A DNA stretch of 64,000 nt from Desulfosoma sp. (GTDB taxonomy: Bacteria > Desulfobacterota > Syntrophobacteria > Syntrophobacterales > DSM-9756): positions 1-64,000 of the forward strand of contig JBBFKY010000004.1 in the NCBI GenBank assembly GCA_037481875.1, given 5' to 3'. Each line of letters begins with the position of its first letter. Positions within the stretch are counted from its first letter, which is position 1. The notes beneath the pieces are model-generated. The model was not told the origin of the DNA, did not search any database, and saw only the letters and a program-made list of their open reading frames with translations. Position numbers and translations under genes: made by a program. Below are positions 1 to 64,000 of the stretch, piece by piece.

Positions 1-51
1 GAAGGTGGGCGCACCGTCGGAGCCGGCGTGGTCACCGACATCATCGAGTAA
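1..51 (+). CDS. tuf: Elongation factor Tu, C-terminal end (partial)
   Basis: The first 16 codons read EGGRTVGAGVVTDIIE and then TAA, which is the conserved C-terminus of bacterial EF-Tu. Only the 3' end lies in the window. A tuf gene just before rpsJ is the usual str/S10 junction, so rpsL-rpsG-fusA probably lie further upstream, outside the window (inference). Confidence 0.93.
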   Translation, partial: EGGRTVGAGVVTDIIE

Positions 52-126
52 AGCCGACGTGACAAAAGCCATGGGGTCCCTGACCGGGAATGATCGGCAG
101 GGACCCAAATTATGGGAACAGACGCC

Positions 127-435
127 ATGATGAATCAAAGAATACGCATCCGCTTGAAAGCCTACGACCATAAACTTCTTGACCAAGCGGCCGCAGAAAT
201 CGTCAATACGGCAAAGAAGACCGGAGCCCATGTGGCGGGTCCTATTCCGTTGCCGACGAAAATCCACCGTTACACGGTTCTGCGTTCCGTGCATATTGAC
301 AAGAAGTCTCGGGAGCAGTTTGAGATCCGGGTCCACAAGCGTTTGGTGGATATTTTGGAGCCGACTCAGCAGACGGTGGATTCGCTCATGAAGCTGGATC
401 TGTCCGCTGGGGTTGATGTGGAAATCAAACTGTAA
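127..435 (+). CDS. rpsJ: 30S ribosomal protein S10
   Basis: First gene of the S10 cluster. S10 is a head protein of the small subunit and, as NusE, a transcription antitermination factor. The sequence after the start ([15 protein letters not shown]) matches the family N-terminus. An earlier in-frame ATG at 112 would add five residues (MGTDA) not expected in the family, so I start at 127, giving 102 residues, the normal size. It is followed 43 bases later by rplC. Confidence 0.95.
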
Positions 436-478
436 GGCCGCTTTGAGCGGAGAAGCCTAGCCCAAGAGAGCTGAGAAA

Positions 479-1111
479 ATGGTGAAGGCATTACTAGGAC
501 GCAAGCTCGGGATGACGCAGGTTTTTGCCGAAGACGGCAGTGTGGTGCCCGTCACGGTGGTGCAGGCAGGCCCCTGTGTCGTCACGCAGGTCAAAGTTCC
601 CGCACGGGATGGGTACAGCGCCGTGCAGATCGGCTTTGGGGAAAAGAAGGAAAAGAAGGTCACGCGCCCTCTGAAGGGTCACCTGGACAAGGTGGGCAAA
701 GGGTACTTTGAGGTATTGAAAGAGGTGCGTGTGGAAAATCCCGAGGAATTTGAGCCGGGTCAGGTGTTGGAATCGGGCCTTTTTGCCATCGGAGACCGTG
801 TCGATGTCACTGGAGTGAGTAAAGGCAAAGGCTTTGCCGGTACGGTCAAGCGATGGGGCTTCAGTCGAGGGCCTGTGACGCACGGATGCAAAAATATTCG
901 AGAACCGGGGTCCACCGGATGCGCGACCTTCCCGGGGCGTGTCATCAAAGGCAAAAAGATGGCGGGCCAAAAGGGCCATAAGCGGGCAACGGTTTTGAAC
1001 CTGAAGATTGTCGACGTGCGACCCGAAGAGAACCTTATCCTGATCAAGGGAGCTGTGCCTGGAGCCAGGAACGCTTTCCTGATGATCCGCAAGACCAATC
1101 GGGTCCGATAA
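479..1111 (+). CDS. rplC: 50S ribosomal protein L3
   Basis: 210 residues, normal for L3, which binds near the 3' end of 23S rRNA and starts large-subunit assembly. Begins [14 protein letters not shown] and contains the family signature region around [20 protein letters not shown]. An AGAG ribosome site lies just upstream of the ATG. Third gene of the tuf-rpsJ-rplC-rplD order, nothing unusual. Confidence 0.96.
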
Positions 1112-1152
1112 CGCTCGTGCCCCGCTGGGTGAAGGACGAGAGGAAACACATC

Positions 1153-1773
1153 ATGCCAACGGTGGAAATTTTCGACATGAATCGGCAGGTCGTGGGCCAG
1201 ATGGAGCTTCGCGACGACATCTTTGACGTTCCGGCCAACAAGCATGTGGTCCACGAGGTGGTGTTGTATCAGCTGGCGAAGCGTCGCCGAGGGACGGCCA
1301 AGACCAAGGGTCGAAGTGAGGTTTCGGGAGGCGGCAAAAAGCCTTGGCGTCAGAAGGGAACAGGTCGCGCTCGAGCCGGAACCATTCGATCTCCCTTATG
1401 GCGGGGTGGTGGCACCGTGCATGGGCCGCAACCGCGAACCTACGACATGAAGGTGCCTAAGAAGGTGCGTCGGTTGGCGCTGAAGATGGTGCTCAGCCAA
1501 AAGCTGCGGGATCAGGCCCTGGTGGTCGTGGATCAGCTGCAACTTCCGGAAATCAAAACCAAGCTTTTTCATGCCTGGATGCAGCGCTTTGAACTGCAAA
1601 AACCTTTGGTGGTCATTTCCGGCAAGGACGAAATTTTGGAAAAGTCGGCGCGCAACATTCCCAACGTCAAGGTGCTGCGTTGCGAAGGCCTGAACGTTTT
1701 TGACATGCTCAAGCATGGAAACCTGGTGCTCACCAAAGAGACGGTTTCCAAAATAGAGGAGTCCTTGGGGTGA
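1153..1773 (+). CDS. rplD: 50S ribosomal protein L4
   Basis: 206 residues. L4 lines the exit tunnel and in some bacteria represses its own operon. The conserved loop [20 protein letters not shown] is present. I choose the ATG at 1153 (MPTVEIFD), preceded by GAGAGGAAA, over the ATG at 1117, which would add 12 non-conserved residues. The stop TGA overlaps the rplW start (TGATG). Confidence 0.95.
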
Positions 1774-2066
1774 TGCGGGACAAAACCTATTCCATACTTA
1801 AGCGCCCTTTGATTACGGAAAAAAGCACCTCGGACAAGGAGGAGCACAATAAGCTGCACTTCGAAGTGGATCGTCGTGCCAACAAGATCGAGATCAAAGA
1901 GGCGGTGGAAAAGATCTTCAAGGTGGACGTCCTGGAGGTGCGCACCTTGACGGTGAAGGGCTACAACAAGCGTGTGGGGCGCCATGTGGTGCGCACCGGC
2001 GATTGGAAAAAGGCCGTTGTGACCATCAAGCCCGGCCAGAGGGTCGAGTTTTTTGAAGGGGTCTAA
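1773..2066 (+). CDS. rplW: 50S ribosomal protein L23
   Basis: 97 residues. L23 sits at the tunnel exit and docks trigger factor and SRP. Start ATG at 1773 overlaps the rplD stop; a GTG one codon earlier (1770) is also possible. Sequence [12 protein letters not shown] and the C-terminal [11 protein letters not shown] region are typical of L23. Confidence 0.95.
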
Positions 2067-2144
2067 GTAGGGGAGAGGCGCATCGAGAAGGCCGGAGCTT
2101 GAAAATTCGGCCTGAATCGATGGAGCTTTCAACGAGGTTAAGCT

Positions 2145-2966
2145 ATGGGGATCAGGAAAGTTAAACCGCGCAGCGCCGGAACCCGTTTCGTGACCTATTC
2201 CACGTTTGAGGAAATCACGAAAAAGGAGCCGGAAAGAAGCCTTGTGGAACCGCTCAAAAAAAAGGGCGGCCGAAACAATCATGGTCGAGTGACGGCGCGG
2301 CATCGTGGTGGAGGCCACAAAAGGCTGTATCGCATCATTGATTTTAAACGGGACAAGGAAAACGTGCCCGCCAAGGTTGCGGCCATTGAGTACGACCCGA
2401 ACCGCTCGGCCCGGATTGCGCTTTTGCACTATGTGGACGGGGAGAAGCGTTACATTTTGGCGCCCTTGGGTTTGCAGGTGGGCGATACGGTGGTCACGGG
2501 CTCCGATGCGGATGTCAAGCCGGGAAACTGCTTGCCCTTAGAAAACATTCCCCTTGGCACCGTGGTACACAATGTGGAGATGATTACCGGAAAGGGCGGT
2601 CAATTGGTGCGTTCAGCCGGTGCCGGTGCGCAGCTCATGGCGAAGGAAGGCCGCTACGCCACCCTCAGGCTGCCTTCGGGCGAAATGCGCATGGTGCTGG
2701 CGAGATGCAAGGCCACCATCGGCCAGGTGGGCAACATTGATCATGAAAATATCAGCCTGGGCAAAGCAGGTCGCAGCCGTTGGCTGGGACGCCGACCTCA
2801 TGTGCGGGGTGTGGCTATGAACCCGGTGGATCATCCCATGGGCGGTGGGGAAGGTCGCAGTTCCGGAGGTCGGCATCCGTGCACGCCATGGGGTAAGCCC
2901 ACCAAGGGATACCGAACCCGTAAGGCCAAAAACAGCGATCGGCTCATTGTGCGACGCCGCAAATAG
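2145..2966 (+). CDS. rplB: 50S ribosomal protein L2
   Basis: 273 residues, normal length. L2 is an rRNA-binding core protein near the peptidyl-transferase centre. Shows [20 protein letters not shown] near the N-terminus and the universally conserved [18 protein letters not shown] with the functionally important histidine of the HPMGGGEG loop. Confidence 0.97.
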
Positions 2967-2985
2967 ATGACGTAAGGAGGGTAAG

Positions 2986-3273
2986 GTGCCTCGCTCTTTA
3001 AGAAAGGGACCCTTTGTGGACGATCACCTGCTGAAGAAGGTGCTGACGGCCAAAGAGACAGGAGATCGCAAGGTGATCAAGACCTGGTCTCGCCGATCCA
3101 CCATTCTTCCCGATTTCGTGGGGCTGACCATCGCCGTGCACAACGGCAAAAAGTTCATTCCCGTCTTTGTCACGGAAAACATGGTGGGCCATAAGCTGGG
3201 TGAGTTTTCGCCCACACGAACCTTCTACGGTCATGCCGGGGATAAGAAGTCCAAGGTCAAGGGGAAAAAGTGA
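2986..3273 (+). CDS. rpsS: 30S ribosomal protein S19
   Basis: 95 residues starting with GTG at 2986 ([15 protein letters not shown]), with a TAAGGAGGG ribosome site seven to fourteen bases upstream. S19 binds 16S rRNA in the head with S13. The TGA stop overlaps the rplV start (TGATG), so the two are translationally coupled. Confidence 0.96.
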
Positions 3274-3605
3274 TGGAAGTGAGGGCGGTTTCCAAATACG
3301 TGCGCATTTCGCCGCGCAAGGCGCGCCTGGTGGCCGATCTTGTCCGCAGCAAGAACGTGGGGCAGGCTTTGACCATTCTGAAGTACACCCCTAAGAAAGG
3401 GGCGCGGCTGCTGAGCAAGACCCTGAGGTCGGCCATGGCCAACGCGGAAAACACCAAATCCATGGACATGGACGGGCTCTATATCAAAGAAATTTATGTG
3501 AACGAAGGGCCCCGGCTGAAGCGCTGGAGGCCTCGAGCCATGGGCCGGGCCACACGCATTCTGAAGCGCACCAGCCACATCACGGTGGTTCTCGGGGAAA
3601 AGTAA
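3273..3605 (+). CDS. rplV: 50S ribosomal protein L22
   Basis: 110 residues. L22 forms part of the exit tunnel with L4; its tip loop is a site of macrolide resistance changes. [20 protein letters not shown] is the typical N-terminus and [18 protein letters not shown] the conserved hairpin. Start ATG 3273 overlaps the rpsS stop. Confidence 0.96.
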
Positions 3606-3636
3606 TCGGTACGTTACAGGATCTCGGAGGTGGAGA

Positions 3637-4263
3637 TTGGGACAGAAGGTCAATCCAAAAGGTTTTCGTCTCGGCGTTATCCGAACGTGGGATTCCAAGT
3701 GGTTTGCCGCCAAGGGATACGCCAAGCTGGCCTATGAAGACCGAAAGATTCGCGATTTCATCAAAAAGCGATTGTACCACGCCGGCATTGCCAAGATCGA
3801 GATCGAGAGGGCTGCCAATAAGGCCAAGATTCGTATCTTCACGGCGCGTCCTGGAATCGTCATCGGCAAAAAGGGCGTCGAAATCGAGGCCTTGCGCAAA
3901 GAGTTGGAAAACAAATTCAACCGCGAAATCCTTATCGATATTCAGGAAGTGCGGCGGCCCGAACTGGACGCCGTCCTCGTGGCGGAAAACATCGCTTTGC
4001 AGCTGGAACGCCGTGTGGCCTTTCGTCGAGCCATGAAGCGCGCGGTGACGTCGGCGCTCAAGTTCGGGGCCAAGGGGATTCGTGTCGCCTGCGCCGGACG
4101 CCTTGGGGGTGCGGAAATGGCACGCCGGGAATGGTATCGCGAAGGTCGAGTCCCTCTCCACACGCTACGAGCCGACATCGATTATGCCGTGGCCGTGGCC
4201 AAGACCACCTACGGAGTGATCGGAGTCAAGGTGTGGATCTTTAAAGGGGAAGTTCTCCCGTAG
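3637..4263 (+). CDS. rpsC: 30S ribosomal protein S3
   Basis: 208 residues, start TTG at 3637 ([16 protein letters not shown]) behind a GGAGGTGGA site. S3 is a head protein at the mRNA entry. The KH domain GxxG region ([14 protein letters not shown]) lies about residues 74-87. Shorter than E. coli S3 (233) because it lacks the C-terminal tail, as is common outside enterics. Confidence 0.96.
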
Positions 4264-4350
4264 GATCGATGTCTTGTCTTGACGGATTTAGCCGAGAGGC
4301 GACAGGTCAAGAGACGAAAGGCCTACGGGTGAGATTCAAGGAGAGGATCC

Positions 4351-4767
4351 ATGTTAGCGCCCAAAAGAGTCAAGTATCGAAAGCAGCAAAAAGGCCGCAT
4401 GAAGGGGATCGCCTCCCGAGGAAACCAATTGAATTTTGGGGACTTCGGGCTTAAGGCTCTGGAACCCGGCCGGATCACATCCCGGCAGATCGAAGCGGCT
4501 CGTGTGGCCATCACGCGTTATGTCAAACGCGGTGGGAAGATCTGGATTCGCATCTTTCCGGACAAGCCGGTGACCAAAAAGCCGGCGGAAACCCGCATGG
4601 GCAAAGGCAAGGGAGCCCCCGAAGGGTGGGTTGCCGTGGTGAAGCCGGGACGAATCCTTTATGAACTCAAAGGCGTCACGGAAGAGATCGCCAAGGAAGC
4701 GTGTCGGCTGGCAGGTCACAAACTTCCCGTGGCGACTCGGTTTGTGTCAAGGCAGGATGTGTTATGA
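4351..4767 (+). CDS. rplP: 50S ribosomal protein L16
   Basis: 138 residues, [20 protein letters not shown]16 helps position the A-site tRNA and contacts 23S rRNA. The [20 protein letters not shown] signature is present. An 87-base spacer after rpsC holds no other gene. The stop overlaps the rpmC start by ATGA. Confidence 0.96.
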
Positions 4768-4964
4768 AAGCAGCGACCTTGCGGGACATGAGTGTCGAAG
4801 AATTGAGGCGGAAACTGGTGGAGTTGCGGGAATCCCTGTTTAATTTGAAGTTTCAGCATGCGACGGGGCAACTGGAAAATACGGCGCAACTGAAACGGCA
4901 CAAGCGCGACATCGCCAGAGTGTTGACCATATTGCACGAAAAGCAGCGCGTCGGCGAAGCGTAA
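4764..4964 (+). CDS. rpmC: 50S ribosomal protein L29
   Basis: 66 residues from the ATG at 4764, which overlaps the rplP stop (ATGA). [18 protein letters not shown] and [17 protein letters not shown] are typical of L29, a small helical protein at the tunnel exit. A frame extension to 4701 is open but has no family similarity. Confidence 0.95.
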
Positions 4965-4975
4965 GGGGCATGCTC

Positions 4976-5239
4976 ATGGAAGAACGCACAACCAACAAGA
5001 AAACCCGCATCGGCACCGTGGTCAGTGACCGTATGGACAAGACGGTCGTCGTCCGTGTGGAGCGGCTGGTCAAGCACCCCAAGTACGGCAAGTATGTGCG
5101 ACGCCGTAACAAGTTCAAAGCCCACGACGAAGAAAACCAGTGCCGTCTGGGGGATCGTGTGTTGATTCAAGAAAGCCGACCTCTAAGCAAGACGAAACAT
5201 TGGGTGGTCGTAAAGATTGTGGAGCGAGCCGCTCTCTAG
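4976..5239 (+). CDS. rpsQ: 30S ribosomal protein S17
   Basis: 87 residues from ATG 4976, seven bases after AAGGGG; an ATG at 4970 would put the start directly on that site. S17 is an early-binding OB-fold protein of the small subunit. [20 protein letters not shown] is the conserved beta-barrel region. Confidence 0.94.
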
Positions 5240-5307
5240 GAGGCTCTCGAGCACGGCATGAGCCGGGTTTTGAAGATGCCCAGTGAAGGCGGCCAAGGGA
5301 GGCCATC

Positions 5308-5676
5308 ATGATTCAGGCGGAAACACAGTTGAACGCCGCGGACAATTCAGGTGCCAAGCGGCTGTACTGTATCAAGGTCCTGGGCGGGACTCGAAAACGC
5401 TACGCCACGGTGGGCGATATCATCGTGGTTTCAGTCAAGGAAGCCATCCCCAACTCCAAAGTGAAGAAAGGGGATGTCATGCGGGCCGTGGTGGTCAGAA
5501 CCAAGAAGGAAGTGCGTCGCCCGGACGGCTCCTACATCAAGTTCGATGACAATTCAGCCGTCTTGATCAACGCCGCCAAGGAACCCATCGGCACGCGTAT
5601 TTTCGGGCCGGTGGCCCGTGAGCTGCGCGCCAAGCAGTTCATGAAGATTGTCTCGCTGGCTCCGGAAGTCCTTTAG
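5308..5676 (+). CDS. rplN: 50S ribosomal protein L14
   Basis: 122 residues, exactly the family length. L14 forms inter-subunit bridges and is the docking site of the silencing factor Rsf[20 protein letters not shown] and the [20 protein letters not shown] signature identify it. Begins the spc part of the cluster (rplN-rplX-rplE). Confidence 0.97.
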
Positions 5677-5700
5677 CGGAAAGGGTGGGGAAGGTCGCCA

Positions 5701-6033
5701 ATGGCTGTCAGTAAAAAATACCATATCAAGAAAAATGACACGGTGATGGTGATTGCCGGCAAGGAAAAGGGCAAGTCGGGCAAGGTTCTTCGTATTTTGA
5801 CCAAGAAAGATCGAGCCGTCGTGGAAAAGCTCAATATGGTCAAAAGGCACATGCGCCCTGGAGCCCACAGTCGGCAAGGCGGAATTGTGGAAAAGGAAGC
5901 TCCCATTCACATTTCCAATCTGATGGTGATCTGCAGCAAGTGCACGGATCCGACCCGTGTGGGCTATAAGATCCTCGATGACGGCCGCAAGGCACGCTTC
6001 TGCAAGAAGTGCGGAGAACTCATCGACGGGTGA
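5701..6033 (+). CDS. rplX: 50S ribosomal protein L24
   Basis: 110 residues with an N-terminal KOW motif ([19 protein letters not shown]), a 23S rRNA assembly initiator. The C-terminal half has CSKC (about residue 79) and CKKC, a four-cysteine pair common in non-enteric L24 and suggestive of a metal site. Confidence 0.96.
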
Positions 6034-6065
6034 CGTCCACGACCACGGGCGGAGTGGAGGCGTTC

Positions 6066-6605
6066 ATGGCACGTTTGCGCGACTTGTATGTTCAAGCAGT
6101 GGCCCCGCAGCTGGCCGAAAGGTTTCAGTACAAAAGCCCGATGCAGATTCCGAGATTGAGCAAGATCGTGCTCAATATGGGCTTGGGAGAAGCCATTCAA
6201 AACGTGAAAATTTTGGAGACGGCCTCGGAAGAACTGGCTCAGATCAGCGGTCAAAAGCCGGTGATCACGCGGGCGCGTCAAAGCATCGCGGCCTTTAAGC
6301 TGCGCAAGGGGATGCCCATCGGGTGCATGGTGACCCTGCGAGGGAATCGCATGTACGAGTTTTTTGATAAACTCGTCAACATCGCGCTGCCGCGTGTCCG
6401 CGACTTTCGCGGAGTCTCTCCCAAATCCTTTGACGGACGCGGCAATTACACCCTTGGGGTGCGGGAACACATTATCTTTCCGGAAATCGACTACGACAAG
6501 ATCGACAAAATTAAGGGACTCAACATCACCATCGTCACGACGGCCGAAACCGACGACGAAGCCCGGGAACTGTTGGCCCTGTTGGGAATGCCGTTTCGAA
6601 AGTAG
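6066..6605 (+). CDS. rplE: 50S ribosomal protein L5
   Basis: 179 residues, the standard length. L5 binds 5S rRNA in the central protuberance. I start at ATG 6066 ([10 protein letters not shown]) behind GGAGGCG. The frame stays open upstream to 6009, but that part overlaps rplX and is not family-like. [19 protein letters not shown] is the conserved core. Confidence 0.96.
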
Positions 6606-6632
6606 GGGAAAAGGGTAGAGAAGGAGGCAGCC

Positions 6633-6818
6633 TTGGCCAAGAAATCCATGATTGCAAAAGCCCAAAGAAAGCCGAAATTCAAGGTGAGAGCCTACAATAG
6701 GTGCCCGCTGTGCGGACGGCCTCGCGCTTTCCTTCGCAAATTCGGCATGTGCCGTATTTGCTTTCGGAATATGGCCCTCAACGGCGAACTTCCCGGCGTG
6801 GTGAAATCCAGTTGGTAG
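6633..6818 (+). CDS. rpsZ: 30S ribosomal protein S14, zinc-binding type
   Basis: 61 residues from TTG 6633, with AGAAGGAGG just upstream. The short S14 form keeps two CxxC pairs (CPLC about residue 24 and CRIC about residue 40) that bind one zinc. No zinc-free paralogue is in the window. Confidence 0.94.
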
Positions 6819-6846
6819 GAGCCGGAACAAGAAGGAGTGACCTTGT

Positions 6847-7245
6847 ATGGTGATGACGGATCCCATTGCCGACTTTTTGAATCGTATCAAGAACGCCCAC
6901 AAGGCGCGTTTTGACAAGGTGGATGTGCCCGCCTCCCGTATGAAGCTGGAGCTGGCGCGCATCCTTAAAGAAGAAGGCTACATCAAGCATTACAAGCTGA
7001 TCAAGGACGATAAGCAAGGTGTTCTGCGAATCCATCTTAAATATGGGCCGGACCGAGAAGCGGCCATTCGAGACATGCGTCGAATCAGTAAACCGAGTCG
7101 ACGGATTTATGTAGGGGTTAAAGAGATTCCGAGAGTCCTTAACGGCTTGGGGATTGCGATCCTGTCCACGTCCCGAGGCATTCTGACCGACAAGAAGGCC
7201 AGGCAAGAGGGTGTGGGTGGCGAACTTATCTGCAGCGTGTGGTAA
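6847..7245 (+). CDS. rpsH: 30S ribosomal protein S8
   Basis: 132 residues. S8 is a primary 16S rRNA binder and in E. coli the translational repressor of the spc operon. [16 protein letters not shown] and the C-terminal [20 protein letters not shown] are typical. A GAAGGAG site lies about 10 bases before ATG 6847; ATG 6853 is a possible alternative. Confidence 0.95.
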
Positions 7246-7260
7246 CAAAGGAGTCATAAG

Positions 7261-7806
7261 ATGTCTCGTATCGGCAAAAACCCCATCGCTATACCTAAAG
7301 GGGTCGAAGTCACCCTTCAGGGTGATGCCGTCATCGTGAAGGGCCCGAAAGGGCAGTTGGAAAGGCGTGTCCCATCGGAAGTCTCGGTGACCGTGGAAGA
7401 CGGCCAGATATTGGTGCGCCGCAAAGACGATGAGCGACGATCCAGGTCGATGCATGGGCTTATGAGGGTTTTGCTGCACAATATGGTCACAGGAGTCAGC
7501 CAAGGCTTCACGAAGGTTTTGGAAATTCAGGGGGTGGGTTACCGGTGCGATCTGACCAATAATGTGTTGAACTTCAGCCTGGGCCATTCGCATCCGGTGA
7601 GTTTTCCGTTACCTCAAGGGGTGAGCGCCTCGGTGGAAAAGCAGACGGTGATTCGCCTGGAAGCCGTCGACAAGGAACTTCTGGGGCAAACCGCTGCCAA
7701 TATCAAGGCCTTGCGCCCCGTGGAACCGTACAAGGGCAAAGGTATTCGCTACGCCGCTCAGTGGGTCAGGCGAAAGGCCGGAAAGACTGGCGGCAAGAAG
7801 AAATAG
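7261..7806 (+). CDS. rplF: 50S ribosomal protein L6
   Basis: 181 residues. L6 is a duplicated-fold protein near the factor-binding site. [17 protein letters not shown] and the C-terminal [15 protein letters not shown] signature are present. Preceded by AAAGGAG. Confidence 0.96.
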
Positions 7807-7820
7807 GAGAAGGACGAGTT

Positions 7821-8192
7821 ATGGGCTCCAAAACGAATCCCAGCGTTGCGGCGCGCCTCAAGCGCAAGCGGCGCATTCGCACCAAGGTGCAGGGCACGCC
7901 CGAGCGACCTCGACTGACGGTCTACAAGAGCCTCAAACATATCTACGCTCAGATTATCGACGACACCACCGGCCGAACCCTGGTGGCGGCTTCGACCTTA
8001 TCCCCCGAATTTAAGGCCTTGGGAGAGGTGGAAGGCAAGGTGGGTGCTGCGGAAAAAGTCGGCCAGCTTGTGGCGAAGAAGGCCTTGGAGAAGGGTGTGA
8101 CCAAGGTGGTGTTCGACCGCAACGGGTTCATCTACCATGGCCGCATTCGGGCCGTGGCGGACGGAGCGCGGGCGGCGGGGCTGGAATTTTGA
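7821..8192 (+). CDS. rplR: 50S ribosomal protein L18
   Basis: 123 residues from ATG 7821 behind AGGAGAAGGA. L18 carries 5S rRNA to the large subunit with L5. [20 protein letters not shown] and the C-terminal [20 protein letters not shown] are diagnostic. The frame is open back to 7761 but only by overlap with rplF. Confidence 0.96.
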
Positions 8193-8220
8193 CCTTTATC
8201 GGCGTGCAAGGAGGCGTATC

Positions 8221-8736
8221 TTGGCACCTCTCGAGACTCAAGACGTACAGTACATCGATAAAATCGTCCACATTAGCCGAGTGGCCAAAGTGGTCAAGGG
8301 TGGACGTCGTTTCTCTTTCAGCGCCATTGTCGTCGTTGGGGACGGCAATGGGCGAGTAGGCTTTGCCCTAGGCAAGGCCAACGAAGTGCCGGAAGCTATT
8401 CGAAAGGGGTTGGAAGGGGCGAAAAGAGACATGTTTGAGGTGCCCTTGCTGGAAGGGACTTTGCCTCATGAGGTTTTAGGCAAATTCGGAGCCTCCTCCG
8501 TGGTGCTCAAGCCGGCTTCGCCCGGAACAGGGGTCATCGCCGGTGGAGCTGTGCGGGCCATTATGGAAGCAGCCGGGGTGACGGACGTGCTCACCAAGGT
8601 CTTGGGATCTCGCAATCCTCATAACGTGGTGCGGGCGACCATTGCAGGACTGAAGGCCCTGCGAAGCCCGGAGCGTATCGCCAAAAGTCGAGGGCTGGAT
8701 GTGATGGAGGTCAAGGCTCAAGGAGCCGGGAGGTGA
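8221..8736 (+). CDS. rpsE: 30S ribosomal protein S5
   Basis: 171 residues from TTG 8221, seven bases after CAAGGAGG. S5 takes part in mRNA unwinding and decoding fidelity. [19 protein letters not shown] is the conserved double-stranded-RNA-binding-like domain. The upstream open frame to 8137 overlaps rplR and is not S5-like. Confidence 0.95.
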
Positions 8737-8739
8737 TCC

Positions 8740-8922
8740 ATGGCGGGAATGATTCGCATCAAACTGGTGCGCAGTCCCATCGGAAGGCCTGAAAAGCACC
8801 GCAAAATCTTGAAGGCTCTGGGACTGACACGACTGCAAAAGGAAGTGACGCTGCCCGCGATCCCTCCGGTCGTGGGTGCTGTCAAGAAGGTCAACCACTT
8901 GGTTCAGGTCAGCGAAGCCTAA
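8740..8922 (+). CDS. rpmD: 50S ribosomal protein L30
   Basis: 60 residues: IRIKLVRSPIGRPEKHRKIL is the typical ferredoxin-like fold start of L30. Starts three bases after the rpsE stop, with GGGAGGTGA as its ribosome site inside the rpsE end. Confidence 0.95.
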   Translation: MAGMIRIKLVRSPIGRPEKHRKILKALGLTRLQKEVTLPAIPPVVGAVKKVNHLVQVSEA

Positions 8923-8954
8923 TCTGGACCCAAGAGAAAATACGGGTGAATGCC

Positions 8955-9398
8955 ATGCGATTGGATGATTTGCAACCTGCAGCGGGTTCTCGCAAGGACA
9001 AGAAACGCATCGGCCGAGGTTCAGGCTCCGGCTTGGGAAAGACCGCGGGAAAAGGCCATAAGGGCCAGAAGGCTCGTGCCGGAGGCGGTGTGGTACCTTG
9101 GTTTGAAGGCGGCCAGATGCCCCTGCAACGCCGGGTTCCCAAAAGAGGCTTTCACAACAAGTTTCGAAAAGTTTACACGGTGGTAAATGTGGGGGACCTG
9201 GATAGGTTTGAACAGGGCGCTACGGTAGGGCCCGAGGAACTAGCCCTAGCCGGGCTGGCTAAGAAAAAGGCCGACGGGATCAAGTTGCTTGCAGACGGGG
9301 AACTGACAAAGGCCCTGTCGATTCGCGTTCACAAGGCCAGCGCCGCAGCGGTGGCCAAGGTGGAGGCCGTCGGCGGTCGTGTGGAAATTCTAAGCTGA
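8955..9398 (+). CDS. rplO: 50S ribosomal protein L15
   Basis: 147 residues from ATG 8955 ([14 protein letters not shown]), the usual family N-terminus; a GTG at 8946 would add MNA and cannot be excluded. The glycine-rich [19 protein letters not shown] stretch is the L15 signature. Ends 13 bases before secY. Confidence 0.94.
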
Positions 9399-9411
9399 GA
9401 GGGTCAAGCGG

Positions 9412-10719
9412 GTGCTCACAGGCTTTCAAAATATCGGCAAAATCCCCGAACTGAAACGGCGCATTGGTATTACGCTTCTCTTTTTGGCCGTCTACCGTAT
9501 CGGCGTGCATGTGCCGACACCGGGTATCAATCGAGAAGCTCTGGCCGCTTTTTTCGCAGCCGCCCAAGGCACGTTGCTTGGGCTTTTTAATATGTTTTCG
9601 GGCGGTGCTATGCAGCAATTGTCCGTCTTCTCCCTGGGGATCATGCCCTACATCAGCTCGTCGATCATTTTGCAGCTCCTGACCGTGGTCATCCCTCATC
9701 TGGAAAGACTCAGCAAGGAAGGTGAGGCCGGCCGAAAGAAGATTACCCAGTACACACGTTACGGGACGGTGGTTCTCAGTATCATTCAAGGCTTTGGGAT
9801 CGCTTTTGGTCTTGAGGGCATGACCGGGCCTGGGGGAGAGCCTGTGGTGCTGGCTCCAGGATGGGGTTTTCGACTGATCACGGTGATTACCCTCACGGCA
9901 GGAACAGCTTTCATCATGTGGTTGGGAGAACAGATCACCGAGCGAGGGATCGGAAACGGTATCTCGTTGATCATTTTCGCAGGCATCGTGGCCGGTATGC
10001 CCGGAGCCATCGGAAACACGATGCGACTCATGCAGACGGGGGAAATGAGTGCTTTCAAGGCGCTCGTTCTTTTGATCATAATGGTGGCCGTGGTCGCCTT
10101 TATCGTCCATGTGGAAAGGGGGCAGCGGCGCATTCCGGTCCAGTACGCCAAGAGGGTTGTCGGGCGGCGAATGTACGGCGGACAGACAACCCATTTGCCG
10201 CTTAAAATAAACACTTCGGGCGTGATCCCGCCTATTTTTGCTTCCTCCATCATTATGTTTCCGGCCACGGTGGCGAACTTCATTCAGGTGCCTTGGATGC
10301 AAAAAATCGCCCAAATGCTCATGCCTGGGCACTGGCTGTATACGGTGCTTTATGTCGGTTTCATCATCTTTTTCTGCTACTTTTACACGGCCATCGTCTT
10401 CAATCCCATTGACGTGGCCGACAACATGAAAAAGTACGGAGGATTCATCCCTGGCATTCGTCCAGGACGTTCCACGGCGGAATACATCGACCGCGTCCTG
10501 AGTCGTATTACGCTGGGAGGAGCCGTCTACGTCTCCATCGTGTGTGTGCTTCCCACCATCTTTACCCAAAACTTCAATGTGCCGTTCTATTTCGGAGGCA
10601 CGGCGCTGCTCATTGTGGTGGGCGTCGCCATGGATACCGTAGGGCAGATCGAAGCGCACATGCTCACGCGTCATTACGAGGGGTTTTTGAAATCGGGGCG
10701 CATTCGAGGTCGCCGATAA
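9412..10719 (+). CDS. secY: Preprotein translocase subunit SecY
   Basis: 435 residues from GTG 9412. SecY forms the membrane channel of the Sec translocon. Ten hydrophobic segments are visible, as expected. Family signatures include the [12 protein letters not shown] segment near residue 23, the plug/TM2 region ([18 protein letters not shown]) and the cytoplasmic loop [16 protein letters not shown]. Sits between rplO and adk, the usual place. Confidence 0.97.
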
Positions 10720-10823
10720 AGAGGAAGAACCGGGGGTTTCCTGGGCCGCGACCGCACGTCGCAGGGTCAGCGTGTGATGGATTGTGATAGGGATGAGAAG
10801 GCCGAAGGACAGGGAGGGAGACG

Positions 10824-11465
10824 ATGAACATCATTTTGTTGGGACCGCCGGGTGCTGGAAAGGGAACACAAGCCAAGCGCATGATCGAACGGTACGGGAT
10901 TCCTCAGATTTCTACGGGGGACATGCTCAGGGCCGCCTTAAAGGCCGGAACACCGCTGGGCCTTGAGGCCAAGAAGTACATGGATCAGGGGGCTCTGGTG
11001 CCCGATGCTGTGGTGGTCGGCCTGGTTAAGGAACGCATTCAACAAGAAGATTGCAAGAAAGGTTACATGCTTGACGGGTTTCCTCGAAACGTCAGCCAAG
11101 CCGAAACCCTCGATGGCATGCTCAAAGAGTTGGGCCAAAAGATCGATCATGTGGTGTGCATCGATGTTCCAGACCAGGAACTCATTCAGCGCCTTACGGG
11201 ACGACGCACCTGTCGGGAATGCGGCGCCGGTTTTCACGTGATGTTCGATCCACCGAAAAAGGAAGGCATCTGCGACAAATGCGGCGGGCAGCTCTACCAG
11301 CGGGATGACGACAATGAAGCCACGGTCACGTCCCGGCTCAAGGTTTATGCGGATCAGACCAAGCCGCTTATCGAGTACTACGAAAAGCAAGGGAAACTGA
11401 GAAAGATTCACGGCTTGGGATCTATCGACGAAATCTTTGAGCGCATCAAGGCGGTTTTGGGTTAG
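10824..11465 (+). CDS. adk: Adenylate kinase, zinc-lid type
   Basis: 213 residues. Catalyses ATP + AMP = 2 ADP in the cytosol. P-loop [12 protein letters not shown] at residues 7-18, AMP-binding STGDMLRAA, and [11 protein letters not shown]. The lid carries CREC and CDKC, the zinc-binding four-cysteine lid found in Gram-positive and many thermophilic adenylate kinases. A GGGAGGGAGACG site precedes the ATG. Ends eight bases before map. Confidence 0.97.
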
Positions 11466-11473
11466 AGGGCGCT

Positions 11474-12226
11474 TTGATCATTTTGAAGACTCGGGAAGAG
11501 GTTGAAAAAATAAGGAAATCCTGTCTCATTGTGGCGGAAGTATTGGCACGGCTTCAGGAAGTTGTGGCTCCTGGAGTGAGTACGTGGGATCTCAATGCCA
11601 TCAGTGAGGAGGAGGCGGAAAAGCGGGGAGCCGTGCCGGCCTTTAAGGGCTATCACGGCTTCCCTTATGCGCTGTGCACTTCGATCAATGAAGAGGTGGT
11701 GCACGGCATTCCGAGCAAGAAACGAATCTTGCGCGAAGGCGACATTGTCAGCTTGGACTTCGGGGTGGTGGTGGACGGCTATTACGGAGATGCAGCCGTG
11801 ACGCTTCCGGTTGGAAAGATTTCCGAGGAAGCGGATAGACTGTGTCGGGTAACGCGAGAAGCCCTCGATCAGGCTATTGGGCAAGCCGTGGTGGGGAACC
11901 GGCTTTCCGATATCTCCCACGCCGTGCAAAGCTACGTGGAAAAATTCGGCTACTCGGTGGTTCGAGAATTTGTCGGGCATGGGATCGGTCGAAACCTTCA
12001 TGAGAGCCCGCAGATTCCGAATTTCGGGCCTCCAGGTCGCGGCGTTAAGCTGAAGCCCGGAATGGTTTTTGCCATTGAGCCCATGATCAACCAGGGGGCT
12101 CCGGACATACGCATACTGGAAGATCGTTGGACGGCCGTCACGGCGGACGGGAAACTGTCGGCACACTTTGAACACACGGTGGCTGTGACGGAAAACGGTC
12201 CGGATATCTTGTCCCTGGCCAAGTAA
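11474..12226 (+). CDS. map: Methionine aminopeptidase, type I
   Basis: 250 residues, TTG start at 11474 (MIILKTREEVEKIRKSC). Removes the initiator Met from nascent proteins. The five metal ligands of the pita-bread fold are in LDFGVVVDGYYGDAAVT (two Asp), EFVGHGIGRNLHE (His), FAIEPM (Glu) and the C-terminal HFEHTV (Glu). No N-terminal zinc extension, so type Ia. Confidence 0.96.
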   Translation: MIILKTREEVEKIRKSCLIVAEVLARLQEVVAPGVSTWDLNAISEEEAEKRGAVPAFKGYHGFPYALCTSINEEVVHGIPSKKRILREGDIVSLDFGVVVDGYYGDAAVTLPVGKISEEADRLCRVTREALDQAIGQAVVGNRLSDISHAVQSYVEKFGYSVVREFVGHGIGRNLHESPQIPNFGPPGRGVKLKPGMVFAIEPMINQGAPDIRILEDRWTAVTADGKLSAHFEHTVAVTENGPDILSLAK

Positions 12227-12310
12227 ATCTTCTTTACACAGGAAAGTCGTGCTTCTATAATGCAATGCTTTCGCTAAGAATGAATCGAGACTTGAACAGA
12301 GGAAGGCTCC

Positions 12311-12532
12311 ATGGTGAAGGAAGAAGCGATTGAGGTGGAAGGCACGGTCATCGAGCCTTTGCCCAACGCCATGTTTCGAGTCGAGTTAGAAAACGGCCAT
12401 CGTGTCCTGGCGCATATCTCGGGAAAAATGCGCATGCATTTTATTCGCATTCTTCCGGGAGACAAGGTGACGGTGGAGCTATCCCCATACGACCTGACCC
12501 GGGGGCGTATCGTTTACAGAGCCAAAAGCTGA
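12311..12532 (+). CDS. infA: Translation initiation factor IF-1
   Basis: 73 residues, an S1/OB-fold protein that blocks the A site during initiation. [20 protein letters not shown] and [19 protein letters not shown] are the conserved core. Sits between map and rpmJ, as in many non-enteric bacteria. GAGGAAGG lies a few bases before the ATG. Confidence 0.96.
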
Positions 12533-12567
12533 CGGGTTCAGGGACGGATGGTGAAAGGGAGTGAGTC

Positions 12568-12681
12568 ATGAAGGTGCGGGCGTCGGTGAAAGTTATCTGC
12601 CGCAAATGCAAGATCATTCGTCGGCACGGCCAGGTGCGCGTCATCTGCGAGAATCCGAAGCACAAACAGCGTCAAGGCTAA
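12568..12681 (+). CDS. rpmJ: 50S ribosomal protein L36
   Basis: A 37-residue gene: [15 protein letters not shown] at the start and [13 protein letters not shown] at the end. It keeps the zinc ligands CxxC (residues 11 and 14), Cys27 and His32, so it is the zinc-binding C+ form. A GGGAGTGAG site precedes the ATG. Its TAA directly abuts the GTG-GAG-GAA leader of rpsM. Confidence 0.94.
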
Positions 12682-12696
12682 GTGGAGGAAACGGCA

Positions 12697-13068
12697 TTGG
12701 CACGGATTGCAGGCATTGACCTACCGAAGAACAAGCGCATGGAAATCGCCCTGACGTACATTTATGGGATCGGACGGTCGACGGCCCTCAAGATCCTGGA
12801 AGAGGCGAAGGTGGATCCCGGAACCAAGTCGGACGATCTAACGGAGGAGCAAATCACTTCCATCCGTCGTGTCATCGACACCCATTACAAGGTGGAAGGG
12901 GATCTGCGCGGCGAAGTGTCCATGAACATCAAGCGCCTTATGGACTTGGGCTGCTATCGAGGGCTTAGGCACCGCCGAGGTCTTCCTGTCAGGGGACAGC
13001 GCACCCACACCAATGCTCGAACGCGCAAGGGTCCTCGTCGATCGGTGATCGGAAAACGCAAGAAATAG
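12697..13068 (+). CDS. rpsM: 30S ribosomal protein S13
   Basis: 123 residues from TTG 12697 ([16 protein letters not shown]) with GTGGAGGAA upstream; a GTG at 12682 would read through that ribosome site. S13 contacts the P-site tRNA and the subunit bridge. [20 protein letters not shown] is the conserved C-terminal signature. Confidence 0.95.
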
Positions 13069-13083
13069 GAAAGTGGAGGCACA

Positions 13084-13476
13084 ATGGCACGGGGTAGAGG
13101 TGGTCCGCGAAAGAAAAAAGAGCGGAAAAACATTCAGAACGGCATTGCGCACATCCGTTCCACATTCAATAACACCATCGTGACCATCACGGACATGAGC
13201 GGGAACACCATCTCATGGGCCAGCGGCGGCAATCAGGGGTTTAAGGGATCGCGTAAAAGCACCCCCTTTGCCGCTCAGACGGCGGCTCAGGCGGCTGCGA
13301 AGGCCGCCATGGAACACGGGCTGCAAAACGTGGAGGTTTACGTCAAGGGGCCGGGCTCAGGTCGTGAGGCCGCGTTGCGGGCTTTGCAGGCCGCTGGATT
13401 GAATGTGACGGTGATTCGGGACGTGACACCCATTCCCCACAATGGATGTCGGCCGCCCAAGAGGCGCCGCGTTTAA
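13084..13476 (+). CDS. rpsK: 30S ribosomal protein S11
   Basis: 130 residues. S11 lines the platform and E-site mRNA path. Signatures: [20 protein letters not shown], and the C-terminal [27 protein letters not shown] precedes the ATG. Confidence 0.96.
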
Positions 13477-13532
13477 GGAGCATCTTGAGAAAGGGCCCTT
13501 TGGGCCTTCGGGAATTCAAGGAGGAATCGGTC

Positions 13533-14159
13533 TTGGCGCGATATACAGGTCCGCAATGCCGGCTGTGTCGGCGGGAAAACATGAAATTGTACCTCAAGGG
13601 GGATCGTTGCTATTCGGACAAGTGCGCCTTTGAGCGTCGCAGTTACGCTCCTGGTCAGCATGGGCAGCGCCGCGGCAAATTGTCCGACTACGGTGTGCAG
13701 CTTCGAGAGAAACAAAAGATCAAGAGAATGTACGGCCTTCAGGAAAAGCAGTTCAAGGCCTATTTCAAGGAAGCCGACCGCCAGAAAGGCGTCACGGGCA
13801 CCAACTTCTTGATCTTGTTGGAGCGACGGCTGGACAACACAGTGTTTCGTCTAGGGTTTGCCAACTCGAGGTCTCAGGCCAGGCAGCTGGTTCGTCACAA
13901 CCACTTTCTCGTCAACGGCCACAAGGTGAATATTCCATCCTACTTGTTGCGGCCCGGCGATGTGATCACGGTACGGGAAAAAAGCCGACAGTTGGAAGTG
14001 ATCAACGAAGCTCTGGATGCGCTGCCTCGACGCGGGCTGGTCCCGTGGCTGGAACTGGACAAGGAAGCGTACCGAGGAACTTTCCGAAGCCTTCCGACAC
14101 GTGAAGAAATGCCGCTGCCGGTGCAAGAACACTTGGTGGTGGAATTCTATTCGAAGTAA
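13533..14159 (+). CDS. rpsD: 30S ribosomal protein S4
   Basis: 208 residues from TTG 13533, with AAGGAGGAA upstream. S4 starts small-subunit assembly and in E. coli represses the alpha operon. The N-terminus has CRLC and, further on, CYSDKC, a zinc-binding C+ S4. The S4 RNA-binding domain ([20 protein letters not shown]) follows. Upstream open frame (from 13446) overlaps rpsK and is not S4-like. Confidence 0.95.
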
Positions 14160-14284
14160 TGCGGAGAAACATTTTGAATGTAGGGCAGAGGGTCTGCCGA
14201 TGGGGCAGGGTCCTCTGTCCGTTTTCTGAGGCCGTGTCTTGAAGCCCCGAAGACTCATGGGCGGCCGAAGGTATGAGGGCGGGT

Positions 14285-15295
14285 ATGGAGAAGAACTGGC
14301 GCGAATTGATTCGACCAAAACCCCTGGCGGTGGAACACGGGGAAGACCCGAAGCGATACGCGAAAATCACGTGCGAACCGCTGGAGCGAGGTTTCGGGAC
14401 GACTCTTGGAAATGCGCTGCGGCGGGTGCTGCTGTCGTCCTTGAGAGGGGCCGCCATCACGTCCGTGAAAATCGACGGAGTTTTGCACGAGTTTTCGTCG
14501 GCACCAGGCGTGGTGGAAGATGTCACCGACATTGTCTTGAATCTCAAGGAAGTGCGCCTGCGTTTCAATGGGGATGCTCCCAAGGTGCTGGTTTTGGAAA
14601 AGGTCGGAGAAGGTCCCGTGACGGCGGGCGATATTCGCCCTGACTCGTCCGTGACCATTCTCAATCCGGACCAGCGCATCTGCACCCTGGCTCGCGACGG
14701 CAAGGTGCGCATGGAACTCACGGTGGAAGAAGGCAAGGGGTACGTCCCGGCCGAATGGAATTCCGAGAAGGTGGAAACCATTGGGACCATTCCTATTGAC
14801 GCCATTTTTACACCGGTGCGTAAGGTCAGCTACAACGTGACTCAAGCGCGTGTGGGACAACGCACCGATTACGACAAGCTGACCATGGAAATCTGGACGG
14901 ACGGCAGTGTGACCCCCGAGGATGCCTTGGCTTTGGCTGCCAAAATCTTAAAGGACCAGCTGAGCGTCTTCGTGAACTTTGAAGATTACGAGGCTCCGGT
15001 GGCTGCTGAGGAACAGGCTCAAGAGCCTACCTTCAATGAGAACCTCTTTCGCAGTGTGGATGAATTGGAACTTTCGGTGCGCAGCGCCAACTGTTTGAAA
15101 AACGCCGATATACGTTATATCGGCGAACTGGTTCAAAAGACGGAAGCTGAAATGCTCAGGACCAAGAATTTCGGCCGCAAATCTCTGAATGAAATCAAGG
15201 AGATTCTCGCGGAAATGGGTCTGTCCTTGGGCATGAAGTTGGAGAACTTTCCGAGCCGGGAAGAGATCGAACAGAGAAGAAAGGAAGAGGAATAG
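14285..15295 (+). CDS. rpoA: RNA polymerase alpha subunit
   Basis: 336 residues from ATG 14285 ([14 protein letters not shown]); an ATG four codons earlier (14273) is possible. The N-terminal domain (residues 1-230) has [20 protein letters not shown] for dimerisation and beta/beta' binding. The C-terminal domain (about 255-325, [20 protein letters not shown] and [18 protein letters not shown]) binds UP elements and activators. Preceded by a 125-base spacer after rpsD with no other gene. Confidence 0.96.
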
Positions 15296-15297
15296 CC

Positions 15298-15714
15298 ATG
15301 CGCCACAGGAAATCAGGTCGGAAGCTCAACCGAACTTCCAGCCACCGGTCGGCCATGTTTCGCAATATGGTGACGTCTCTGCTGGAACATGAACGCATTG
15401 TGACGACCATTCCCAAGGCCAAGGAAATTCGCCGTTGGGCGGATGCCATGATCACGCTGGGTAAGCGGGGCGATCTGCATGCCAGACGTCAGGCTTTGGC
15501 CGTCATTCGTAGCAAGGGCGTGGTGCATAAGCTGTTTGCCGAATTGGGACCGCGTTACCAGGCGCGCCAAGGCGGGTACACTCGCATTGTCAAAATGGGT
15601 TTTCGCAAAGGCGATGGGGCCCCCATGTGCCTCATTGAGCTGACGGGAGCGGAAATCAAGCCGCAGCCCAAAAAGAAGGCTCGAGCGCAAGAGCAGAGCG
15701 CGGCTGAGGGTTAA
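15298..15714 (+). CDS. rplQ: 50S ribosomal protein L17
   Basis: 138 residues, last gene of the superoperon. [20 protein letters not shown] and the [20 protein letters not shown] region are conserved. Starts two bases after rpoA. The lysine/alanine-rich tail ([18 protein letters not shown]) is longer than in E. coli. A terminator follows at 15,861. Confidence 0.96.
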
Positions 15715-15860
15715 AAACTTTTTCCTTGCCAACGGCGTTTTCAAAGGGACGTGCTGAAGCGCGTTCTATCAGCGTTGTCGGACGGTGCTACCAACGTGCA
15801 CGACAATGTTTTCCATCCTGCCGTCGCTTGGAAGACTTTCGGCGATGGGACGCTAAAGAG

Positions 15861-15896
15861 ACAGCCCGGCGCCCAAGGCGACGGGCTGTTTTTTTA
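15861..15896. terminator. Bidirectional rho-independent terminator
   Basis: ACAGCCCG (15861-15868) pairs with CGGGCTGT (15882-15889), with a further GGCGCC/GGCG region in the loop, followed by a run of T. It ends the rplQ transcript. The opposite-strand gene at 15,894-16,103 has its TAA inside the T run, so the same hairpin probably serves both directions. Confidence 0.8.
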
Positions 15897-16103
15897 TGAT
15901 GGGCGCGGTTGATGCTGGTAAAAGAAGCAATAGGCGCAGGTGAAGCCTGTCCAGAGGGCTTTAGCGGCCTTGTCCAAGCAGACGTCGTAGTGAGGGCAAT
16001 CAAAGTAGCGAACCCCTCGCCCTTCTCGGCAGACTACCGGATGAGGTATCCCCTGCGCGGCAAGGGTATCTTTGGATTGATGAATACCTTTGGTTCGCGG
16101 CAT
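15894..16103 (-). CDS. Small cysteine-rich protein, unknown function
   Basis: 69 residues with a perfect AGGAGG seven bases before the ATG, which is why I accept it. The C-terminal half has DCPHYDVCLDKAAKALW and FTCAYCFF: Cys-x5-Cys then, after 14 residues, Cys-x2-Cys, with a His between the first pair. That arrangement suggests a small metal- or Fe-S-binding protein; I recall similar hypothetical proteins in sulfate reducers but cannot name the family. Convergent to rplQ, divergent from the EF-G gene. Confidence 0.7.
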   Translation of the reverse strand: MPRTKGIHQSKDTLAAQGIPHPVVCREGRGVRYFDCPHYDVCLDKAAKALWTGFTCAYCFFYQHQPRPS

Positions 16104-16213
16104 ACAAGACCTCCTGTGCCTATCAGAATCAAATGCATCATATGACTAATCACGAGCGGGCGGAAAGCAAGAGGGGACTACCTTTCCGTGGGCTGCCGCA
16201 ATGAGGTGATGCG

Positions 16214-18256
16214 ATGAAGGCGGTGTCACAGCGTCTGAAGAAGATTCGAAACATTGGCATCATAGCTCATATAGACGCCGGAAAGACCACGGTGAGTGAG
16301 CGGATTCTTTACTACACCGGGCGATCTCACAAGATCGGAGAAGTCCACGAAGGCACCGCCGTCATGGATTGGATGGAGCAGGAGCAGGAACGGGGTATCA
16401 CCATCACATCGGCTGTGACCACCTGTGAGTGGAGTGGGCACCAAATACAATTGATCGATACGCCAGGTCACGTGGACTTCACCATTGAAGTGGAAAGATC
16501 TCTGCGTGTTCTGGATGGAGCGGTGGCTGTTTTCTGCGCCGTGGGCGGCGTGGAGCCTCAGTCGGAGACGGTTTGGAGGCAGGCGGACAAATACAGAGTT
16601 CCCAAGATCGCCTTTGTGAACAAGATGGACCGTATCGGGGCCGACTTCCATCAGGTTCTTGACCAGATGCGGGAAAAGCTTCATGCCAATCCCATTCCCA
16701 TTCAGATTCCCGTGGGCCGAGAATCGGATTTTCGCGGTGTGGTGGATCTCATTCACATGCGCCAGATTGTCTGGAAAGACGAAACCCTAGGGGCGGAATA
16801 CACCTACGTGCCTCTGGACACGGCATTGATGAAAGAGGCGGCGGAAGCACGGGACGAGCTTCTGGCGAAGGTGGCCGAAGGGGATGAGGCCCTGATGGAG
16901 AAATACCTGGAGGGGCAGGAGATCGAACCGGAGGAAATTCAGAGTGTCTTAAGACGGCTGACCCTGAATTTGGATGCGGTGCCTGTCTTGTGCGGGGCGG
17001 CTTTGCGCAACAAAGGCATTCAGCCGCTTTTGGATGCTGTGGTTCATTATCTTCCGTGTCCTTTGGATGTGCCGCCCGTTCAGGGAATCAATCCCATCAC
17101 ACAGGAAACCGTGCAACGTTTAGCCGACGATAATGAACCTCTGGCAGCCTTGGTTTTCAAAATATTCATGGACCAAGGACGCAAGCTCACCTACACACGC
17201 ATCTATTCCGGAAAACTGCGCGCCGGCGACACTGTGTATAACGCCAGACAAAAAAGTCGGGAAAAATTGTCTCGCATCTTTCGAATGCATGCCAACAAAA
17301 GGGAACGGCTGGAAGAAGCGGCTGCCGGAAGCATTGTGGCTTTGATGGGACTGAAGTCGGCGGGGACCGGGGATACTCTATGCGATGAAAAACACCCCAT
17401 TTTGCTGGAGCCTATCGATATCTACGAGCCGGTTATGGCCGTGGCCGTGGAACCCAAGACACGAGCGGATCAGGAAAAGCTTCCCGATGCCTTGGCCAAA
17501 CTGGCTGATGAGGATCCTACCTTTCGTTATAAAGAAGATCCGGACACAGGCCAGTTGGTCATTCGAGGCATGGGGGAGCTGCACTTGGAAATCCTCATCA
17601 GTCGGTTGCAGCGGGACTACGCGGTGGATGTCAATGCCGGAAAACCTCAGGTGGTGTATCGTGAAACCATTCAAAAGCCGGCCTTGGGTCGAGGAGTGTT
17701 TGAAAGGGAAATCGGAGGGACCAAACACTTTGCCGTCGTGGAACTGAATGTGGAACCCAGGGAGCGAGGTAAAGGGAACCGTGTGGAGCATCGAGTCCGG
17801 GATGCTTCCATTCCCGAAATATGGTGGCCGGCCGTGGAAGCCGGGATCATGGACGCTTTGACCAGCGGGGAAATCATGGGATACCCTGTGGTGGATGTAG
17901 GGGTCACGGTCATCGGGGGTGAACATCGAGAGGGAATGTCTACGGAATTAGCTTACCGCGTGGCCGCCGGCATGGCCTTTCGAGATGCCTTTACGAAAGG
18001 GGAACCGCTTTTGCTTGAACCATACATGCGCGTGGAAGTGCTCACTCCCGACGAGTTCCTCGGGGATGTGATCGGAGACCTCAATCTGCGCAAGGCTCGC
18101 ATTGAAGGCATTACGGCCAAGAAAGGGATTCAGGTGGTGGAAGCCACGGTGGCTTTGTCCAGAATGTTCGGGTATTCTACGGCCTTGCGATCAGCCAGTC
18201 AGGGGCGCGCCACTTTTACCATGCAGTTTGAACGGTATGATGCGCTAAGTTCTTAA
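16214..18256 (+). CDS. fusA: Elongation factor G (probably a second copy)
   Basis: 680 residues. Translational GTPase that drives tRNA-mRNA translocation or, for some paralogues, ribosome recycling. GTPase motifs: AHIDAGKTT (G1), IDTPGHVDF (G3), NKMD (G4), plus the switch-1 region [11 protein letters not shown]. Domains II-V follow, with the domain IV region at about residues 480-590. It stands alone between the small Cys-rich gene and rpsU, while tuf at position 1 implies the str operon (with its own fusA) just upstream of the window, so I suspect a paralogue (inference). GAGGTGATG is the ribosome site. Confidence 0.92.
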
Positions 18257-18375
18257 AAAACCGTTGCCTTTAGGGATATCCCGTGATAAAAACGGCTGTT
18301 CATAAGCAAGACGGCAGGCTCACGACATGATCCACCCCCACGACGTGCCGGACGTTGTCGGGGATGATTCCAACG

Positions 18376-18399
18376 AAAACCCCGCGAGGGTTTTTTTGT
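18376..18399 (+). terminator. Weak hairpin with T run between fusA and rpsU
   Basis: AAAACCC, loop CGCGA, GGGTTTT followed by TTT. Placed 120 bases after the EF-G stop and about 25 bases before rpsU. It may terminate the fusA transcript or attenuate rpsU. Confidence 0.45.
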
Positions 18400-18423
18400 T
18401 GCTGAAAGGCAGGTGAAATCTGA

Positions 18424-18615
18424 ATGACCGAACCGGAGGCCAGGGAGAGTTTTGAAAAAAAGATCCGCAAGCTGCGCAAGGACTTTCAAAAGAACGTGCA
18501 GCCCGTCTTGCGGCGACACAATTATTATCTCTCCAAAGGCGAACGCCGCCGTATCAAGCGGAAGAAAGCCATTAAAAGAATTCAGCGCCGAATGCGTCGT
18601 CTTCAGGGCATGTAA
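18424..18615 (+). CDS. rpsU: 30S ribosomal protein S21, divergent
   Basis: 63 residues. S21 sits near the anti-Shine-Dalgarno end of 16S rRNA. The pattern FEKKIRKLRKDFQKNV followed by LRRHNYYLSKGERRRIKRKK resembles S21 (basic amphipathic helices, then an RRxxY and a KRKKA tail), but it lacks the usual short beta-like N-terminus. A ribosome site is poor (GGCAGGTGAA about 10 bases upstream). Confidence 0.75.
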   Translation: MTEPEARESFEKKIRKLRKDFQKNVQPVLRRHNYYLSKGERRRIKRKKAIKRIQRRMRRLQGM

Positions 18616-18690
18616 GCCCGGAAGCTTCCTTTTGGAGCTAAGACCGTCAAACGGGCCCTGTGGGCCCCGGTCGATGAGCCTGCAGTTTGC

Positions 18691-18729
18691 CATAAAAAAA
18701 CCCCGGAATCGATCCGGGGTTTTTTTATG
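18691..18729. terminator. Bidirectional terminator between rpsU and acyl-CoA dehydrogenase gene
   Basis: A perfect inverted repeat: CATAAAAAAACCCCGGA (18691-18707) and TCCGGGGTTTTTTTATG (18713-18729) around a five-base loop. G/C stem flanked by A and T runs, so it works on both strands, ending rpsU (+) and the beta-oxidation operon (-). Confidence 0.88.
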
Positions 18730-18820
18730 GCTGGACGGCTCCCTTGGCGTTGTGTCCCCGCAGCAGGTCTCAAGCCTGCAGCGGGGGGAGGCGAAAGGGC
18801 TCTCTTGCCTAGGGACACCT

Positions 18821-19969
18821 CTAGATTTTTCCGATGATGTTTCGCGAAATGACCAACCGCATGATTTCATTGGTCCCTTCGTAGATCTGGGTGATCTTGG
18901 CGTCACGCAGATGCCGTTCCATGGGGTATTCTTTGCAGTAGCCATACCCACCAAGGATCTGAACTCCTTCAATGGCGGCCCACATGGCCGTATCCGAGGC
19001 ATACATTTTGGCCATAGCGGCTTCCTTTTCATAGCCCCGTTTGTTTTGTTCCAGCCATGCGGCTCTTAGAGTCAACAGTTCAGCGGCATCCAACTGTGTG
19101 GCCATGTCGGCCAATTTCCACTGTATGGCTTGGAAGGAGGCGATGGGTCTTCCGAATTGTTCTCGAGTCTTACTGTAAGCGATGGCCTCTTCCAAAACAG
19201 CTCGACCGATTCCGATCGCCTGGGACGCAATGCCGATACGACCGCCGTCCAGGGTGGTGAGCATTTGCTTGAAGCCTTCGCCTTCTTTGCCCAGAAGGTT
19301 TTCCTTGGGAATACGGGCGTCCTCAAAGATCAACTCCGCCGTGCCGGAAGCGTTGATCCCCAGTTTTTCTTCCACACGGCCTACACGAAATCCTGGAGTG
19401 TTATGGAGATCCACCAAAAAGGAACTGATCCCTTTATAGCCTTTCTCTTTGTCGGTGACCGCGGCCAGAACGCAATAGCGTGCCACGTTTCCATTGGTGA
19501 TAAATTTCTTTTCGCCGTTAATGACCCATTCATTCCCATCCAAAACAGCGGTTGTGCGCATGCGTGCCGGATCCGAACCCGCGCCGGCCTCGGTGAGTCC
19601 GTAGCAGCCCAAGTATTGACCGCTGGCTACGGGTGTTAAAAACTGCTGCTTTTGTTCTTCTGTCCCGTACGTGTAGACGGGAAAATTGTACAAACTGTTG
19701 CAGACACTCATGATGACACCGCAAGACGCACAGGCCTTGGAGATTTCGATCATGGCCAGCACATAGCAGATATAGTCCATGCCGGCCCCCCCGTATTCGG
19801 GAGGAATGGTAATGCCCATGAGGCCTAATTCGCCCATTTTCTTGACGATTTCTTCGGGATGACGGTGGGTGCGGTCCAATTCGGCGGCCACCGGAGCGAT
19901 TTCTCGTTCGGCGAACTTACGCGCCATGTCTTGAATCATCTTTTGTTCTTCGGTGAGCTCGAAATGCAT
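18821..19969 (-). CDS. Acyl-CoA dehydrogenase (short-chain type)
   Basis: 382 residues, the family norm. FAD enzyme that oxidises an acyl-CoA to the trans-2-enoyl-CoA and passes electrons to electron-transfer flavoprotein. Visible: N-terminal helical domain, YGLTEAGAGSDPARMRT for FAD/substrate, GEKKFITNG, and the catalytic base Glu364 in YEGTNEI, at the short/medium-chain position. Last gene of a three-gene minus-strand operon after the hydratase (22 bases) and thiolase. With those partners it is probably a butyryl-CoA dehydrogenase type enzyme (inference). Confidence 0.93.
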   Translation of the reverse strand: MHFELTEEQKMIQDMARKFAEREIAPVAAELDRTHRHPEEIVKKMGELGLMGITIPPEYGGAGMDYICYVLAMIEISKACASCGVIMSVCNSLYNFPVYTYGTEEQKQQFLTPVASGQYLGCYGLTEAGAGSDPARMRTTAVLDGNEWVINGEKKFITNGNVARYCVLAAVTDKEKGYKGISSFLVDLHNTPGFRVGRVEEKLGINASGTAELIFEDARIPKENLLGKEGEGFKQMLTTLDGGRIGIASQAIGIGRAVLEEAIAYSKTREQFGRPIASFQAIQWKLADMATQLDAAELLTLRAAWLEQNKRGYEKEAAMAKMYASDTAMWAAIEGVQILGGYGYCKEYPMERHLRDAKITQIYEGTNEIMRLVISRNIIGKI

Positions 19970-19991
19970 CGTTTTGTTCCTCCCGGTCTTT

Positions 19992-20783
19992 TTAAGCAGT
20001 AAAGGAACCCTTGAAGTTGGGTTTTCTCTTTTCCAGGAAGGCTAGAGCGCCCTCTTTGGCGTCTTCGCTGGCAAAGCACAGACCAAAGGCTTCCACTTCC
20101 AAGGTGCATCCAGCCTTCAGATCCGCATCGATGCCTCGGTCGATGACGCATTTAACGGCCCTCAAGGCTAAAGCGCTCTTGGACGCCAGAATTTTAGCGG
20201 TTTTCATGGTCTCTTCCAAAAGGCTTTCGGGAGGAAACACCTTGGCCACGAGACCCCATTGTAAAGCGGTGGCCGCGTCGATCATTTCTCCCGTCATACA
20301 CAGTTCCTTGGCTTTGGCTCGTCCCACAAGCCGCGCCAGGCGTTGGGTGCCTCCAAATCCAGGAATAATGCCCAAGTTGATTTCCGGCTGGCCGAACTTG
20401 GCTTTTTCCGAAGCGTAGATAAAGTCACAACTCATGGCCAGTTCCAAACCGCCGCCCAAAGCGAAACCGTTCACGCACGCGATCACGGGTTTAGGAAGAT
20501 CTTCCAAGGAAAAAAACACTTCCTGACCTTTTTGAGCGAAAAGGCGCGCCTGAAGCGCATTCATTTTGGGGAATTCACTGATGTCGGCTCCCGCCACAAA
20601 GGCCTTTTCTCCGGCTCCCGTCAGGACCAAAACCCGCAGGGCGTCATCATCACGGACTTGTTCAATGGCGCGTTTGAGTTCCTCTAGGGTTTCGGGGTTG
20701 AGGGCGTTGAGGCTTTTGAGGCGGTTGATGGTGACAAGGGCTACCTGATCCTGCACGTCGAAAAGAATGTTCTGAAATGCCAT
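19992..20783 (-). CDS. Enoyl-CoA hydratase / crotonase
   Basis: 263 residues of the crotonase family. Hydrates trans-2-enoyl-CoA to 3-hydroxyacyl-CoA. The oxyanion-hole segment AGADISEF and FALGGGLELAMSCD, and the two catalytic glutamates (in GGGLELA and in GQPEINLGIIPGFGG) are all present, so a true hydratase rather than an isomerase is likely. Ribosome site GGAGAGGT before the ATG. Between the thiolase and acyl-CoA dehydrogenase genes. Confidence 0.93.
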   Translation of the reverse strand: MAFQNILFDVQDQVALVTINRLKSLNALNPETLEELKRAIEQVRDDDALRVLVLTGAGEKAFVAGADISEFPKMNALQARLFAQKGQEVFFSLEDLPKPVIACVNGFALGGGLELAMSCDFIYASEKAKFGQPEINLGIIPGFGGTQRLARLVGRAKAKELCMTGEMIDAATALQWGLVAKVFPPESLLEETMKTAKILASKSALALRAVKCVIDRGIDADLKAGCTLEVEAFGLCFASEDAKEGALAFLEKRKPNFKGSFTA

Positions 20784-20807
20784 GGCGGGACCTCTCCTTT
20801 ACAGCGG

Positions 20808-21986
20808 TTAGCGTTCGATGGTCACGGCACAGCCTTGGCCGCCGCCGATACACAAGGTTGCCAGGCCCTTGCGTGCCTGACGTCTTTTCATCTCATAGAG
20901 AAGGGTGGTCAAAATGCGGGCTCCAGAAGCACCGATCGGGTGTCCTAAAGCGATGGCCCCTCCGTTCACATTGACAATGTCAGGGTTCCAACCCATTTCT
21001 TTGTTCACGGCCAAAGCTTGGGCGGCAAAGGCTTCATTGGCTTCCACCAGGTCCAGGTCCTGAACGGACCACCCGGCTTTTTCTAAGGCCTTGCGACTGG
21101 CAGGAATGGGACCCGTTCCCATGAGAGCCGGATCTACGCCGGCCGACGCGTAAGAGCGGATAACGCCCAGAGGCGTAAGGCCCATGGAGGCCGCCTTCTT
21201 TTCGGACATGACAAGGATGATGGCCGCACCGTCATTGATTCCGGAAGCGTTGCCTGCCGTGACCGTACCGTCTTTTTTGAATGCCGGAGGAAGTTTGGCC
21301 AGGGCTTCAAGGGTGGTGCCGAACCGAGGATGTTCGTCCGTATCAAACACAACGGGAGCGCCTTTGCGCTGCGGAACTTCTATGGGAACGATTTCTTCTT
21401 GGAACCGTCCTGCCTTGATGGCGGCTTCCGCTTTGGTTTGGCTGGCCAAAGCGAAGCGGTCTTGATCTTCTCGACTGAGGCCGTATGTGGCAGCCACGTT
21501 TTCCGCCGTGATGCCCATGTGGTACCCGTTGAAGATGTCCCACAAACCATCATGAATCATCAGGTCCAGGAGTTGTCCGTGGCCCATGCGTTGACCCCAC
21601 CGGGCTTGAGTCAAAGCATAGGGAGCGGCGCTCATGTTTTCGATGCCACCGGCCACGACGACCTCGGCATCTCCTAAAGCCACAGCTTGGGCTGCCAAGA
21701 TCACCGACTTGAGGCCGGAGGCGCACACTTTATTGATGGTAAAAGCGGGAACTTCCTTGGGAATGCCTGCATGAACGGCGACTTGGCGTGCAGGGTTTTG
21801 GCCTTGGGCGGCTTGAAGGACGTTACCCAAAATCACTTCATCCACTTGATTGGGAGAAAGCCCGACACGTGCCAAGGCTTCTTTGAGGGCGACGACGCCG
21901 AGCTGGACAGCGGAAATGTTGGCAAGCGATTTTCCAAAAGAACCAACCGGAGTTCGAACAGCACTGACAATAACAGCTTGGTTCAT
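20808..21986 (-). CDS. Acetyl-CoA acetyltransferase (thiolase)
   Basis: 392 residues from ATG 21986, which has GGGAGGTGC just upstream; the frame is open to 22034 but that extension has no thiolase similarity. Cleaves 3-ketoacyl-CoA with CoA, or condenses two acetyl-CoA. Active-site residues: the nucleophilic Cys in [10 protein letters not shown], His in [10 protein letters not shown] and the C-terminal Cys in CIGGGQG. First gene of the operon; the only step missing here is the 3-hydroxyacyl-CoA dehydrogenase. Confidence 0.94.
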
Positions 21987-22283
21987 GGGCACCTCCCGAG
22001 CGTGGCTTCGCCGCGGCTGAAAGGCGGGATGCACCGCGGCGGGTCGATGATATGTAACCTTTACCTGCCGCCTACCATATACGGGATGCCTTTGAGGTTG
22101 TCAAACGCAAGAACATGAATCGGGAACATTCCGGCGCTGGTTGTTTTGCAGTCTAGGGTGTTGCTCATGCAGACGAAGGATTCAAACACCGGGTCCCGGC
22201 GGTGGTGCAAGCTCGCCGAGACATAGGCTGCTTCTTTGCGTGGCCGTACAAGTGGCCGTAAATAGGGAGATGGATGAACCCGA

Positions 22284-23375
22284 TTACTTGTTGGATCTCG
22301 ACGGCAGTTTCGTTTCGGAGTTGTGATACCAGGAGCTGCGAAAAGCAAAGCTGGGGGATCGTGTGCCGTAGAGTTTTTCGGCGAACTGATCCAGGTTATG
22401 ACGCGGCCCGATGGCGATAAGGGTATCGCCCGCTTGCAAAACTTGCCGAGGCGATGGATTGTAGATCATGGTGCCTTCCGGGCGCTTGATGGCCACGATA
22501 ATAAGGTTGAAATCGCTACGAATACCGGAATGCATCAAATCTTTTCCATCCATGTAGGCCCCTTCGGGAATGATGAGCTCTTCCATGGACAGTTCCATAC
22601 CCTCGCTGGAAAGAGCCAGCTCCAGAAAGTCCGTCACTGTGGGACGCAAAATGTTTTGAGCGATGCGCATGGCCCCGGAGGCATAAGGCGAAACGACTCG
22701 ATCGGCGCCGGCTTTGAGTAGCCTTTTTTCGGTGCCCGAGGAACCGGCTCGGGCACAGATGAAGAGATTTCGGTTGAGATCACGGGCGGTGAGGACGATG
22801 AACACATTGTCCGTATCGGTGTGCACCACGGCGACGAGCCCTTTGGCTTGGTGTATTCCGGCGGCGATAAGGTTTTCTTCTTCCTTGGCGTCCGCCACCA
22901 AGTAGGGAACCTCCAGGTCTTGCAGATGCTCCACGGCCCCCTCGTCCGTGTCGATAACCACAAGGGGGATGTGGTAGCGAAGCAGCTGATCCACGATGAA
23001 TCTGCCCATCTGCCCATAACCGCAGATGATGTAATGATCTCTCATGCTTTGAAGTTTTTTCTTCACGCGCCGCCTCCGGTACACTTCCAAAATGTTTCCT
23101 TCCGCAAGCATCTGCCCAAAATAGGCGATGTGATAGGCCACCAGACTGACGCCTCCTCCGATAAGCACAATGGTAAAAAGACGGCCCACATTGTCCAGCG
23201 GTCGAACCTCGGTGTAGCCAACGGTGGTCAGGGTGATGATGGTCATGTAAAGGGCTTCGATAAAAGTGTAGCCGCAAAGCTCCATGTAACCCAGAGTCCC
23301 GAAAGCCACGACCCCAAACAACGAGGCCAGGATCACATAAATCCTTCGGCTTATGATCAAAGGCCCTTGAACCAT
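22284..23375 (-). CDS. Potassium channel with RCK (TrkA-N/TrkA-C) domains
   Basis: 363 residues. Two membrane helices (about residues 10-30 and 65-85) flank a pore helix and selectivity filter reading TTVGYTEV, then a linker and an RCK/TrkA-N Rossmann domain beginning at about residue 113 (YIICGYGQMGRFIVDQL) with the acidic end VVIDTDE, and a TrkA-C domain at about 265-345. MthK-like architecture: ligand-gated K+ conductance at the inner membrane. The filter has GYT where GYG/GYGD is usual. GGAGAAGTCT precedes the ATG. Confidence 0.88.
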   Translation of the reverse strand: MVQGPLIISRRIYVILASLFGVVAFGTLGYMELCGYTFIEALYMTIITLTTVGYTEVRPLDNVGRLFTIVLIGGGVSLVAYHIAYFGQMLAEGNILEVYRRRRVKKKLQSMRDHYIICGYGQMGRFIVDQLLRYHIPLVVIDTDEGAVEHLQDLEVPYLVADAKEEENLIAAGIHQAKGLVAVVHTDTDNVFIVLTARDLNRNLFICARAGSSGTEKRLLKAGADRVVSPYASGAMRIAQNILRPTVTDFLELALSSEGMELSMEELIIPEGAYMDGKDLMHSGIRSDFNLIIVAIKRPEGTMIYNPSPRQVLQAGDTLIAIGPRHNLDQFAEKLYGTRSPSFAFRSSWYHNSETKLPSRSNK

Positions 23376-23471
23376 AGACTTCTCCGGCCGGAGTGCGTTG
23401 TCCCGAAAGAATCTTTTGTAGCCTGGAAAAGATCAACCTGTGCCGGCCTATGAAGGGAGTTTCGGCACGAC

Positions 23472-23506
23472 AAAAAAAGCCGCCTCGATCGGCGGCCGAT
23501 TTTTTT
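23472..23506 (-). terminator. Terminator after tRNA-His
   Basis: GCCGCC (23479-23484), loop TCGATC, GGCGGC (23491-23496), flanked by A7 on one side and T7 on the other. On the minus strand it follows the tRNA-His directly; the symmetric flanks could also stop plus-strand transcription. Confidence 0.8.
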
Positions 23507-23509
23507 GCA

Positions 23510-23587
23510 TGGGGTGAGTGATCGGACTCGAACCGACAGCCTCTGGGGCCACAACCCAGTGCTCTGACCTGTTGAGCTACACCCACC
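23510..23587 (-). tRNA. tRNA-His (GTG)
   Basis: Read on the minus strand: an extra 5' G (G-1) opposite C73, as is specific to tRNA-His, acceptor stem GTGGGTG / CACTCAC with one G-U pair, D arm TAGCTCAACAGGTCAGAGC, anticodon stem CTGGG/CCCAG around loop TTGTGGC (anticodon GTG), T arm with GGTTCGAGTCC, and an encoded CCA (CCA completes at 23510). Confidence 0.93.
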
Positions 23588-23675
23588 ACAAGGTTTTTTC
23601 CCTTTGGAAAGCGCTGGTTTCCTATCATGAACGCCGCCGCATGGGCAAGAAAAAATTTTTTGTTCACTTATTTGC

Positions 23676-23703
23676 TCAAGTCTTCATCTTCAGATGCCGA
23701 TAC
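23676..23703 (+). promoter_or_regulatory. Sigma-28 (FliA)-like promoter of cheW-mcp
   Basis: TCAAGTCT (23676-23683), 12-base spacer, GCCGATAC (23696-23703). The consensus is TAAAGTTT-N11-GCCGATAA, so the -10 has one mismatch and the -35 two. Its place upstream of two chemotaxis genes supports the call. Confidence 0.5.
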
Positions 23704-23836
23704 ACACTTTGGCAAGTTCCGATGGGGGATGGAGGCCGGCGACCATGGCTTTCACCTTGAGTCATGCCCGAGGAACCGGGTCATAGAATGAAAGGACTTC
23801 ATGCAGCGTTCAGCCAAAAGGAGGAGGAAAATGAGC

Positions 23837-24337
23837 ATGATGGCGGCAAAAGAGCAGGAGAATGGAAAGATTCGTGAAGGTAAGTACCTCACATTTTCCC
23901 TTGGGGGAGAAGAGTACGGCATCGGTATTCTAAAGGTTAAAGAAATTATCGGGATGATGCCCATCACGCCGGTGCCGCAGACCCCGGGTTTCGTCAAGGG
24001 GGTCGTCAACCTTCGAGGTAAGGTGATTCCGGTGATCGATTTAAGGCTTAAGTTCGGCATGGAATCCATTGCGTACAATGAACGCACCTGCATCATCGTG
24101 GTGGAGGCTTCGGGATTGGCTGCCGGCCGTGTCATGATGGGCCTCGTGGTGGATTCGGTCTCGGAGGTGGTCAATATCAAGGAAGAGGATATTGAAGACA
24201 CACCCACCTTTGGGACGCGTCTATCCACCGAGTACATTCTTGGCATGGCCAAGGCCGGCGAGTCCGTCAAGATCCTTTTGGATATCGACCGGGTGTTGAC
24301 GAGTCAAGAGATGACACTACTGGAAAAGGCGGCCTAA
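23837..24337 (+). CDS. cheW: Chemotaxis coupling protein CheW
   Basis: About 166 residues. CheW links chemoreceptors to the kinase CheA. The SH3-like fold is evident: YLTFSLGGEEYGIGILKVKEI, then VKGVVNLRGKVIPVIDLRLKFG, the most conserved CheW segment. The frame starts at 23801, but AGGAGGAGG at 23819-23827 favours the ATG at 23837 (9 bases) over 23831. The next gene is a receptor, so they likely form a signalling pair. Confidence 0.9.
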   Translation: MMAAKEQENGKIREGKYLTFSLGGEEYGIGILKVKEIIGMMPITPVPQTPGFVKGVVNLRGKVIPVIDLRLKFGMESIAYNERTCIIVVEASGLAAGRVMMGLVVDSVSEVVNIKEEDIEDTPTFGTRLSTEYILGMAKAGESVKILLDIDRVLTSQEMTLLEKAA

Positions 24338-24504
24338 GCTCGTTGGTTAGTCAAGAAAGCAAGAGTGCCCGGAGTGAACCGTCCGTCCTCGGTGATCAAG
24401 GCGGAAGAATGTCGTTTGCCCGATGAACGGCTTAAGATTTTAAGACGCAGCGTCGGAAAGCTCAAAACAACCAAGCAGACGGAATGACAGGAGAGGAAAA
24501 TCCC

Positions 24505-26472
24505 ATGCGGACATGGACACTCAAAGGAAAGCTTCTGGTAATCGGCGGAACGTTGGTTTTCTTAAGCCTTACGGCGACGGGATTATTTTCCACATGGGAA
24601 GCGGCTTCGGCTTTGCGGGAAGCCGCCGAACAAGCGGCGGTTTCCCAAGCCCAGGGCTTGGCGCAGGTGGTGAACATCGTTCTCGAGGAGGAAATCTGGT
24701 CGGCTCGAGCTTTGGCCTCCATTGATACCCTTGGGGCGGCCATGGAAAAAGTCAGCGCCCAGGGACCGGAGGCGGCTCAAGCCGAAATTGCCGCCTTGAA
24801 TCGGGTACTCCAATCACTTGTTTCAAACATCGGCGACAATTACGAAGGAGTCTTTGTTGCCGACGCCGCCGGGATGATCTATGCCGGAACAACCCCGGAT
24901 GGAAAGACGGACATTTACAAGGGAGTCAAGATCGCCGAACGGCCCTATTTTCAAAAGGCTAAAGCGGCCGGCACACCGATCATCGGAGAACCGGTGATTT
25001 CCAAGGTCTCCAACCAACCTGTGGTGGTCGTAGCGGTGCCTCTCAAGGGCCAAGGGGGCTCCTTTCAGGGTATTCTCGGCCTGACCGCTCGCATTGATTT
25101 TCTCATTGAAACCCTCAGCAAAACCAAAGTGGGCAAAACCGGATACGCTTACATGGTAGATCGGCAGGGTATTATCATCTCGCATCCCAGCAAGGATCTC
25201 ATTCTGAAGCTGGACCTGAACAAAACACCTGGTTTGGAAAACCTGGCCAAAGCCATGGCTGCCGAAACGGCCGGCGTGGTGGACTACGTTTTTAAAGGGG
25301 AAAAGAAAATCTCCGGTTATGCTCCCGTCGGCATCAATGGGTGGATGGTTGGAGCGACCCAGCCTGCCTCGGAATTTATTGAACCCGTTCGCCATCAGAT
25401 CATGGGAATGCTCCCTATCGGTGCGGTGGCGCTTTTGATCACTCTCGGGGTCTTTTACCTGTTTTCGCAAAAGTTGACGGCGCCCATCATGGAATCCGTC
25501 GCTGGGATGAGAGAAGGGGCTGACCAGGTGGCGGCGGCCGCCTCGCAAGTTTCCGGAGCGGGCCAGCAGCTGGCGGAAGGTGCCAGTGAACAGGCGGCTT
25601 CTTTGGAAGAAACATCGTCGGCCTTGGAAGAAATGGCATCCATGACACGTCAAAATGCCGACAATGCCAACCAAGCCGATGCGATTGTCAAAGCGGCCTT
25701 GCGTGACATTCAGGATGCACAGAGGTCCATGGAAGCCTTGATCCAGTCCATGAAGCAGATTGCCTCGGCCAGTGAAGAAACCCAAAAGATCATCAAGACC
25801 ATCGATGAAATCGCGTTTCAAACCAACTTGTTGGCGCTTAACGCCGCTGTGGAAGCGGCACGGGCCGGAGAAGCCGGAGCCGGGTTTGCCGTGGTGGCCG
25901 ATGAGGTGCGGAACCTGGCCATGCGCGCCGCCGAGGCTGCTCGAACGACGGCACACCTGATCGAAGATACCGTGAATAAGGTGCACCATGGGGATCGTGC
26001 TCTTGGAGAAGCCAACGAAGCTTTCAGCAAAGTGGCCCAGGGATCCAGCCGAATCGGGGAACTGGTTGGAGAAATCGCCGCGGCGTCCGGAGAACAAGCG
26101 GAAGGTATCGACCAGGTCAATCGGGCTGTGGCTGAAATGGACAAGGTGGTGCAGAGGAACGCAGCCAATGCGGAGGAATCGGCTTCGGCGGCCGAAGAAC
26201 TCAACGCCCAGGCTGAACAGATGCGCGAATACGTGACACGCCTGGCAGTTTTGGTGGCAGGTACCGGTGAGGAACAGAGAGTCAAGATCTTTCGAAAGAA
26301 AAAGGAAACCAAGGCCTTGGCTTCTACCGTTCATTCAAAGTCCGTGGCCATGGCGGCAAAGCCGACAAGAAAGGCGGGTAACGGCAAGGCTCATGACACC
26401 TTGGGAAAGGGTTCCAAAACACCGAAACCGGAAGAACTGATTCCTTTCGATGAAGACTTCAAGGACTTCTAG
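24505..26472 (+). CDS. Methyl-accepting chemotaxis protein with Cache sensor
   Basis: About 655 residues from ATG 24505, placed behind CAGGAGAGGAAAA. TM1 about residues 10-32; periplasmic double-Cache-like region about 35-290 (KGVKIAERPYFQKAKAAGTP, then GYAYMVDRQGIIISHP); TM2 near 302-324 (LPIGAVALLITLGVFYLF). The cytoplasmic coiled coil has the signalling tip EIAFQTNLLALNAAVEAARA at about 435-455. No clear HAMP domain follows TM2, only a short linker. The C-terminus DEDFKDF is an acidic tail of the kind seen in deltaproteobacterial receptors. Probably senses small organic ligands (inference from Cache). Confidence 0.93.
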   Translation: MRTWTLKGKLLVIGGTLVFLSLTATGLFSTWEAASALREAAEQAAVSQAQGLAQVVNIVLEEEIWSARALASIDTLGAAMEKVSAQGPEAAQAEIAALNRVLQSLVSNIGDNYEGVFVADAAGMIYAGTTPDGKTDIYKGVKIAERPYFQKAKAAGTPIIGEPVISKVSNQPVVVVAVPLKGQGGSFQGILGLTARIDFLIETLSKTKVGKTGYAYMVDRQGIIISHPSKDLILKLDLNKTPGLENLAKAMAAETAGVVDYVFKGEKKISGYAPVGINGWMVGATQPASEFIEPVRHQIMGMLPIGAVALLITLGVFYLFSQKLTAPIMESVAGMREGADQVAAAASQVSGAGQQLAEGASEQAASLEETSSALEEMASMTRQNADNANQADAIVKAALRDIQDAQRSMEALIQSMKQIASASEETQKIIKTIDEIAFQTNLLALNAAVEAARAGEAGAGFAVVADEVRNLAMRAAEAARTTAHLIEDTVNKVHHGDRALGEANEAFSKVAQGSSRIGELVGEIAAASGEQAEGIDQVNRAVAEMDKVVQRNAANAEESASAAEELNAQAEQMREYVTRLAVLVAGTGEEQRVKIFRKKKETKALASTVHSKSVAMAAKPTRKAGNGKAHDTLGKGSKTPKPEELIPFDEDFKDF

Positions 26473-26530
26473 CCTACCAGGCATGAGCGGGCACCCTCAA
26501 GCCCGCATCGCGTCATGGACCGACACTATG

Positions 26531-26640
26531 TAACCGCGGACCTTCGTATCCGCCAAGCTCCAAGAATTTGTAAGGGCGGACCTTAGTGTTCGCCCAAGTC
26601 CCAAGAACCTGCAGGGGCGGACCCGCGTGTCCGCCCCACC
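26531..26640. repeat. Tandem palindromic repeat, three copies of about 40 bases
   Basis: Copies at 26531-26570, 26571-26611 and 26612-26640 (last one short). Each has an imperfect palindrome of the form GGGCGGACC...GTGTCCGCCC followed by AAG(C/T)CCAAGAA-spacer. The third palindrome (GGGGCGGAC / GTCCGCCCC) is the best. The 294 bases between the receptor gene and the next gene hold nothing else. A related family lies at 59,185-59,400. Confidence 0.75.
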
Positions 26641-26766
26641 TGAATGGAAGAGTCGTGCCCTTTTAAAAAAAGAGCATGTCTCCATTGTCGATTCAGCTTT
26701 CAATAAGTTAAGATTTGCAGCACTTTGGGCTTTCACCAACATCACCCAGAAAAAGAATATGTGTTT

Positions 26767-27921
26767 ATGGGGGTTCATGCCTTGTTTCGTCTATCCAAAC
26801 CCTTACGAATCCCCTTCGCACTCCTGGCCGGAATTTGTGGATTCCTACTGACAGGGTGCGAAAAGGAGCCTATTCGGTTTGGGCTGGCTGGTGTGCTTAC
26901 GGGTCCCTATGCGGACTTGGGCATTCACGCCAGGAACGGGGCCAGGCTTGCCATAGAAGAGATCAACCGTCGTGGCGGGGTGGGCGGGCGCCACCTCATG
27001 CTTCTCGTGCAAAACGATGAAGGGACTCTGGAAGGAGCCAAAAGGGCCAGGGAAACTTTGATTCGGCAGGGAGCTTCGGTCATTATCGGCCATATGTTGA
27101 GTACCCAGTGCATGGATGCTCTTCTGACGTCAAACGAGGTGCCCATTCCTCTTGTTTCGCCGGTGGCTTCCAGTCCCCTTTTATCCGGAAAAAAAGACAA
27201 CTTTTTTCGACTACGACCGGATACAGGATCACCGGCAAGGCTTTTGGCACGCCATTTGGTGTCTCGCGGGCTGAACCGTGCCGGTGTTTTCTTTGACGTC
27301 AAGAATCCGAGTTACACGGAACCGTGGGTGGGCGATTTTGCACGAGCTTTGGAAGCTCTGGGTGGAGAAATTGTGTTTACCGAAGGGTTTGATCAACTGG
27401 AAGCCGGTTCTGACCTTTCCCTGGCTCGCTCTGTTTTACAGAAAAGCCCCGATGCACTGCTTCTGGTGGCGTCAGCTGAAGAAACGGCTCGTCTGCTGGT
27501 GACTTTGCACCGAGTGGGAGTTCAAGCACCTGTTTTCGGCGTGGGATGGGCTCAAACCGATCGTTTGATCGCGCAAGCTGGGCAGGCGGCGGAAGCCATC
27601 GTTTTGGCCACAAACGATCCGCCGTTGGAGGAAAAGACCACGGCTCAGGACTTTGTTCGGTCTTACCAAAGGCGGTTTGGCGTATCGCCGGCTTTCGCTG
27701 CTGCTCGCAGTTACGATACGGTGCGTTTTCTTGTGCAGGCGTTAGAATCGGTAGGGGGACGTCCAGAAAAGCTTCGCGAGGCCTTGGCTCAGCCCAAAGA
27801 ATTCGACGGCGTGTTCGGCCGAATGATAATGGATTCCTTCGGCGACGTGCATGCCGAAAGCTATTTGGTGACCGTTCGGGACAGCCGTTTCATCCTTGTC
27901 AATCCAGGTGAGACGCTATGA
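26767..27921 (+). CDS. Periplasmic branched-chain-amino-acid-type binding lipoprotein
   Basis: About 384 residues if the ATG at 26767 is used (a frame start at 26725 exists; neither has a good ribosome site). Signal peptide LRIPFALLAGICGFLLTGC with a lipobox LTGC, so it is a lipoprotein. The rest is a type-I periplasmic binding fold (LivK/ANF receptor): IRFGLAGVLTGPYADLG, INRRGGVGGRHL, VIIGHMLSTQCMD, and the second lobe from about residue 155. No ABC transporter permease or ATPase genes are adjacent; instead its stop overlaps a sensor kinase by ATGA, which suggests it is the ligand-sensing subunit of that kinase (inference). Confidence 0.85.
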   Translation: MGVHALFRLSKPLRIPFALLAGICGFLLTGCEKEPIRFGLAGVLTGPYADLGIHARNGARLAIEEINRRGGVGGRHLMLLVQNDEGTLEGAKRARETLIRQGASVIIGHMLSTQCMDALLTSNEVPIPLVSPVASSPLLSGKKDNFFRLRPDTGSPARLLARHLVSRGLNRAGVFFDVKNPSYTEPWVGDFARALEALGGEIVFTEGFDQLEAGSDLSLARSVLQKSPDALLLVASAEETARLLVTLHRVGVQAPVFGVGWAQTDRLIAQAGQAAEAIVLATNDPPLEEKTTAQDFVRSYQRRFGVSPAFAAARSYDTVRFLVQALESVGGRPEKLREALAQPKEFDGVFGRMIMDSFGDVHAESYLVTVRDSRFILVNPGETL

Positions 27922-30557
27922 GAGATCGGCCTCTTTTTGTAGTCATTCGAACTTTTTTGCACCGACGGCTTTTGTTCCCTCTGGTGGTGCTGGCTGTGGT
28001 CATCACCTGTGCGCTGATTCCATGGCGCCTTGTTCAACTGGAAGAAGAACATAGGCTGGTCAGCTGGGGCGTGGATAGTTATGTGTCGAGCCTTCTTGAA
28101 AGTGCCGATGAAAACCTGCGTATGCTTGCCCAATCGGCGCTCGCTATGAACACTTCATACGAGAACAGGGTTTTCCAAGAAATCCCGCTATCCTATCATC
28201 GTGTTTTTTTTATTGAGCCGGATTCCTACACGGTCTATCGTCAGGGTCGGCAGGTGCCAACCAAGGAAAGTGTTCCCCCTCCACCTGTCTCTTATTTTCC
28301 GGAAATGCATGTATGGCCCATCTATTCAGTGCCCTATTACCGATTTGACCTGAAAGCGGTGACCGTCGCCACCATGATCCCGATCCGAGGGGGCACGGTG
28401 GTGGGAGAATTGGATTTGGGGCGTGTCCAAAGGTCGATTGACGCCTATCTTCGAAAGGTTCCTCATAGAATCATCTGGATTACCGACCGGTACGGCAACC
28501 TCATCGTGCATCCTGACGGCCGGATGGTGCAGGAACAGGAAAACGTCGGGCACGAACCCCTGGTCGCCCAGGCTCTGGCACACCCTGAAGGAGCCAGGCT
28601 TCTTGGAAGATTGGCCGGGACCTTTGTTTACGGCACCAGCTGGCGTATTGATCCCTGGGGATGGGTGGTCCTCGTGGCTTATCCCTTGTTCCCGGCGCTT
28701 TACCCCGTCGTGGGGGCCGCCACGATGGGATTTCTCACGTTTTTTGCCTTCTTAGGCCTGGCCCATTGGCGCCTTATGCGGCGGCTGCAGGCGGTCGTCG
28801 TGGAGCCTGTGGAGAGCCTCACTGGAGAAGTGCAACGCATGGCCGAGGGCCATATCGGCTTCCAAAGTTCATGGCCTGATTCTAAGGGCACTTTTGCGGA
28901 ACTTCGGGTTTTTGCAGAACGTTTTCGAGAGATGAGCCGAGCTGTGCAGGAACGTGAAGAAGCTCTGCATCTGCGGCAAAAGGCTTTACTTCAGGTTCAG
29001 GAATCTCTGAAGCGCAGTGAAAAGCGATATCGAGAAATTTTGGAAAGTATCGATGAGGCTTATTTTGAGTTGGATGCGGACGGTATTGTCACGTTTCACA
29101 ACAGTTCCTTTTCACGCTTGTTCGGTCTGGACCCCCCGCCGGCTCACCCCTTTGCCTTATCCGACATGATGCTCCCGGAAACAGCCAAGGCCATGAGGGA
29201 TTTTTTTCAAGGTGTGGCGGAAGGGCGCCATGTGGGGCAACTTCGAACCTTTGAGTTTTATGACGTACACGGATCCTTAAAAATAGTGGAAATTTCGGCG
29301 CGCCCGATGCGTGCTGAAGAAGGATCGGTTTGCGGCGTTCGAGTCATGGCCCGGGATGTTACGGAAAAGATTAAAGCCGAAAAAAGGGCACAGGAACTAG
29401 AAAGGATTCTGTCCCATGCTCAAAAAATGGAATCCCTTGGGACGTTGGCCAGTGGTATCGCCCATGAATTCAACAACCTGCTCCAGGCCATGACAGGCTA
29501 CCTGGAACTTCTGGCTCGACACACGGACCCGGAAGATCGAAAAAGCCGTTGGATCAAGCACGTCCAAGAAGCGGCGAATCGAGGTGCCGAATTGGTCCGG
29601 CGCATGCTCTCCTTTGCCCGCCAGGATGACGCCAAACCCGAAGTGGTGGACATCAACAGACTTGTTCACGAGACGCTGACTTTTCTGAGAAGGAACATTC
29701 CCCGCTTGATCCGCTTGGAAGAGGACCTTGCCGAGGACCTTCCCGCCATCTATGCCGACCGGCTGCAGTTGGAACAAATCCTCATCAACCTGGTGGTGAA
29801 CGCGCGGGATGCCATTCCCGAAGGCACGGAAGGCTGTATCCGGGTGAGCACCAGGAGCAGGGAGCCCTCGATTTACGGTGAAGGAGGTGGCATCGTTTTA
29901 ACGGTTTCCGATACAGGACAAGGAATTCCGGAATCCGTTCAGAGGAGAATTTTCGATCCCTTCTTCACCACCAAAGAACCCGGTAGAGGAACCGGATTGG
30001 GGCTGTCCACGGTGTATGGGATTGTGACACGACATGGCGGCTCCATCACCTGCCACAGCCGAGTCGGGCAAGGAACCACGTTTTCCATCACGTTGCCGGC
30101 CCATAGTTCTACCAAGGCGATGGAGCAAAAGAGCAAGAGTGATGCAGAGGAAATGAGCGTTTCCAAGAGATCACGGAGCAGGAGAAACGCACGACCCACG
30201 GTGCTGGTTGTGGACGATGAAGACGATGTTCGGGACTTGGTTTCAGAAACCCTTTTGGAGGAAGGTTTTCGTGTCTTGACGGCATCGTCTGGCGAAGAGG
30301 CTTTAGATGTTCTTGCGAGAAGTGCTGATCTTGTGGACGTCTTGATTCTTGATGAGAACATGCCCGGCATGGGAGGATCCGCATGTTTTTCGAAAGTTCG
30401 ACATCTCTACCCTGAAGTCGCCGTCATCCTGGCCAGCGGATCCCTGGAAAGCCACTTTGTGGAAAGCCTGGGTATGGCGGAACACGTCGCCTTTCTTTCG
30501 AAACCCTACCGACTTGGCGAGTTGTTGGCGGCCATTCAACGTGTCATGGACCATTGA
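27918..30557 (+). CDS. Hybrid sensor histidine kinase with PAS and receiver domains
   Basis: 879 residues. TM1 about 17-36; extracytoplasmic region about 37-255; TM2 about 258-282; HAMP-like linker about 285-340; PAS about 370-480 (ILESIDEAYFELDADGIVTF); HisKA with phospho-accepting His516 in SGIAHEFNN; HATPase with NLVVNARDAI (N box), DTGQGIPE (G1), TKEPGRGTGLGLS (G2). After a Lys/Ser-rich linker a receiver domain starts at about residue 757 (VLVVDDEDDVRDL) with likely phospho-Asp812 in LILDENMPG and Lys in SKPY. Overlaps the binding-lipoprotein gene by ATGA. Confidence 0.92.
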   Translation: MRDRPLFVVIRTFLHRRLLFPLVVLAVVITCALIPWRLVQLEEEHRLVSWGVDSYVSSLLESADENLRMLAQSALAMNTSYENRVFQEIPLSYHRVFFIEPDSYTVYRQGRQVPTKESVPPPPVSYFPEMHVWPIYSVPYYRFDLKAVTVATMIPIRGGTVVGELDLGRVQRSIDAYLRKVPHRIIWITDRYGNLIVHPDGRMVQEQENVGHEPLVAQALAHPEGARLLGRLAGTFVYGTSWRIDPWGWVVLVAYPLFPALYPVVGAATMGFLTFFAFLGLAHWRLMRRLQAVVVEPVESLTGEVQRMAEGHIGFQSSWPDSKGTFAELRVFAERFREMSRAVQEREEALHLRQKALLQVQESLKRSEKRYREILESIDEAYFELDADGIVTFHNSSFSRLFGLDPPPAHPFALSDMMLPETAKAMRDFFQGVAEGRHVGQLRTFEFYDVHGSLKIVEISARPMRAEEGSVCGVRVMARDVTEKIKAEKRAQELERILSHAQKMESLGTLASGIAHEFNNLLQAMTGYLELLARHTDPEDRKSRWIKHVQEAANRGAELVRRMLSFARQDDAKPEVVDINRLVHETLTFLRRNIPRLIRLEEDLAEDLPAIYADRLQLEQILINLVVNARDAIPEGTEGCIRVSTRSREPSIYGEGGGIVLTVSDTGQGIPESVQRRIFDPFFTTKEPGRGTGLGLSTVYGIVTRHGGSITCHSRVGQGTTFSITLPAHSSTKAMEQKSKSDAEEMSVSKRSRSRRNARPTVLVVDDEDDVRDLVSETLLEEGFRVLTASSGEEALDVLARSADLVDVLILDENMPGMGGSACFSKVRHLYPEVAVILASGSLESHFVESLGMAEHVAFLSKPYRLGELLAAIQRVMDH

Positions 30558-30716
30558 CCACTCTATCTTGTGCTTTTCCCTTTTGCCTTATCAAACTCTG
30601 GAAATTTACCGATGTCGACAGGAATAATTGATGCTCGTGTGCCACGGAGGCGTTTTCCCTGCGTGACGTCGAGTCGTAAGAGCGAATTGGGATCTGCCTT
30701 TTTAAGGGGACGGGCG

Positions 30717-31772
30717 ATGAAGGTAGCCGATTCCAACATCATGTTATCATGCCGTCAAAGTTACGAATCATGGTACGAAAAAACCGAATCCTCAGGGGTG
30801 TCCATCTCGTCCGGAAAGGCGGAGGTTCCTTTGGACGATGTTGGGGAGCGTCCGGTTGTTTCTTCTGAGGTCTCAAAGAGGGCAATATCGGCCAATCCAG
30901 GGTCCGCGGAGATGCCTTCCCCGGAAGAAAACGACCGGAGCTTTCACATTCGGCTTGTAGAAGCTCAAGTGAAGATACTGACAGGGAAAAAAAGATAAAG
31001 ATCGTTCCTCTGTCCCTCAAAGAGATGACCTTTTCCGAAGACGGGTGCTGCGGGGAAGCTCGAAATAGGCAAGCATCCAGAATCCTTTTGCATTGGGAAG
31101 GGGAGGTGTGGGAGGGGGCTTACGACTCCACGGAGACGTTTTCAGAGTCAGAAAGAGTCGTTGTAGAGCGCAGAAGGAACCATTGAAACCACCGACGGCT
31201 TCATCTTTGCCTTTAAGCTTTCCTATTCCCTTTCAAGATCTTTCGCAATGCTCCACTCTTTTCGATTGAGTGGCGGGAATGGTCCCCTATTCGATCTTCT
31301 CGTGGTGAACTTTCAAAATGGAACCATTCAGTTCGGCGATAACGCGAGCCCCTTTGATTTAGACGGGCATGGCCTCGTAGAAAGCTTGCCCTTTGTGTCC
31401 AAAGGAAAAGACTTTCTTGCTTTGAACAAAAATGATGACGGTCCAACCAACGAAGGACTTGAGCTCTTTGGGCCAAAAACGGGGAATGATTTTTCTGAAC
31501 TTGCGTTTTCCGACGTTGACGGAAATGGATGGATTGATGAAGCGTATGCCGTGTTTCGACGCTTGAGGCAATGGGTCAGGATCTATCTAGCAAAGATGCC
31601 CTTTTGGAGTTATCTGACGTAGATAGCGCTACCATTTTTCTTAGCCGCTTGACTGCAGCGTTTCATTTTATGGCGAAAACACCGAACTCAAAGGCCCCAT
31701 GAGACGATCCTGCATTTTCATCAGGGATGATCAATACCCAGGACTTATAGAGAAAATGGATCTGGTGGTTTG
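30717..31772 (+). pseudogene. Frameshifted remnant of a large secreted/EF-hand-repeat-like protein
   Basis: An AAGGGG site and ATG at 30717 open a frame (MKVADSNIMLSCRQSYESW) that ends at 30998 after LVEAQVKILTGKKR. Continuing in other frames gives a consistent protein: from the seven-A run at 30987, KIKIVPLSLKEMTFSE to about 31184; then EGTIETTDGFIFAFKLSYS and FDLDGHGLVES, LELFGPKTGNDFSELAFSD and VDGNGWIDEAYAVFRRLRQW to about 31575; then QDLSSKDALLELSDVDSATI; then MRRSCIFIRDDQYPGLIEKM near 31700-31770. I recognise the order of these motifs from a deltaproteobacterial family whose members have Asp/Gly-rich calcium-type motifs. At least four frame changes, so inactive or a poor assembly. Confidence 0.7.
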
Positions 31773-32274
31773 GAGCAACTTGAAACCTCGTTCGCAATTC
31801 CACTTTTGCCAACAGAGTGACTTCTGACATGGCTATGAACCTGTAACCGATTGTTAGCGGTGCCCTCCCCCCCCTTTATGAATGGCATACGTAAACGCCG
31901 GCTTGGGCCGACGGGGTTCAAGCTCATTTTGGACAAAAAGGCCGGACCATCTTCGATGAAAATACGTTGTGGCGGCGCATTTCGGCTTCGCCTTCATGCG
32001 CCCTACGTTTTTTATCCGACAACAGGGGGCCCGTTTCGGGAGACAATCCCCAGACCCTTATCGTCAAAAGACGAAGAGGCGGCCCGACGTGTCCGTTCCC
32101 ATGGTCCCGGTTCGGAAAAAAACGGGGCCGCACGCACCCCGATGGGCCCAAACAAGGATGCACCCCCTTCAGTTTTCGACCCCACCCTTTGCTTCTCGGT
32201 TGACAAGGCCGGCCCTTCACGATAGGAAGTCTTGCGATGCACAACATGCACAAATCATGTGAGGACTTTGTTTC
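31773..32274. other. About 500 bases without a gene; one inverted repeat
   Basis: No frame here has a ribosome site or recognisable protein. At about 31969-32006 there is an inverted repeat (GGCGCAT..CGGC ttc GCC..ATGCGCC), of the kind that recurs between genes in many bacteria. A possible promoter lies at the right end. Confidence 0.5.
32200..32228 (+). promoter_or_regulatory. Possible sigma-70 promoter of the Hdr module
   Basis: TTGACA at 32200-32205, a 17-base spacer and TAGGAA at 32223-32228, about 50 bases before the first gene of the electron-transfer cluster. The -35 is perfect, the -10 poor. Confidence 0.4.
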
Positions 32275-32787
32275 ATGAGTGAACGAAGCCGGTTGTGGAC
32301 CGCCTCCTCGGTGGTCTTGGGATGTGGGAACACCCTTTTTGGTGATGACGGGTTCGGTCCTGCCGTGGCGGAGGCTCTTGCGGCCCACGGGGAGCTTCCG
32401 CGTCATGTGTGTGTGCTGGATGCAGGGACTGCCGCCAGTGATATTTTGTTTGACATGGTGCTTAATCCCCAAAAGCCTGAAACCCTCTATATCGTCGATG
32501 CGGTTCAATTGAGCGGTCGAGCGGCGGGAGAAATTTTTTGGCTTTCCCCTGAGGATCTGCCTACGGCCAAGCGCGCGGATTTTCTCATGCATCAGTTTCC
32601 GTCGGCGAATCTGTTGCGGGAGCTTGCCGAAGAGGGAGGGGTCAAGGTCATGATTTTGGCGGTGCAAGCCGAAACAATTCCGGATTGTGTGGCACCGGGA
32701 CTTTCAAAGGCCGTGGCTGAGGCGGTGCCTCGAGCCGTCGAGAAACTTTTGCAAGCCCTGAGGTCGAAAGAACAGAAACTGTCCTAA
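32275..32787 (+). CDS. Hydrogenase maturation protease
   Basis: 170 residues of the HycI/HyaD/FrhD family, endopeptidases that cut the C-terminal tail of a [NiFe]-hydrogenase large subunit after nickel insertion. The N-terminal GCGNTLFGDDGFG carries the first nickel-binding acid (Asp in GDDG); LDAGTAASD and VDAVQ supply the second; and the typical His is less clear. A coenzyme-F420-hydrogenase-type protease is likely. No hydrogenase subunits are in the window, but an Hdr/MvhD set follows immediately. GAGGA before the ATG. Confidence 0.87.
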   Translation: MSERSRLWTASSVVLGCGNTLFGDDGFGPAVAEALAAHGELPRHVCVLDAGTAASDILFDMVLNPQKPETLYIVDAVQLSGRAAGEIFWLSPEDLPTAKRADFLMHQFPSANLLRELAEEGGVKVMILAVQAETIPDCVAPGLSKAVAEAVPRAVEKLLQALRSKEQKLS

Positions 32788-32822
32788 AGAAAAACTAAGG
32801 CAAAGACTGTCGGAGAGATGTC

Positions 32823-34295
32823 GTGATTGTGGTTCAGATCGGGCGGCTTGCGGAGCAGTTGGGAGTGCATCGCAACACCATTCGCAATTGGATACGAAGC
32901 GGGCGACTTCCGGCGCGACGTGTTCCGGGCAAGCGTTATTTAGTAGACGAGGAGGAGTTCCTTAAGCTTTGTCATGCCTATGGTTTGGATGCTTCGGCTT
33001 TACAGGTTCGTCAGGTATCGTCGCCTTCGACCTTGCCTTTTGATCCCATGGAAGATGAGGAGGGTGCGGTCCAGTTGGGATCGTGTGCCGGCACACTTCG
33101 TTCTTGGATCCCAGGGATCGATGTGTGTCTAAGCTGCGGCAGTTGCGTAGGGGTCTGTCCCATTGCGGGCGTGGACGGCTCTGACCCTCGAAAGATGGTG
33201 CGCATGGCGGTTTTGGGTATGGAACGAGAGCTGGGGGAATCTCTCTGGCCCTGGAAGTGTACCCTGTGTGCCAAGTGTGAACAGGTATGCCCAGCGGGTG
33301 TCGATATAACGGGTTTCATGATGGCGGTGCGTCGAGCCTGGGATCGGGATCGTATCCCCGGGGCTTTACACAAGGGTGTATTGACTTCGCTGGAGACGGG
33401 AAACAACCTGGGAATTCCTCGGGAAGATTTTATCGCCTGTTGCGAAGCTGTGGCTCGTGAATTGGCTGAAACGGAATGTCCGGGGTTTCGGCTTCCTTTA
33501 GACCTGAAAGGGGCTCGGCTCCTGGTGACGGTCAATTCCAAGGAGCCCTTTGCGGAACCGTGGCAAATGAGGCATTGGTGGAAGATTTTTTATGCCGCTG
33601 AGGAATCCTGGACGCTTACCTCTGAGCACTGGGATGGAGTCCAATGGGGGATCTTTACGGGTGATGATGAAGCGGTGCGGGTATCCGTAGGGCGCGTCGT
33701 GGACAATATGCGTCGCCTGGGCTGTGAAGCTTTGCTTCTTCCCGAGTGCGGTCATGCCTATTATGCCTTTCGAATGGCTTTGCAGCGATGGTACGCGGAT
33801 GAAACCAAACGTTTTCGAGTGCTCACCCTCTTTGATCTCTTGCTGGATTATCTCCAGACGGGACGCATTCATGTTCGATCCGATTGTTTTCCCGGCGTGG
33901 TCACCTACCATGATCCTTGCCATTTTACTCGAAAGTCCCTGAAGTTCTTTGGTCAAGCTTATGACGAACAGGCTCGAGACATTCTGCGTCGGTGCTGTGG
34001 CGAATTGGTGGAGATGATGCCTAACCGGGAAGATGCTTTCTGTTGTGGTGCCGGCGGGGGGCTTTCGGTTCTGCCGTTTCATGAAGAGCGAGTCTTTTTC
34101 GGTCGTTACAAAGCGCGCCAAATTCGAAGAACAGGGGCTCACCTGGTGGTGACCTCCTGCCATACCTGCAGGGATCAAATCCTTAAAAGCCTATGCAAGG
34201 AGTACGATTTGTCCGTCAATGTCAAACTCTTGTGGGAACTGGTGGCGGACGCTCTTGTGTTGTCTCAGTCCTCAAACGGTGAGGTGCGCTCATGA
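32823..34295 (+). CDS. HdrD-like Fe-S oxidoreductase with N-terminal HTH domain
   Basis: 490 residues, GTG start behind GGAGAG. Residues 1-50 ([20 protein letters not shown], then [16 protein letters not shown]) form a MerR/excisionase-type winged helix. Residues about 100-165 hold two [4Fe-4S] motifs, [12 protein letters not shown] and [12 protein letters not shown], as in HdrC. The C-terminal part is a CCG domain: [29 protein letters not shown] and SCHTCRDQ, the cluster site of HdrB/HdrD. A first, degenerate CCG half has [10 protein letters not shown]. Predicted to reduce a disulfide or pass electrons with the HdrA encoded next (ATGA overlap). A DNA-binding head on an Hdr subunit is unusual; the HTH may instead mediate protein contacts. 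Confidence 0.85.
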
Positions 34296-37200
34296 TTCGC
34301 AACAAAGTGGGAGCTGTCTTGGTGCTTGGAGGCGGCATTTCCGGGCTTCAGGCGGCTTTGGATTTAGCCGAAGCCGGCTATTTCGTTTATCTTGCCGAAA
34401 AAAGTGGAGCCATCGGCGGCACCATGGCTCGCTTGAATAAGACCTTTCCAACCGACGAATGTGCCATGTGAATCCTGGCACCCAAATTGGTGGAGTGCGG
34501 TCGGCACTACAACATTGAATTGATGACCCACGCCCAACTGGAGCGATTGGAAGGCGAGGCCCCGCGGTTTCAAGCTACCTTAAGGCTTCAACCTCGGTAC
34601 GTGGATTCCAGTCGATGCGTCGCCTGCGGGGAATGTGCTCAAGTGTGCCCTGTTGTCGTGGAGGATCCACGATGCGGTCCTCAAGCTCGACGTTCGGCCG
34701 TCTTCCTGAGTTACCCTCAGGCGGTGCCCATGACCTACCAAATCGATTCACGACGCTGCCTGTTTTTGACACAAGGCACCTGTGGAGCGTGTAAGCGGGT
34801 ATGCCCGGCGGATGCGGTACGATTTGATGATCGAGAACGCTGGGTAACGGTGACGGTGGGATCGGTGATTGTGTCTGCAGGCTTTCAGCCTTATGAGCCA
34901 GGCGCTCGAAATCCCTGGGGTTATGGGGTCCATCCCAATGTGGTGACATCGGTGGCCTGGGAGCGAATGCTTTCGGAAGCCGCCTCCCATCGAGCTTCCC
35001 TGGTGCGGCCTTCGGATGGAGCCCCCATAAGCAAGGTGGCTTTTGTGCAATGCGTCGGCAGCCGTGACGAAACGGGAAAAGGGCATGCCTACTGTTCGTC
35101 CGTGTGTTGCATGACCGCGGTCAAGGAAGCTTCCATGGCCTTGGACTGGAATCCGTCCTTGAACGTTACGGTTTTTTATACGGACATGCGGACAGCCGGG
35201 AAAGATTTTGAACGTTATTACAAGGCGATCAATGATCGTGGGGTGCGTTTTATTCCCTACCGTGTGGCGGCCGTGGAACCCGCCGAAGACGGCCATGGCC
35301 TTAGAATTGAATTTCCTTCCGAGGACGGCCGGCGTACAAAGCAAGTGTTTGATCTGATCGTCCTTTCGGTTGGAATGCAGGTGCCTTCGGGCACTCAAGA
35401 GTTGTGTGCGACATTGGGGATCAAAACGGACCGGCACGGCTTTGTGGACACATCCTCCTTTGAACCTGTGAAAACATCAAGGCCCGGCATTTATGTGTGC
35501 GGGGCCCTGGCGGGTCCCAAGGATATCGCCCACGCGGTTCTGGAAGGATCAGCAGCGGCAGCCGCTGCGTCCGTTCCTTTGGCGGATGTGAGAAACAGTC
35601 TATCGAGGCTCAAGGATTTTCCTGAAGAACGCTCGGTGGCCGGTGAAGAACCTCGCGTAGGGGTTTTTATTTGCCATTGTGGGTCCAACATCGCAGGTGT
35701 GGTGGATGTGGAAGCCCTAGCCGAAATGGCTGCTCGGCTGCCTCACGTGGTCCATGTGGAAAGAAAGCTCTTTGCCTGCGCTCAGGACAGTCAGGATAGG
35801 ATTCGGCGAAGCATTCGAGACTATCGCCTCAATCGCGTTGTGGTGGCGGCCTGTTCACCGGTGACCCACGAAAACCTCTTCAGAGAAACCCTCAAAAACG
35901 CCGGTTTGAACGAATATCTTTTTGAAATGGCCAACATTCGGAATCAAGCCGCGTGGGTTCACGGGCGAGATTCCAAGGCGGCCACCATCAAGGCCGGAGA
36001 CCTGGTGCGCATGGCTGTGGCTAAAGTTGCTTTACAGGAGCCGTTACCTCCCGTGACGGTGAATGTGAACCCGACCGTCTTGGTGGTGGGCGGCGGCGTG
36101 GCCGGGATGACCACCGCGTTGGGTTTGGCGGAACAAGGCTTTCCTGTTCATCTGGTGGAAAAGGGTTCTGAGCTGGGTGGCAATGCACGCCATCTCAACC
36201 GCACCTGGAAAGGGGAGGATATTGCCGGCTTTGTGAAGAATCTGGCGGCCAAGGTGAAGTCCCATCCTTATATCAGTGTGTATCTCAAAAGTGAGGTGGT
36301 TGCTGCGGAAGGGTTTGTGGGCAATTTTCGGTCGACGATCAAGAAAGGAGGAGCGGCCATCAGCGTCGACCACGGGGTGACGGTCCTGGCTGTGGGCGGC
36401 GCGGCTTACAAGCCTAGTGAATACGGGTATTCCGAATCGCAAAGGGTGCTGACGGCCTTGGAATTCGACAAACTATGGGCCGTGGGTGATGAACGGATTA
36501 CGGGAGCTAAAGGCTTTGTTTTTATTCAATGCGTTGGTTCTCGAGAACCCCAAAGACCTTATTGCTCTCGAGTCTGTTGCACCCATTCCATTCAGGCTGC
36601 TATGGAATTGAAGGAGGAGGATCCTTCCCGGGAAATTTACATCCTGTATCGGGACGTGCGTACCTACGGGTTGAGGGAATCGCTTTATCGGCAGGCTCGA
36701 GAAAAAGGGGTGATATTCATTAAATATTTCCTGGAGCACAAACCGGTGGTCCGCTTGGGTCCTAACGAGCTTTATGTTCGCATCATGGATCATGTGCTCA
36801 AAAGGCCTTTGACCCTCCGTACGGATGTGGTCATTTTAGCGACGGCCATTGTCCCTCATCCTTCCGTGGCTGAATTGGCCCGAATCTATAAGTTACCCTT
36901 GAATGCCGACGGCTTTTTTCAAGAAAGCCACGCTAAGCTGAAGCCGGTGGAGTTCTTGACCGAAGGCATTTTTCTGGCCGGTCTTGCCCATGCCCCGAAA
37001 GCTCTGGATGAAACCATTGCGCAGGCTCAGGCGGTGACGGCACGTGCCGCCGCCATTTTGGCAACACGCCGAAGATCTTTGGATGCTCTCAAGGCTCATG
37101 TGGTGGAGAAAAATTGCGACGGATGCGCTTTATGTCTGGATGTTTGCCCTTACGGGGCCATCCGTTGGCAGGGTCTAGCCCACAAAAGGCAGGAAACCGG

Positions 37201-37369
37201 AAAGGAGGAACTGCGGATTCCTGAAATCAACCTGGCCTTGTGTAAAGGCTGCGGCATCTGCCAAGCCACCTGCCCTAAAGACGGCATTCGTGTGGCAGGA
37301 TTCACCGGAAGGCAGTTATCGCGGCAGCTTCAGGCCTTGTTGAGACCCGAAGAAAGCGGAGCAGCGTGA
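34292..37369 (+). CDS. hdrA: HdrA-type flavoprotein, selenocysteine-containing (UGA at 34469-34471)
   Basis: 1025 codons from ATG 34292 (overlapping the HdrD stop) if the TGA at codon 60 is read as Sec. The site reads [17 protein letters not shown]; HdrA proteins have Cys (or Sec in methanogens) there. Layout: FAD GGGISG at 13-18; Sec60; [4Fe-4S] motif [12 protein letters not shown] at 109-120; second cluster at 156-171 ([17 protein letters not shown]); a second flavin domain near 595-650 ([20 protein letters not shown]); two ferredoxin motifs near 940 ([12 protein letters not shown]) and 985 ([12 protein letters not shown]). About 1000 residues rather than 650, so an extended double-flavin HdrA. 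Family role: electron bifurcation/confurcation between ferredoxin, H2 or NADH and a disulfide. A hairpin suitable as a SECIS follows the UGA. The stop overlaps the MvhD start. Confidence 0.88.
34494..34508 (+). promoter_or_regulatory. Putative bacterial SECIS hairpin in hdrA
   Basis: AGUGC (34494-34498), loop GGUCG (34499-34503), GCACU (34504-34508), starting 22 bases after the UGA. The loop begins with GG and contains GGUC, as in the E. coli fdhF element bound by SelB. Short but well placed. Confidence 0.7.
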
Positions 37370-37782
37370 TGGCTTTCGTCGCGCAAGGAATCAAAAGCGT
37401 CGTTGTTTTTGCCTGTCACTGGTGTGCTTACAGTGCCGCCGATTTGGCCGGTGTTCGTCGCATGGAATATCCGGAATGCGTGCATGTTGTGCGTGTCATG
37501 TGTTCCGGAATGGTGCATCCGCAACTGGTCATGGAAGCTTTCTCACTTGGCGCTTCCGGGGTTTTGGTCATGGGGTGTCGACCTGGGGAATGTCACTATA
37601 AGGACGGCAACATCAAGGCCGAAGCTCGACGCGTGGTGATTCAGGAAATGATGGAAGCCATGGGGTTGGAGCCGGAACGGTTTCGTGTGGTCTGGTGCGC
37701 CTCGTCGGAGGCGGAAAAGTTTGTGGAGGCTTGCCGGGACATGGTGCAAACCCTTCAGAGCCTGGAGGACGGTCAAGGATAG
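37369..37782 (+). CDS. MvhD-type Fe-S subunit (hydrogenase delta subunit-like)
   Basis: 137 residues from ATG 37369, overlapping the hdrA stop (TGATG). MvhD/FlpD proteins carry a [2Fe-2S] cluster and transfer electrons from hydrogenase, formate dehydrogenase or NADH dehydrogenase to HdrA. Cys clusters: ACHWCAYSAADLAG, VMCSGMVHP, MGCRPGECHYKDGN and WCASSEAEKF, the family pattern. All cysteine positions are intact, none is Sec. Confidence 0.9.
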   Translation: MAFVAQGIKSVVVFACHWCAYSAADLAGVRRMEYPECVHVVRVMCSGMVHPQLVMEAFSLGASGVLVMGCRPGECHYKDGNIKAEARRVVIQEMMEAMGLEPERFRVVWCASSEAEKFVEACRDMVQTLQSLEDGQG

Positions 37783-37803
37783 GGAATAGAGCAGGGCGAA
37801 GCC

Positions 37804-38061
37804 ATGTGGAAGGATAAAAGTTTTCCCGTTCGTGTTCGTGCACGACGCGTGGACACCAAATGCGGCCTTTTTGGTCACATGACCGTGGATGAGATTCGGG
37901 AACGCATTGTTGGGGATCAGCTCAATGTCACCTGTCCCGAATGTGGGGAAATCCACTTAAGCGTGGAAGAAGCGGAAGCGGCTTCGGCAAGGCGAGTTCG
38001 TGACTCGACGCGTTTCAGAAGGCTTCTTGAAGAAACCGGCGAAAAAGATCTGGACATTTAA
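37804..38061 (+). CDS. Small zinc-ribbon-like protein, unknown function
   Basis: 85 residues starting 21 bases after the MvhD gene, with a weak AGGGCGAAG site. It has DTKCGLFGHMTVDEIRERI and VTCPECGEIHLS; the CPxCG pair plus an upstream Cys and His could bind metal or an Fe-S cluster. Likely the last gene of the electron-transfer cluster. I do not recognise a family and propose no function. Confidence 0.65.
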   Translation: MWKDKSFPVRVRARRVDTKCGLFGHMTVDEIRERIVGDQLNVTCPECGEIHLSVEEAEAASARRVRDSTRFRRLLEETGEKDLDI

Positions 38062-38257
38062 ATTTTGAGCCTGCCTGAAAATGCGGCCTGCAGTCTTTAC
38101 ATCCGTTTTTTGAAAAGCCTTCCTACCGATCGCCTGTCCCCGGCGAGGACGCCGTCCTTCCCAAAACGGGGTCCCATGAATGCGGCTTTTCCGAGCTGCT
38201 GTCGTTTACGCGTTCGTTGATGAAGCATTGCCCGGTGCACTCCTAGGGGTTAAGGAC

Positions 38258-38285
38258 TTGACAGCGGCGTGATGAGAATTATTTT
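38258..38285 (+). promoter_or_regulatory. Putative promoter of hsp20
   Basis: TTGACA (38258-38263), 16-base spacer, TATTTT (38280-38285), about 58 bases before the hsp20 start. The region from 38062 to 38343 holds no other gene. I see no clear heat-shock (CIRCE) inverted repeat. Confidence 0.45.
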
Positions 38286-38343
38286 AAAACCGCAAAGTGA
38301 CGTTGTAGGTCACTGAAAACTTTAAACAAAGGAGGTATTGGAC

Positions 38344-38787
38344 ATGCTCGGATTGGTTCCTCGCACAAGAAGGGAGTCGCTCCTTGCATGGCCCAGAGCC
38401 TTCGACTGGATGGACAGGTTCTTTGAGGAAGCTGTGCCTGCCGTGTGGGGCGACGAAAAGGTCCTGATGCCCGCTTTTGACATTTCGGAAACGGAAGACA
38501 AGATTGTTGTCAAAGCGGATCTTCCCGGTGTGGATGTGAAAGATCTGGACATCAGCATCACGGACAATGTGCTGACCGTCAAAGGGGAGAAGCGTCAGGA
38601 AAAAGAAGAAAAGAGTGAATGCTATCACCGTGTGGAACGCCGCTACGGTTCTTTTGCCCGGTCTTTCACCTTGCCTTCGGAAGTGAAATCCGAGGGTGTG
38701 GAGGCGGTCTACAAAGACGGTGTTCTGCGCATCGAGATTCCCAAAGCTGAAGCTTCTCGGCCCAAGAGGATCGAAGTCAAACACTAA
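38344..38787 (+). CDS. Small heat-shock protein, Hsp20 family
   Basis: 147 residues. ATP-independent holdase chaperone forming oligomers. ATG 38344 follows AAAGGAGG by 11 bases. The alpha-crystallin domain runs from about residue 40 to 140: PAFDISETEDKIVVKADLPG, LTVKGEKRQEKEE, and the C-terminal GVLRIEIPKAE, whose IEI-like motif docks subunits. A strong terminator follows. Confidence 0.93.
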   Translation: MLGLVPRTRRESLLAWPRAFDWMDRFFEEAVPAVWGDEKVLMPAFDISETEDKIVVKADLPGVDVKDLDISITDNVLTVKGEKRQEKEEKSECYHRVERRYGSFARSFTLPSEVKSEGVEAVYKDGVLRIEIPKAEASRPKRIEVKH

Positions 38788-38823
38788 GAACTCTCAATGT
38801 CTGAGCCCGTCAAGGGTTTCAGG

Positions 38824-38853
38824 AAGGAAAGCGGGAGGGATTCCTCCCGCTTT
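38824..38853 (+). terminator. Terminator of hsp20
   Basis: AAAGCGGGAGG (38824-38834), loop GATT, CCTCCCGCTTT (38839-38849) then further T. Eleven base pairs with a T tract. Confidence 0.88.
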
Positions 38854-38954
38854 TTTTGTCCCAACACTTATGGAAATCCCGAAACCGTTTCGCGGCCCCA
38901 GGACGAAAGCTCGAAGATGCAGGCTTGACATGGAATTTGAGTTGTGACAAAAGG

Positions 38955-39150
38955 TTCATTCGAGGCATTGAGTTTTCCAGCATCCCGGAACACGGTGCAA
39001 ATCCGTGGCGGTCCCGCCGCTGTGATCGGGGATGAAGGGGCGCAGAGGTTCGAGGGATCGAACCGGTCACTTTCGGGGACCACCCCGAGGGGAAGGCCGC
39101 ACCTCTTCAGAGGATCCGAGAGCCAGAAGACCTGCTGGAAAACATGAAGC
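38955..39150 (+). ncRNA. Cobalamin riboswitch
   Basis: The core reads GGAACACGGTGCAAATCCGT followed by GGCGGTCCCGCCGCTGTGAT at 38991-39027, the strongly conserved B12-element junction (GGTGnnAATCC and CCCGCnnCTGTGA). The 3' B12 box GAGAGCCAGAAGACCTGC is at about 39118-39135. The ends are estimated. It lies upstream of a peptide gene and a radical SAM gene, with an intrinsic terminator between, so it probably turns them off when adenosylcobalamin is plentiful (inference from typical mechanism). Confidence 0.92.
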
Positions 39151-39171
39151 CGGGTCACCGATGGTAAAGGA

Positions 39172-39217
39172 AGCCCGGAGCAAATCGGCAATCATGCGGA
39201 TTGGCTCCGGGCTTTTT
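39172..39217 (+). terminator. Riboswitch expression-platform terminator
   Basis: AGCCCGGAGC (39172-39181) pairs with GCTCCGGGCT (39204-39213), then TTTTT. An inner AATC/GATT pair extends the hairpin. It begins about 35 bases after the B12 box and ends 54 bases before the peptide ATG, the expected place for a transcription-terminating switch. Confidence 0.85.
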
Positions 39218-39270
39218 CTTTGGTCCGCGACCGAGATGCCGGAACGCCAGGAGAACAAAGGAGGAGAACC

Positions 39271-39390
39271 ATGCAGAAAGTGAACCGTATTCTTTCGTAC
39301 CGTCGACGTTGCCGAAAACTGGGTGAGTCCACCGGATTGTCTCATTACATTTTGCTTACTTCCACACCTGAAAAGAAACAGGAAAAATAG
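39271..39390 (+). CDS. cbpA: CbpA-like modified peptide precursor (39 residues)
   Basis: Starts 6 bases after AAAGGAGGAG, an excellent ribosome site. The peptide begins MQKVNRILSYRRRCRKLG, has one cysteine (Cys14), the segment STGLSHYILLTS and an acidic/lysine tail. Its TAG is immediately followed by the ATG of the radical SAM gene, so the two are coupled. From memory, GLSHYIL-type peptides next to a SPASM radical SAM enzyme and under a cobalamin riboswitch are the CbpA/CbpB system; product and function are not known to me. The modified residue could be in the Cys14 or GLSHY region (guess). Confidence 0.8.
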   Translation: MQKVNRILSYRRRCRKLGESTGLSHYILLTSTPEKKQEK

Positions 39391-40782
39391 ATGAAGGACG
39401 AGGTTTCCTTTGCGGGTCGTCCCCGTTATGCCAACAGTGGCTTCGGGCCGTCGTTTGCCGTTCTGGATATCGGTCTTCCCGATCGGGTTGCGGTGGTGGA
39501 ACCGGAGAGCGCCTTTTGGGCCGTTGTGGATACAGAGGCCCTTCCGGAAGCTTTGTCAGGGGGACTGGTTCAGGACTTTCTGGCGCAAAGCGAGGCGTTT
39601 CAGGAAGAGATGCAACGTCTTCGCTTCGGGTTGATACCTTCGGCGGTCTATTTCAATCCGACGGAACGCTGCAACTTTAACTGCACCTATTGTTATCTTC
39701 CGGAGGACATGCGTCGAAACGGCAAGACCATGACCGTGGAAGAGGTGGCGGAAGCGTTAGAGCGCCTCGCGGGCTACTTTCAAACAACGTTGGAGCCTGG
39801 GACGAAACCGCAGCTCATTTTTCACGGCTCAGAACCCATGCTGGCCCGTGATGCCGTTTTTTCGGCCATTGACCGCTTTCACGACAGGTTCATCTTTGGT
39901 GTTCAGACCAATGCCACCCTCTTGGATGACGAGGCCATAGATTTTCTTACTTCTCGAGGGGTCGGCATCGGGATTTCCCTGGACGCCCATGACGCTTTGA
40001 CGGCGGACAAGGTTCGAAAAAACTGGCATGGCCAAGGGGCTTTTTCAAAGGTGCGCCGGGTGATGGAACAGCTGGCTTCCTATGAGGCCTTTAATGTCAT
40101 CACCACGGTGACTCGAGAAAACGTGACGCTGCTTCCGGACCTGGTGGATTTCTACCACGATGCCGGAGTGGGCGTGATCATGCTCAACCCTGTTCGGTGC
40201 ACCCGTGAAGGAGGACGGAATCTCAAACCCGACGATACCGTTCTCGCTGAAGCTTTCTGCGCGGCTTTGGATAGAACCTACGTTTTGTTTGAAAAGACCG
40301 CGCGAAAGCTTGTGGTGGCCAACTTTGCCAACGTTTTGGCGGGAATCATCGGGCCGACGGGACGACGACTCATGTGCGACATTTCGCCGTGCGGTGGCGG
40401 AAGGTGTTTTTTTGCTGTGTCCGCCCACGGCGATCTTTTTCCGTGCAGTGAGTTCCTGGGGTTTCCCGAATATCGCGGTGGGAACCTCTTTCAGAACGAT
40501 ATTCAAGACGTCCTGAAGAGTCGACCGTTTCAGGCCGTGACGACTCGTGTGGTGGAACGAGTGGAACCCTGCCGCCGTTGTGCTGTGCGGCATTTCTGTG
40601 GAGCCCCCTGTCCTGCGGAAGTGCAAGCGGTCCGTGGGACTCTGGAAGCGCCGAGCCCGTACTGCCGGTTTTACGAAGAGCAGGTCCGTTATGCTTTTCG
40701 CGTGGTGGCTCAGGGTAGGGAAGCAGCCTATCTCTGGAACGGATGGGAATCGGAAACCGAAGAAACCTTTCGGTGTGCTTGA
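39391..40782 (+). CDS. cbpB: Radical SAM/SPASM peptide-modifying enzyme CbpB
   Basis: 463 residues. The radical SAM cluster motif CNFNCTYC is at about residue 93-100, with TERC just before it; HGSEPML and QTNATLLDD are typical of the TIM barrel. The C-terminal SPASM-type region has seven or more cysteines (CDISPCGGGRC, FPCSEF, CRRCAVRHFCGAPC, SPYCRFYEE) for auxiliary Fe-S clusters, as in peptide maturases and sulfatase-maturating enzymes. No B12-binding domain is present, so B12 enters through the riboswitch only. The substrate is very likely the 39-residue peptide encoded directly upstream. Confidence 0.9.
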   Translation: MKDEVSFAGRPRYANSGFGPSFAVLDIGLPDRVAVVEPESAFWAVVDTEALPEALSGGLVQDFLAQSEAFQEEMQRLRFGLIPSAVYFNPTERCNFNCTYCYLPEDMRRNGKTMTVEEVAEALERLAGYFQTTLEPGTKPQLIFHGSEPMLARDAVFSAIDRFHDRFIFGVQTNATLLDDEAIDFLTSRGVGIGISLDAHDALTADKVRKNWHGQGAFSKVRRVMEQLASYEAFNVITTVTRENVTLLPDLVDFYHDAGVGVIMLNPVRCTREGGRNLKPDDTVLAEAFCAALDRTYVLFEKTARKLVVANFANVLAGIIGPTGRRLMCDISPCGGGRCFFAVSAHGDLFPCSEFLGFPEYRGGNLFQNDIQDVLKSRPFQAVTTRVVERVEPCRRCAVRHFCGAPCPAEVQAVRGTLEAPSPYCRFYEEQVRYAFRVVAQGREAAYLWNGWESETEETFRCA

Positions 40783-40808
40783 CGTGATGATGGTCGCGGA
40801 CTGAAACC

Positions 40809-40853
40809 GAGCGCCTGTGGATGCCGAAAACGGCAGCACAGGCGCTCCTTTTT
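40809..40853 (+). terminator. Terminator of cbpAB
   Basis: GAGCGCCTGTG (40809-40819) pairs with CACAGGCGCTC (40837-40847), then CTTTTTT. The T run touches the TAA of the convergent gspG gene. Confidence 0.87.
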
Positions 40854-41326
40854 TACTGCCAGCTCACCACGTCGGCGTTTTCTCCTTCTCCCCCTTCTTG
40901 TCCGTCGGCTCCCAAGGAATACAGGTCGTAGTCTCCATGCTGCCCAGGACTTCGATAAACATAATCGCGACCCCACGGATCCTTGGGAACATCCTTGGGC
41001 AAATAAGGTCCATCCCAGGTGTCATACCCGGGGTTGGCACGTAAAGCCCGCAGACCCTGTTCAGTGGTAGGGTAGCGTCCCACATCCAATCGATAAGCGT
41101 CTAGAGCCGTACCCAAAAGAGCGATCTGAGCCTTGGCGGCCTTGATCTTAGAGGTTCCCACCTTTTGGAACATTTTGGGGGCCACCAAAGCGGCCAAAAG
41201 CCCCAAGATGACCATGACGATCAACAATTCGATGAGCGTAAAGCCGAGGCGACTCCGCTTCGGATTCCATTTCCGTTCGTCTTTTGGTCGATTCCATCGT
41301 CTGTGCATACCGAGCCTTGCCTCCAT
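40853..41326 (-). CDS. gspG: Type II secretion major pseudopilin GspG
   Basis: 157 residues (or 151 from ATG 41308). The prepilin site is LGFTLIELLIVMVILGLLAA: cleavage after Gly, a Phe at +1 and Glu at +5, then a hydrophobic helix. The body has YPTTEQGLRALRANPG and DPWGRDYVYRSPGQHGDYDL, the calcium-binding GspG signature. It stands alone; no other gsp genes are in the window. Confidence 0.9.
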   Translation of the reverse strand: MEARLGMHRRWNRPKDERKWNPKRSRLGFTLIELLIVMVILGLLAALVAPKMFQKVGTSKIKAAKAQIALLGTALDAYRLDVGRYPTTEQGLRALRANPGYDTWDGPYLPKDVPKDPWGRDYVYRSPGQHGDYDLYSLGADGQEGGEGENADVVSWQ

Positions 41327-41559
41327 GAAGGATTGTGTGCTGCTGCTCTAAAAGGCTTCCCCGGCCCTGAAAAGGCCGGTCACGGTCTTGAAGCCTAAAG
41401 GCTTTGAGGGTGTCTGTCAACTGGCTGTTCCTTAAATGATTCGAGCGTCGTTGTGATAAATCTAGGGATGCCGTTGGAGAACTCCACATAAGCCATGACG
41501 GGCGAGGCGATTTTACGAGGTGGAAGGGCGGTGCATCGTAGCTCTACGTTTGGTGCTTG

Positions 41560-42057
41560 TCATCTGTGGTTTAGTTTTTTTTCAGGGTATGGCGGCTTGG
41601 AGGCCTGAAGAAGGCCGCTGGCGATTCCCCAGCTGCGGACCAGACTCATAAAGGATGCCGGCAAGGGTACATCCCGCTCCAAAACAAGGATCCCCAGTTT
41701 CTGAGCCTGTTTCAGAATGTTCGTGGAATCCCTTCCTTCCAGACGATCACACAAGCATTGCATGCGAAGGGCGTCCGTGATGGGAGCCTTGAGGGGTGCA
41801 AGTTCTCTCGGTATTTCCCGAAGAAGCTCTTGAATCTGCTCGGCATGGCGGAGAGCAAAAGAAAGATGGGGCTCTTCGGATGGGGCATGCCCGAAAAGCT
41901 CATTGACGGCGGCACCCGTAAGACGTACGGCCTGATCGGAGTGAAGCATGGGGCGGCTTTTGCGAATATGCTCCTTCAGGTGCTTGAACAGCACCATTTT
42001 GATCACATCCACCCCTTCCCGTAAAATGGGCACAAGTTTTTCCGGCGTTGCCTCCAT
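41560..42057 (-). CDS. Hypothetical protein, unknown
   Basis: 165 residues, mostly helical (VIKMVLFKHLKEHIRKSR, HAEQIQELLREIPREL). No motif I can recognise, no signal peptide and no membrane segment. It lies between the orphan gspG and a DUF4870-like gene, all on the minus strand but 230 bases apart from gspG. Coding use resembles neighbours, so I accept it as a gene. Confidence 0.55.
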   Translation of the reverse strand: MEATPEKLVPILREGVDVIKMVLFKHLKEHIRKSRPMLHSDQAVRLTGAAVNELFGHAPSEEPHLSFALRHAEQIQELLREIPRELAPLKAPITDALRMQCLCDRLEGRDSTNILKQAQKLGILVLERDVPLPASFMSLVRSWGIASGLLQASKPPYPEKKLNHR

Positions 42058-42079
42058 CGTTTTTCTCCAAACCTTTGTC

Positions 42080-42511
42080 CTACAAGGTTTCTTTTTCTCG
42101 CAGGCTTCGAATGGCTTCGGTTTCCCTTAGCAACCTCCAGAACACCAACGGATACGTAAAAAGACGGCCTTCACTGGCGGCGACTCCCGCACGCGCGATC
42201 CAGTAAAGATCCGTCAGGGCCACGGCCCAGAGCCAAAGCGTCGCCGCCATGCCGGGAAGCAGCATGGCTCCAAGAGCCCCGTAAACCGTCATGGTGATTT
42301 GAAAATTCAGGGATTCTCTTCCGGCCCAGTCGATCTTTGGTGATTTTTTCCGCTTCACCAGCCAGACACTCAGGGGACACAGGAGATGTCCTACGGGAAG
42401 CCACACGGTGCTGGTAGGAATCCACCAAATGACCCCGAGAAAGGCACTGAAGTGACACAGGGACGCCCAGGTGCCGATATCGTCTTCATCCTTCGGCTGG
42501 TTTGAGGTCAT
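42080..42511 (-). CDS. DUF4870-family membrane protein
   Basis: 143 residues from ATG 42511; a longer frame to 42586 exists. LCHFSAFLGVIWWIP, LLCPLSVWLVKRKKSPKIDW and ESLNFQITMTVYGALGAML are the typical DUF4870 pattern (CHLSA, GPLIVWLIKK, LNFQIT), with three to four hydrophobic segments. Function of the family is not known to me. Ends 22 bases before the unknown gene on the same strand, so probably co-transcribed with it. Confidence 0.82.
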   Translation of the reverse strand: MTSNQPKDEDDIGTWASLCHFSAFLGVIWWIPTSTVWLPVGHLLCPLSVWLVKRKKSPKIDWAGRESLNFQITMTVYGALGAMLLPGMAATLWLWAVALTDLYWIARAGVAASEGRLFTYPLVFWRLLRETEAIRSLREKETL

Positions 42512-42813
42512 GGGGATGCCCTTTTTTTGTGAGTCTGCTTTTTCTGCTTTTTCGAGTTGTGACAGATAACTAGGTATTACTAGCACAAAAATTGTCGTGG
42601 GGCAAAAGGTTCCACGAAGGTTGTTTGATTAACAGGGCACACTCCAATGTCCTTGGACGTGCCTTGCGCTTTTGAAGGGTGGGCATCCTTATGGTTCGGC
42701 GTGACTCGAAAACAGTGTCTTCCTGTCGGGGGTCATCCTTTGGTGTGAGAGGAAGAGGCGGACGCACGAAAGCGCATCCGCCCAAAAAAGGCCTCGCGTT
42801 TCAGAACGATCGC
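42512..42813. other. 300 bases without a gene
   Basis: No coding sequence recognised. A long inverted repeat at about 42755-42780 (GGCGGACGCAC, loop GAAA, GCGCATCCGCC) is followed on the plus strand by A rather than T, so it is not an obvious terminator. Confidence 0.5.
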
Positions 42814-43023
42814 TTACGTTTCTTTGGCAAAGGAAGCTGCGGATTTGCTTTGCAGAGCCTTGAAGCCAAAAACCACACAGGTGGTTTTGCAAGATCCGCA
42901 TTCGATGCATTTTTTCGTGTTAGTGAGGGCGCTGTCATCCAGTTCGGTGGTGGCGTGCAGCACACAAACATGAGTAGCATAGCACGACGTACCCAGATGG
43001 GCACAAACGTTCTTAGGCGTGGC
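42814..43023 (-). pseudogene. Ferredoxin-like open frame lacking a standard start
   Basis: 69 residues open in the same frame directly after the TAA of the fragment below. The sequence begins ACG-CCT-AAG (T-PKNVCAHLGTSCYATH) and contains the [4Fe-4S] motif CIECGSCKTTC. An AAGGAG lies seven bases before the ACG, exactly where an ATG would be expected, so this looks like a gene whose ATG became ACG, or one starting with a non-standard codon. No family assigned. Confidence 0.55.
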
Positions 43024-43250
43024 TTACTCCTTCTCCGGAGACTTCACGACAAGGCCGTTTTTGATGCCCGCCTGCGGGTCCATGCCGCAGATGTTTTCTC
43101 CAGCCACTACCAACACACCGGAAATGGCGGCCCCTACGGCCACGTCTTTCCAGTGGATGCGAGCGATCTCCGTCGGCCCCACGGCCCCGGTGAAAACAGG
43201 AAAATCCATCTTGATGGATTCATCGGCAGCAACTGCGTTGTGGGACGCCG
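43024..43250 (-). pseudogene. Fragment of FMN-binding glutamate synthase family protein (middle part)
   Basis: On the minus strand the frame reads ...ESIKMDFPVFTGAVGPTE, IARIHWKDVAVGAAISGV and ENICGMDPQAGIKNGLVVKS, then a stop at 43024. I recognise the FMN-binding domain start (FPVFTGALGSTDIARKNW in the intact family). It lacks both the N-terminal part and the long C-terminal FMN barrel, so it is a truncated remnant. The missing N-terminal part lies on the opposite strand at 43,453-43,790. Confidence 0.68.
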
Positions 43251-43370
43251 TTTATTGTCCCGTTGACAAACCCTGGCATACATTTTAAAGAATCCTTCGT
43301 TTTTTTTTGTAGCGACAAAGTCCCTGTGCACAACGGCGTGCAAAAATCGGGGAGCTTTTCAAAGGACGAT

Positions 43371-43416
43371 GGCGTCCAATCTTCTTCGCACGAGAAGAAG
43401 AGGGCGCCTTTTTGTT
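43371..43416 (+). terminator. Hairpin with T run before the glutamate synthase remnant
   Basis: GGCGTCC...TCTTCTTC, loop GCAC, GAGAAGA...GGGCGCC then TTTTTG. The stem has small mismatches. It may be a terminator or attenuator for the leader of the plus-strand remnant. Confidence 0.6.
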
Positions 43417-43452
43417 TTATAGGGACCAACATTATATAAGGAGGATTCCGGT

Positions 43453-43790
43453 ATGTCTGACAGCTAGGCGAACCGAAGTGCAGCGATTCTAGCGACCACG
43501 CGGGTTGAACCGGCTCCCATATCAGGCATTTGTGTACCTGTCCGGAAGGCTGTGAGGGATCCTGTGAGATCGGTTGTTCCGCGCTCAAGGGCGGGGAAAT
43601 GACTTACTCCGCAACCTTTCGGAAAGATCACGGCAGGGGCCGACAAAGACTATCCCGTGGAGTTTCCTTTCCTCGACATTCAAGCAATCTGTGTGGGCAA
43701 CATGGGACTCGTCGGTTGATCTTGAGGTGGCCACGTTTCCGGCCGTGGACTGAACGACGGGGGCCGGCTGAGGAGGAAGGTGGGATTAAG
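43453..43790 (+). pseudogene. Fragment of FMN-binding glutamate synthase family protein (N-terminus)
   Basis: An intact AAGGAGG precedes ATG 43453. The start reads MSDS then TAG, then ANRSAAILATTRVEPAP and ISGIC; a shifted frame gives CTCPEGCEGSCEIGCSALKG; another gives PQPFGKITAGADKDYPVEF and LDIQAICVGNMG; a fourth gives DLEVATFPAVD. Read together this is the Cys-rich N-terminal part of the FMN-binding glutamate synthase family. Several stops and frame changes make it a dead gene. gdhA starts 39 bases later. Confidence 0.68.
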
Positions 43791-43828
43791 GATCTGTGAC
43801 GCGAACAGAGCTTAAAGGAGGCGGAATC

Positions 43829-45079
43829 ATGAAGGAACAGTTGAACCCGTTTGCAATCGCACAAAGGCAGTTGGATAAAGCGGCTGAAAAGCTCGGGCTG
43901 GATGAGGCGACACATGAATTTTTACGCTGGCCCATGAGGGAATATGCTTTTACGATGCCGGTTCGCATGGATGACGGAAGTACAAGAATTTTTCGTGGCT
44001 TTCGAGTGCAATACAACATCGCCCGTGGTCCGGCTAAGGGAGGTTTGCGTTGGCATCCGGATGAAACTCTCGACACGGTGCGCGCTTTGGCGGCATGGAT
44101 GACCTGGAAAACCTCGGTTGTGGATATTCCCCTTGGAGGAGGCAAGGGGGGAATAGTCTGCAATCCCAAAGAGCTTTCCGAAGGGGAAAAAGAGCGTTTA
44201 GCTCGAGCCTACATCCGGGCCGTAGCAGGTATTTTGGGCGTGACCAAGGACGTGCCGGCTCCTGATGTCTACACCACTCCTCAAATCATGGCCTGGATGA
44301 TGGACGAATATGAAACCATCGTCGGCCAACATCATCCCGGAGTCATCACCGGGAAACCCGTGCCCCTGGGAGGTTCTCTCGGACGCCATGATGCGACGGC
44401 TCGTGGAGGCATCTATGTGACGCGGGAGGCAGCCAAGGTTTACGGGATCACTTTGGATGGAGCTTCCATGGCTATTCAGGGATTCGGCAATGCAGGCCAA
44501 TATGCGGCTTTGCTGGGCTCCGAACTGCTAGGTCTCAAGTTGGTGGCGGCTTCCGATTCCCAAGGGGGTGTCTATAATCCCAAAGGCTTGGACCCTCACG
44601 AACTGGTTGAATTCAAGAAAAAGACCGGATCCGTGATAGGCTTTCCCGGTGCGGAGTCTATAACAAACGCTGAGCTTTTGGAATTGGATGTGACCGTTTT
44701 ATTTCCCTCAGCCTTGGAGAATGTCATTACGGAGGAAAATGCCGCTCGTGTTCGTGCTCGCATGATATGCGAACTAGCCAATGGGCCGACGACTCCCGAA
44801 GCCGACGCCGTCCTGCAAGAAAAAGGCATTATCGCCCTGCCGGATTTTTTGGCCAATGCCGGAGGTGTGACGGTGTCTTACTTTGAACAAGTGCAGAATA
44901 CGTATAATTTTTATTGGGAATTGAAAGAGGTGCATGCTCGACTGGATGAGAAGATGTGCCATGCTTTTCATGATGTACATGCCATGGCGGAGCGACATCG
45001 TGTTGGGCTTCGAGAAGCGGCCTACTTGGTGAGCGTGGCACGGGTCGCCGAAGCGTGTAAGCTGCGAGGTTGGGTCTAA
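43829..45079 (+). CDS. gdhA: Glutamate dehydrogenase
   Basis: 416 residues from ATG 43829 behind AAAGGAGG; the frame is open to 43796. Catalyses 2-oxoglutarate + NH3 + NAD(P)H = glutamate. Substrate domain: [15 protein letters not shown] and the catalytic-lysine region [12 protein letters not shown]. Cofactor domain: [15 protein letters not shown]. The usual hexameric GDH size (about 415). Follows a dead glutamate synthase fragment and precedes the PPDK-N gene by 26 bases. Confidence 0.94.
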
Positions 45080-45105
45080 AGGTCAAAGCCAAAGGCGGAT
45101 GGCAT

Positions 45106-47409
45106 ATGATGGATATCACCTCGGCACAGTTGATCCAATGGCTGCGCATCGTTCGAGTGCAGCAGAGGATTCTTGTCCATTCGGCTTTGGCGGAATCCAT
45201 TCGAAACCTTTTGATCCGTACCATGGTGGAACGAGGGATGGTGACTCCGTCCTGGTTCGAACACATGATCCTCGAGGCGTTACAGCATCTCGGCCTCACG
45301 GATGAACCGGAGCATCGCCGGGAGGTTTCCGCAGCGCTAACAGATCTCTTGGCGGCTCAAGTCTTTTCCGAAAAGGAAATTCAGGAGCACATTCACCTAG
45401 CCCAGAAGATGGAGAAGTTTCAGATTCTTGATCGGGTGGTCCATGCCGAGGGGACCACCTCCATACGGATCAAGAAGGCGCTCAAGGAATTCTGCGCCGT
45501 TGCTGAGGGGGATTTATTTATTCCCCCAAGCGAAGCAGAAGCAGTGCGAGTCGGCTTGATCAGCCACTTTATTTCCAACCATTTGCCATTTGTGGGTATT
45601 GCCAAAAAGCACATCACCATTCTCGACATCGATGAAATGGTGGACCATGACTATTGGAACCCACGACGATCCGGCAAAATAGGGGGCAAAGCGGCCGGAA
45701 TGCTTCTGGCCTATAAGATCCTTTTGCCTCGGTTCGAACCCCAGGATCCGGAGCTGGCAAAATATTTACGCATTCCAGAGTCTTACTATTTTAATACTGG
45801 TATTTTCGCTGACTTTATCGATTACAACAACCTCCATTGGTTTCGCAGTCAAAAATACAAAACGCGTGAAGCCATTGAGGAAGAATACAAACATATCGCC
45901 GAATTTTTCGCTCGGGCGACTTTTCCACCGGACATGATGGCCATGTTCAAAAGGTTCTTGGAAAAGATCGGTGAATGTCCCATTATTTTGCGGTCCTCAA
46001 GCCTTTTGGAAGACAATTTCGGCCATGCTTTTTCCGGTAAATACGATTCCGTCTTTTTGGCCAACCAGGGCCCTTTGGAAAAGAGATTGCAAGAGTTTGT
46101 TTGGGGATTGAAACGGGTTCACATGAGCACCTATGCACCGGGGCCCATTCTGTATCGAAGGGACCATAATCTTTTGGATTTTGACGAAAAGATGAGTGTC
46201 CTCGTCCAGAAGGTTGTGGGAACACGCTACGGCAAGTACTTTTTTCCCCTGGCTTCCGGGGTTGCTTTTTCTCGAAACACTTATCGCTGGTCGCCCAAGA
46301 TTCGAGAAGAAGACGGCATGGCTCGTGTGGTTTTCGGTCTTGGCACCAGAGCCGTGGAACGGGTCGGGCAGGATTATCCTCGACTGGTTGCGCTCAGCCA
46401 TCCGGACATGCGACCGGAGGTTTCGGCGGGTCAGGTGGTGAAATATTCCCAACGTTTTGTGGATGGGATCAATATGGAAACCGGACGCGTGGAAACGGTG
46501 CCGTTTCGAGAGGTTTTGCCGCACATGCCGTCGGAAGCGGCCTTTTGGGTTCTTTCCGGGGTGGAGGATGGGGATCATATTTCAACGCCCAGTTTCAAAA
46601 GCCAAGCCATTCCGCAGGACTCGGCGGTCATCACCTTTGACAATCTGCTGCGCCGTTCCCCTTTCCCCAGGCTTCTACGTCGGATTCTTCAACGCCTGGA
46701 ACGCGCCTACGACCATCCCGTTGACGTGGAATTTGCCTGGCACGACGATCAGCTCTATATCCTTCAGTGCCGGACCCTGGCGGTTCGACAAGAGTTGGCC
46801 CAGGTGGACATTCCCTCAAACATTCCTCAAGAACACATTCTTTTCACTAATTCTCGAGTACTTTTCAATGCCGTGGTTCCCGATGTGGAATATGTGGTGT
46901 ATGTGGATCCCAAAGCCTATGACGGCCTGGAAGACATGACTCTGAAGGCGTCTGTCGGACGTGTGGTGGGAAGGATCAACCGAGCCCTGGAAGGAAAACG
47001 GTTCGCTTTGTTTGGACCCGGCCGTTGGGGTACCAGCGACCTGCACCTGGGGGTTCGAGTCGGCTATGAGGACATTAACCATGCCTTGGTCCTTGGAGAA
47101 ATCGCCTTTGAATCGCAAGGGGTGGTTCCTGAAGTCTCTTTCGGTACGCATTTTTTCAGTGATCTGGTGGAAGCTCGAATCGTGCCCGTAGCCGTTTTTC
47201 CAGATGATTCTCAAGAGTTTTTTCGCGAGTCCTTTTTTTCGACTCCTTCGACCAATGTCCTGAGCCGCCTTTGTCCCGAAGAGGCCAAGTGGGAAAAGGT
47301 TATCAAAATTGTGCATGTACCTCAGGAAACCCAAGGGCTGTGGTTGCATGTGCATCAGGATGCACATCATCAAAGAGGGATCGGGTTCTTGGCTCCGGCG
47401 GTATCCTGA
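45106..47409 (+). CDS. PEP synthase / PPDK N-terminal-domain protein
   Basis: About 767 residues from ATG 45106 (another ATG at 45109). The central part is an ATP-grasp PEP/pyruvate-binding domain: GKIGGKAAGMLLAYK, CPIILRSSSLLEDNFGHAFS and GKYDSVFLANQG, then VEFAWHDDQLYILQCRTL. Compared with true PPDK or PEP synthase it lacks the His-bearing swivelling domain and the PEP-binding barrel; instead there is an N-terminal helical region of about 200 residues and a C-terminal domain of about 165 residues containing GPGRWGTSD. So it can probably bind ATP and phosphorylate something, but not run the classical reaction (inference). 26 bases after gdhA, likely one operon. Confidence 0.82.
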   Translation: MMDITSAQLIQWLRIVRVQQRILVHSALAESIRNLLIRTMVERGMVTPSWFEHMILEALQHLGLTDEPEHRREVSAALTDLLAAQVFSEKEIQEHIHLAQKMEKFQILDRVVHAEGTTSIRIKKALKEFCAVAEGDLFIPPSEAEAVRVGLISHFISNHLPFVGIAKKHITILDIDEMVDHDYWNPRRSGKIGGKAAGMLLAYKILLPRFEPQDPELAKYLRIPESYYFNTGIFADFIDYNNLHWFRSQKYKTREAIEEEYKHIAEFFARATFPPDMMAMFKRFLEKIGECPIILRSSSLLEDNFGHAFSGKYDSVFLANQGPLEKRLQEFVWGLKRVHMSTYAPGPILYRRDHNLLDFDEKMSVLVQKVVGTRYGKYFFPLASGVAFSRNTYRWSPKIREEDGMARVVFGLGTRAVERVGQDYPRLVALSHPDMRPEVSAGQVVKYSQRFVDGINMETGRVETVPFREVLPHMPSEAAFWVLSGVEDGDHISTPSFKSQAIPQDSAVITFDNLLRRSPFPRLLRRILQRLERAYDHPVDVEFAWHDDQLYILQCRTLAVRQELAQVDIPSNIPQEHILFTNSRVLFNAVVPDVEYVVYVDPKAYDGLEDMTLKASVGRVVGRINRALEGKRFALFGPGRWGTSDLHLGVRVGYEDINHALVLGEIAFESQGVVPEVSFGTHFFSDLVEARIVPVAVFPDDSQEFFRESFFSTPSTNVLSRLCPEEAKWEKVIKIVHVPQETQGLWLHVHQDAHHQRGIGFLAPAVS

Positions 47410-47591
47410 CTCCCATGCCTTTTGCCCGAAGGCTTACGGAACATCAAAACGACGAACCTCTTCGCTCTTATAAATACTGGCATGGATCCACGGGGCCAAA
47501 AGGTCAGAGGTGTCCCAAGTTTTGGTTCCACGAGCGTTGTGCTCGGCCAAAAAGCTTATGCTTTGAGTCACAGGAAGATGATAGAGGGACT

Positions 47592-48239
47592 ATGAGAGGT
47601 TTCTTGAGCTTCGTTATGTTGTGTCTGTGGACGATCGGGTATGCCTCGGCTTCCGAGGCTTCAAAGGTGCTTCCTCGAGAAATCGCCGGATATCGTCTAG
47701 GGACAAACGTCAGCGCTTACGGAAACCGTATCGGCGTCGACAGTGTCTACACGATGCGTTTGCGTCCGTATCTTCAAGAAGCGATCGCACATGTTCCCGA
47801 GGGATTTGACAGCGGGTATGTGGTTTACGGGACCTGTGAAGCACCCGGAACCATAGTCCGCATCAAGGTCAAGTATGAAAATGACAGCCGAACTTTTTTC
47901 GACAGTCTGCTGGAAGAGTTCAGGAAACAGTACGGTGCGCCGTCTCAATATGTGGGAGATCCCTTTCAAGCCTATGTGGCATGGAAATGGACCTTTGATG
48001 CTTCAAAGGATGAAGTGATCACCATGATCCTAAGTCATTACGATGGTGACGATGAAGAACATACTCAGGGCAATGCCCTCAAACTCACTCTGAAATCCTC
48101 GATGGACCGCGAAAGACGTTGCTATGAAGCCCGACAGGAAGGAGAACGAGTTCGAGAACGCCGTGAGGGTCGAAAAACTCGGCCGCTGGAACTTCCCAAA
48201 GGTGTCGAGGCGTGGCGTCGCTACGTGCCTAGTCCCTAA
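47592..48239 (+). CDS. Exported protein of unknown function
   Basis: 215 residues from ATG 47592, which follows GAGGGAC. Signal peptide MRGFLSFVMLCLWTIGYASA. The body (SKVLPREIAGYRLGTNVSAY and YGTCEAPGTIVRIKVKYEN) resembles conserved deltaproteobacterial hypotheticals that I cannot name. The last 60 residues are rich in Glu/Arg (RQEGERVRERREGRKTRP). A longer upstream frame (47271) overlaps the previous gene and looks non-coding. Confidence 0.72.
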   Translation: MRGFLSFVMLCLWTIGYASASEASKVLPREIAGYRLGTNVSAYGNRIGVDSVYTMRLRPYLQEAIAHVPEGFDSGYVVYGTCEAPGTIVRIKVKYENDSRTFFDSLLEEFRKQYGAPSQYVGDPFQAYVAWKWTFDASKDEVITMILSHYDGDDEEHTQGNALKLTLKSSMDRERRCYEARQEGERVRERREGRKTRPLELPKGVEAWRRYVPSP

Positions 48240-48906
48240 AGGGCGGAAAGAGCTCAGGGAAACCGTTCAAGACTATTTCACACGTCAAGACCGTCGGTAT
48301 GGCGTATATGCGGTGACGGGAGCCGGTGAGTTTGTCCCGTCTTCACTGAGCCATGTGTATTTGGGGCTTTCAAGACTCATGGCCGAAGGGATGCTTCACG
48401 GTGACCATGTTTTTTTGGATGCAGGAAGCGGGGACGGCCGTGTGCTGGTGCTGGCGTCTTTGGTCCTGGGCCTGAAAACCTACGGCGTGGAATACGATGA
48501 GGCCTTATGGGAACGGTCGCTCAAAAACATCGCCTTTTTTGGTCCTTTGTACTCAGGCCCCGATGATTTTCCTACCGTTTTGTGCGGTGACTTTTGCGAT
48601 GAAAAGACCTACATTCAGGCGAACACAAGTTTCGTAGATTTTGACGTTGTTTTCAACTACGCCAACAATCACGTCAAACTGGCGGAAAAAATCGCTCGGG
48701 ACGGATCCGACCACGTGCTCTTTCTTTACTACGGCCCCAGTCCTTTACCCGAAACTTTTCCATCTCTGCATCCTCTGCGAACCCTGCCCCTTGGACCCCA
48801 AGGGTCGTCCGCAGGACCTTTTTTACACGTTTACGGAAAAGATCAGAAAGGCTTCGCGGGAATGGGCGTTTTCGGAGTTGGGAACCGTGTGCCCCGTGAA
48901 AAGTGA
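48124..48906 (+). CDS. SAM-dependent methyltransferase-like protein
   Basis: Up to 260 residues. Class I motif I is VFLDAGSGDGRVLVLASLV at about 97-115 and the acidic end of the second strand is YGVEYDEALW; GDFCDE and FDVVFNYANN follow. Rossmann-fold methyltransferase, Dot1-like appearance; substrate unknown. With ATG 48124 it overlaps the previous gene by 116 bases in another frame; a start at GTG 48166 is possible, and the true start is unsure. Confidence 0.72.
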   Translation: MKPDRKENEFENAVRVEKLGRWNFPKVSRRGVATCLVPKGRKELRETVQDYFTRQDRRYGVYAVTGAGEFVPSSLSHVYLGLSRLMAEGMLHGDHVFLDAGSGDGRVLVLASLVLGLKTYGVEYDEALWERSLKNIAFFGPLYSGPDDFPTVLCGDFCDEKTYIQANTSFVDFDVVFNYANNHVKLAEKIARDGSDHVLFLYYGPSPLPETFPSLHPLRTLPLGPQGSSAGPFLHVYGKDQKGFAGMGVFGVGNRVPREK

Positions 48907-48930
48907 CCTATTCATTTTTTTCAGAGGGGG

Positions 48931-49791
48931 CTATCGGGAGGACAAGAGCCGTTGAAGTTCTCCCCAAGGAAATCGTTTCCCCGGACAGTTTGTGGCAGCT
49001 CGCGGCACATCACCGTGCCCCAGAATATTTTTCGGCGGAATATTGTAATAGTGGGTCAGTTCTCGAATCAGACGAGCTAAGGATTCCATTTGTTTCGGAG
49101 TCGGCAGGTCTTCGTCGAAGTTTCCCACCAAGGCGACCCCAATGCCGGTTTCATTCATGCCCCCGACTTTACAGTGAGCTCCTTTTTGCTGTTTGATCCA
49201 GCGCGGAGACACTTCAATCTGACCGTCTCCTTTGCCTAGGCTCCCGTTATCGATAAGAAAATGATAACCTAGGCCGTTCCAAAAACCTCGGTTCTGGTGG
49301 CTCATGTGAATAAGCGTTGCCTTGCCGATGTCCGAGGCGGTGTGATGCACCACGATATAGCGCCAGCATCCGTTGGGATAGAGCGGAATGATGTTTTGAA
49401 ACTGCTTGGCATTGGGAATCGTAAGCTTTTGACCGATTTGGATGGGATCTCCCGGCTTGAGCTTATTGGCTTTGTAAATGGAGTCCACAGAGACGCCGTA
49501 CATCTTTGAAAGACGCCATACGGTTTCCATGGGGGCGACTTCGTGGATGACGGTACGAGGCTTATCTGAGGAGACCAAGGGTTGTTGAACCACTTGAATA
49601 CGGTGAGGTCTTGAACCATTGGATGAGGTTGGCGAGGAGGCTGGAGGCTCGGGTGACGGCGCCGTCCAGGCAGGTGCCGACATCGAAGGGGGAGGAGATG
49701 GCTTGGAAGCACATCCCCAGGAGGTGAGAAGCGTCAGGATTAAGAGGCTCCTAAGAAGAAGGCTCGTTGGATGACAGGCCTTCGCATTCAT
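48931..49791 (-). CDS. LysM-domain N-acetylmuramoyl-L-alanine amidase lipoprotein
   Basis: 286 residues. Signal LLLRSLLILTLLTSWGCAS with a lipobox ending in Cys27, so probably a lipoprotein. A Pro/Ser-rich linker runs to about 75, a LysM domain about 82-126 (PMETVWRLSKMYGVSVDSIY), and an amidase_2/PGRP domain about 140-280 with VVHHTA, GLGYHFLI, GHGDVPRAATNCPG: the His, His and Cys zinc ligands are present. Cuts the stem peptide from the glycan in peptidoglycan. Last gene of a six-gene overlapping operon (ATGA with the GNAT gene). Confidence 0.9.
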   Translation of the reverse strand: MNAKACHPTSLLLRSLLILTLLTSWGCASKPSPPPSMSAPAWTAPSPEPPASSPTSSNGSRPHRIQVVQQPLVSSDKPRTVIHEVAPMETVWRLSKMYGVSVDSIYKANKLKPGDPIQIGQKLTIPNAKQFQNIIPLYPNGCWRYIVVHHTASDIGKATLIHMSHQNRGFWNGLGYHFLIDNGSLGKGDGQIEVSPRWIKQQKGAHCKVGGMNETGIGVALVGNFDEDLPTPKQMESLARLIRELTHYYNIPPKNILGHGDVPRAATNCPGKRFPWGELQRLLSSR

Positions 49792-50264
49792 GAGCTCGTG
49801 ACTCCCTGATCCATGTCCAGGACCATGGCCGTTTCATCGCAGTCCGGAAACTTGGTGCAGTGCAGGCAATCCGCCCAAATCTTTTGAGGAAAACTTTGTT
49901 TCTCCGTAATTCGAAACCCAAGCTTTTCAAAAAATCTGATTTCATATGTGAGAGCGAAGACTCGGTGGATTCCCAGATCCTTAGCTTCCTGAAGACACTC
50001 ACGAACCAGAGAAGTGCCGATACCACGTCCTTGAAACTGGGGCAAAACCGCCAGCGATCGTACTTCCGCCAGATCTTCCCAGACAATATGGAGGCAGCAG
50101 CAACCGAGAATCTCTCCGGTTTCCGGTGATTCCCAGACCACGAATTCGCGTATGTGCGTATAAAGGTCGCTCAGGGATCGAGGCAGCAGTTTGCCTTCAG
50201 CGGCAAAGGCGTTAAGGATTCGATGAAGACCCTTGGCATCCTGAATGCGCGCCTTTCGTATCAT
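49788..50264 (-). CDS. GNAT acetyltransferase of the N-acetylglutamate synthase type
   Basis: 158 residues. Reads IRKARIQDAKGLHRILNAF, then WEDLAEVRSLAVLPQFQGRG, the acetyl-CoA-binding Q/RxxGxG/A loop. WADCLHCTKFPDCDETA at the end matches the short ArgA-type acetyltransferases of sulfate reducers, with three Cys. Possible first step of arginine synthesis (acetyl-CoA + glutamate). No other arg genes are near. Confidence 0.83.
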   Translation of the reverse strand: MIRKARIQDAKGLHRILNAFAAEGKLLPRSLSDLYTHIREFVVWESPETGEILGCCCLHIVWEDLAEVRSLAVLPQFQGRGIGTSLVRECLQEAKDLGIHRVFALTYEIRFFEKLGFRITEKQSFPQKIWADCLHCTKFPDCDETAMVLDMDQGVTSS

Positions 50265-51463
50265 GAAGTCTCAGCCTTTCCTAGGTGTCTGCGACGTCTT
50301 CGGGAAAGCACGGCGTCAATGGTTTCAATCATCGTATCCAGCTCTTCGTGGGTGGTGCACCAGCCTGGAGAAAGACGCACGGACCCTTCAGGATAAGTTC
50401 CCAAGGTTTGATGGGCCCAGGGAGCGCAGTGCAGGCCGGCTCGAACCCCAATACCGGCTTCAGCCAGAATTGCGGCGACATCCTGCGGTGCCATTCCATC
50501 CACCGTAAACGAAACGGCATTGCCGCCTCGCACAGAAGGTCTATGCACATGAACACCCTTGACGGCTTCCAGTCGGTCGGCGGCTTGCTCCGCCAAGCCA
50601 AATTCATGCCGTTGCAGGTTTTCGAGACCCATAGCCATAACCTGTAGCATGCCTGCCTTCAGGCCGGCAATCCCGGGAATATTGGGAGTTCCGCTTTCCA
50701 TGGCATCAGGCATGTGCCTCGGTTGAACCCATTGTTCGGAGCGACTTCCCGTGCCTCCTTCGATAAGCGGTGCCACCTGCAGATCCGATCGAATGTAAAG
50801 AAGTCCGATGCCTGAAGGTCCCAAAAGCCCTTTGTGACCGGAGCAGGCGAGCATGGCCAGGTCGTGTTCCTGCACGGAGATGGGAAGAAGTCCCGCTGTT
50901 TGGGCGGCATCGAGCACAACGGGAACCCCCGCTTTTCGGCACATGGAAAAGACTTCGGGTGTTGCCACAAGGGCCCCGTTCACATTGGAGGCATGGACAA
51001 AAACGGCAAGGGCCGGAGCTGGGTTCAGAGCACGTTCCAAAGCCTTCAGGTCCAAAGTTCCGTCGGAAAAGCAAGGGATTCGCTGGATCTCAATATCTCT
51101 TTCCATGGCCAGGCGGGACAAGGGCCGAGCCACCGCATTGTGCTCCATGCTGGAAGTCAGGACGCGGTCTCCTTTCTGAAGGAACCCCTTTATGGCCACA
51201 TTGAGGCTTTCTGTCGCACTCTTGGTAAAAACGATTTGAGAAGGATCGGGCACATGGAAAAAACGAGCTGCAATCCTTCGTGTTTCCTCAACCATCGCCT
51301 CGGCAAGCACGGCCCGTCTGGATTGTCCGCGTCCTGGCGAAGCCAATTCGGCCAACGCTCGTGTCACCTCAATCACAACACTTTCCGGCTTGGGAAAGCT
51401 CGTGGCCGCATGATCCAGATAGATTTCGTTACCCACCGCGTCAGTCGCGTTCCACTCTTTCAT
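50261..51463 (-). CDS. Class V aminotransferase, cysteine desulfurase-like
   Basis: 400 residues. YLDHAATSFPKPESV at the N-terminus, substrate/PLP sites VLDAAQTAGLLP and the PLP lysine in SGHKGLLGPSG, and the catalytic Cys in RAGLHCAPWAH. It matches a subfamily of cysteine desulfurase-like proteins (EF2568 type), members of which occur near selenium-dependent enzymes and selD; that link is from memory. The neighbour fdhD needs sulfur from a cysteine desulfurase, so this enzyme may feed it (inference). Stop/start overlaps with both neighbours. Confidence 0.85.
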   Translation of the reverse strand: MKEWNATDAVGNEIYLDHAATSFPKPESVVIEVTRALAELASPGRGQSRRAVLAEAMVEETRRIAARFFHVPDPSQIVFTKSATESLNVAIKGFLQKGDRVLTSSMEHNAVARPLSRLAMERDIEIQRIPCFSDGTLDLKALERALNPAPALAVFVHASNVNGALVATPEVFSMCRKAGVPVVLDAAQTAGLLPISVQEHDLAMLACSGHKGLLGPSGIGLLYIRSDLQVAPLIEGGTGSRSEQWVQPRHMPDAMESGTPNIPGIAGLKAGMLQVMAMGLENLQRHEFGLAEQAADRLEAVKGVHVHRPSVRGGNAVSFTVDGMAPQDVAAILAEAGIGVRAGLHCAPWAHQTLGTYPEGSVRLSPGWCTTHEELDTMIETIDAVLSRRRRRHLGKAETS

Positions 51464-52278
51464 GCGATGCGCTGCTCGCCTGTGTAAACGGTGAATTTGC
51501 CGGCCCTGGCGTAGCCGATGAGAGTCATATTGAGGGTTTGTGCCAAACGAATCGCCAATGTTGTTGCCGTATTACGGCTCACGAGACAGGGAAGTCCCAC
51601 TTTTGCGGCCTTGATGACGATCTCCGATGTGAGCCGACCCGTGGTGAGGAGCATCTTATCGTCCAAGGCCAGATCGTTCAAGAAACTGTGGCCGACAAGC
51701 ATATCGACGGCATTGTGGCGTCCGATATCGTCTCGGAACACAAGAATTTCGGCCGCATTCGCCAGCGCGCAGTTATGCACGCCATGGGTTCTTCTGTAGG
51801 TTCGACTTAAGGCATTAAGATCTTCCATGCGCTCCCAGATCGCGCGGGCTGAAAAGGTCGGGCCCGAGGCCACGGGACGTGCCAGCAAAGCATCAAGAGC
51901 ATGGTAAAAGACCGTGCCCTTACCACAACCGGAAGCAATGGTGCGCTTGTTCCAGAGTTCAAAGGTTAGGCGCGTCTGCCCTTGCACCTGGAGGAAGATT
52001 CGACCGTTTTCAAGATCTATGCGCAGGTCCTGAAGATCGTCGCGGCTGTCCAAAAAACCTTCCGCATAAGCAAATCCCACGGCCAGTTCTTGCAAGTGGT
52101 GTCCGGCACAAAGAAGGGTCACCATTTCCTTGTTATTGATGTAGAGCGTGATAGGTGTTTCCTCGATGACCCATTGCTCTCTCTGTTCCTCAAGCCCCTC
52201 GGATCCATAGATCCATACGGGCACAGCCGCCACCTTTTCCTGGTCGTTCCTACCGGCACCGAAGGGTTTGAAAGTCAT
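51460..52278 (-). CDS. fdhD: Formate dehydrogenase accessory sulfurtransferase FdhD
   Basis: 272 residues. FdhD moves sulfur from a cysteine desulfurase to the molybdenum cofactor of formate dehydrogenases. Conserved segments: ETPITLYINNKEMVTLLC, RTIASGCGKG, RTHGVHNCAL, DIGRHNAVDML, LLTTGRLTSEIV, PCLVSRN. E. coli FdhD has a CxxC pair in the SGCG loop; here only the first Cys (GCGKG) is visible. No formate dehydrogenase subunits are in the window. Ribosome site is weak; it is coupled to the Nudix gene by ATGA. Confidence 0.93.
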   Translation of the reverse strand: MTFKPFGAGRNDQEKVAAVPVWIYGSEGLEEQREQWVIEETPITLYINNKEMVTLLCAGHHLQELAVGFAYAEGFLDSRDDLQDLRIDLENGRIFLQVQGQTRLTFELWNKRTIASGCGKGTVFYHALDALLARPVASGPTFSARAIWERMEDLNALSRTYRRTHGVHNCALANAAEILVFRDDIGRHNAVDMLVGHSFLNDLALDDKMLLTTGRLTSEIVIKAAKVGLPCLVSRNTATTLAIRLAQTLNMTLIGYARAGKFTVYTGEQRIA

Positions 52279-52742
52279 GACCGTATCACACCTTCAAGAG
52301 CGTGTCGAATATAGTCTTCAAGAATGCATCGATGATCAAAAGCCATAGCTTCGGGAAGGGCGCTTAGAGGAAAAACCTGGAGTCCTTTGGCGTCGTCCGC
52401 TGCTTGAGCATGCCCGACACCCATAGCTGAAAAAACGACACTCACCGTGTGTCGCCGCGGATCACGATTCGGATCGGAATAGGCTCGAAACTGTTTCAAG
52501 TTCAAAAGGTCAAGGCCCGTTTCTTCCTTGGCTTCCCGTTGCGCCGCCTGTTCCAGACTTTCCCCGTAGTCCACAAAACCACCGGGAAGCGCCCAACCCG
52601 TTGGAGGATACTTTCTTTGAATCAACACAACACTACCGGGGGCTTCTTGTGGATGAATGATGATATCCACGGTGAGAGCCGGTTGACGGAATGGAAGCAC
52701 TTGAGCGCCGCATTGAGGACATGTAAGGACCTGTCGGCTCAC
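52275..52742 (-). CDS. Nudix hydrolase with zinc ribbon
   Basis: 155 residues from GTG 52742, overlapping the permease stop by four bases; the frame upstream of that is not Nudix-like. An N-terminal CPQCGAQV half-ribbon precedes the Nudix box GFVDYGESLEQAAQREAKEE (residue about 52-71), then TGLDL. Hydrolyses a nucleoside diphosphate linked to another moiety; the substrate (dNTP, ADP-ribose, NADH) cannot be told. Confidence 0.88.
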   Translation of the reverse strand: MSRQVLTCPQCGAQVLPFRQPALTVDIIIHPQEAPGSVVLIQRKYPPTGWALPGGFVDYGESLEQAAQREAKEETGLDLLNLKQFRAYSDPNRDPRRHTVSVVFSAMGVGHAQAADDAKGLQVFPLSALPEAMAFDHRCILEDYIRHALEGVIRS

Positions 52743-54055
52743 GTGAATGGCTCCTTGGCTTTTTGAGCAAAAACGATATGTTCCAAAACAAGAACGAGCA
52801 CGATGCCAAAGATGAGGCCGTTTCCCAAGAAGATTCCAACCATTCCGGACAAGGATACTATAAAGGACGAAGGCAGAAAGGCCAAGAGCGTGCCAAGTAG
52901 CACGGGAATACCGACAACAAAATAGTCTCTGGCCGCCAGAGTTCGTCCTGTAGTGATGACGGCCAAGCCGGCGCCTACCTGGCCTGCCATGGCCACGCAC
53001 AAAGCCGAAGCCACCACGGCCGACGGGACAAGGGTCAAGGCCGCCACGAGCTTGGGAACGAAAGCCGCAACAGTCACCAAAATGCCACACCAGGCCAAGG
53101 GAAACCGACTGGCCACGCGGCTGGCCAGAACCACTCCAGGTCCGGTGCTGTAGGAGACGGTTCCTACCACCCCGAAAAAACTGCAGGCCATTCCACACAG
53201 ACCGTTCAGCATGAGACCTCGACGCAATGCCGTGTCATGACGTTCAGGCTTGATGACCGCCTTCATGGACTGAAGACTTCCGATGCTATTGACGGCAATG
53301 GCCAGGTAAGTCAGCACGAAGGCTAAAAAAGCGTCTCCATGCCAGCGAGGGGAAAAGGCAGCCCAAGGTCGAGGCAGGGAAAGCCATGGAGTGTGCACCA
53401 GGGGGCTCCAGCTCACGCGATCCAGAAAAGCGAAAAGAATTGTTCCCAAAAGCAGCCCCAAAGCCAGGTTGCACGTTTTCCAGAGACCTTTGAGGTGTTG
53501 TCCCATGATGGCCACCAATAGAACGAGGCCAAGACAAAGGCCTAAGATAAGAGCCGAAGGTTCATGATGTTCGGCGTCTAGACCCAAGAGGGGAGGGATT
53601 AAATGAGGTAGCAGGGAAAAAGCGATGAGCATGAGAATGACGCCCACCACATTGGGCGTAAAGAGGCGCAGCAGAAACTTCGTGGCTCCCGTGACGGCCG
53701 CCAAGGCCAGACAGGCTGCCGAAGCGAGTGAAGCAGCCTGAATGGTTCCCAAACCTAGAGAACTTAAAGACACAAAAGTCAGAAGATGCGCCGTCGACGG
53801 CCCTTCCACGAGGGGATACCGATGGCCCCATAGAGTTTGCACCAAGGTGCCCAGTCCTGAACAGATAAGGGTGACCTGAAGAAAGCGGGCCTCCGCCCCA
53901 CTGGAAAGATGCATGGCTTGGGCCGCGATCTTTGCGGTGACCACGAAAGCCGGAAAGATGATGACAGCCCACTGCAGGGCATACAAGAGAGTGAAACCAA
54001 GGGGTGGGTGGTCGTCGAGCCCGTAGAGGTATTGGTCGGAACCTGAGGATGGCAT
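52739..54055 (-). CDS. NCS2 family purine/pyrimidine permease
   Basis: 438 residues with 12-14 hydrophobic segments. The family motif regions are EGPSTAHLLTFVSL (NCS2 signature Q/E-x-P around TM3), and FAFLDRVSWSPLV. Imports a nucleobase such as xanthine or uracil; the substrate cannot be told. First gene of the six-gene overlapping run; prs lies 60 bases upstream on the same strand. Confidence 0.82.
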   Translation of the reverse strand: MPSSGSDQYLYGLDDHPPLGFTLLYALQWAVIIFPAFVVTAKIAAQAMHLSSGAEARFLQVTLICSGLGTLVQTLWGHRYPLVEGPSTAHLLTFVSLSSLGLGTIQAASLASAACLALAAVTGATKFLLRLFTPNVVGVILMLIAFSLLPHLIPPLLGLDAEHHEPSALILGLCLGLVLLVAIMGQHLKGLWKTCNLALGLLLGTILFAFLDRVSWSPLVHTPWLSLPRPWAAFSPRWHGDAFLAFVLTYLAIAVNSIGSLQSMKAVIKPERHDTALRRGLMLNGLCGMACSFFGVVGTVSYSTGPGVVLASRVASRFPLAWCGILVTVAAFVPKLVAALTLVPSAVVASALCVAMAGQVGAGLAVITTGRTLAARDYFVVGIPVLLGTLLAFLPSSFIVSLSGMVGIFLGNGLIFGIVLVLVLEHIVFAQKAKEPFT

Positions 54056-54115
54056 GGCGACGCTTTTTTCGGTCCCGTTCCTCCGAACGGCGAGAGCTTC
54101 TCTTTGACGATTTTC

Positions 54116-55069
54116 TTAATGTTGAATGTCAAAGAGGCTGCTGATGGAATCCTCGTTGTGGATGCTTCGAATGGCTTGACTGAACAACCGTGCCGCCGAA
54201 ACCACCTTGATTTTGTTGCAATGGGCTGCTTGAGGCCGAAGCGGTAACGTGTCCGTCACCACAAGGCTCTTGAGATCACTTTTTTCGATGCGTTCCACCG
54301 CAGGGCCGGATAAGACAGGATGCGTCACACAGGCATGCACTTCGCGGGCACCCCGATCCAACAAGGCTCGAGTGGCTTCCACCAAGGTCCCGGCCGTGTC
54401 TGCCATGTCATCTAAAATGATGGCTGTTTTGCCCTCCACATCCCCGATGATGTTCATGACTTCGGCCTGGTTCACATCGACGCGTCTTTTGTCGATCAGG
54501 GCCAATCCGGCTGGAAGCCTCTGCGCATAAGCGCGGGCTCGAGGAACGCCTCCCGCATCCGGGCTTACCACTACCAAGTTATGATCAAAGTGTTCACGAA
54601 TGTAAGGAAGCAGAATCGGTGAAGCATAGAGATTGTCTACGGGAATGTCGAAGAAGCCTTGAATCTGCCCAGCGTGAAGATCCATGGTGAGAATACGGTC
54701 CGTACCCACGCTGGTGATAAGGTCCGCCACAAGTCGGGCTGTGATGGGCACGCGGGGCTTGTTTTTTCGATCCTGACGGGAATAGCTGTAGTAAGGAATG
54801 ACAGCCGTGATACGCCGTGCCGAAGCCCTTTTGAGGGCATCGATCATGACAAGCAGTTCCATGAGGTGATCGTTGACCGGGGGGGCTCCGGACTGCACCA
54901 CAAAAACGTCCGCTCCACGAACGTTTTCTCCCACTTCCACACGAATTTCCCCGTCGCTGAAGGTGGTCACCAAGGCCCGTCCAAGGGGAATTTCCAAGGA
55001 ATCACAGATCTTTTGAGCAAGTTCCAAATTGCTGTTGCCCGAAAAGATCTTTAAGCCATAGGTCGCCAT
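54116..55069 (-). CDS. prs: Ribose-phosphate pyrophosphokinase
   Basis: 317 residues. Makes PRPP from ribose 5-phosphate and ATP. Motifs: [56 protein letters not shown], and the PRPP loop [14 protein letters not shown]. Normal length. Its purine link fits the permease gene 60 bases downstream. Confidence 0.96.
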
Positions 55070-55199
55070 GGGCGGCTCTCCTCCGTGTCACTCAATGTTC
55101 CAGACTTCACGATTTGAGCGGTCCCTAAATAGTCCAGGCAACCGGAAATGGCAAGCCTTTTGGGGGCCCGTCGAAAAAGGAATGAGGCATATTAAGTTG

Positions 55200-55946
55200 C
55201 TAGAAATCTTTAAAATTTTCATGTACGGCCCGATACGCTTCGTTTTCCGGGTGGTAGATGAACCGATGACAATGGGGGCAGGTGAGAATGTCCTGATCTC
55301 GAAGCAGTTCAATGAAGCGCTGAGGTGGAATGTTGAGGTGGCATATTTGGCAGACGCCTTGGGTTACGGGGGCTACAGCCACCCCTTTGTATCGCTGCGC
55401 TAAAGTGTTCCATTTGTTAAAGATCAGAGGTGAGAGTTTTGTGCGAATGTCGGCCTGCAACGCTTCCAGGCGGGCGATTTTTTCGTCCACCTGATCACAT
55501 TCCTGCTGCAAGGCGGCTTTTTTATCTTCCACAGCCTTTCGACGTTTTTCCACTTCCTGGGCCAGGGTTTTCAATTCCTTGGATAGGTTTTCGATTTTTT
55601 CCATAAGCTCCAGAATATGGTCTTCACGAGCATTGATTTCGTCTTGAAGATCCTGAATTTCTTTGAGCAGCGCGTGGTATTCGCGATTGGTTTTCACCTC
55701 GTGTTCTTTTTGGCGGCTTCGTCGAATACGGGCTTCCAGGTCCGCAATTTCCTTTTCTTCCGCGCGTCGCAGTTGCACGGCGTTGTCATGTTCCGTCTTT
55801 TTGAGAAGATATTCGCTCTCAAAAGCGGCGAATTCTTTGTCCAAGGCTGCGATTCTCAGCGGCGTTTCCTCGCGTTTTCGAATCAGTTCCGCTTTCTTGT
55901 TTTCAAGAATCTGTAGTTCTACCAGGTACTTCAGCTGTTCCTGCAA
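55200..55946 (-). CDS. C4-type zinc-ribbon coiled-coil protein
   Basis: 248 residues from TTG 55946 (MQEQLKYLVELQILENKK), which has AGGAGGGA 8 bases upstream; an ATG at 55967 would start before that site. Residues 1-175 form a long coiled coil; the C-terminus has CQICHLNIPPQRFIELL and CPHCHRFIYH, a four-Cys zinc ribbon. A partner of the Nif3-like protein in many bacteria; function unknown. Overlaps the Nif3 gene end by 44 bases. Confidence 0.87.
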   Translation of the reverse strand: MQEQLKYLVELQILENKKAELIRKREETPLRIAALDKEFAAFESEYLLKKTEHDNAVQLRRAEEKEIADLEARIRRSRQKEHEVKTNREYHALLKEIQDLQDEINAREDHILELMEKIENLSKELKTLAQEVEKRRKAVEDKKAALQQECDQVDEKIARLEALQADIRTKLSPLIFNKWNTLAQRYKGVAVAPVTQGVCQICHLNIPPQRFIELLRDQDILTCPHCHRFIYHPENEAYRAVHENFKDF

Positions 55947-56793
55947 GGCGTTCCCTCCTGTTGTCATGGAAAATCACCGTGAGAAAGGGCTCCTTTTCCA
56001 CGGTGCATGTCCACACGTCCAAGGCCGCATCATGGCGCCATGCCGAAGCTTTCAGGGCTTCCGCCAATGGCCTTACCACCAGAGCCTCGGACGCGAAATG
56101 ACCGATATCAATCACCACAATGCCTTGGTTCAAAGCCGACTGGGCATCATGGTATTTGACGTCCCCTGTAATGAAGGCGTCACAGCCGTTTTCTACGGCG
56201 CGTCCAAGAAGGCTCATGCCGCTTCCTGTGCATAGAGCCACCTTGTGAAGAAGCTTTTCTGGATCCCCTACCAGACGGATGGCTTGCAAATCTAAAAGGC
56301 CGGCCAGCTGTTCCATGAGTTCAAGGGCCGAGCATGGTTTGGGAAGTTGCCCGTAAAGGCCGAGGCCGAGATAACGCGGGTCTGGGGGTATTTCGGAAAG
56401 TTTTTCCAAAGATCCTTGGACGATGAGGCCCATGGTTTGAGCCAGCACACTGTTGGTGCCGCACGAGGCGGCGTCCAAGTTGGTGTGGGCCGCAATGATA
56501 TGCACATTGTGACGAATAGCTTCCGCTACAACGGCTCCAGGAAAACGATTCAGGAAAAGATTTGTCTGAGCTTTGTTAAAGAGCGGGTGGTGCACGACCA
56601 GGGTTTGGCATCGCCTTTGGGCGGCTTCCCGAACCGTGAGGACCGACGGATCCAGAGCCACCAGCACGGCGGAGACTTCGGCTTGGGGATTCCCGACCTG
56701 TAGGCCGCAATTGTCCCAGTTTTCGGCGAATCGAAAGGGGGCAAGATCGTCGATCCACTGCAGGATGTCGGAAACGGTGACGCGCTTTTTCAT
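55903..56793 (-). CDS. Nif3-like dinuclear metal centre protein
   Basis: About 296 residues from ATG 56793 (MKKRVTVSDILQWI); a longer frame to 56844 is less likely. ENWDNCGLQVGNP, VVHHPLFNKA, AAHTNLDAASCG and IDIGHFASE give the family's metal-binding His/Asp/Glu residues. Proposed as a GTP cyclohydrolase-like or unknown hydrolase; the true role is unclear. Confidence 0.9.
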   Translation of the reverse strand: MKKRVTVSDILQWIDDLAPFRFAENWDNCGLQVGNPQAEVSAVLVALDPSVLTVREAAQRRCQTLVVHHPLFNKAQTNLFLNRFPGAVVAEAIRHNVHIIAAHTNLDAASCGTNSVLAQTMGLIVQGSLEKLSEIPPDPRYLGLGLYGQLPKPCSALELMEQLAGLLDLQAIRLVGDPEKLLHKVALCTGSGMSLLGRAVENGCDAFITGDVKYHDAQSALNQGIVVIDIGHFASEALVVRPLAEALKASAWRHDAALDVWTCTVEKEPFLTVIFHDNRRERLAGTAEVPGRTTDS

Positions 56794-56853
56794 GAGCCGT
56801 GCCTTTGTGCATGGGATAGATGGCATACAGGTGCGGCGTTCCACAAAAAGGAA

Positions 56854-56887
56854 AGGGGGTGTTCCTCGTGAGGAACACCCCCTTGGC
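56854..56887 (-). terminator. Perfect inverted repeat, likely terminator after tRNA-Met
   Basis: AAGGGGGTGTTCCTC (56855-56869) and GAGGAACACCCCCTT (56872-56886) form a 15-pair stem around GT. On the minus strand the stem is followed by TCCTTTTTG. Its place after the tRNA supports a terminator, though the T tract is interrupted. Confidence 0.6.
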
Positions 56888-57000
56888 GTATGGGCACCTT
56901 ATGAGCGTGGGATTTGGCTTTGAAACCCTCGATGGAGCGCACTTTCCGCTTCGTCGTACTGACTCGTAGCATGCCTTGGTCGCTTTCACGAAAAATGGGG

Positions 57001-57073
57001 TGGGCCCACCTGGCCTCGAACCAGGGACCGACCGGTTATGAGCCGGTGGCTCTACCAACTGAGCTATGGGCCC
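57001..57073 (-). tRNA. tRNA with CAT anticodon (tRNA-Met, possibly tRNA-Ile2)
   Basis: Minus strand: acceptor GGGCCCA / TGGGCCC, discriminator A, D arm TAGCTCAGTTGGTAGAGCC, anticodon stem ACCGG/CCGGT around CTCATAA, T arm with CCTGGTTCGAGGCCAGG. G1-C72 pairing excludes initiator tRNA. The CAT anticodon fits elongator Met; a tRNA-Ile with lysidine cannot be excluded. The bases after the discriminator read CCC, so CCA is not fully encoded. Confidence 0.85.
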
Positions 57074-57174
57074 GCATGCAAAGGTGAGCACGTATATAAA
57101 AATGACTTTCCCACAGTGTCAAGGAAAAGGTAATCACCGTTGCCTTTCACCCATGCCTTCATTGTTTGAAACGG

Positions 57175-57209
57175 CAACGCCCCGAAAGGGGTTGCCTTTC
57201 GGGGCGCTG
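57175..57209 (-). terminator. Terminator-like hairpin after cspA
   Basis: Minus strand: CGCCCCGAAAGG, loop CAACC, CCTTTCGGGGCG, then TTGCCGTTT. Strong stem, weak T tract, about 22 bases after the cold-shock stop. Confidence 0.65.
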
Positions 57210-57230
57210 AGGTTTCTTACCGGTTAGGTC

Positions 57231-57431
57231 TTAGGCGCGTCGAACATTGATGGCCTGGGGTCCCTTGGGTGTTTGCGAAATCTCAAACACGACCGCATCC
57301 CCTTCGCTCAGGGTCCGAAAACCGCGTCCTTCGATACCGGAATAATGAACGAATACATCCCCGGCACCTTGCGTCTCGATAAAACCGAAACCCTTCTTCT
57401 CGTTAAACCACTTCACTTGACCTTGCTTCAT
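57231..57431 (-). CDS. cspA: Cold-shock protein
   Basis: 66 residues from ATG 57431 behind GGGAG; the frame is open to 57548 but not conserved there. Cold-shock domain with RNP1 (KGFGFIE) and RNP2 (DVFVHYS). An RNA chaperone. The 5' leader up to about 57,700 is long, as for many csp genes, with no clear promoter. Confidence 0.94.
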
Positions 57432-57758
57432 AAATCTGACTCCCTTGTGTTCTGTACTGCATGCCGGGTGATGCTTTGGAATGCGAGGCTGCTGAGGAAA
57501 AGCTGGACACTCGGTGAAACCAAAGAGCGGACCACAACGTGCGTACATGAATCTGAAATTTTGGAAACCCCCTCTGGGCTTCCATCAACGTGAGGGGACT
57601 TGTATCAGGTCTCACTGGAAAAACCAAGCACTTTTTTCGAATTTTGAAAAAAAATCTCTCTTGAATTCTCCTGCCTCTGTCAGGCAAGGTATCCTCTAAG
57701 AAAAACGCGGTTTGATTGAATCACCTTTGAGGTTTGGGCTTCGTGAGGAGATAAAGGG
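57432..57758. other. Divergent intergenic region between cspA and the Sec flavoprotein gene
   Basis: About 327 bases. No open frame I can support. Likely holds the cspA leader and both divergent promoters; I cannot pick -10/-35 boxes with confidence. A-rich stretch at 57,640-57,660. Confidence 0.45.
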
Positions 57759-59123
57759 ATGACGAAGAGAAGACGCATGGTGGTGGTGGGAGGGGATGCG
57801 GCGGGGATGAGTGCGGCATCGGTGGCCCGCCGGATGGCTCCGCATTTGGACATTATCGTCTTTGAAAAGGGGCCGCACACTTCTTACTCCGCTTGAGGCA
57901 TTCCGTACTACGTCGGCGGGCTCGTCGACGACGATAAAAAACTCGTAACCCGATCCCCGGAAGAATTTCGAACAAAACAAAACATTCATGTCCATGTTGG
58001 GCATGAAGTGGTCGGTATCGATTCCAAGGCAAGGCGCATTCAGGTTCTCCATCGGGAATCGGGGCGGATCTTTTGGGAGCCTTACGATGATTTGCTGATT
58101 GCCACAGGGGCTCGCCCCCTTGTGCCCAAGGTGCCGGGCCATGAAGCCCAGGGGGTGATGGGGGTGCACACGCTGGAAAGCGGCCTTCGAGTGCGAAGAG
58201 CCGTTGAGGCCCTCAAGCCGCGTCAGGCCGTGGTGGTGGGAGGCGGATACATCGGGTTGGAAATGGCCGAAGCTTTTTTGCTGTTGGGTCTTGAAGTGCG
58301 TCTCATAGAAAAAGCGCCTCAGGTGATGGGTACCTTAGATCCCGATATGGCTGTGTGGGTCGCCGAGGCCCTGCGTTCCAAAGGAGTCAAGCTCCATCTG
58401 GAAGAATCTCTGGTGGGTTTTGAAACAAAAGACGGACTTTTGCAGGCTGTGGTCACGGACAAGGGGGTTTACCCTGCAGGGATCGCTTTGTTGGGGCTCG
58501 GAGTACAACCCAATACGGAAATAGCCGTTCAGGCAGGTGTCCCTGTGGGGATTCGAGGGGCTCTTCGAGTGGATGCCCGTATGGCCAGTGGCGTGGATGG
58601 TATTTGGGGAGCCGGTGATTGCGCCGAGTCCAGGCATTTTCTGACGGGGCAACCTTTTTATGTGGCCTTGGGAACGGTGGCCAACCGACATGGACGGGTG
58701 GCCGGCACCAATATCGCTGGAGGTCATGCGGTCATGGGAGGCGTTTTGGGAACGGCGGTCACCAAGATCTGTTCGGTGGAAATTGGACGAACGGGCCTTC
58801 AGGAGCGAGAATTGCAAGAGCTGGGTTGGGACTATGTTACAGAAACCATCGAAAGTCGAACCAAGGCGGGTTATTTTCCGGGAAGCGGTCCGATCCGCGT
58901 GAAGCTTCTGGCGGAAAAACGCACAGGAAAAATCCTTGGAGGACAAATTGTGGGAGAGACCGGATCGGCCAAAAGAATTGATGTGGTGGCGACGGCCATC
59001 ATGGGAGGTTTGACGCTCGAGGCTATGAGTGAGCTGGACCTGGGCTATGCGCCACCTTTTTCGCCCCTATGGGATCCGGTGATCATTGCCGCCCGGGTTC
59101 TTTCTAAAAAGGTGCGCCCCTGA
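57759..59123 (+). CDS. CoA-disulfide reductase / NADH oxidase-type flavoprotein, selenocysteine-containing (UGA at 57894-57896)
   Basis: 454 residues from ATG 57759, behind GAGGAG/AAAGGG, if the TGA at codon 46 is Sec. N-terminal FAD motif VVVGGDAAGMSAASVARR; the redox site reads TSYSA-U-GIPYYVGG, where CoA-disulfide reductases and NADH oxidases have a single Cys. NAD(P)H domain VVVGGGYIGLEMAEAF near 160; FAD end GIWGAGDCAES; C-terminal dimerisation domain from about 320. Predicted to reduce a disulfide or other low-potential acceptor with NAD(P)H in the cytosol. A matching SECIS hairpin follows the UGA. A conventional caller would start at about 58,008 and miss the active site. Confidence 0.9.
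57911..57930 (+). promoter_or_regulatory. Putative bacterial SECIS hairpin
   Basis: CGUCGGCG (57911-57918), loop GGCU (57919-57922), CGUCGACG (57923-57930): eight pairs including one G-U. The loop starts with GG and lies 22 bases after the UGA, within the usual range for SelB binding. Confidence 0.75.
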
Positions 59124-59184
59124 ACCGAACCGAGAAATCAAACCTTGACAGGAACTTGCTTTTGGATTTCTGCTCATCGGCCTT

Positions 59185-59400
59185 TTCAAGACGTGTCCTG
59201 AAAACCAGACCACCCTTCGTAGGGGCGCAGCTTCATGTCTGTCCCCAAGAAACGGCAGTCCGGTTCCATATCCTTCCATGACCATTTCAAGACATATCCT
59301 GGAGACCACGTCACCGTATGGAGGGACGGCCCCGTGTGTCCGCCCCAAAACACGCGCCGGGGGGACGTTGTCGGGGCGCACACACCGGTGCGCCCCTCCA
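59185..59400. repeat. Interspersed repeat: two imperfect copies plus a palindrome
   Basis: TTCAAGAC(G/A)T(G/A)TCCTG(A/G)A-A/GACCA... occurs at about 59185-59247 and 59285-59346, each ending in a GGGCG/GGACG...TGTC(T/C)G(T/C)CCC palindrome. A cleaner palindrome, GGGGCGCACAC / GGTGCGCCCC, is at 59372-59397. Related in style to 26,531-26,640. No gene lies in the 361-base spacer between the Sec flavoprotein and rpoD. Confidence 0.65.
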
Positions 59401-59484
59401 GACGGGGCAAAGGCAATGGGTCGGCATCTTTGGGTTGGGACGGCGGTGTGAATCCGATGGCCCGGGGTCTAGACGTTCAGCCTT

Positions 59485-61275
59485 TCATGTTTCGATAAAG
59501 CTTTTGAGTTCCTTTCGTCGGCTGGGATGGCGAAGCTTTCTTAAGGCCTTGGCTTCGATTTGACGGATTCTTTCTCGCGTGACGTGAAAATCCTGACCGA
59601 CCTCTTCGAGGGTATGATCTGATTTTTCCCCGATACCAAAACGCATGCGAAGGACCTTTTCTTCTCGGGGTGTCAACGTAGCCAGAACCTTACGAGTTTG
59701 TTCACTCAAATTGAGGTTGATGACGGCATCGACGGGAGATGTGACACGTCGGTCTTCGATAAAATCCCCAAGATGACTGTCTTCTTCTTCACCGATAGGC
59801 GTTTCCAGGCTAATGGGTTCCTTGGCGATCTTAAGGACCTTACGCACCTTATCGACGGGAAAATCCATGCGTTCCGCAATTTCTTCCGGAGTAGGTTCTC
59901 TGCCCAGTTCCTGCACCAAGTATCGTGACGTGCGAATGAGCTTGTTAATGGTTTCGATCATATGTACGGGAATACGAATGGTTCGGGCTTGGTCGGCGAT
60001 AGCTCGCGTAATGGCCTGACGAATCCACCAGGTGGCATAGGTGCTGAACTTGTAGCCCCGTTGATACTCGAACTTGTCCACAGCCTTCATCAGGCCGATG
60101 TTTCCCTCCTGAATCAAGTCCAGGAACTGCAGGCCTCGATTGGTGTATTTCTTGGCGATACTGACCACCAGACGAAGATTGGCTTCAATGAGCTCGCTTT
60201 TGGCCTGTTTGGCGCGAGCCATGCCGTCTTCCACCTTGCGTAAGATGACCCGAAGGCTCTTGGAATCCATCTTGGCCTTCATTTCAAAAGCAGTGATTTG
60301 TTCCCGGGCTTGCACGGCTCGGCGAATGAGGGCCACAAGGTCGTCGTGGGACATGTTGAGATGGGCGGCATGTCGGCGCATCTCGGCGTCACTACGGTCC
60401 ATCTCTTCAAGCCATCGCTGTAATTCGGTCAAAGGTTTCCCCGTGACCAGCAAGCAGTGTTCCAAGTCTTTTTCGGCTTGCTCGATCGATTCCAAGTAAG
60501 AACGAAGTTTGGCGACAATACGTTCGATTTGATGCTTGTCCAACTGAAGGTTTTTCAAAAGGTTGACGATCTGCTCTTTTTGAGCCTGAACTTCCGCGCT
60601 CAACAGCTCCTTTTCTCCGGGCTCCAAGTCCTCGGAAAGAAGACGCACCTGTTTTTCTCGAATCTCCCCATCCAGTTGCTTGACCTGGTCCAAAATCTCA
60701 ATGACTTTGAAGCGCAGGAGTTCTTTTTCTTCGTCGGGCATTTCCTCTTCTGTGGCGATGAGCACCTCATTGATTTTGATGCGCCCGCTTTCCAGATCTT
60801 CCTTGATGGATAGGATTTCTTCGACGCCCAAAGAGGACTCCATGAGGGCGTTAAAGACTTCCCGCTCCCCGGCTTCGATGCGTTTGGCGATTTCCACTTC
60901 GCCTTCTCGAGTGAGGAGCGAAACCTGGCCCATTTCTCTTAAATACATCTTGACGGGATCCGTGACACGTCCTTCCGCGTCCAGATCCACCACCCCTTCT
61001 TCGCTTTCCTCCTCTTCCACTTCGTCGTCACTCGAACGTTCTTTGACCACCTTGACCTGCTGGTCCGAATCGACGATCTCGATGTTCATCTCATCGAAAA
61101 TCATCATCATGTCGTCCAGCTTTTCCGGTGTCACCAGATCCTCGGGAAGGACCTCGTTGAGTTCGTCGTAGGTCAGGTACCCTTTTTCTTTGCCGGCACT
61201 GATCAGTTTCTTGAGGTCCTCCAGGCCGGGACGTTTCTGGGTTTCTTCGCAGGTCTTCTTCAAATCTTCCGTCAT
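59485..61275 (-). CDS. rpoD: RNA polymerase primary sigma factor
   Basis: 596 residues, group 1 sigma-70. Region 1.1 at the N-terminus, region 1.2 near 105 ([20 protein letters not shown]), a non-conserved acidic/coiled region to about 340, then region 2 ([20 protein letters not shown] and [20 protein letters not shown]), region 3 (EELGREPT-type EEIAERMD) and region 4 ([15 protein letters not shown], then [21 protein letters not shown]). Sits 35 bases after dnaG as in the usual macromolecular-synthesis operon. Confidence 0.97.
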
Positions 61276-61310
61276 AGGTCTTAGGCTCCTTCAGTGGGCT
61301 CTCTAAACCT

Positions 61311-63095
61311 TTAACCCCTTCTTTGCGCTGCGCAAAGGGCTCGATACTCTTCTAGGAGTTTTTTTCGAGCATGAGCATCGCCCGAACGCTCCGCATGCAC
61401 CAATGCGGCTCGAATTTCCTCAAGTTTTTTTCTCCTATATCGAAGACGCAAGCTTTCAATCCTTTCTTCCAAAACAAGCTGCGCAGCGCTCTCTTCCAAG
61501 ACGTTCTCATCTTTTTCCAGTATCAGACGTGCCCAAAGCTTTTGGCTTTCTTCATCCGGAAAAGTGACCGAGGCCAAGGAAAAAGAATCCCCCGTGTTCT
61601 GCATGGCATGCATGAGCAACGTCTTCAGGACGTTCGCCATGGGAGACGGCTCCAGCACCTCAAGCACCCCGAGCTCGTAAGCCTGTTCGGCAAGGCTCGG
61701 GTGCTGCACGATCAATCGAAGGATTGTTTCTTCCGCAGAGGGCACATGCAGTGCCGTGTTTCTTGCGTGCGCCGTTCTCACGGAATGAAAAGCCCGCTGC
61801 CTTTGGCTTTCTTGTGGCGAACTCGACAAATGACTCTGCACGGCGGCCTCGGAAAGCGACAATTTAGCCCCAAGAAGACGAGCCATTTCCTCCCGCAGTA
61901 CGGGTTCAGACACGTCGGCCACAAGTGCTGCACATTCCTTGATCACCCGCACTTTGTCCTGAGAGGTCCCGTTCCATGTGGAAGCAAGGGCATCGATAGC
62001 AAAGTGCAGGAGTTCCCGGCGTGTTTCCAGTAAGGCGATGAAAGCTTCAAGCCCGTGGTTTGTGAGGTAGTCGTCGGGGTCCATCCCTGAGGGTAAGGTG
62101 AGGCAGCTGGCGGCCAGTCCTTGCCGAAGAAAGAGCGGCAAAGCTCGAAGCATGGCTTTTTGGCCGGAAGCATCTCCATCGTAGACTAAAACCACTTCGT
62201 CGGCCAACCTCTGCAAAAGCCTCACTTGATGTGGCGTAAGGGCGGTGCCCAAGGTGGCGACAACCCTGCGAAAACCTCGCTCGTGAAACGCCAAAAGGTC
62301 CATGTACCCTTCCACCAAAAGGACTTGACGCTTGGTCCGACACGCTTCCAACGCGGCAGGGTACTGATAGAGGGTGCGACCCTTGTGATAAAGTTCTGTT
62401 TCGGGACTGTTGAGATATTTAGGTTCTGATCCGTCCAGGCTGCGGCCTCCAAAGGCCACAAGGGTTCCATCCGAAGAAGTGATGGGAAAAATCAGGCGGT
62501 GGCGAAATCGATCGTAGAAACCGCCCTTGTCTGAACGGATCACGAGGCCGGAGCGCACCGCCGTTTCCGCGTCAATGCCCTTGGATTGCAGATGGCGCAA
62601 CAGATGATCCCATCCGGCGGGGGCGTACCCGAGCCGCCGCTCCTGAACCAGTTTCGGCGAAAGCCCTCTCTTTTCAATGTATTCTCTGGCGATGCGTCCC
62701 TGCTCTGGATGTTGCAAACGACTGACGAAGAACTCACAGGCGATCTCCAGGGCTCGTGAAATGGCCGATAAAACCTCGGGTTTTCTTTTGGAGGATCCCA
62801 AAAACCCTTCGGGCAGGATCACATGATAGCGATCGGCCAGAGTCTGGACGGCTTCGGAAAAAGTGAGGTTCCAGTGGCGCATGGCAAAGGTGATGGCATC
62901 CCCGCCGGCTCCACAGCCGAAACAGTAAAAGAGTCCGTGGGAGACATCGACCTGAAAGGAAGGCGTTTTTTCTTGATGAAAAGGACACAAACCCACGTAT
63001 CGGGTGCCGATGCGCTTCAAAGGGACCACGCTCCCGATGAGGTCCAAGATGTCCACAGCCTGCTTAATTCGAGTTGCCGCATCCGTTGTGGTCAC
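61311..63095 (-). CDS. dnaG: DNA primase
   Basis: 594 residues. Makes RNA primers at the replication fork. Zinc-binding CHC2 domain: CPFHQEKTPSFQV and FYCFGCGAGGDAI near residues 37-66; Toprim core with VEGYMDLLAFHERG and VLVYDGDASGQKAML, containing the catalytic Glu and Asp pairs; C-terminal DnaB-binding helices. Between yqeY and rpoD. Confidence 0.97.
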   Translation of the reverse strand: MTTTDAATRIKQAVDILDLIGSVVPLKRIGTRYVGLCPFHQEKTPSFQVDVSHGLFYCFGCGAGGDAITFAMRHWNLTFSEAVQTLADRYHVILPEGFLGSSKRKPEVLSAISRALEIACEFFVSRLQHPEQGRIAREYIEKRGLSPKLVQERRLGYAPAGWDHLLRHLQSKGIDAETAVRSGLVIRSDKGGFYDRFRHRLIFPITSSDGTLVAFGGRSLDGSEPKYLNSPETELYHKGRTLYQYPAALEACRTKRQVLLVEGYMDLLAFHERGFRRVVATLGTALTPHQVRLLQRLADEVVLVYDGDASGQKAMLRALPLFLRQGLAASCLTLPSGMDPDDYLTNHGLEAFIALLETRRELLHFAIDALASTWNGTSQDKVRVIKECAALVADVSEPVLREEMARLLGAKLSLSEAAVQSHLSSSPQESQRQRAFHSVRTAHARNTALHVPSAEETILRLIVQHPSLAEQAYELGVLEVLEPSPMANVLKTLLMHAMQNTGDSFSLASVTFPDEESQKLWARLILEKDENVLEESAAQLVLEERIESLRLRYRRKKLEEIRAALVHAERSGDAHARKKLLEEYRALCAAQRRG

Positions 63096-63237
63096 CGGCC
63101 CTCGCCACCCCGCACAAAGGCTTGCTGTTTGCTGGGATTTAACCCAACCGGAAACCTTTGATCTTTATCCTATCCTGAAGGCAAAATCAATAAGAAAAAG
63201 AACTTCTTCAAGTCCAGACCGCGCCCTGTTCAATCGA

Positions 63238-63687
63238 TCAGGACCCGCTCAGATGGGCTCGCACCATTTCCTGCACTGTTTTTCCGTCGGCACGACCTGT
63301 CACGCGGGGCATGAGCACTTTCATCACTTTGCCCATGTCTTTGGGCGAGCTCGCACCCGTTTCACGAATGACTTCCAGAATCATTGTCTTGAGGGCTTCC
63401 ACATCAAGGGGTTTCGGCAGAAAAGATTCAAGGATTTTCATTTCCTTTTCTTCTTTTTCGGCCAGATCGTGTCTTCCGCCTTTCAGGAACTGTTCGATGG
63501 ATTCTTTTCTTTGTTTGATAGCACTGGCAATCAGTTGATGCACTTCAGGTTCCGACGGTTGACGTCGAAGCTCTTTTTCTTTGTTCTTGACGGCCGTAAG
63601 CAGCATGCGAAGGGCGTTACGCCGGTCTTCATCCTTGCTTTTGATGGATTCCTTCAAAGCCTGTTCAATCTTTTCAAGCAGTTCCAC
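63238..63687 (-). CDS. yqeY: GatB/YqeY domain protein
   Basis: 149 residues from GTG 63687, with AGGAGGTGG upstream. YqeY resembles the tRNA-binding tail of GatB; its role is not established. ALRMLLTAVKNKEKELRR and EMKILESFLPKPLDVEAL are typical. First gene of yqeY-dnaG-rpoD; the 142-base gap to dnaG holds no other gene. Confidence 0.94.
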   Translation of the reverse strand: MELLEKIEQALKESIKSKDEDRRNALRMLLTAVKNKEKELRRQPSEPEVHQLIASAIKQRKESIEQFLKGGRHDLAEKEEKEMKILESFLPKPLDVEALKTMILEVIRETGASSPKDMGKVMKVLMPRVTGRADGKTVQEMVRAHLSGS

Positions 63688-63805
63688 CGATCCACCTCCT
63701 GTCGTCTTCCCATGGTATTTTTAGGCTTCTGCCATGGCCTTTTGAACGGGGGTTCCTTTTCCAATGAAAAAAGCCCGGCGGCCTATTGGATAAGGCTTGG
63801 CGATG

Positions 63806-64000
63806 CTATGAAGGAATCTGTAGAGACTGAAGTCGATCCAAGGCTTCTCGAAGATTCAAAGCCCCGGCGTAGAGTGCCTTGCCGGTGATGACGCCGTTGA
63901 GGCCCAAGGGAACCAAAGGCAGCAAGTCCTCGATGTCCTTCCAAGAAGCCACACCGCCGGAAGCGATCACGGGAGTGGACAGGGCTTGGCAGAGCCTTCG
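63806..64000 (-). CDS. hisA: HisA, phosphoribosylformimino-AICAR-P isomerase, C-terminal part (partial)
   Basis: The minus strand reads 64 codons to TAG: ALSTPVIASGGVASWKDIED, then GLNGVITGKALYAGALNLRE. The ASGGV and GVIxGKALY motifs are the phosphate-binding loops of the HisA TIM barrel. HisF has a different ending, and TrpF is less similar. The 5' part lies beyond the window. Confidence 0.85.
   Translation of the reverse strand, partial: RRLCQALSTPVIASGGVASWKDIEDLLPLVPLGLNGVITGKALYAGALNLREALDRLQSLQIPS

What the first reader, a model, noticed from the sequence alone, without database searches (positions are those of the whole stretch)
26767..30557. Binding lipoprotein coupled to a sensor kinase, not to a transporter
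A LivK-type lipoprotein gene overlaps (ATGA) a hybrid kinase with an extracytoplasmic region, PAS, kinase core and receiver. There is no permease or ATPase. A soluble or anchored binding protein as the sensor for a kinase is known for LuxP/LuxQ and TorT/TorS; the ligand here may be an amino acid, amide or similar small molecule. No output regulator is adjacent.
Basis: partly seen in the sequence, partly recalled or inferred. Interest (0 to 1): 0.5.

Follow-up and report, generated by a model that had tools for sequence, protein, structure and literature searches.

The report
Binding-protein lipoprotein paired with sensor kinase
A bacterial protein that looks like a nutrient catcher for an importer belongs to a separate branch of its family that travels with membrane sensors instead of importers, so it is most likely the clip-on taste bud of the sensor kinase encoded next to it.

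Summary
In detail: a LivK-type lipoprotein (26767-27921) overlaps by ATGA a hybrid kinase (27918-30557), with no permease or ATPase beside it. Comparison supports the coupling. SBPs similar to this one form one branch (SH-aLRT 100), apart from transporter-linked relatives. In a phylum-wide sample, 14 of 15 loci with close homologues have a kinase or GGDEF receptor beside the SBP, 1 is cut by a contig end, none has a LIV permease; the next five are all in LIV operons. No LIV permease was found in 80 loci from named genomes. The receptor's outer domain is predicted to be a double-Cache fold. It tracks the neighbouring SBP (r=0.77, 34/57 shared splits) far better than its own kinase core (r=0.11, 17/57). 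Outputs vary: kinases, GGDEF-EAL, HD-GYP. Best reading: a dedicated SBP-dCache sensing module on exchangeable outputs, working like LuxPQ or NspS-MbaA but built from another SBP family. Binding, ligand and output are untested. The window SBP lacks the acidic residue that holds the amino group in leucine-binding protein, so the amino-acid guess is weak. New variant of a known kind.

The parts
26767..27921 (+). LivK-type substrate-binding lipoprotein, 384 aa
   Evidence: AlphaFold2 mean pLDDT 92.5; VIA Z 43.0, rmsd 2.0, 338 aligned to 3td9, a LivK
26848..26859 (+). lipobox L-T-G-C, Cys31 as the lipid anchor
   Evidence: sequence read. In this genome's SBPs: lipobox seen by eye in the 3 receptor-linked copies, none by pattern in the first 60 residues of the 9 transporter-linked copies
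26869..27879 (+). Peripla_BP_6 domain
   Evidence: (158.7 bits, cut-off 31.7)
27918..27921 (+). ATGA start/stop overlap of the two genes
27918..30557 (+). hybrid histidine kinase, 879 aa (dCache, PAS, HisKA, HATPase, receiver)
28023..28715 (+). extracytoplasmic double-Cache-like sensor domain, model residues 36-266, between two transmembrane helices
   Evidence: AlphaFold2 mean pLDDT 86.8; VIA Z 19.1, rmsd 3.5, 225 aligned to 4wy9; transmembrane segments inferred from the long hydrophobic helices
29025..29360 (+). PAS domain
   Evidence: E=9e-11
29436..29627 (+). HisKA domain, phospho-acceptor His516 (HEFNN)
29757..30101 (+). HATPase_c domain
   Evidence: E=9.6e-27
30201..30539 (+). C-terminal receiver domain, acceptor Asp in LDENMPG
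24484..26472 (+). dCache chemoreceptor (MCP) upstream; possible second client of the SBP, not counted as part of the pair
   Evidence: adjacent in G002, 4.6 kb away in G001

Best explanation
The two genes form one signalling receptor. The lipid-anchored LivK-type protein catches a small molecule in the periplasm. Its open or closed form is read by the double-Cache outer domain of the kinase, which sets the kinase/phosphatase balance; phosphate then passes from His516 to the kinase's own receiver and on to a non-adjacent partner. The SBP belongs to a branch given over to receptors and not to importers. SBP plus dCache domain is the unit kept in evolution, while the cytoplasmic output is exchanged among lineages (HisKA kinases with or without receiver, HisKA_2 kinases, GGDEF-EAL, GGDEF, HD-GYP). 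Shown here: the genes, predicted folds, intact motifs, conserved pairing, absence of LIV permeases nearby, and co-divergence of SBP with the outer domain. Inferred: physical contact, ligand-dependent switching, phosphotransfer, downstream partner.
For: Conserved pairing. Single branch with SH-aLRT 100. SBP versus outer domain r=0.80 (85 pairs; none of 2000 permutations as high); in 60 kinase pairs r=0.77, against 0.16 for SBP-core and 0.11 for domain-core. Shared splits 46/77 (200 shuffles: mean 0.2, max 2); in 60 kinases 34/57 against 19 and 17. Every BPD_transp_2 permease pair of the genome has its own SBP. Two paralogous SBP-kinase pairs in the same genome. A solved natural chain, 5ERE, carries a Peripla_BP_6-type domain followed by a dCache domain. 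A dCache amino-acid motif recalled as RxWY occurs in 0 of 85 receptors.
Against: No contact or ligand data. Adjacent SBP and kinase genes agtB/PA0602-AgtS and PA4985-AruS showed no interaction (PMC11113362). Among the 312 row pairs with similar kinase cores (identity above 0.38), SBP and core also correlate (r=0.73), so exchange is seen only over longer distances. One strong receptor homologue has no SBP within the 9.2 kb fetched (L197). ABC ATPase-like ORFs, without a LIV permease, lie some kilobases away in a few loci (L111, L143, L156, L173; L184, L188, L189). The 5ERE SBP half is more distant than true LivJ proteins, so it is an independent fusion, and its dCache is listed with cytosine bound (PMC8694187). 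The upstream chemoreceptor is an alternative partner. RxWY was also absent from the window chemoreceptor, so its absence is weak evidence.
Confidence: 0.8

Rival explanations
1. The SBP is a spare binding protein for one of the genome's LIV-type importers and only happens to lie beside a kinase.
For: Its fold and closest solved structures are importer SBPs, and the genome encodes 9 LIV importers with Peripla_BP_6 proteins.
Against: All 10 permease pairs have a binding protein in their own cluster. The receptor-linked SBPs are one branch apart from importer SBPs. No LIV permease match (E<=1e-5) in any of 80 homologous loci.
Confidence: 0.06
2. The SBP mainly serves the upstream dCache chemoreceptor (24484-26472), or both it and the kinase, giving taxis and gene control from one ligand.
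For: MCP and CheW lie upstream on the same strand here and in G002; the second SBP-kinase pair also has a large MCP 66-323 bases upstream of the SBP in G000, G001 and G002. L157 and L129 have an MCP upstream too.
Against: In G001 the MCP of the first pair is 4.6 kb away with another kinase gene between. An MCP ending within 600 bases upstream was found in only 4 of 80 loci, two of them from the Desulfosoma MAG itself. The 295-base gap in the window suggests a separate transcript.
Confidence: 0.08
3. The dCache domain binds the signal itself; the SBP is a carrier or buffer, or is unrelated.
For: Many of the closest dCache folds are solved with small ligands (row titles), and the dCache part of 5ERE is listed with cytosine (PMC8694187). 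The Pseudomonas precedents of adjacent but unlinked SBP and kinase genes (PMC11113362).
Against: Strong co-divergence of SBP and outer domain; 0 of 85 receptors carry the recalled RxWY motif.
Confidence: 0.1

Closest known systems
LuxP/LuxQ (Vibrio, AI-2)
   Same: Periplasmic binding protein read by the outer domain of a hybrid kinase; genes adjacent (recalled). PMC8694187 (one passage) lists LuxQ under Cache without cofactor or ligand.
   Different: The SBP here is Peripla_BP_6 (LivK type), and there is a PAS domain and no known partner regulator. LuxP is recalled to be of another SBP family. LuxQ was not among the rows shown.
TorT/TorS (E. coli, TMAO)
   Same: SBP-dependent hybrid kinase (recalled).
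   Different: TorS is recalled to have a helical-bundle sensor and a longer phosphorelay; here dCache and one receiver. NCBIfam TorS model 120 bits against a cut-off of 676.5.
NspS/MbaA (Vibrio cholerae, polyamines)
   Same: SBP plus GGDEF-EAL receptor, the arrangement of 11 of the 80 loci.
   Different: Polyamine-type SBP (recalled); different receptor. Papers seen only as a search listing with the start of their abstracts.
LivK/LivJ and AmiC (Peripla_BP_6 proteins)
   Same: Same fold over the whole domain (Z 43.0 for 3td9, 37.8 for 1qo0).
   Different: LivK/LivJ feed importers and AmiC is cytoplasmic with AmiR (recalled). This branch is linked to receptors and has its own residues, e.g. Trp261 in 84/85 against 1/20 transporter-linked.
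5ERE, Dret_0059 of Desulfohalobium retbaense
   Same: One chain with a Peripla_BP_6-type domain (11-322) followed by a dCache domain (Z 17.9; 333-427, E=4.3e-5); the same order as the gene pair.
   Different: Covalent fusion and a more distant SBP (E=1.4e-16 against 1.6e-49 for LivJ 4gnr); PMC8694187 (one passage) lists its dCache with cytosine.

Membership tests
SBP-activated sensor kinases (functional class) | Secreted or anchored SBP encoded with a kinase that has an extracytoplasmic domain between two membrane helices | tested here: met
   (signal and membrane helices read from sequence and model)
SBP-activated sensor kinases (functional class) | Pairing conserved across lineages | tested here: met
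SBP-activated sensor kinases (functional class) | SBP binds the outer domain and ligand changes kinase activity | not testable with these tools
   no complex prediction or assay available; only co-divergence
LuxPQ | SBP of LuxP's family (recalled as not Peripla_BP_6) | tested here: not met
   only Peripla_BP_6, ANF_receptor and Peripla_BP_5 match at E<=0.001
LuxPQ | Two-subdomain PAS/Cache outer domain like LuxQ's | tested here: inconclusive
   dCache fold found; LuxQ itself is not in the 50 rows shown
TorTS | TorS equivalog model | tested here: not met
   120 bits, cut-off 676.5
CckA hybrid kinases | NCBIfam CckA equivalog score | tested here: not met
   332 bits, cut-off 1000
HAAT/LIV ABC importer | Peripla_BP_6 binding protein | tested here: met
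   158.6 bits, cut-off 31.7
HAAT/LIV ABC importer | Permease and ATPase genes in the same operon | tested here: not met
dCache_1 sensor domains | Pfam PF02743 match | tested here: inconclusive
   none in the window copy at E<=0.1; 10 of 19 rows match
dCache_1 sensor domains | Double-Cache fold | tested here: met
   Z 19.1, rmsd 3.5, 225 aligned (4wy9), and many dCache rows at Z 16-18

The most novel reading that the evidence does not exclude
A whole branch of LivK-type lipoproteins, found by record title (many of them MAGs) in Desulfobacterota, Spirochaetes, Chloroflexi, Beta- and Gammaproteobacteria and others, has left transport and become a dedicated detachable sensing subunit. With its dCache docking domain it forms one evolutionary module, moved repeatedly (at least 8 output changes on the SBP tree) onto kinases, c-di-GMP enzymes and HD-GYP proteins. 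The dCache domain reads the state of the SBP and no longer a ligand of its own, and co-inheritance of SBP and docking domain overrides the linkage of domains inside one polypeptide.
Probability: 0.6. Interest if true: 0.65.

Novelty: new variant of a known kind. Interest (0 to 1): 0.5.

Why it matters
PMC11113362 (introduction and discussion) says that the signals of most receptors are unknown, that SBP-receptor interactions are not straightforward to identify, and that gene proximity alone does not prove a couple. Here a recognisable SBP branch (Asp50, Arg56, Asp144, Asn180, Trp261) predicts that its neighbour is a receptor, across phyla and output types. That would make ligand identification for many orphan kinases and c-di-GMP enzymes a matter of screening a soluble protein. 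It would also warn that genes of this branch, if annotated as branched-chain amino acid importer proteins, are more likely sensors.

Tried and rejected
Ligand from pocket residues: contacts of E. coli leucine-binding protein (recalled; the letters at those positions agreed) show Ser79 and Thr102 kept as Ser112 and Ser135, but Asp121, Tyr202 and Glu226 replaced by Thr153, Ser236 and Gly260. Glu at the 226 position is present in 28 of 85 rows of the branch, so ligands probably differ within it. This speaks against a canonical alpha-amino acid but names no ligand.

A fused SBP-dCache-output gene close to this branch was looked for in the open-frame column and in ORF tables; none was found, but no exhaustive search was made.

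HPt and partner: the genome has 3 Hpt matches, one inside the third SBP-kinase pair; nothing points to the partner of the window kinase. Promoter- and terminator-like sites were about as many as in shuffles (3 against 1.8, 5 against 7.2). A lipobox count by pattern over 89 SBPs gave 63 and misses some real ones. The aligned-column count of Cys31 (65/76 in the branch, 0/20 transporter-linked) overstates the contrast: 5 of 20 transporter-linked rows match a lipobox pattern elsewhere in their first 60 residues, all from other genomes, of which LAGC in L192 and L194 looks genuine. LuxQ did not appear in the 50 rows; not evidence of difference.

Literature: searches gave no paper in their listings that is evidently about a receptor-dedicated Peripla_BP_6 branch; most subscription papers, and the 2021 review on SBPs in signal transduction by the DOI I recalled, are not held, and one search of ten was left unused. 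PMC11113362: outline with abstract, introduction and discussion read. PMC9602780, PMC8694187, PMC8846402: passages only. All others: search listings only.
Full report
What is there. The lipoprotein gene runs from ATG 26767 to TGA 27921 and the kinase gene from ATG 27918 to 30557, sharing ATGA. The first product has a signal ending in LTGC and a Peripla_BP_6 domain (158.6 bits, cut-off 31.7). The second has PAS, HisKA, HATPase_c and Response_reg domains with intact catalytic motifs. Upstream on the same strand are CheW (23801-24337) and a dCache chemoreceptor (24484-26472); downstream are a HycI-type hydrogenase maturation protease and an unusual HTH/Fe-S protein. The genome is a relative of uncultured Desulfosoma: the nearest SBP in a named record, 56% identical, is from a Desulfosoma MAG.

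Own genome. It holds 14 Peripla_BP_6 matches. Nine lie in clusters with LIV permeases and ATPases, three lie beside a receptor kinase (C4:26767, C2:269537, C4:102028), and two are elsewhere: one TPR-fused beside an Hsp70 gene and one beside an EngA-type GTPase. The 20 BPD_transp_2 permeases form 10 pairs. Nine pairs are clustered with a Peripla_BP_6 protein (in L048 the SBP is 2.7 kb from the ATPase) and the tenth with a Bmp protein, so no such importer lacks a binding protein. By lipobox, the three receptor-linked SBPs are lipoproteins (by eye) and none of the nine importer SBPs is (by pattern).

Linkage in relatives. In 40 genomes (the window's and 39 relatives), P0001 gave 25 matches at E<=1e-25. 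The 21 best (E<=1.3e-43, the window's own included) all have a receptor or kinase ORF downstream; in L083 only its cut N-terminal part is seen, and in L092 the kinase ORF starts 0.5 kb on without a detected sensor region. The remaining 4 (E>=5.1e-27) are all in permease clusters. An even sample of 148 genomes of the phylum was searched. Of its hits not yet fetched I took the best 20 loci (21 hits): of the 15 loci at E<=1.7e-36, 14 have a kinase or GGDEF receptor beside the SBP (in L187 and L191 no sensor region was recognised) and 1 (L189) runs into a contig end; none has a LIV permease. All 5 of the next (E 3.3e-33 to 1.2e-31) have LIV permeases.

Named genomes. In genome contigs, the best 80 of 132 relatives were kept (the scan used one peptide pattern, so it leans to this branch). 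In 72 of 80 the sensor-domain ORF lies directly downstream on the same strand: 25 HisKA kinases with receiver, 19 without, 8 HisKA_2 (one cut), 11 GGDEF-EAL, 1 HD-GYP, 3 with sensor only, 5 sensor ORFs cut by the contig end. The other 8: L165 and L170 have the receptor but its ORF was called too long; L141 and L161 have a kinase in divergent orientation; L174 has a kinase 390 bases away; L171 ends 107 bases on; L142 and L176 show no sensor ORF. No LIV permease match (E<=1e-5) was found in the 80 loci, which hold 3.0 to 15.1 kb each. ABC ATPase-like ORFs lie some kilobases away in L111, L143, L156 and L173 and, in the phylum sample, in L184, L188 and L189, without such a permease.

Receptor side. 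A profile of the outer domain (built from receptors beside these SBPs, hence biased to them) gave 22 matches at E<=1e-30 over 59 genomes. Of the 11 at E<=1e-50, 10 are receptors beside SBPs of this branch, and one (L197) has no SBP in the 9.2 kb fetched. Of the 11 weaker ones, one (L094) is beside an SBP of this branch, two lie next to an SBP plus LIV permeases (L198, L199), one is beside two other SBPs (L201), and seven show no SBP in the stretch fetched (L200, L202-L207). The L198/L199 type hints that dedicated pairs arose from operons in which SBP, importer and sensor were together.

One branch. A tree of 45 SBPs of this homologue set (the window's and 44 drawn at random of 84), 20 transporter-linked SBPs and leucine-binding protein puts each group on one side of a single branch, SH-aLRT 100 (quick method, several long rows, transporter rows all from this phylum apart from leucine-binding protein). 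The 45 were chosen by similarity, not by neighbour: they include L176, where no receptor was seen, and L161, where the kinase is divergent. Residues common in the branch and rare in the others include Asp50 (81/85 vs 0/21), Arg56 (84/85 vs 1/21), Asp144 (84/85 vs 3/21), Asn180 (82/85 vs 3/21) and Trp261 (84/85 vs 1/21).

Co-divergence. Distances between SBPs correlate with distances between the outer domains of their neighbours: r=0.80 over 85 pairs, none of 2000 permutations as high. For 60 pairs with a HisKA core, r is 0.77 for SBP with outer domain, 0.16 for SBP with core and 0.11 for outer domain with core, although the last two sit in one polypeptide. Rank correlations on 55 rows are 0.76, 0.10 and 0.06, and the result holds without the window's own group (50 rows: 0.79, 0.19, 0.12). 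The outer domain is more diverged than the core (median identity 0.20 against 0.28), so saturation does not explain it. Among the 312 closest core pairs, SBP and core do correlate (0.73; SBP and outer domain 0.81). SBP and outer-domain trees share 46 of 77 splits (200 shuffles: mean 0.2, max 2); in the kinase subset SBP and domain share 34 of 57, SBP and core 19, domain and core 17. Output type needs at least 8 changes on the SBP tree. SBP and outer domain are thus inherited together while outputs are exchanged. This is what a binding interface would require, but co-inheritance of neighbouring genes alone would also give part of it.

Structure. The SBP model (mean pLDDT 92.5) matches LivK/LivJ/AmiC structures over its whole length (Z 43.0, 2.0 A, 338 residues for 3td9). 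The kinase N-terminus (mean pLDDT 86.8) matches double-Cache domains (4wy9 Z 19.1, 3.5 A, 225 aligned; 6d8v Z 18.6). One match, 5ERE (Z 17.9, 2.9 A, 203 aligned), is a solved protein of Desulfohalobium retbaense whose N-terminal part is a Peripla_BP_6-type domain. Nature has therefore also joined the two modules in one chain, although its SBP part is more distant. Its cytosine-bound dCache (PMC8694187, one passage) shows that a dCache next to an SBP can still bind a ligand.

Third pair. In the same genome the pair at C4:102028 consists of SBP, a dCache-HisKA-HATPase-REC-REC-Hpt kinase and an adjoining REC-GGDEF protein, with the same order in G001 and G002 judged by receiver matches. Together with the GGDEF-EAL receptors elsewhere, c-di-GMP is a recurrent output; for the window pair itself the output is unknown.

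Known context. [quoted passage not shown] whether Peripla_BP_6 is among them I could not establish. The principle is known; a receptor-dedicated LivK-type branch with exchangeable outputs was not evident in the listings of searches.

Verdict. It is a new variant of a known kind; ligand, contact and output remain to be tested.

Noticed in passing
window 23801-26472: CheW and a dCache chemoreceptor directly upstream of the pair, conserved in two congeners (adjacent in one, 4.6 kb away in the other); the second SBP-kinase pair also has an MCP upstream.
   Followed up: partly
L077:4744-8184: 1146-aa chemoreceptor upstream of the second pair with Cache_3-Cache_2, a further dCache match, MCP signal and a C-terminal hemerythrin domain.
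   Followed up: no
window 26574-26636: Two copies of a GC-rich palindrome GGGCGGACNNNNGTGTNCGCCC in the gap before the SBP gene; none expected by chance, but the pattern was drawn from these copies.
   Followed up: no
window 32823-34295: A protein with an N-terminal helix-turn-helix (HTH_17), 4Fe-4S and CCG domains, next to a hydrogenase maturation protease; looks like an Fe-S oxidoreductase fused to a DNA-binding domain.
   Followed up: no
L078:7002-12250 (G000:C4:102001-107249): Third SBP pair: kinase with two receivers and Hpt, followed by a REC-GGDEF protein, so the likely output is c-di-GMP.
   Followed up: partly
L051:5156-9175: A TPR protein with a C-terminal Peripla_BP_6 domain next to an Hsp70 gene; no LIV permease match in the locus.
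   Followed up: no
L180:5038-7324, L201:6007-8770: Two SBP genes in tandem beside one receptor kinase; one match of the L180 pair was listed with an in-frame TGA.
   Followed up: no
L198, L199: Receptor kinase, SBP and LIV permeases in one same-strand cluster; a possible ancestral or dual-use arrangement.
   Followed up: partly
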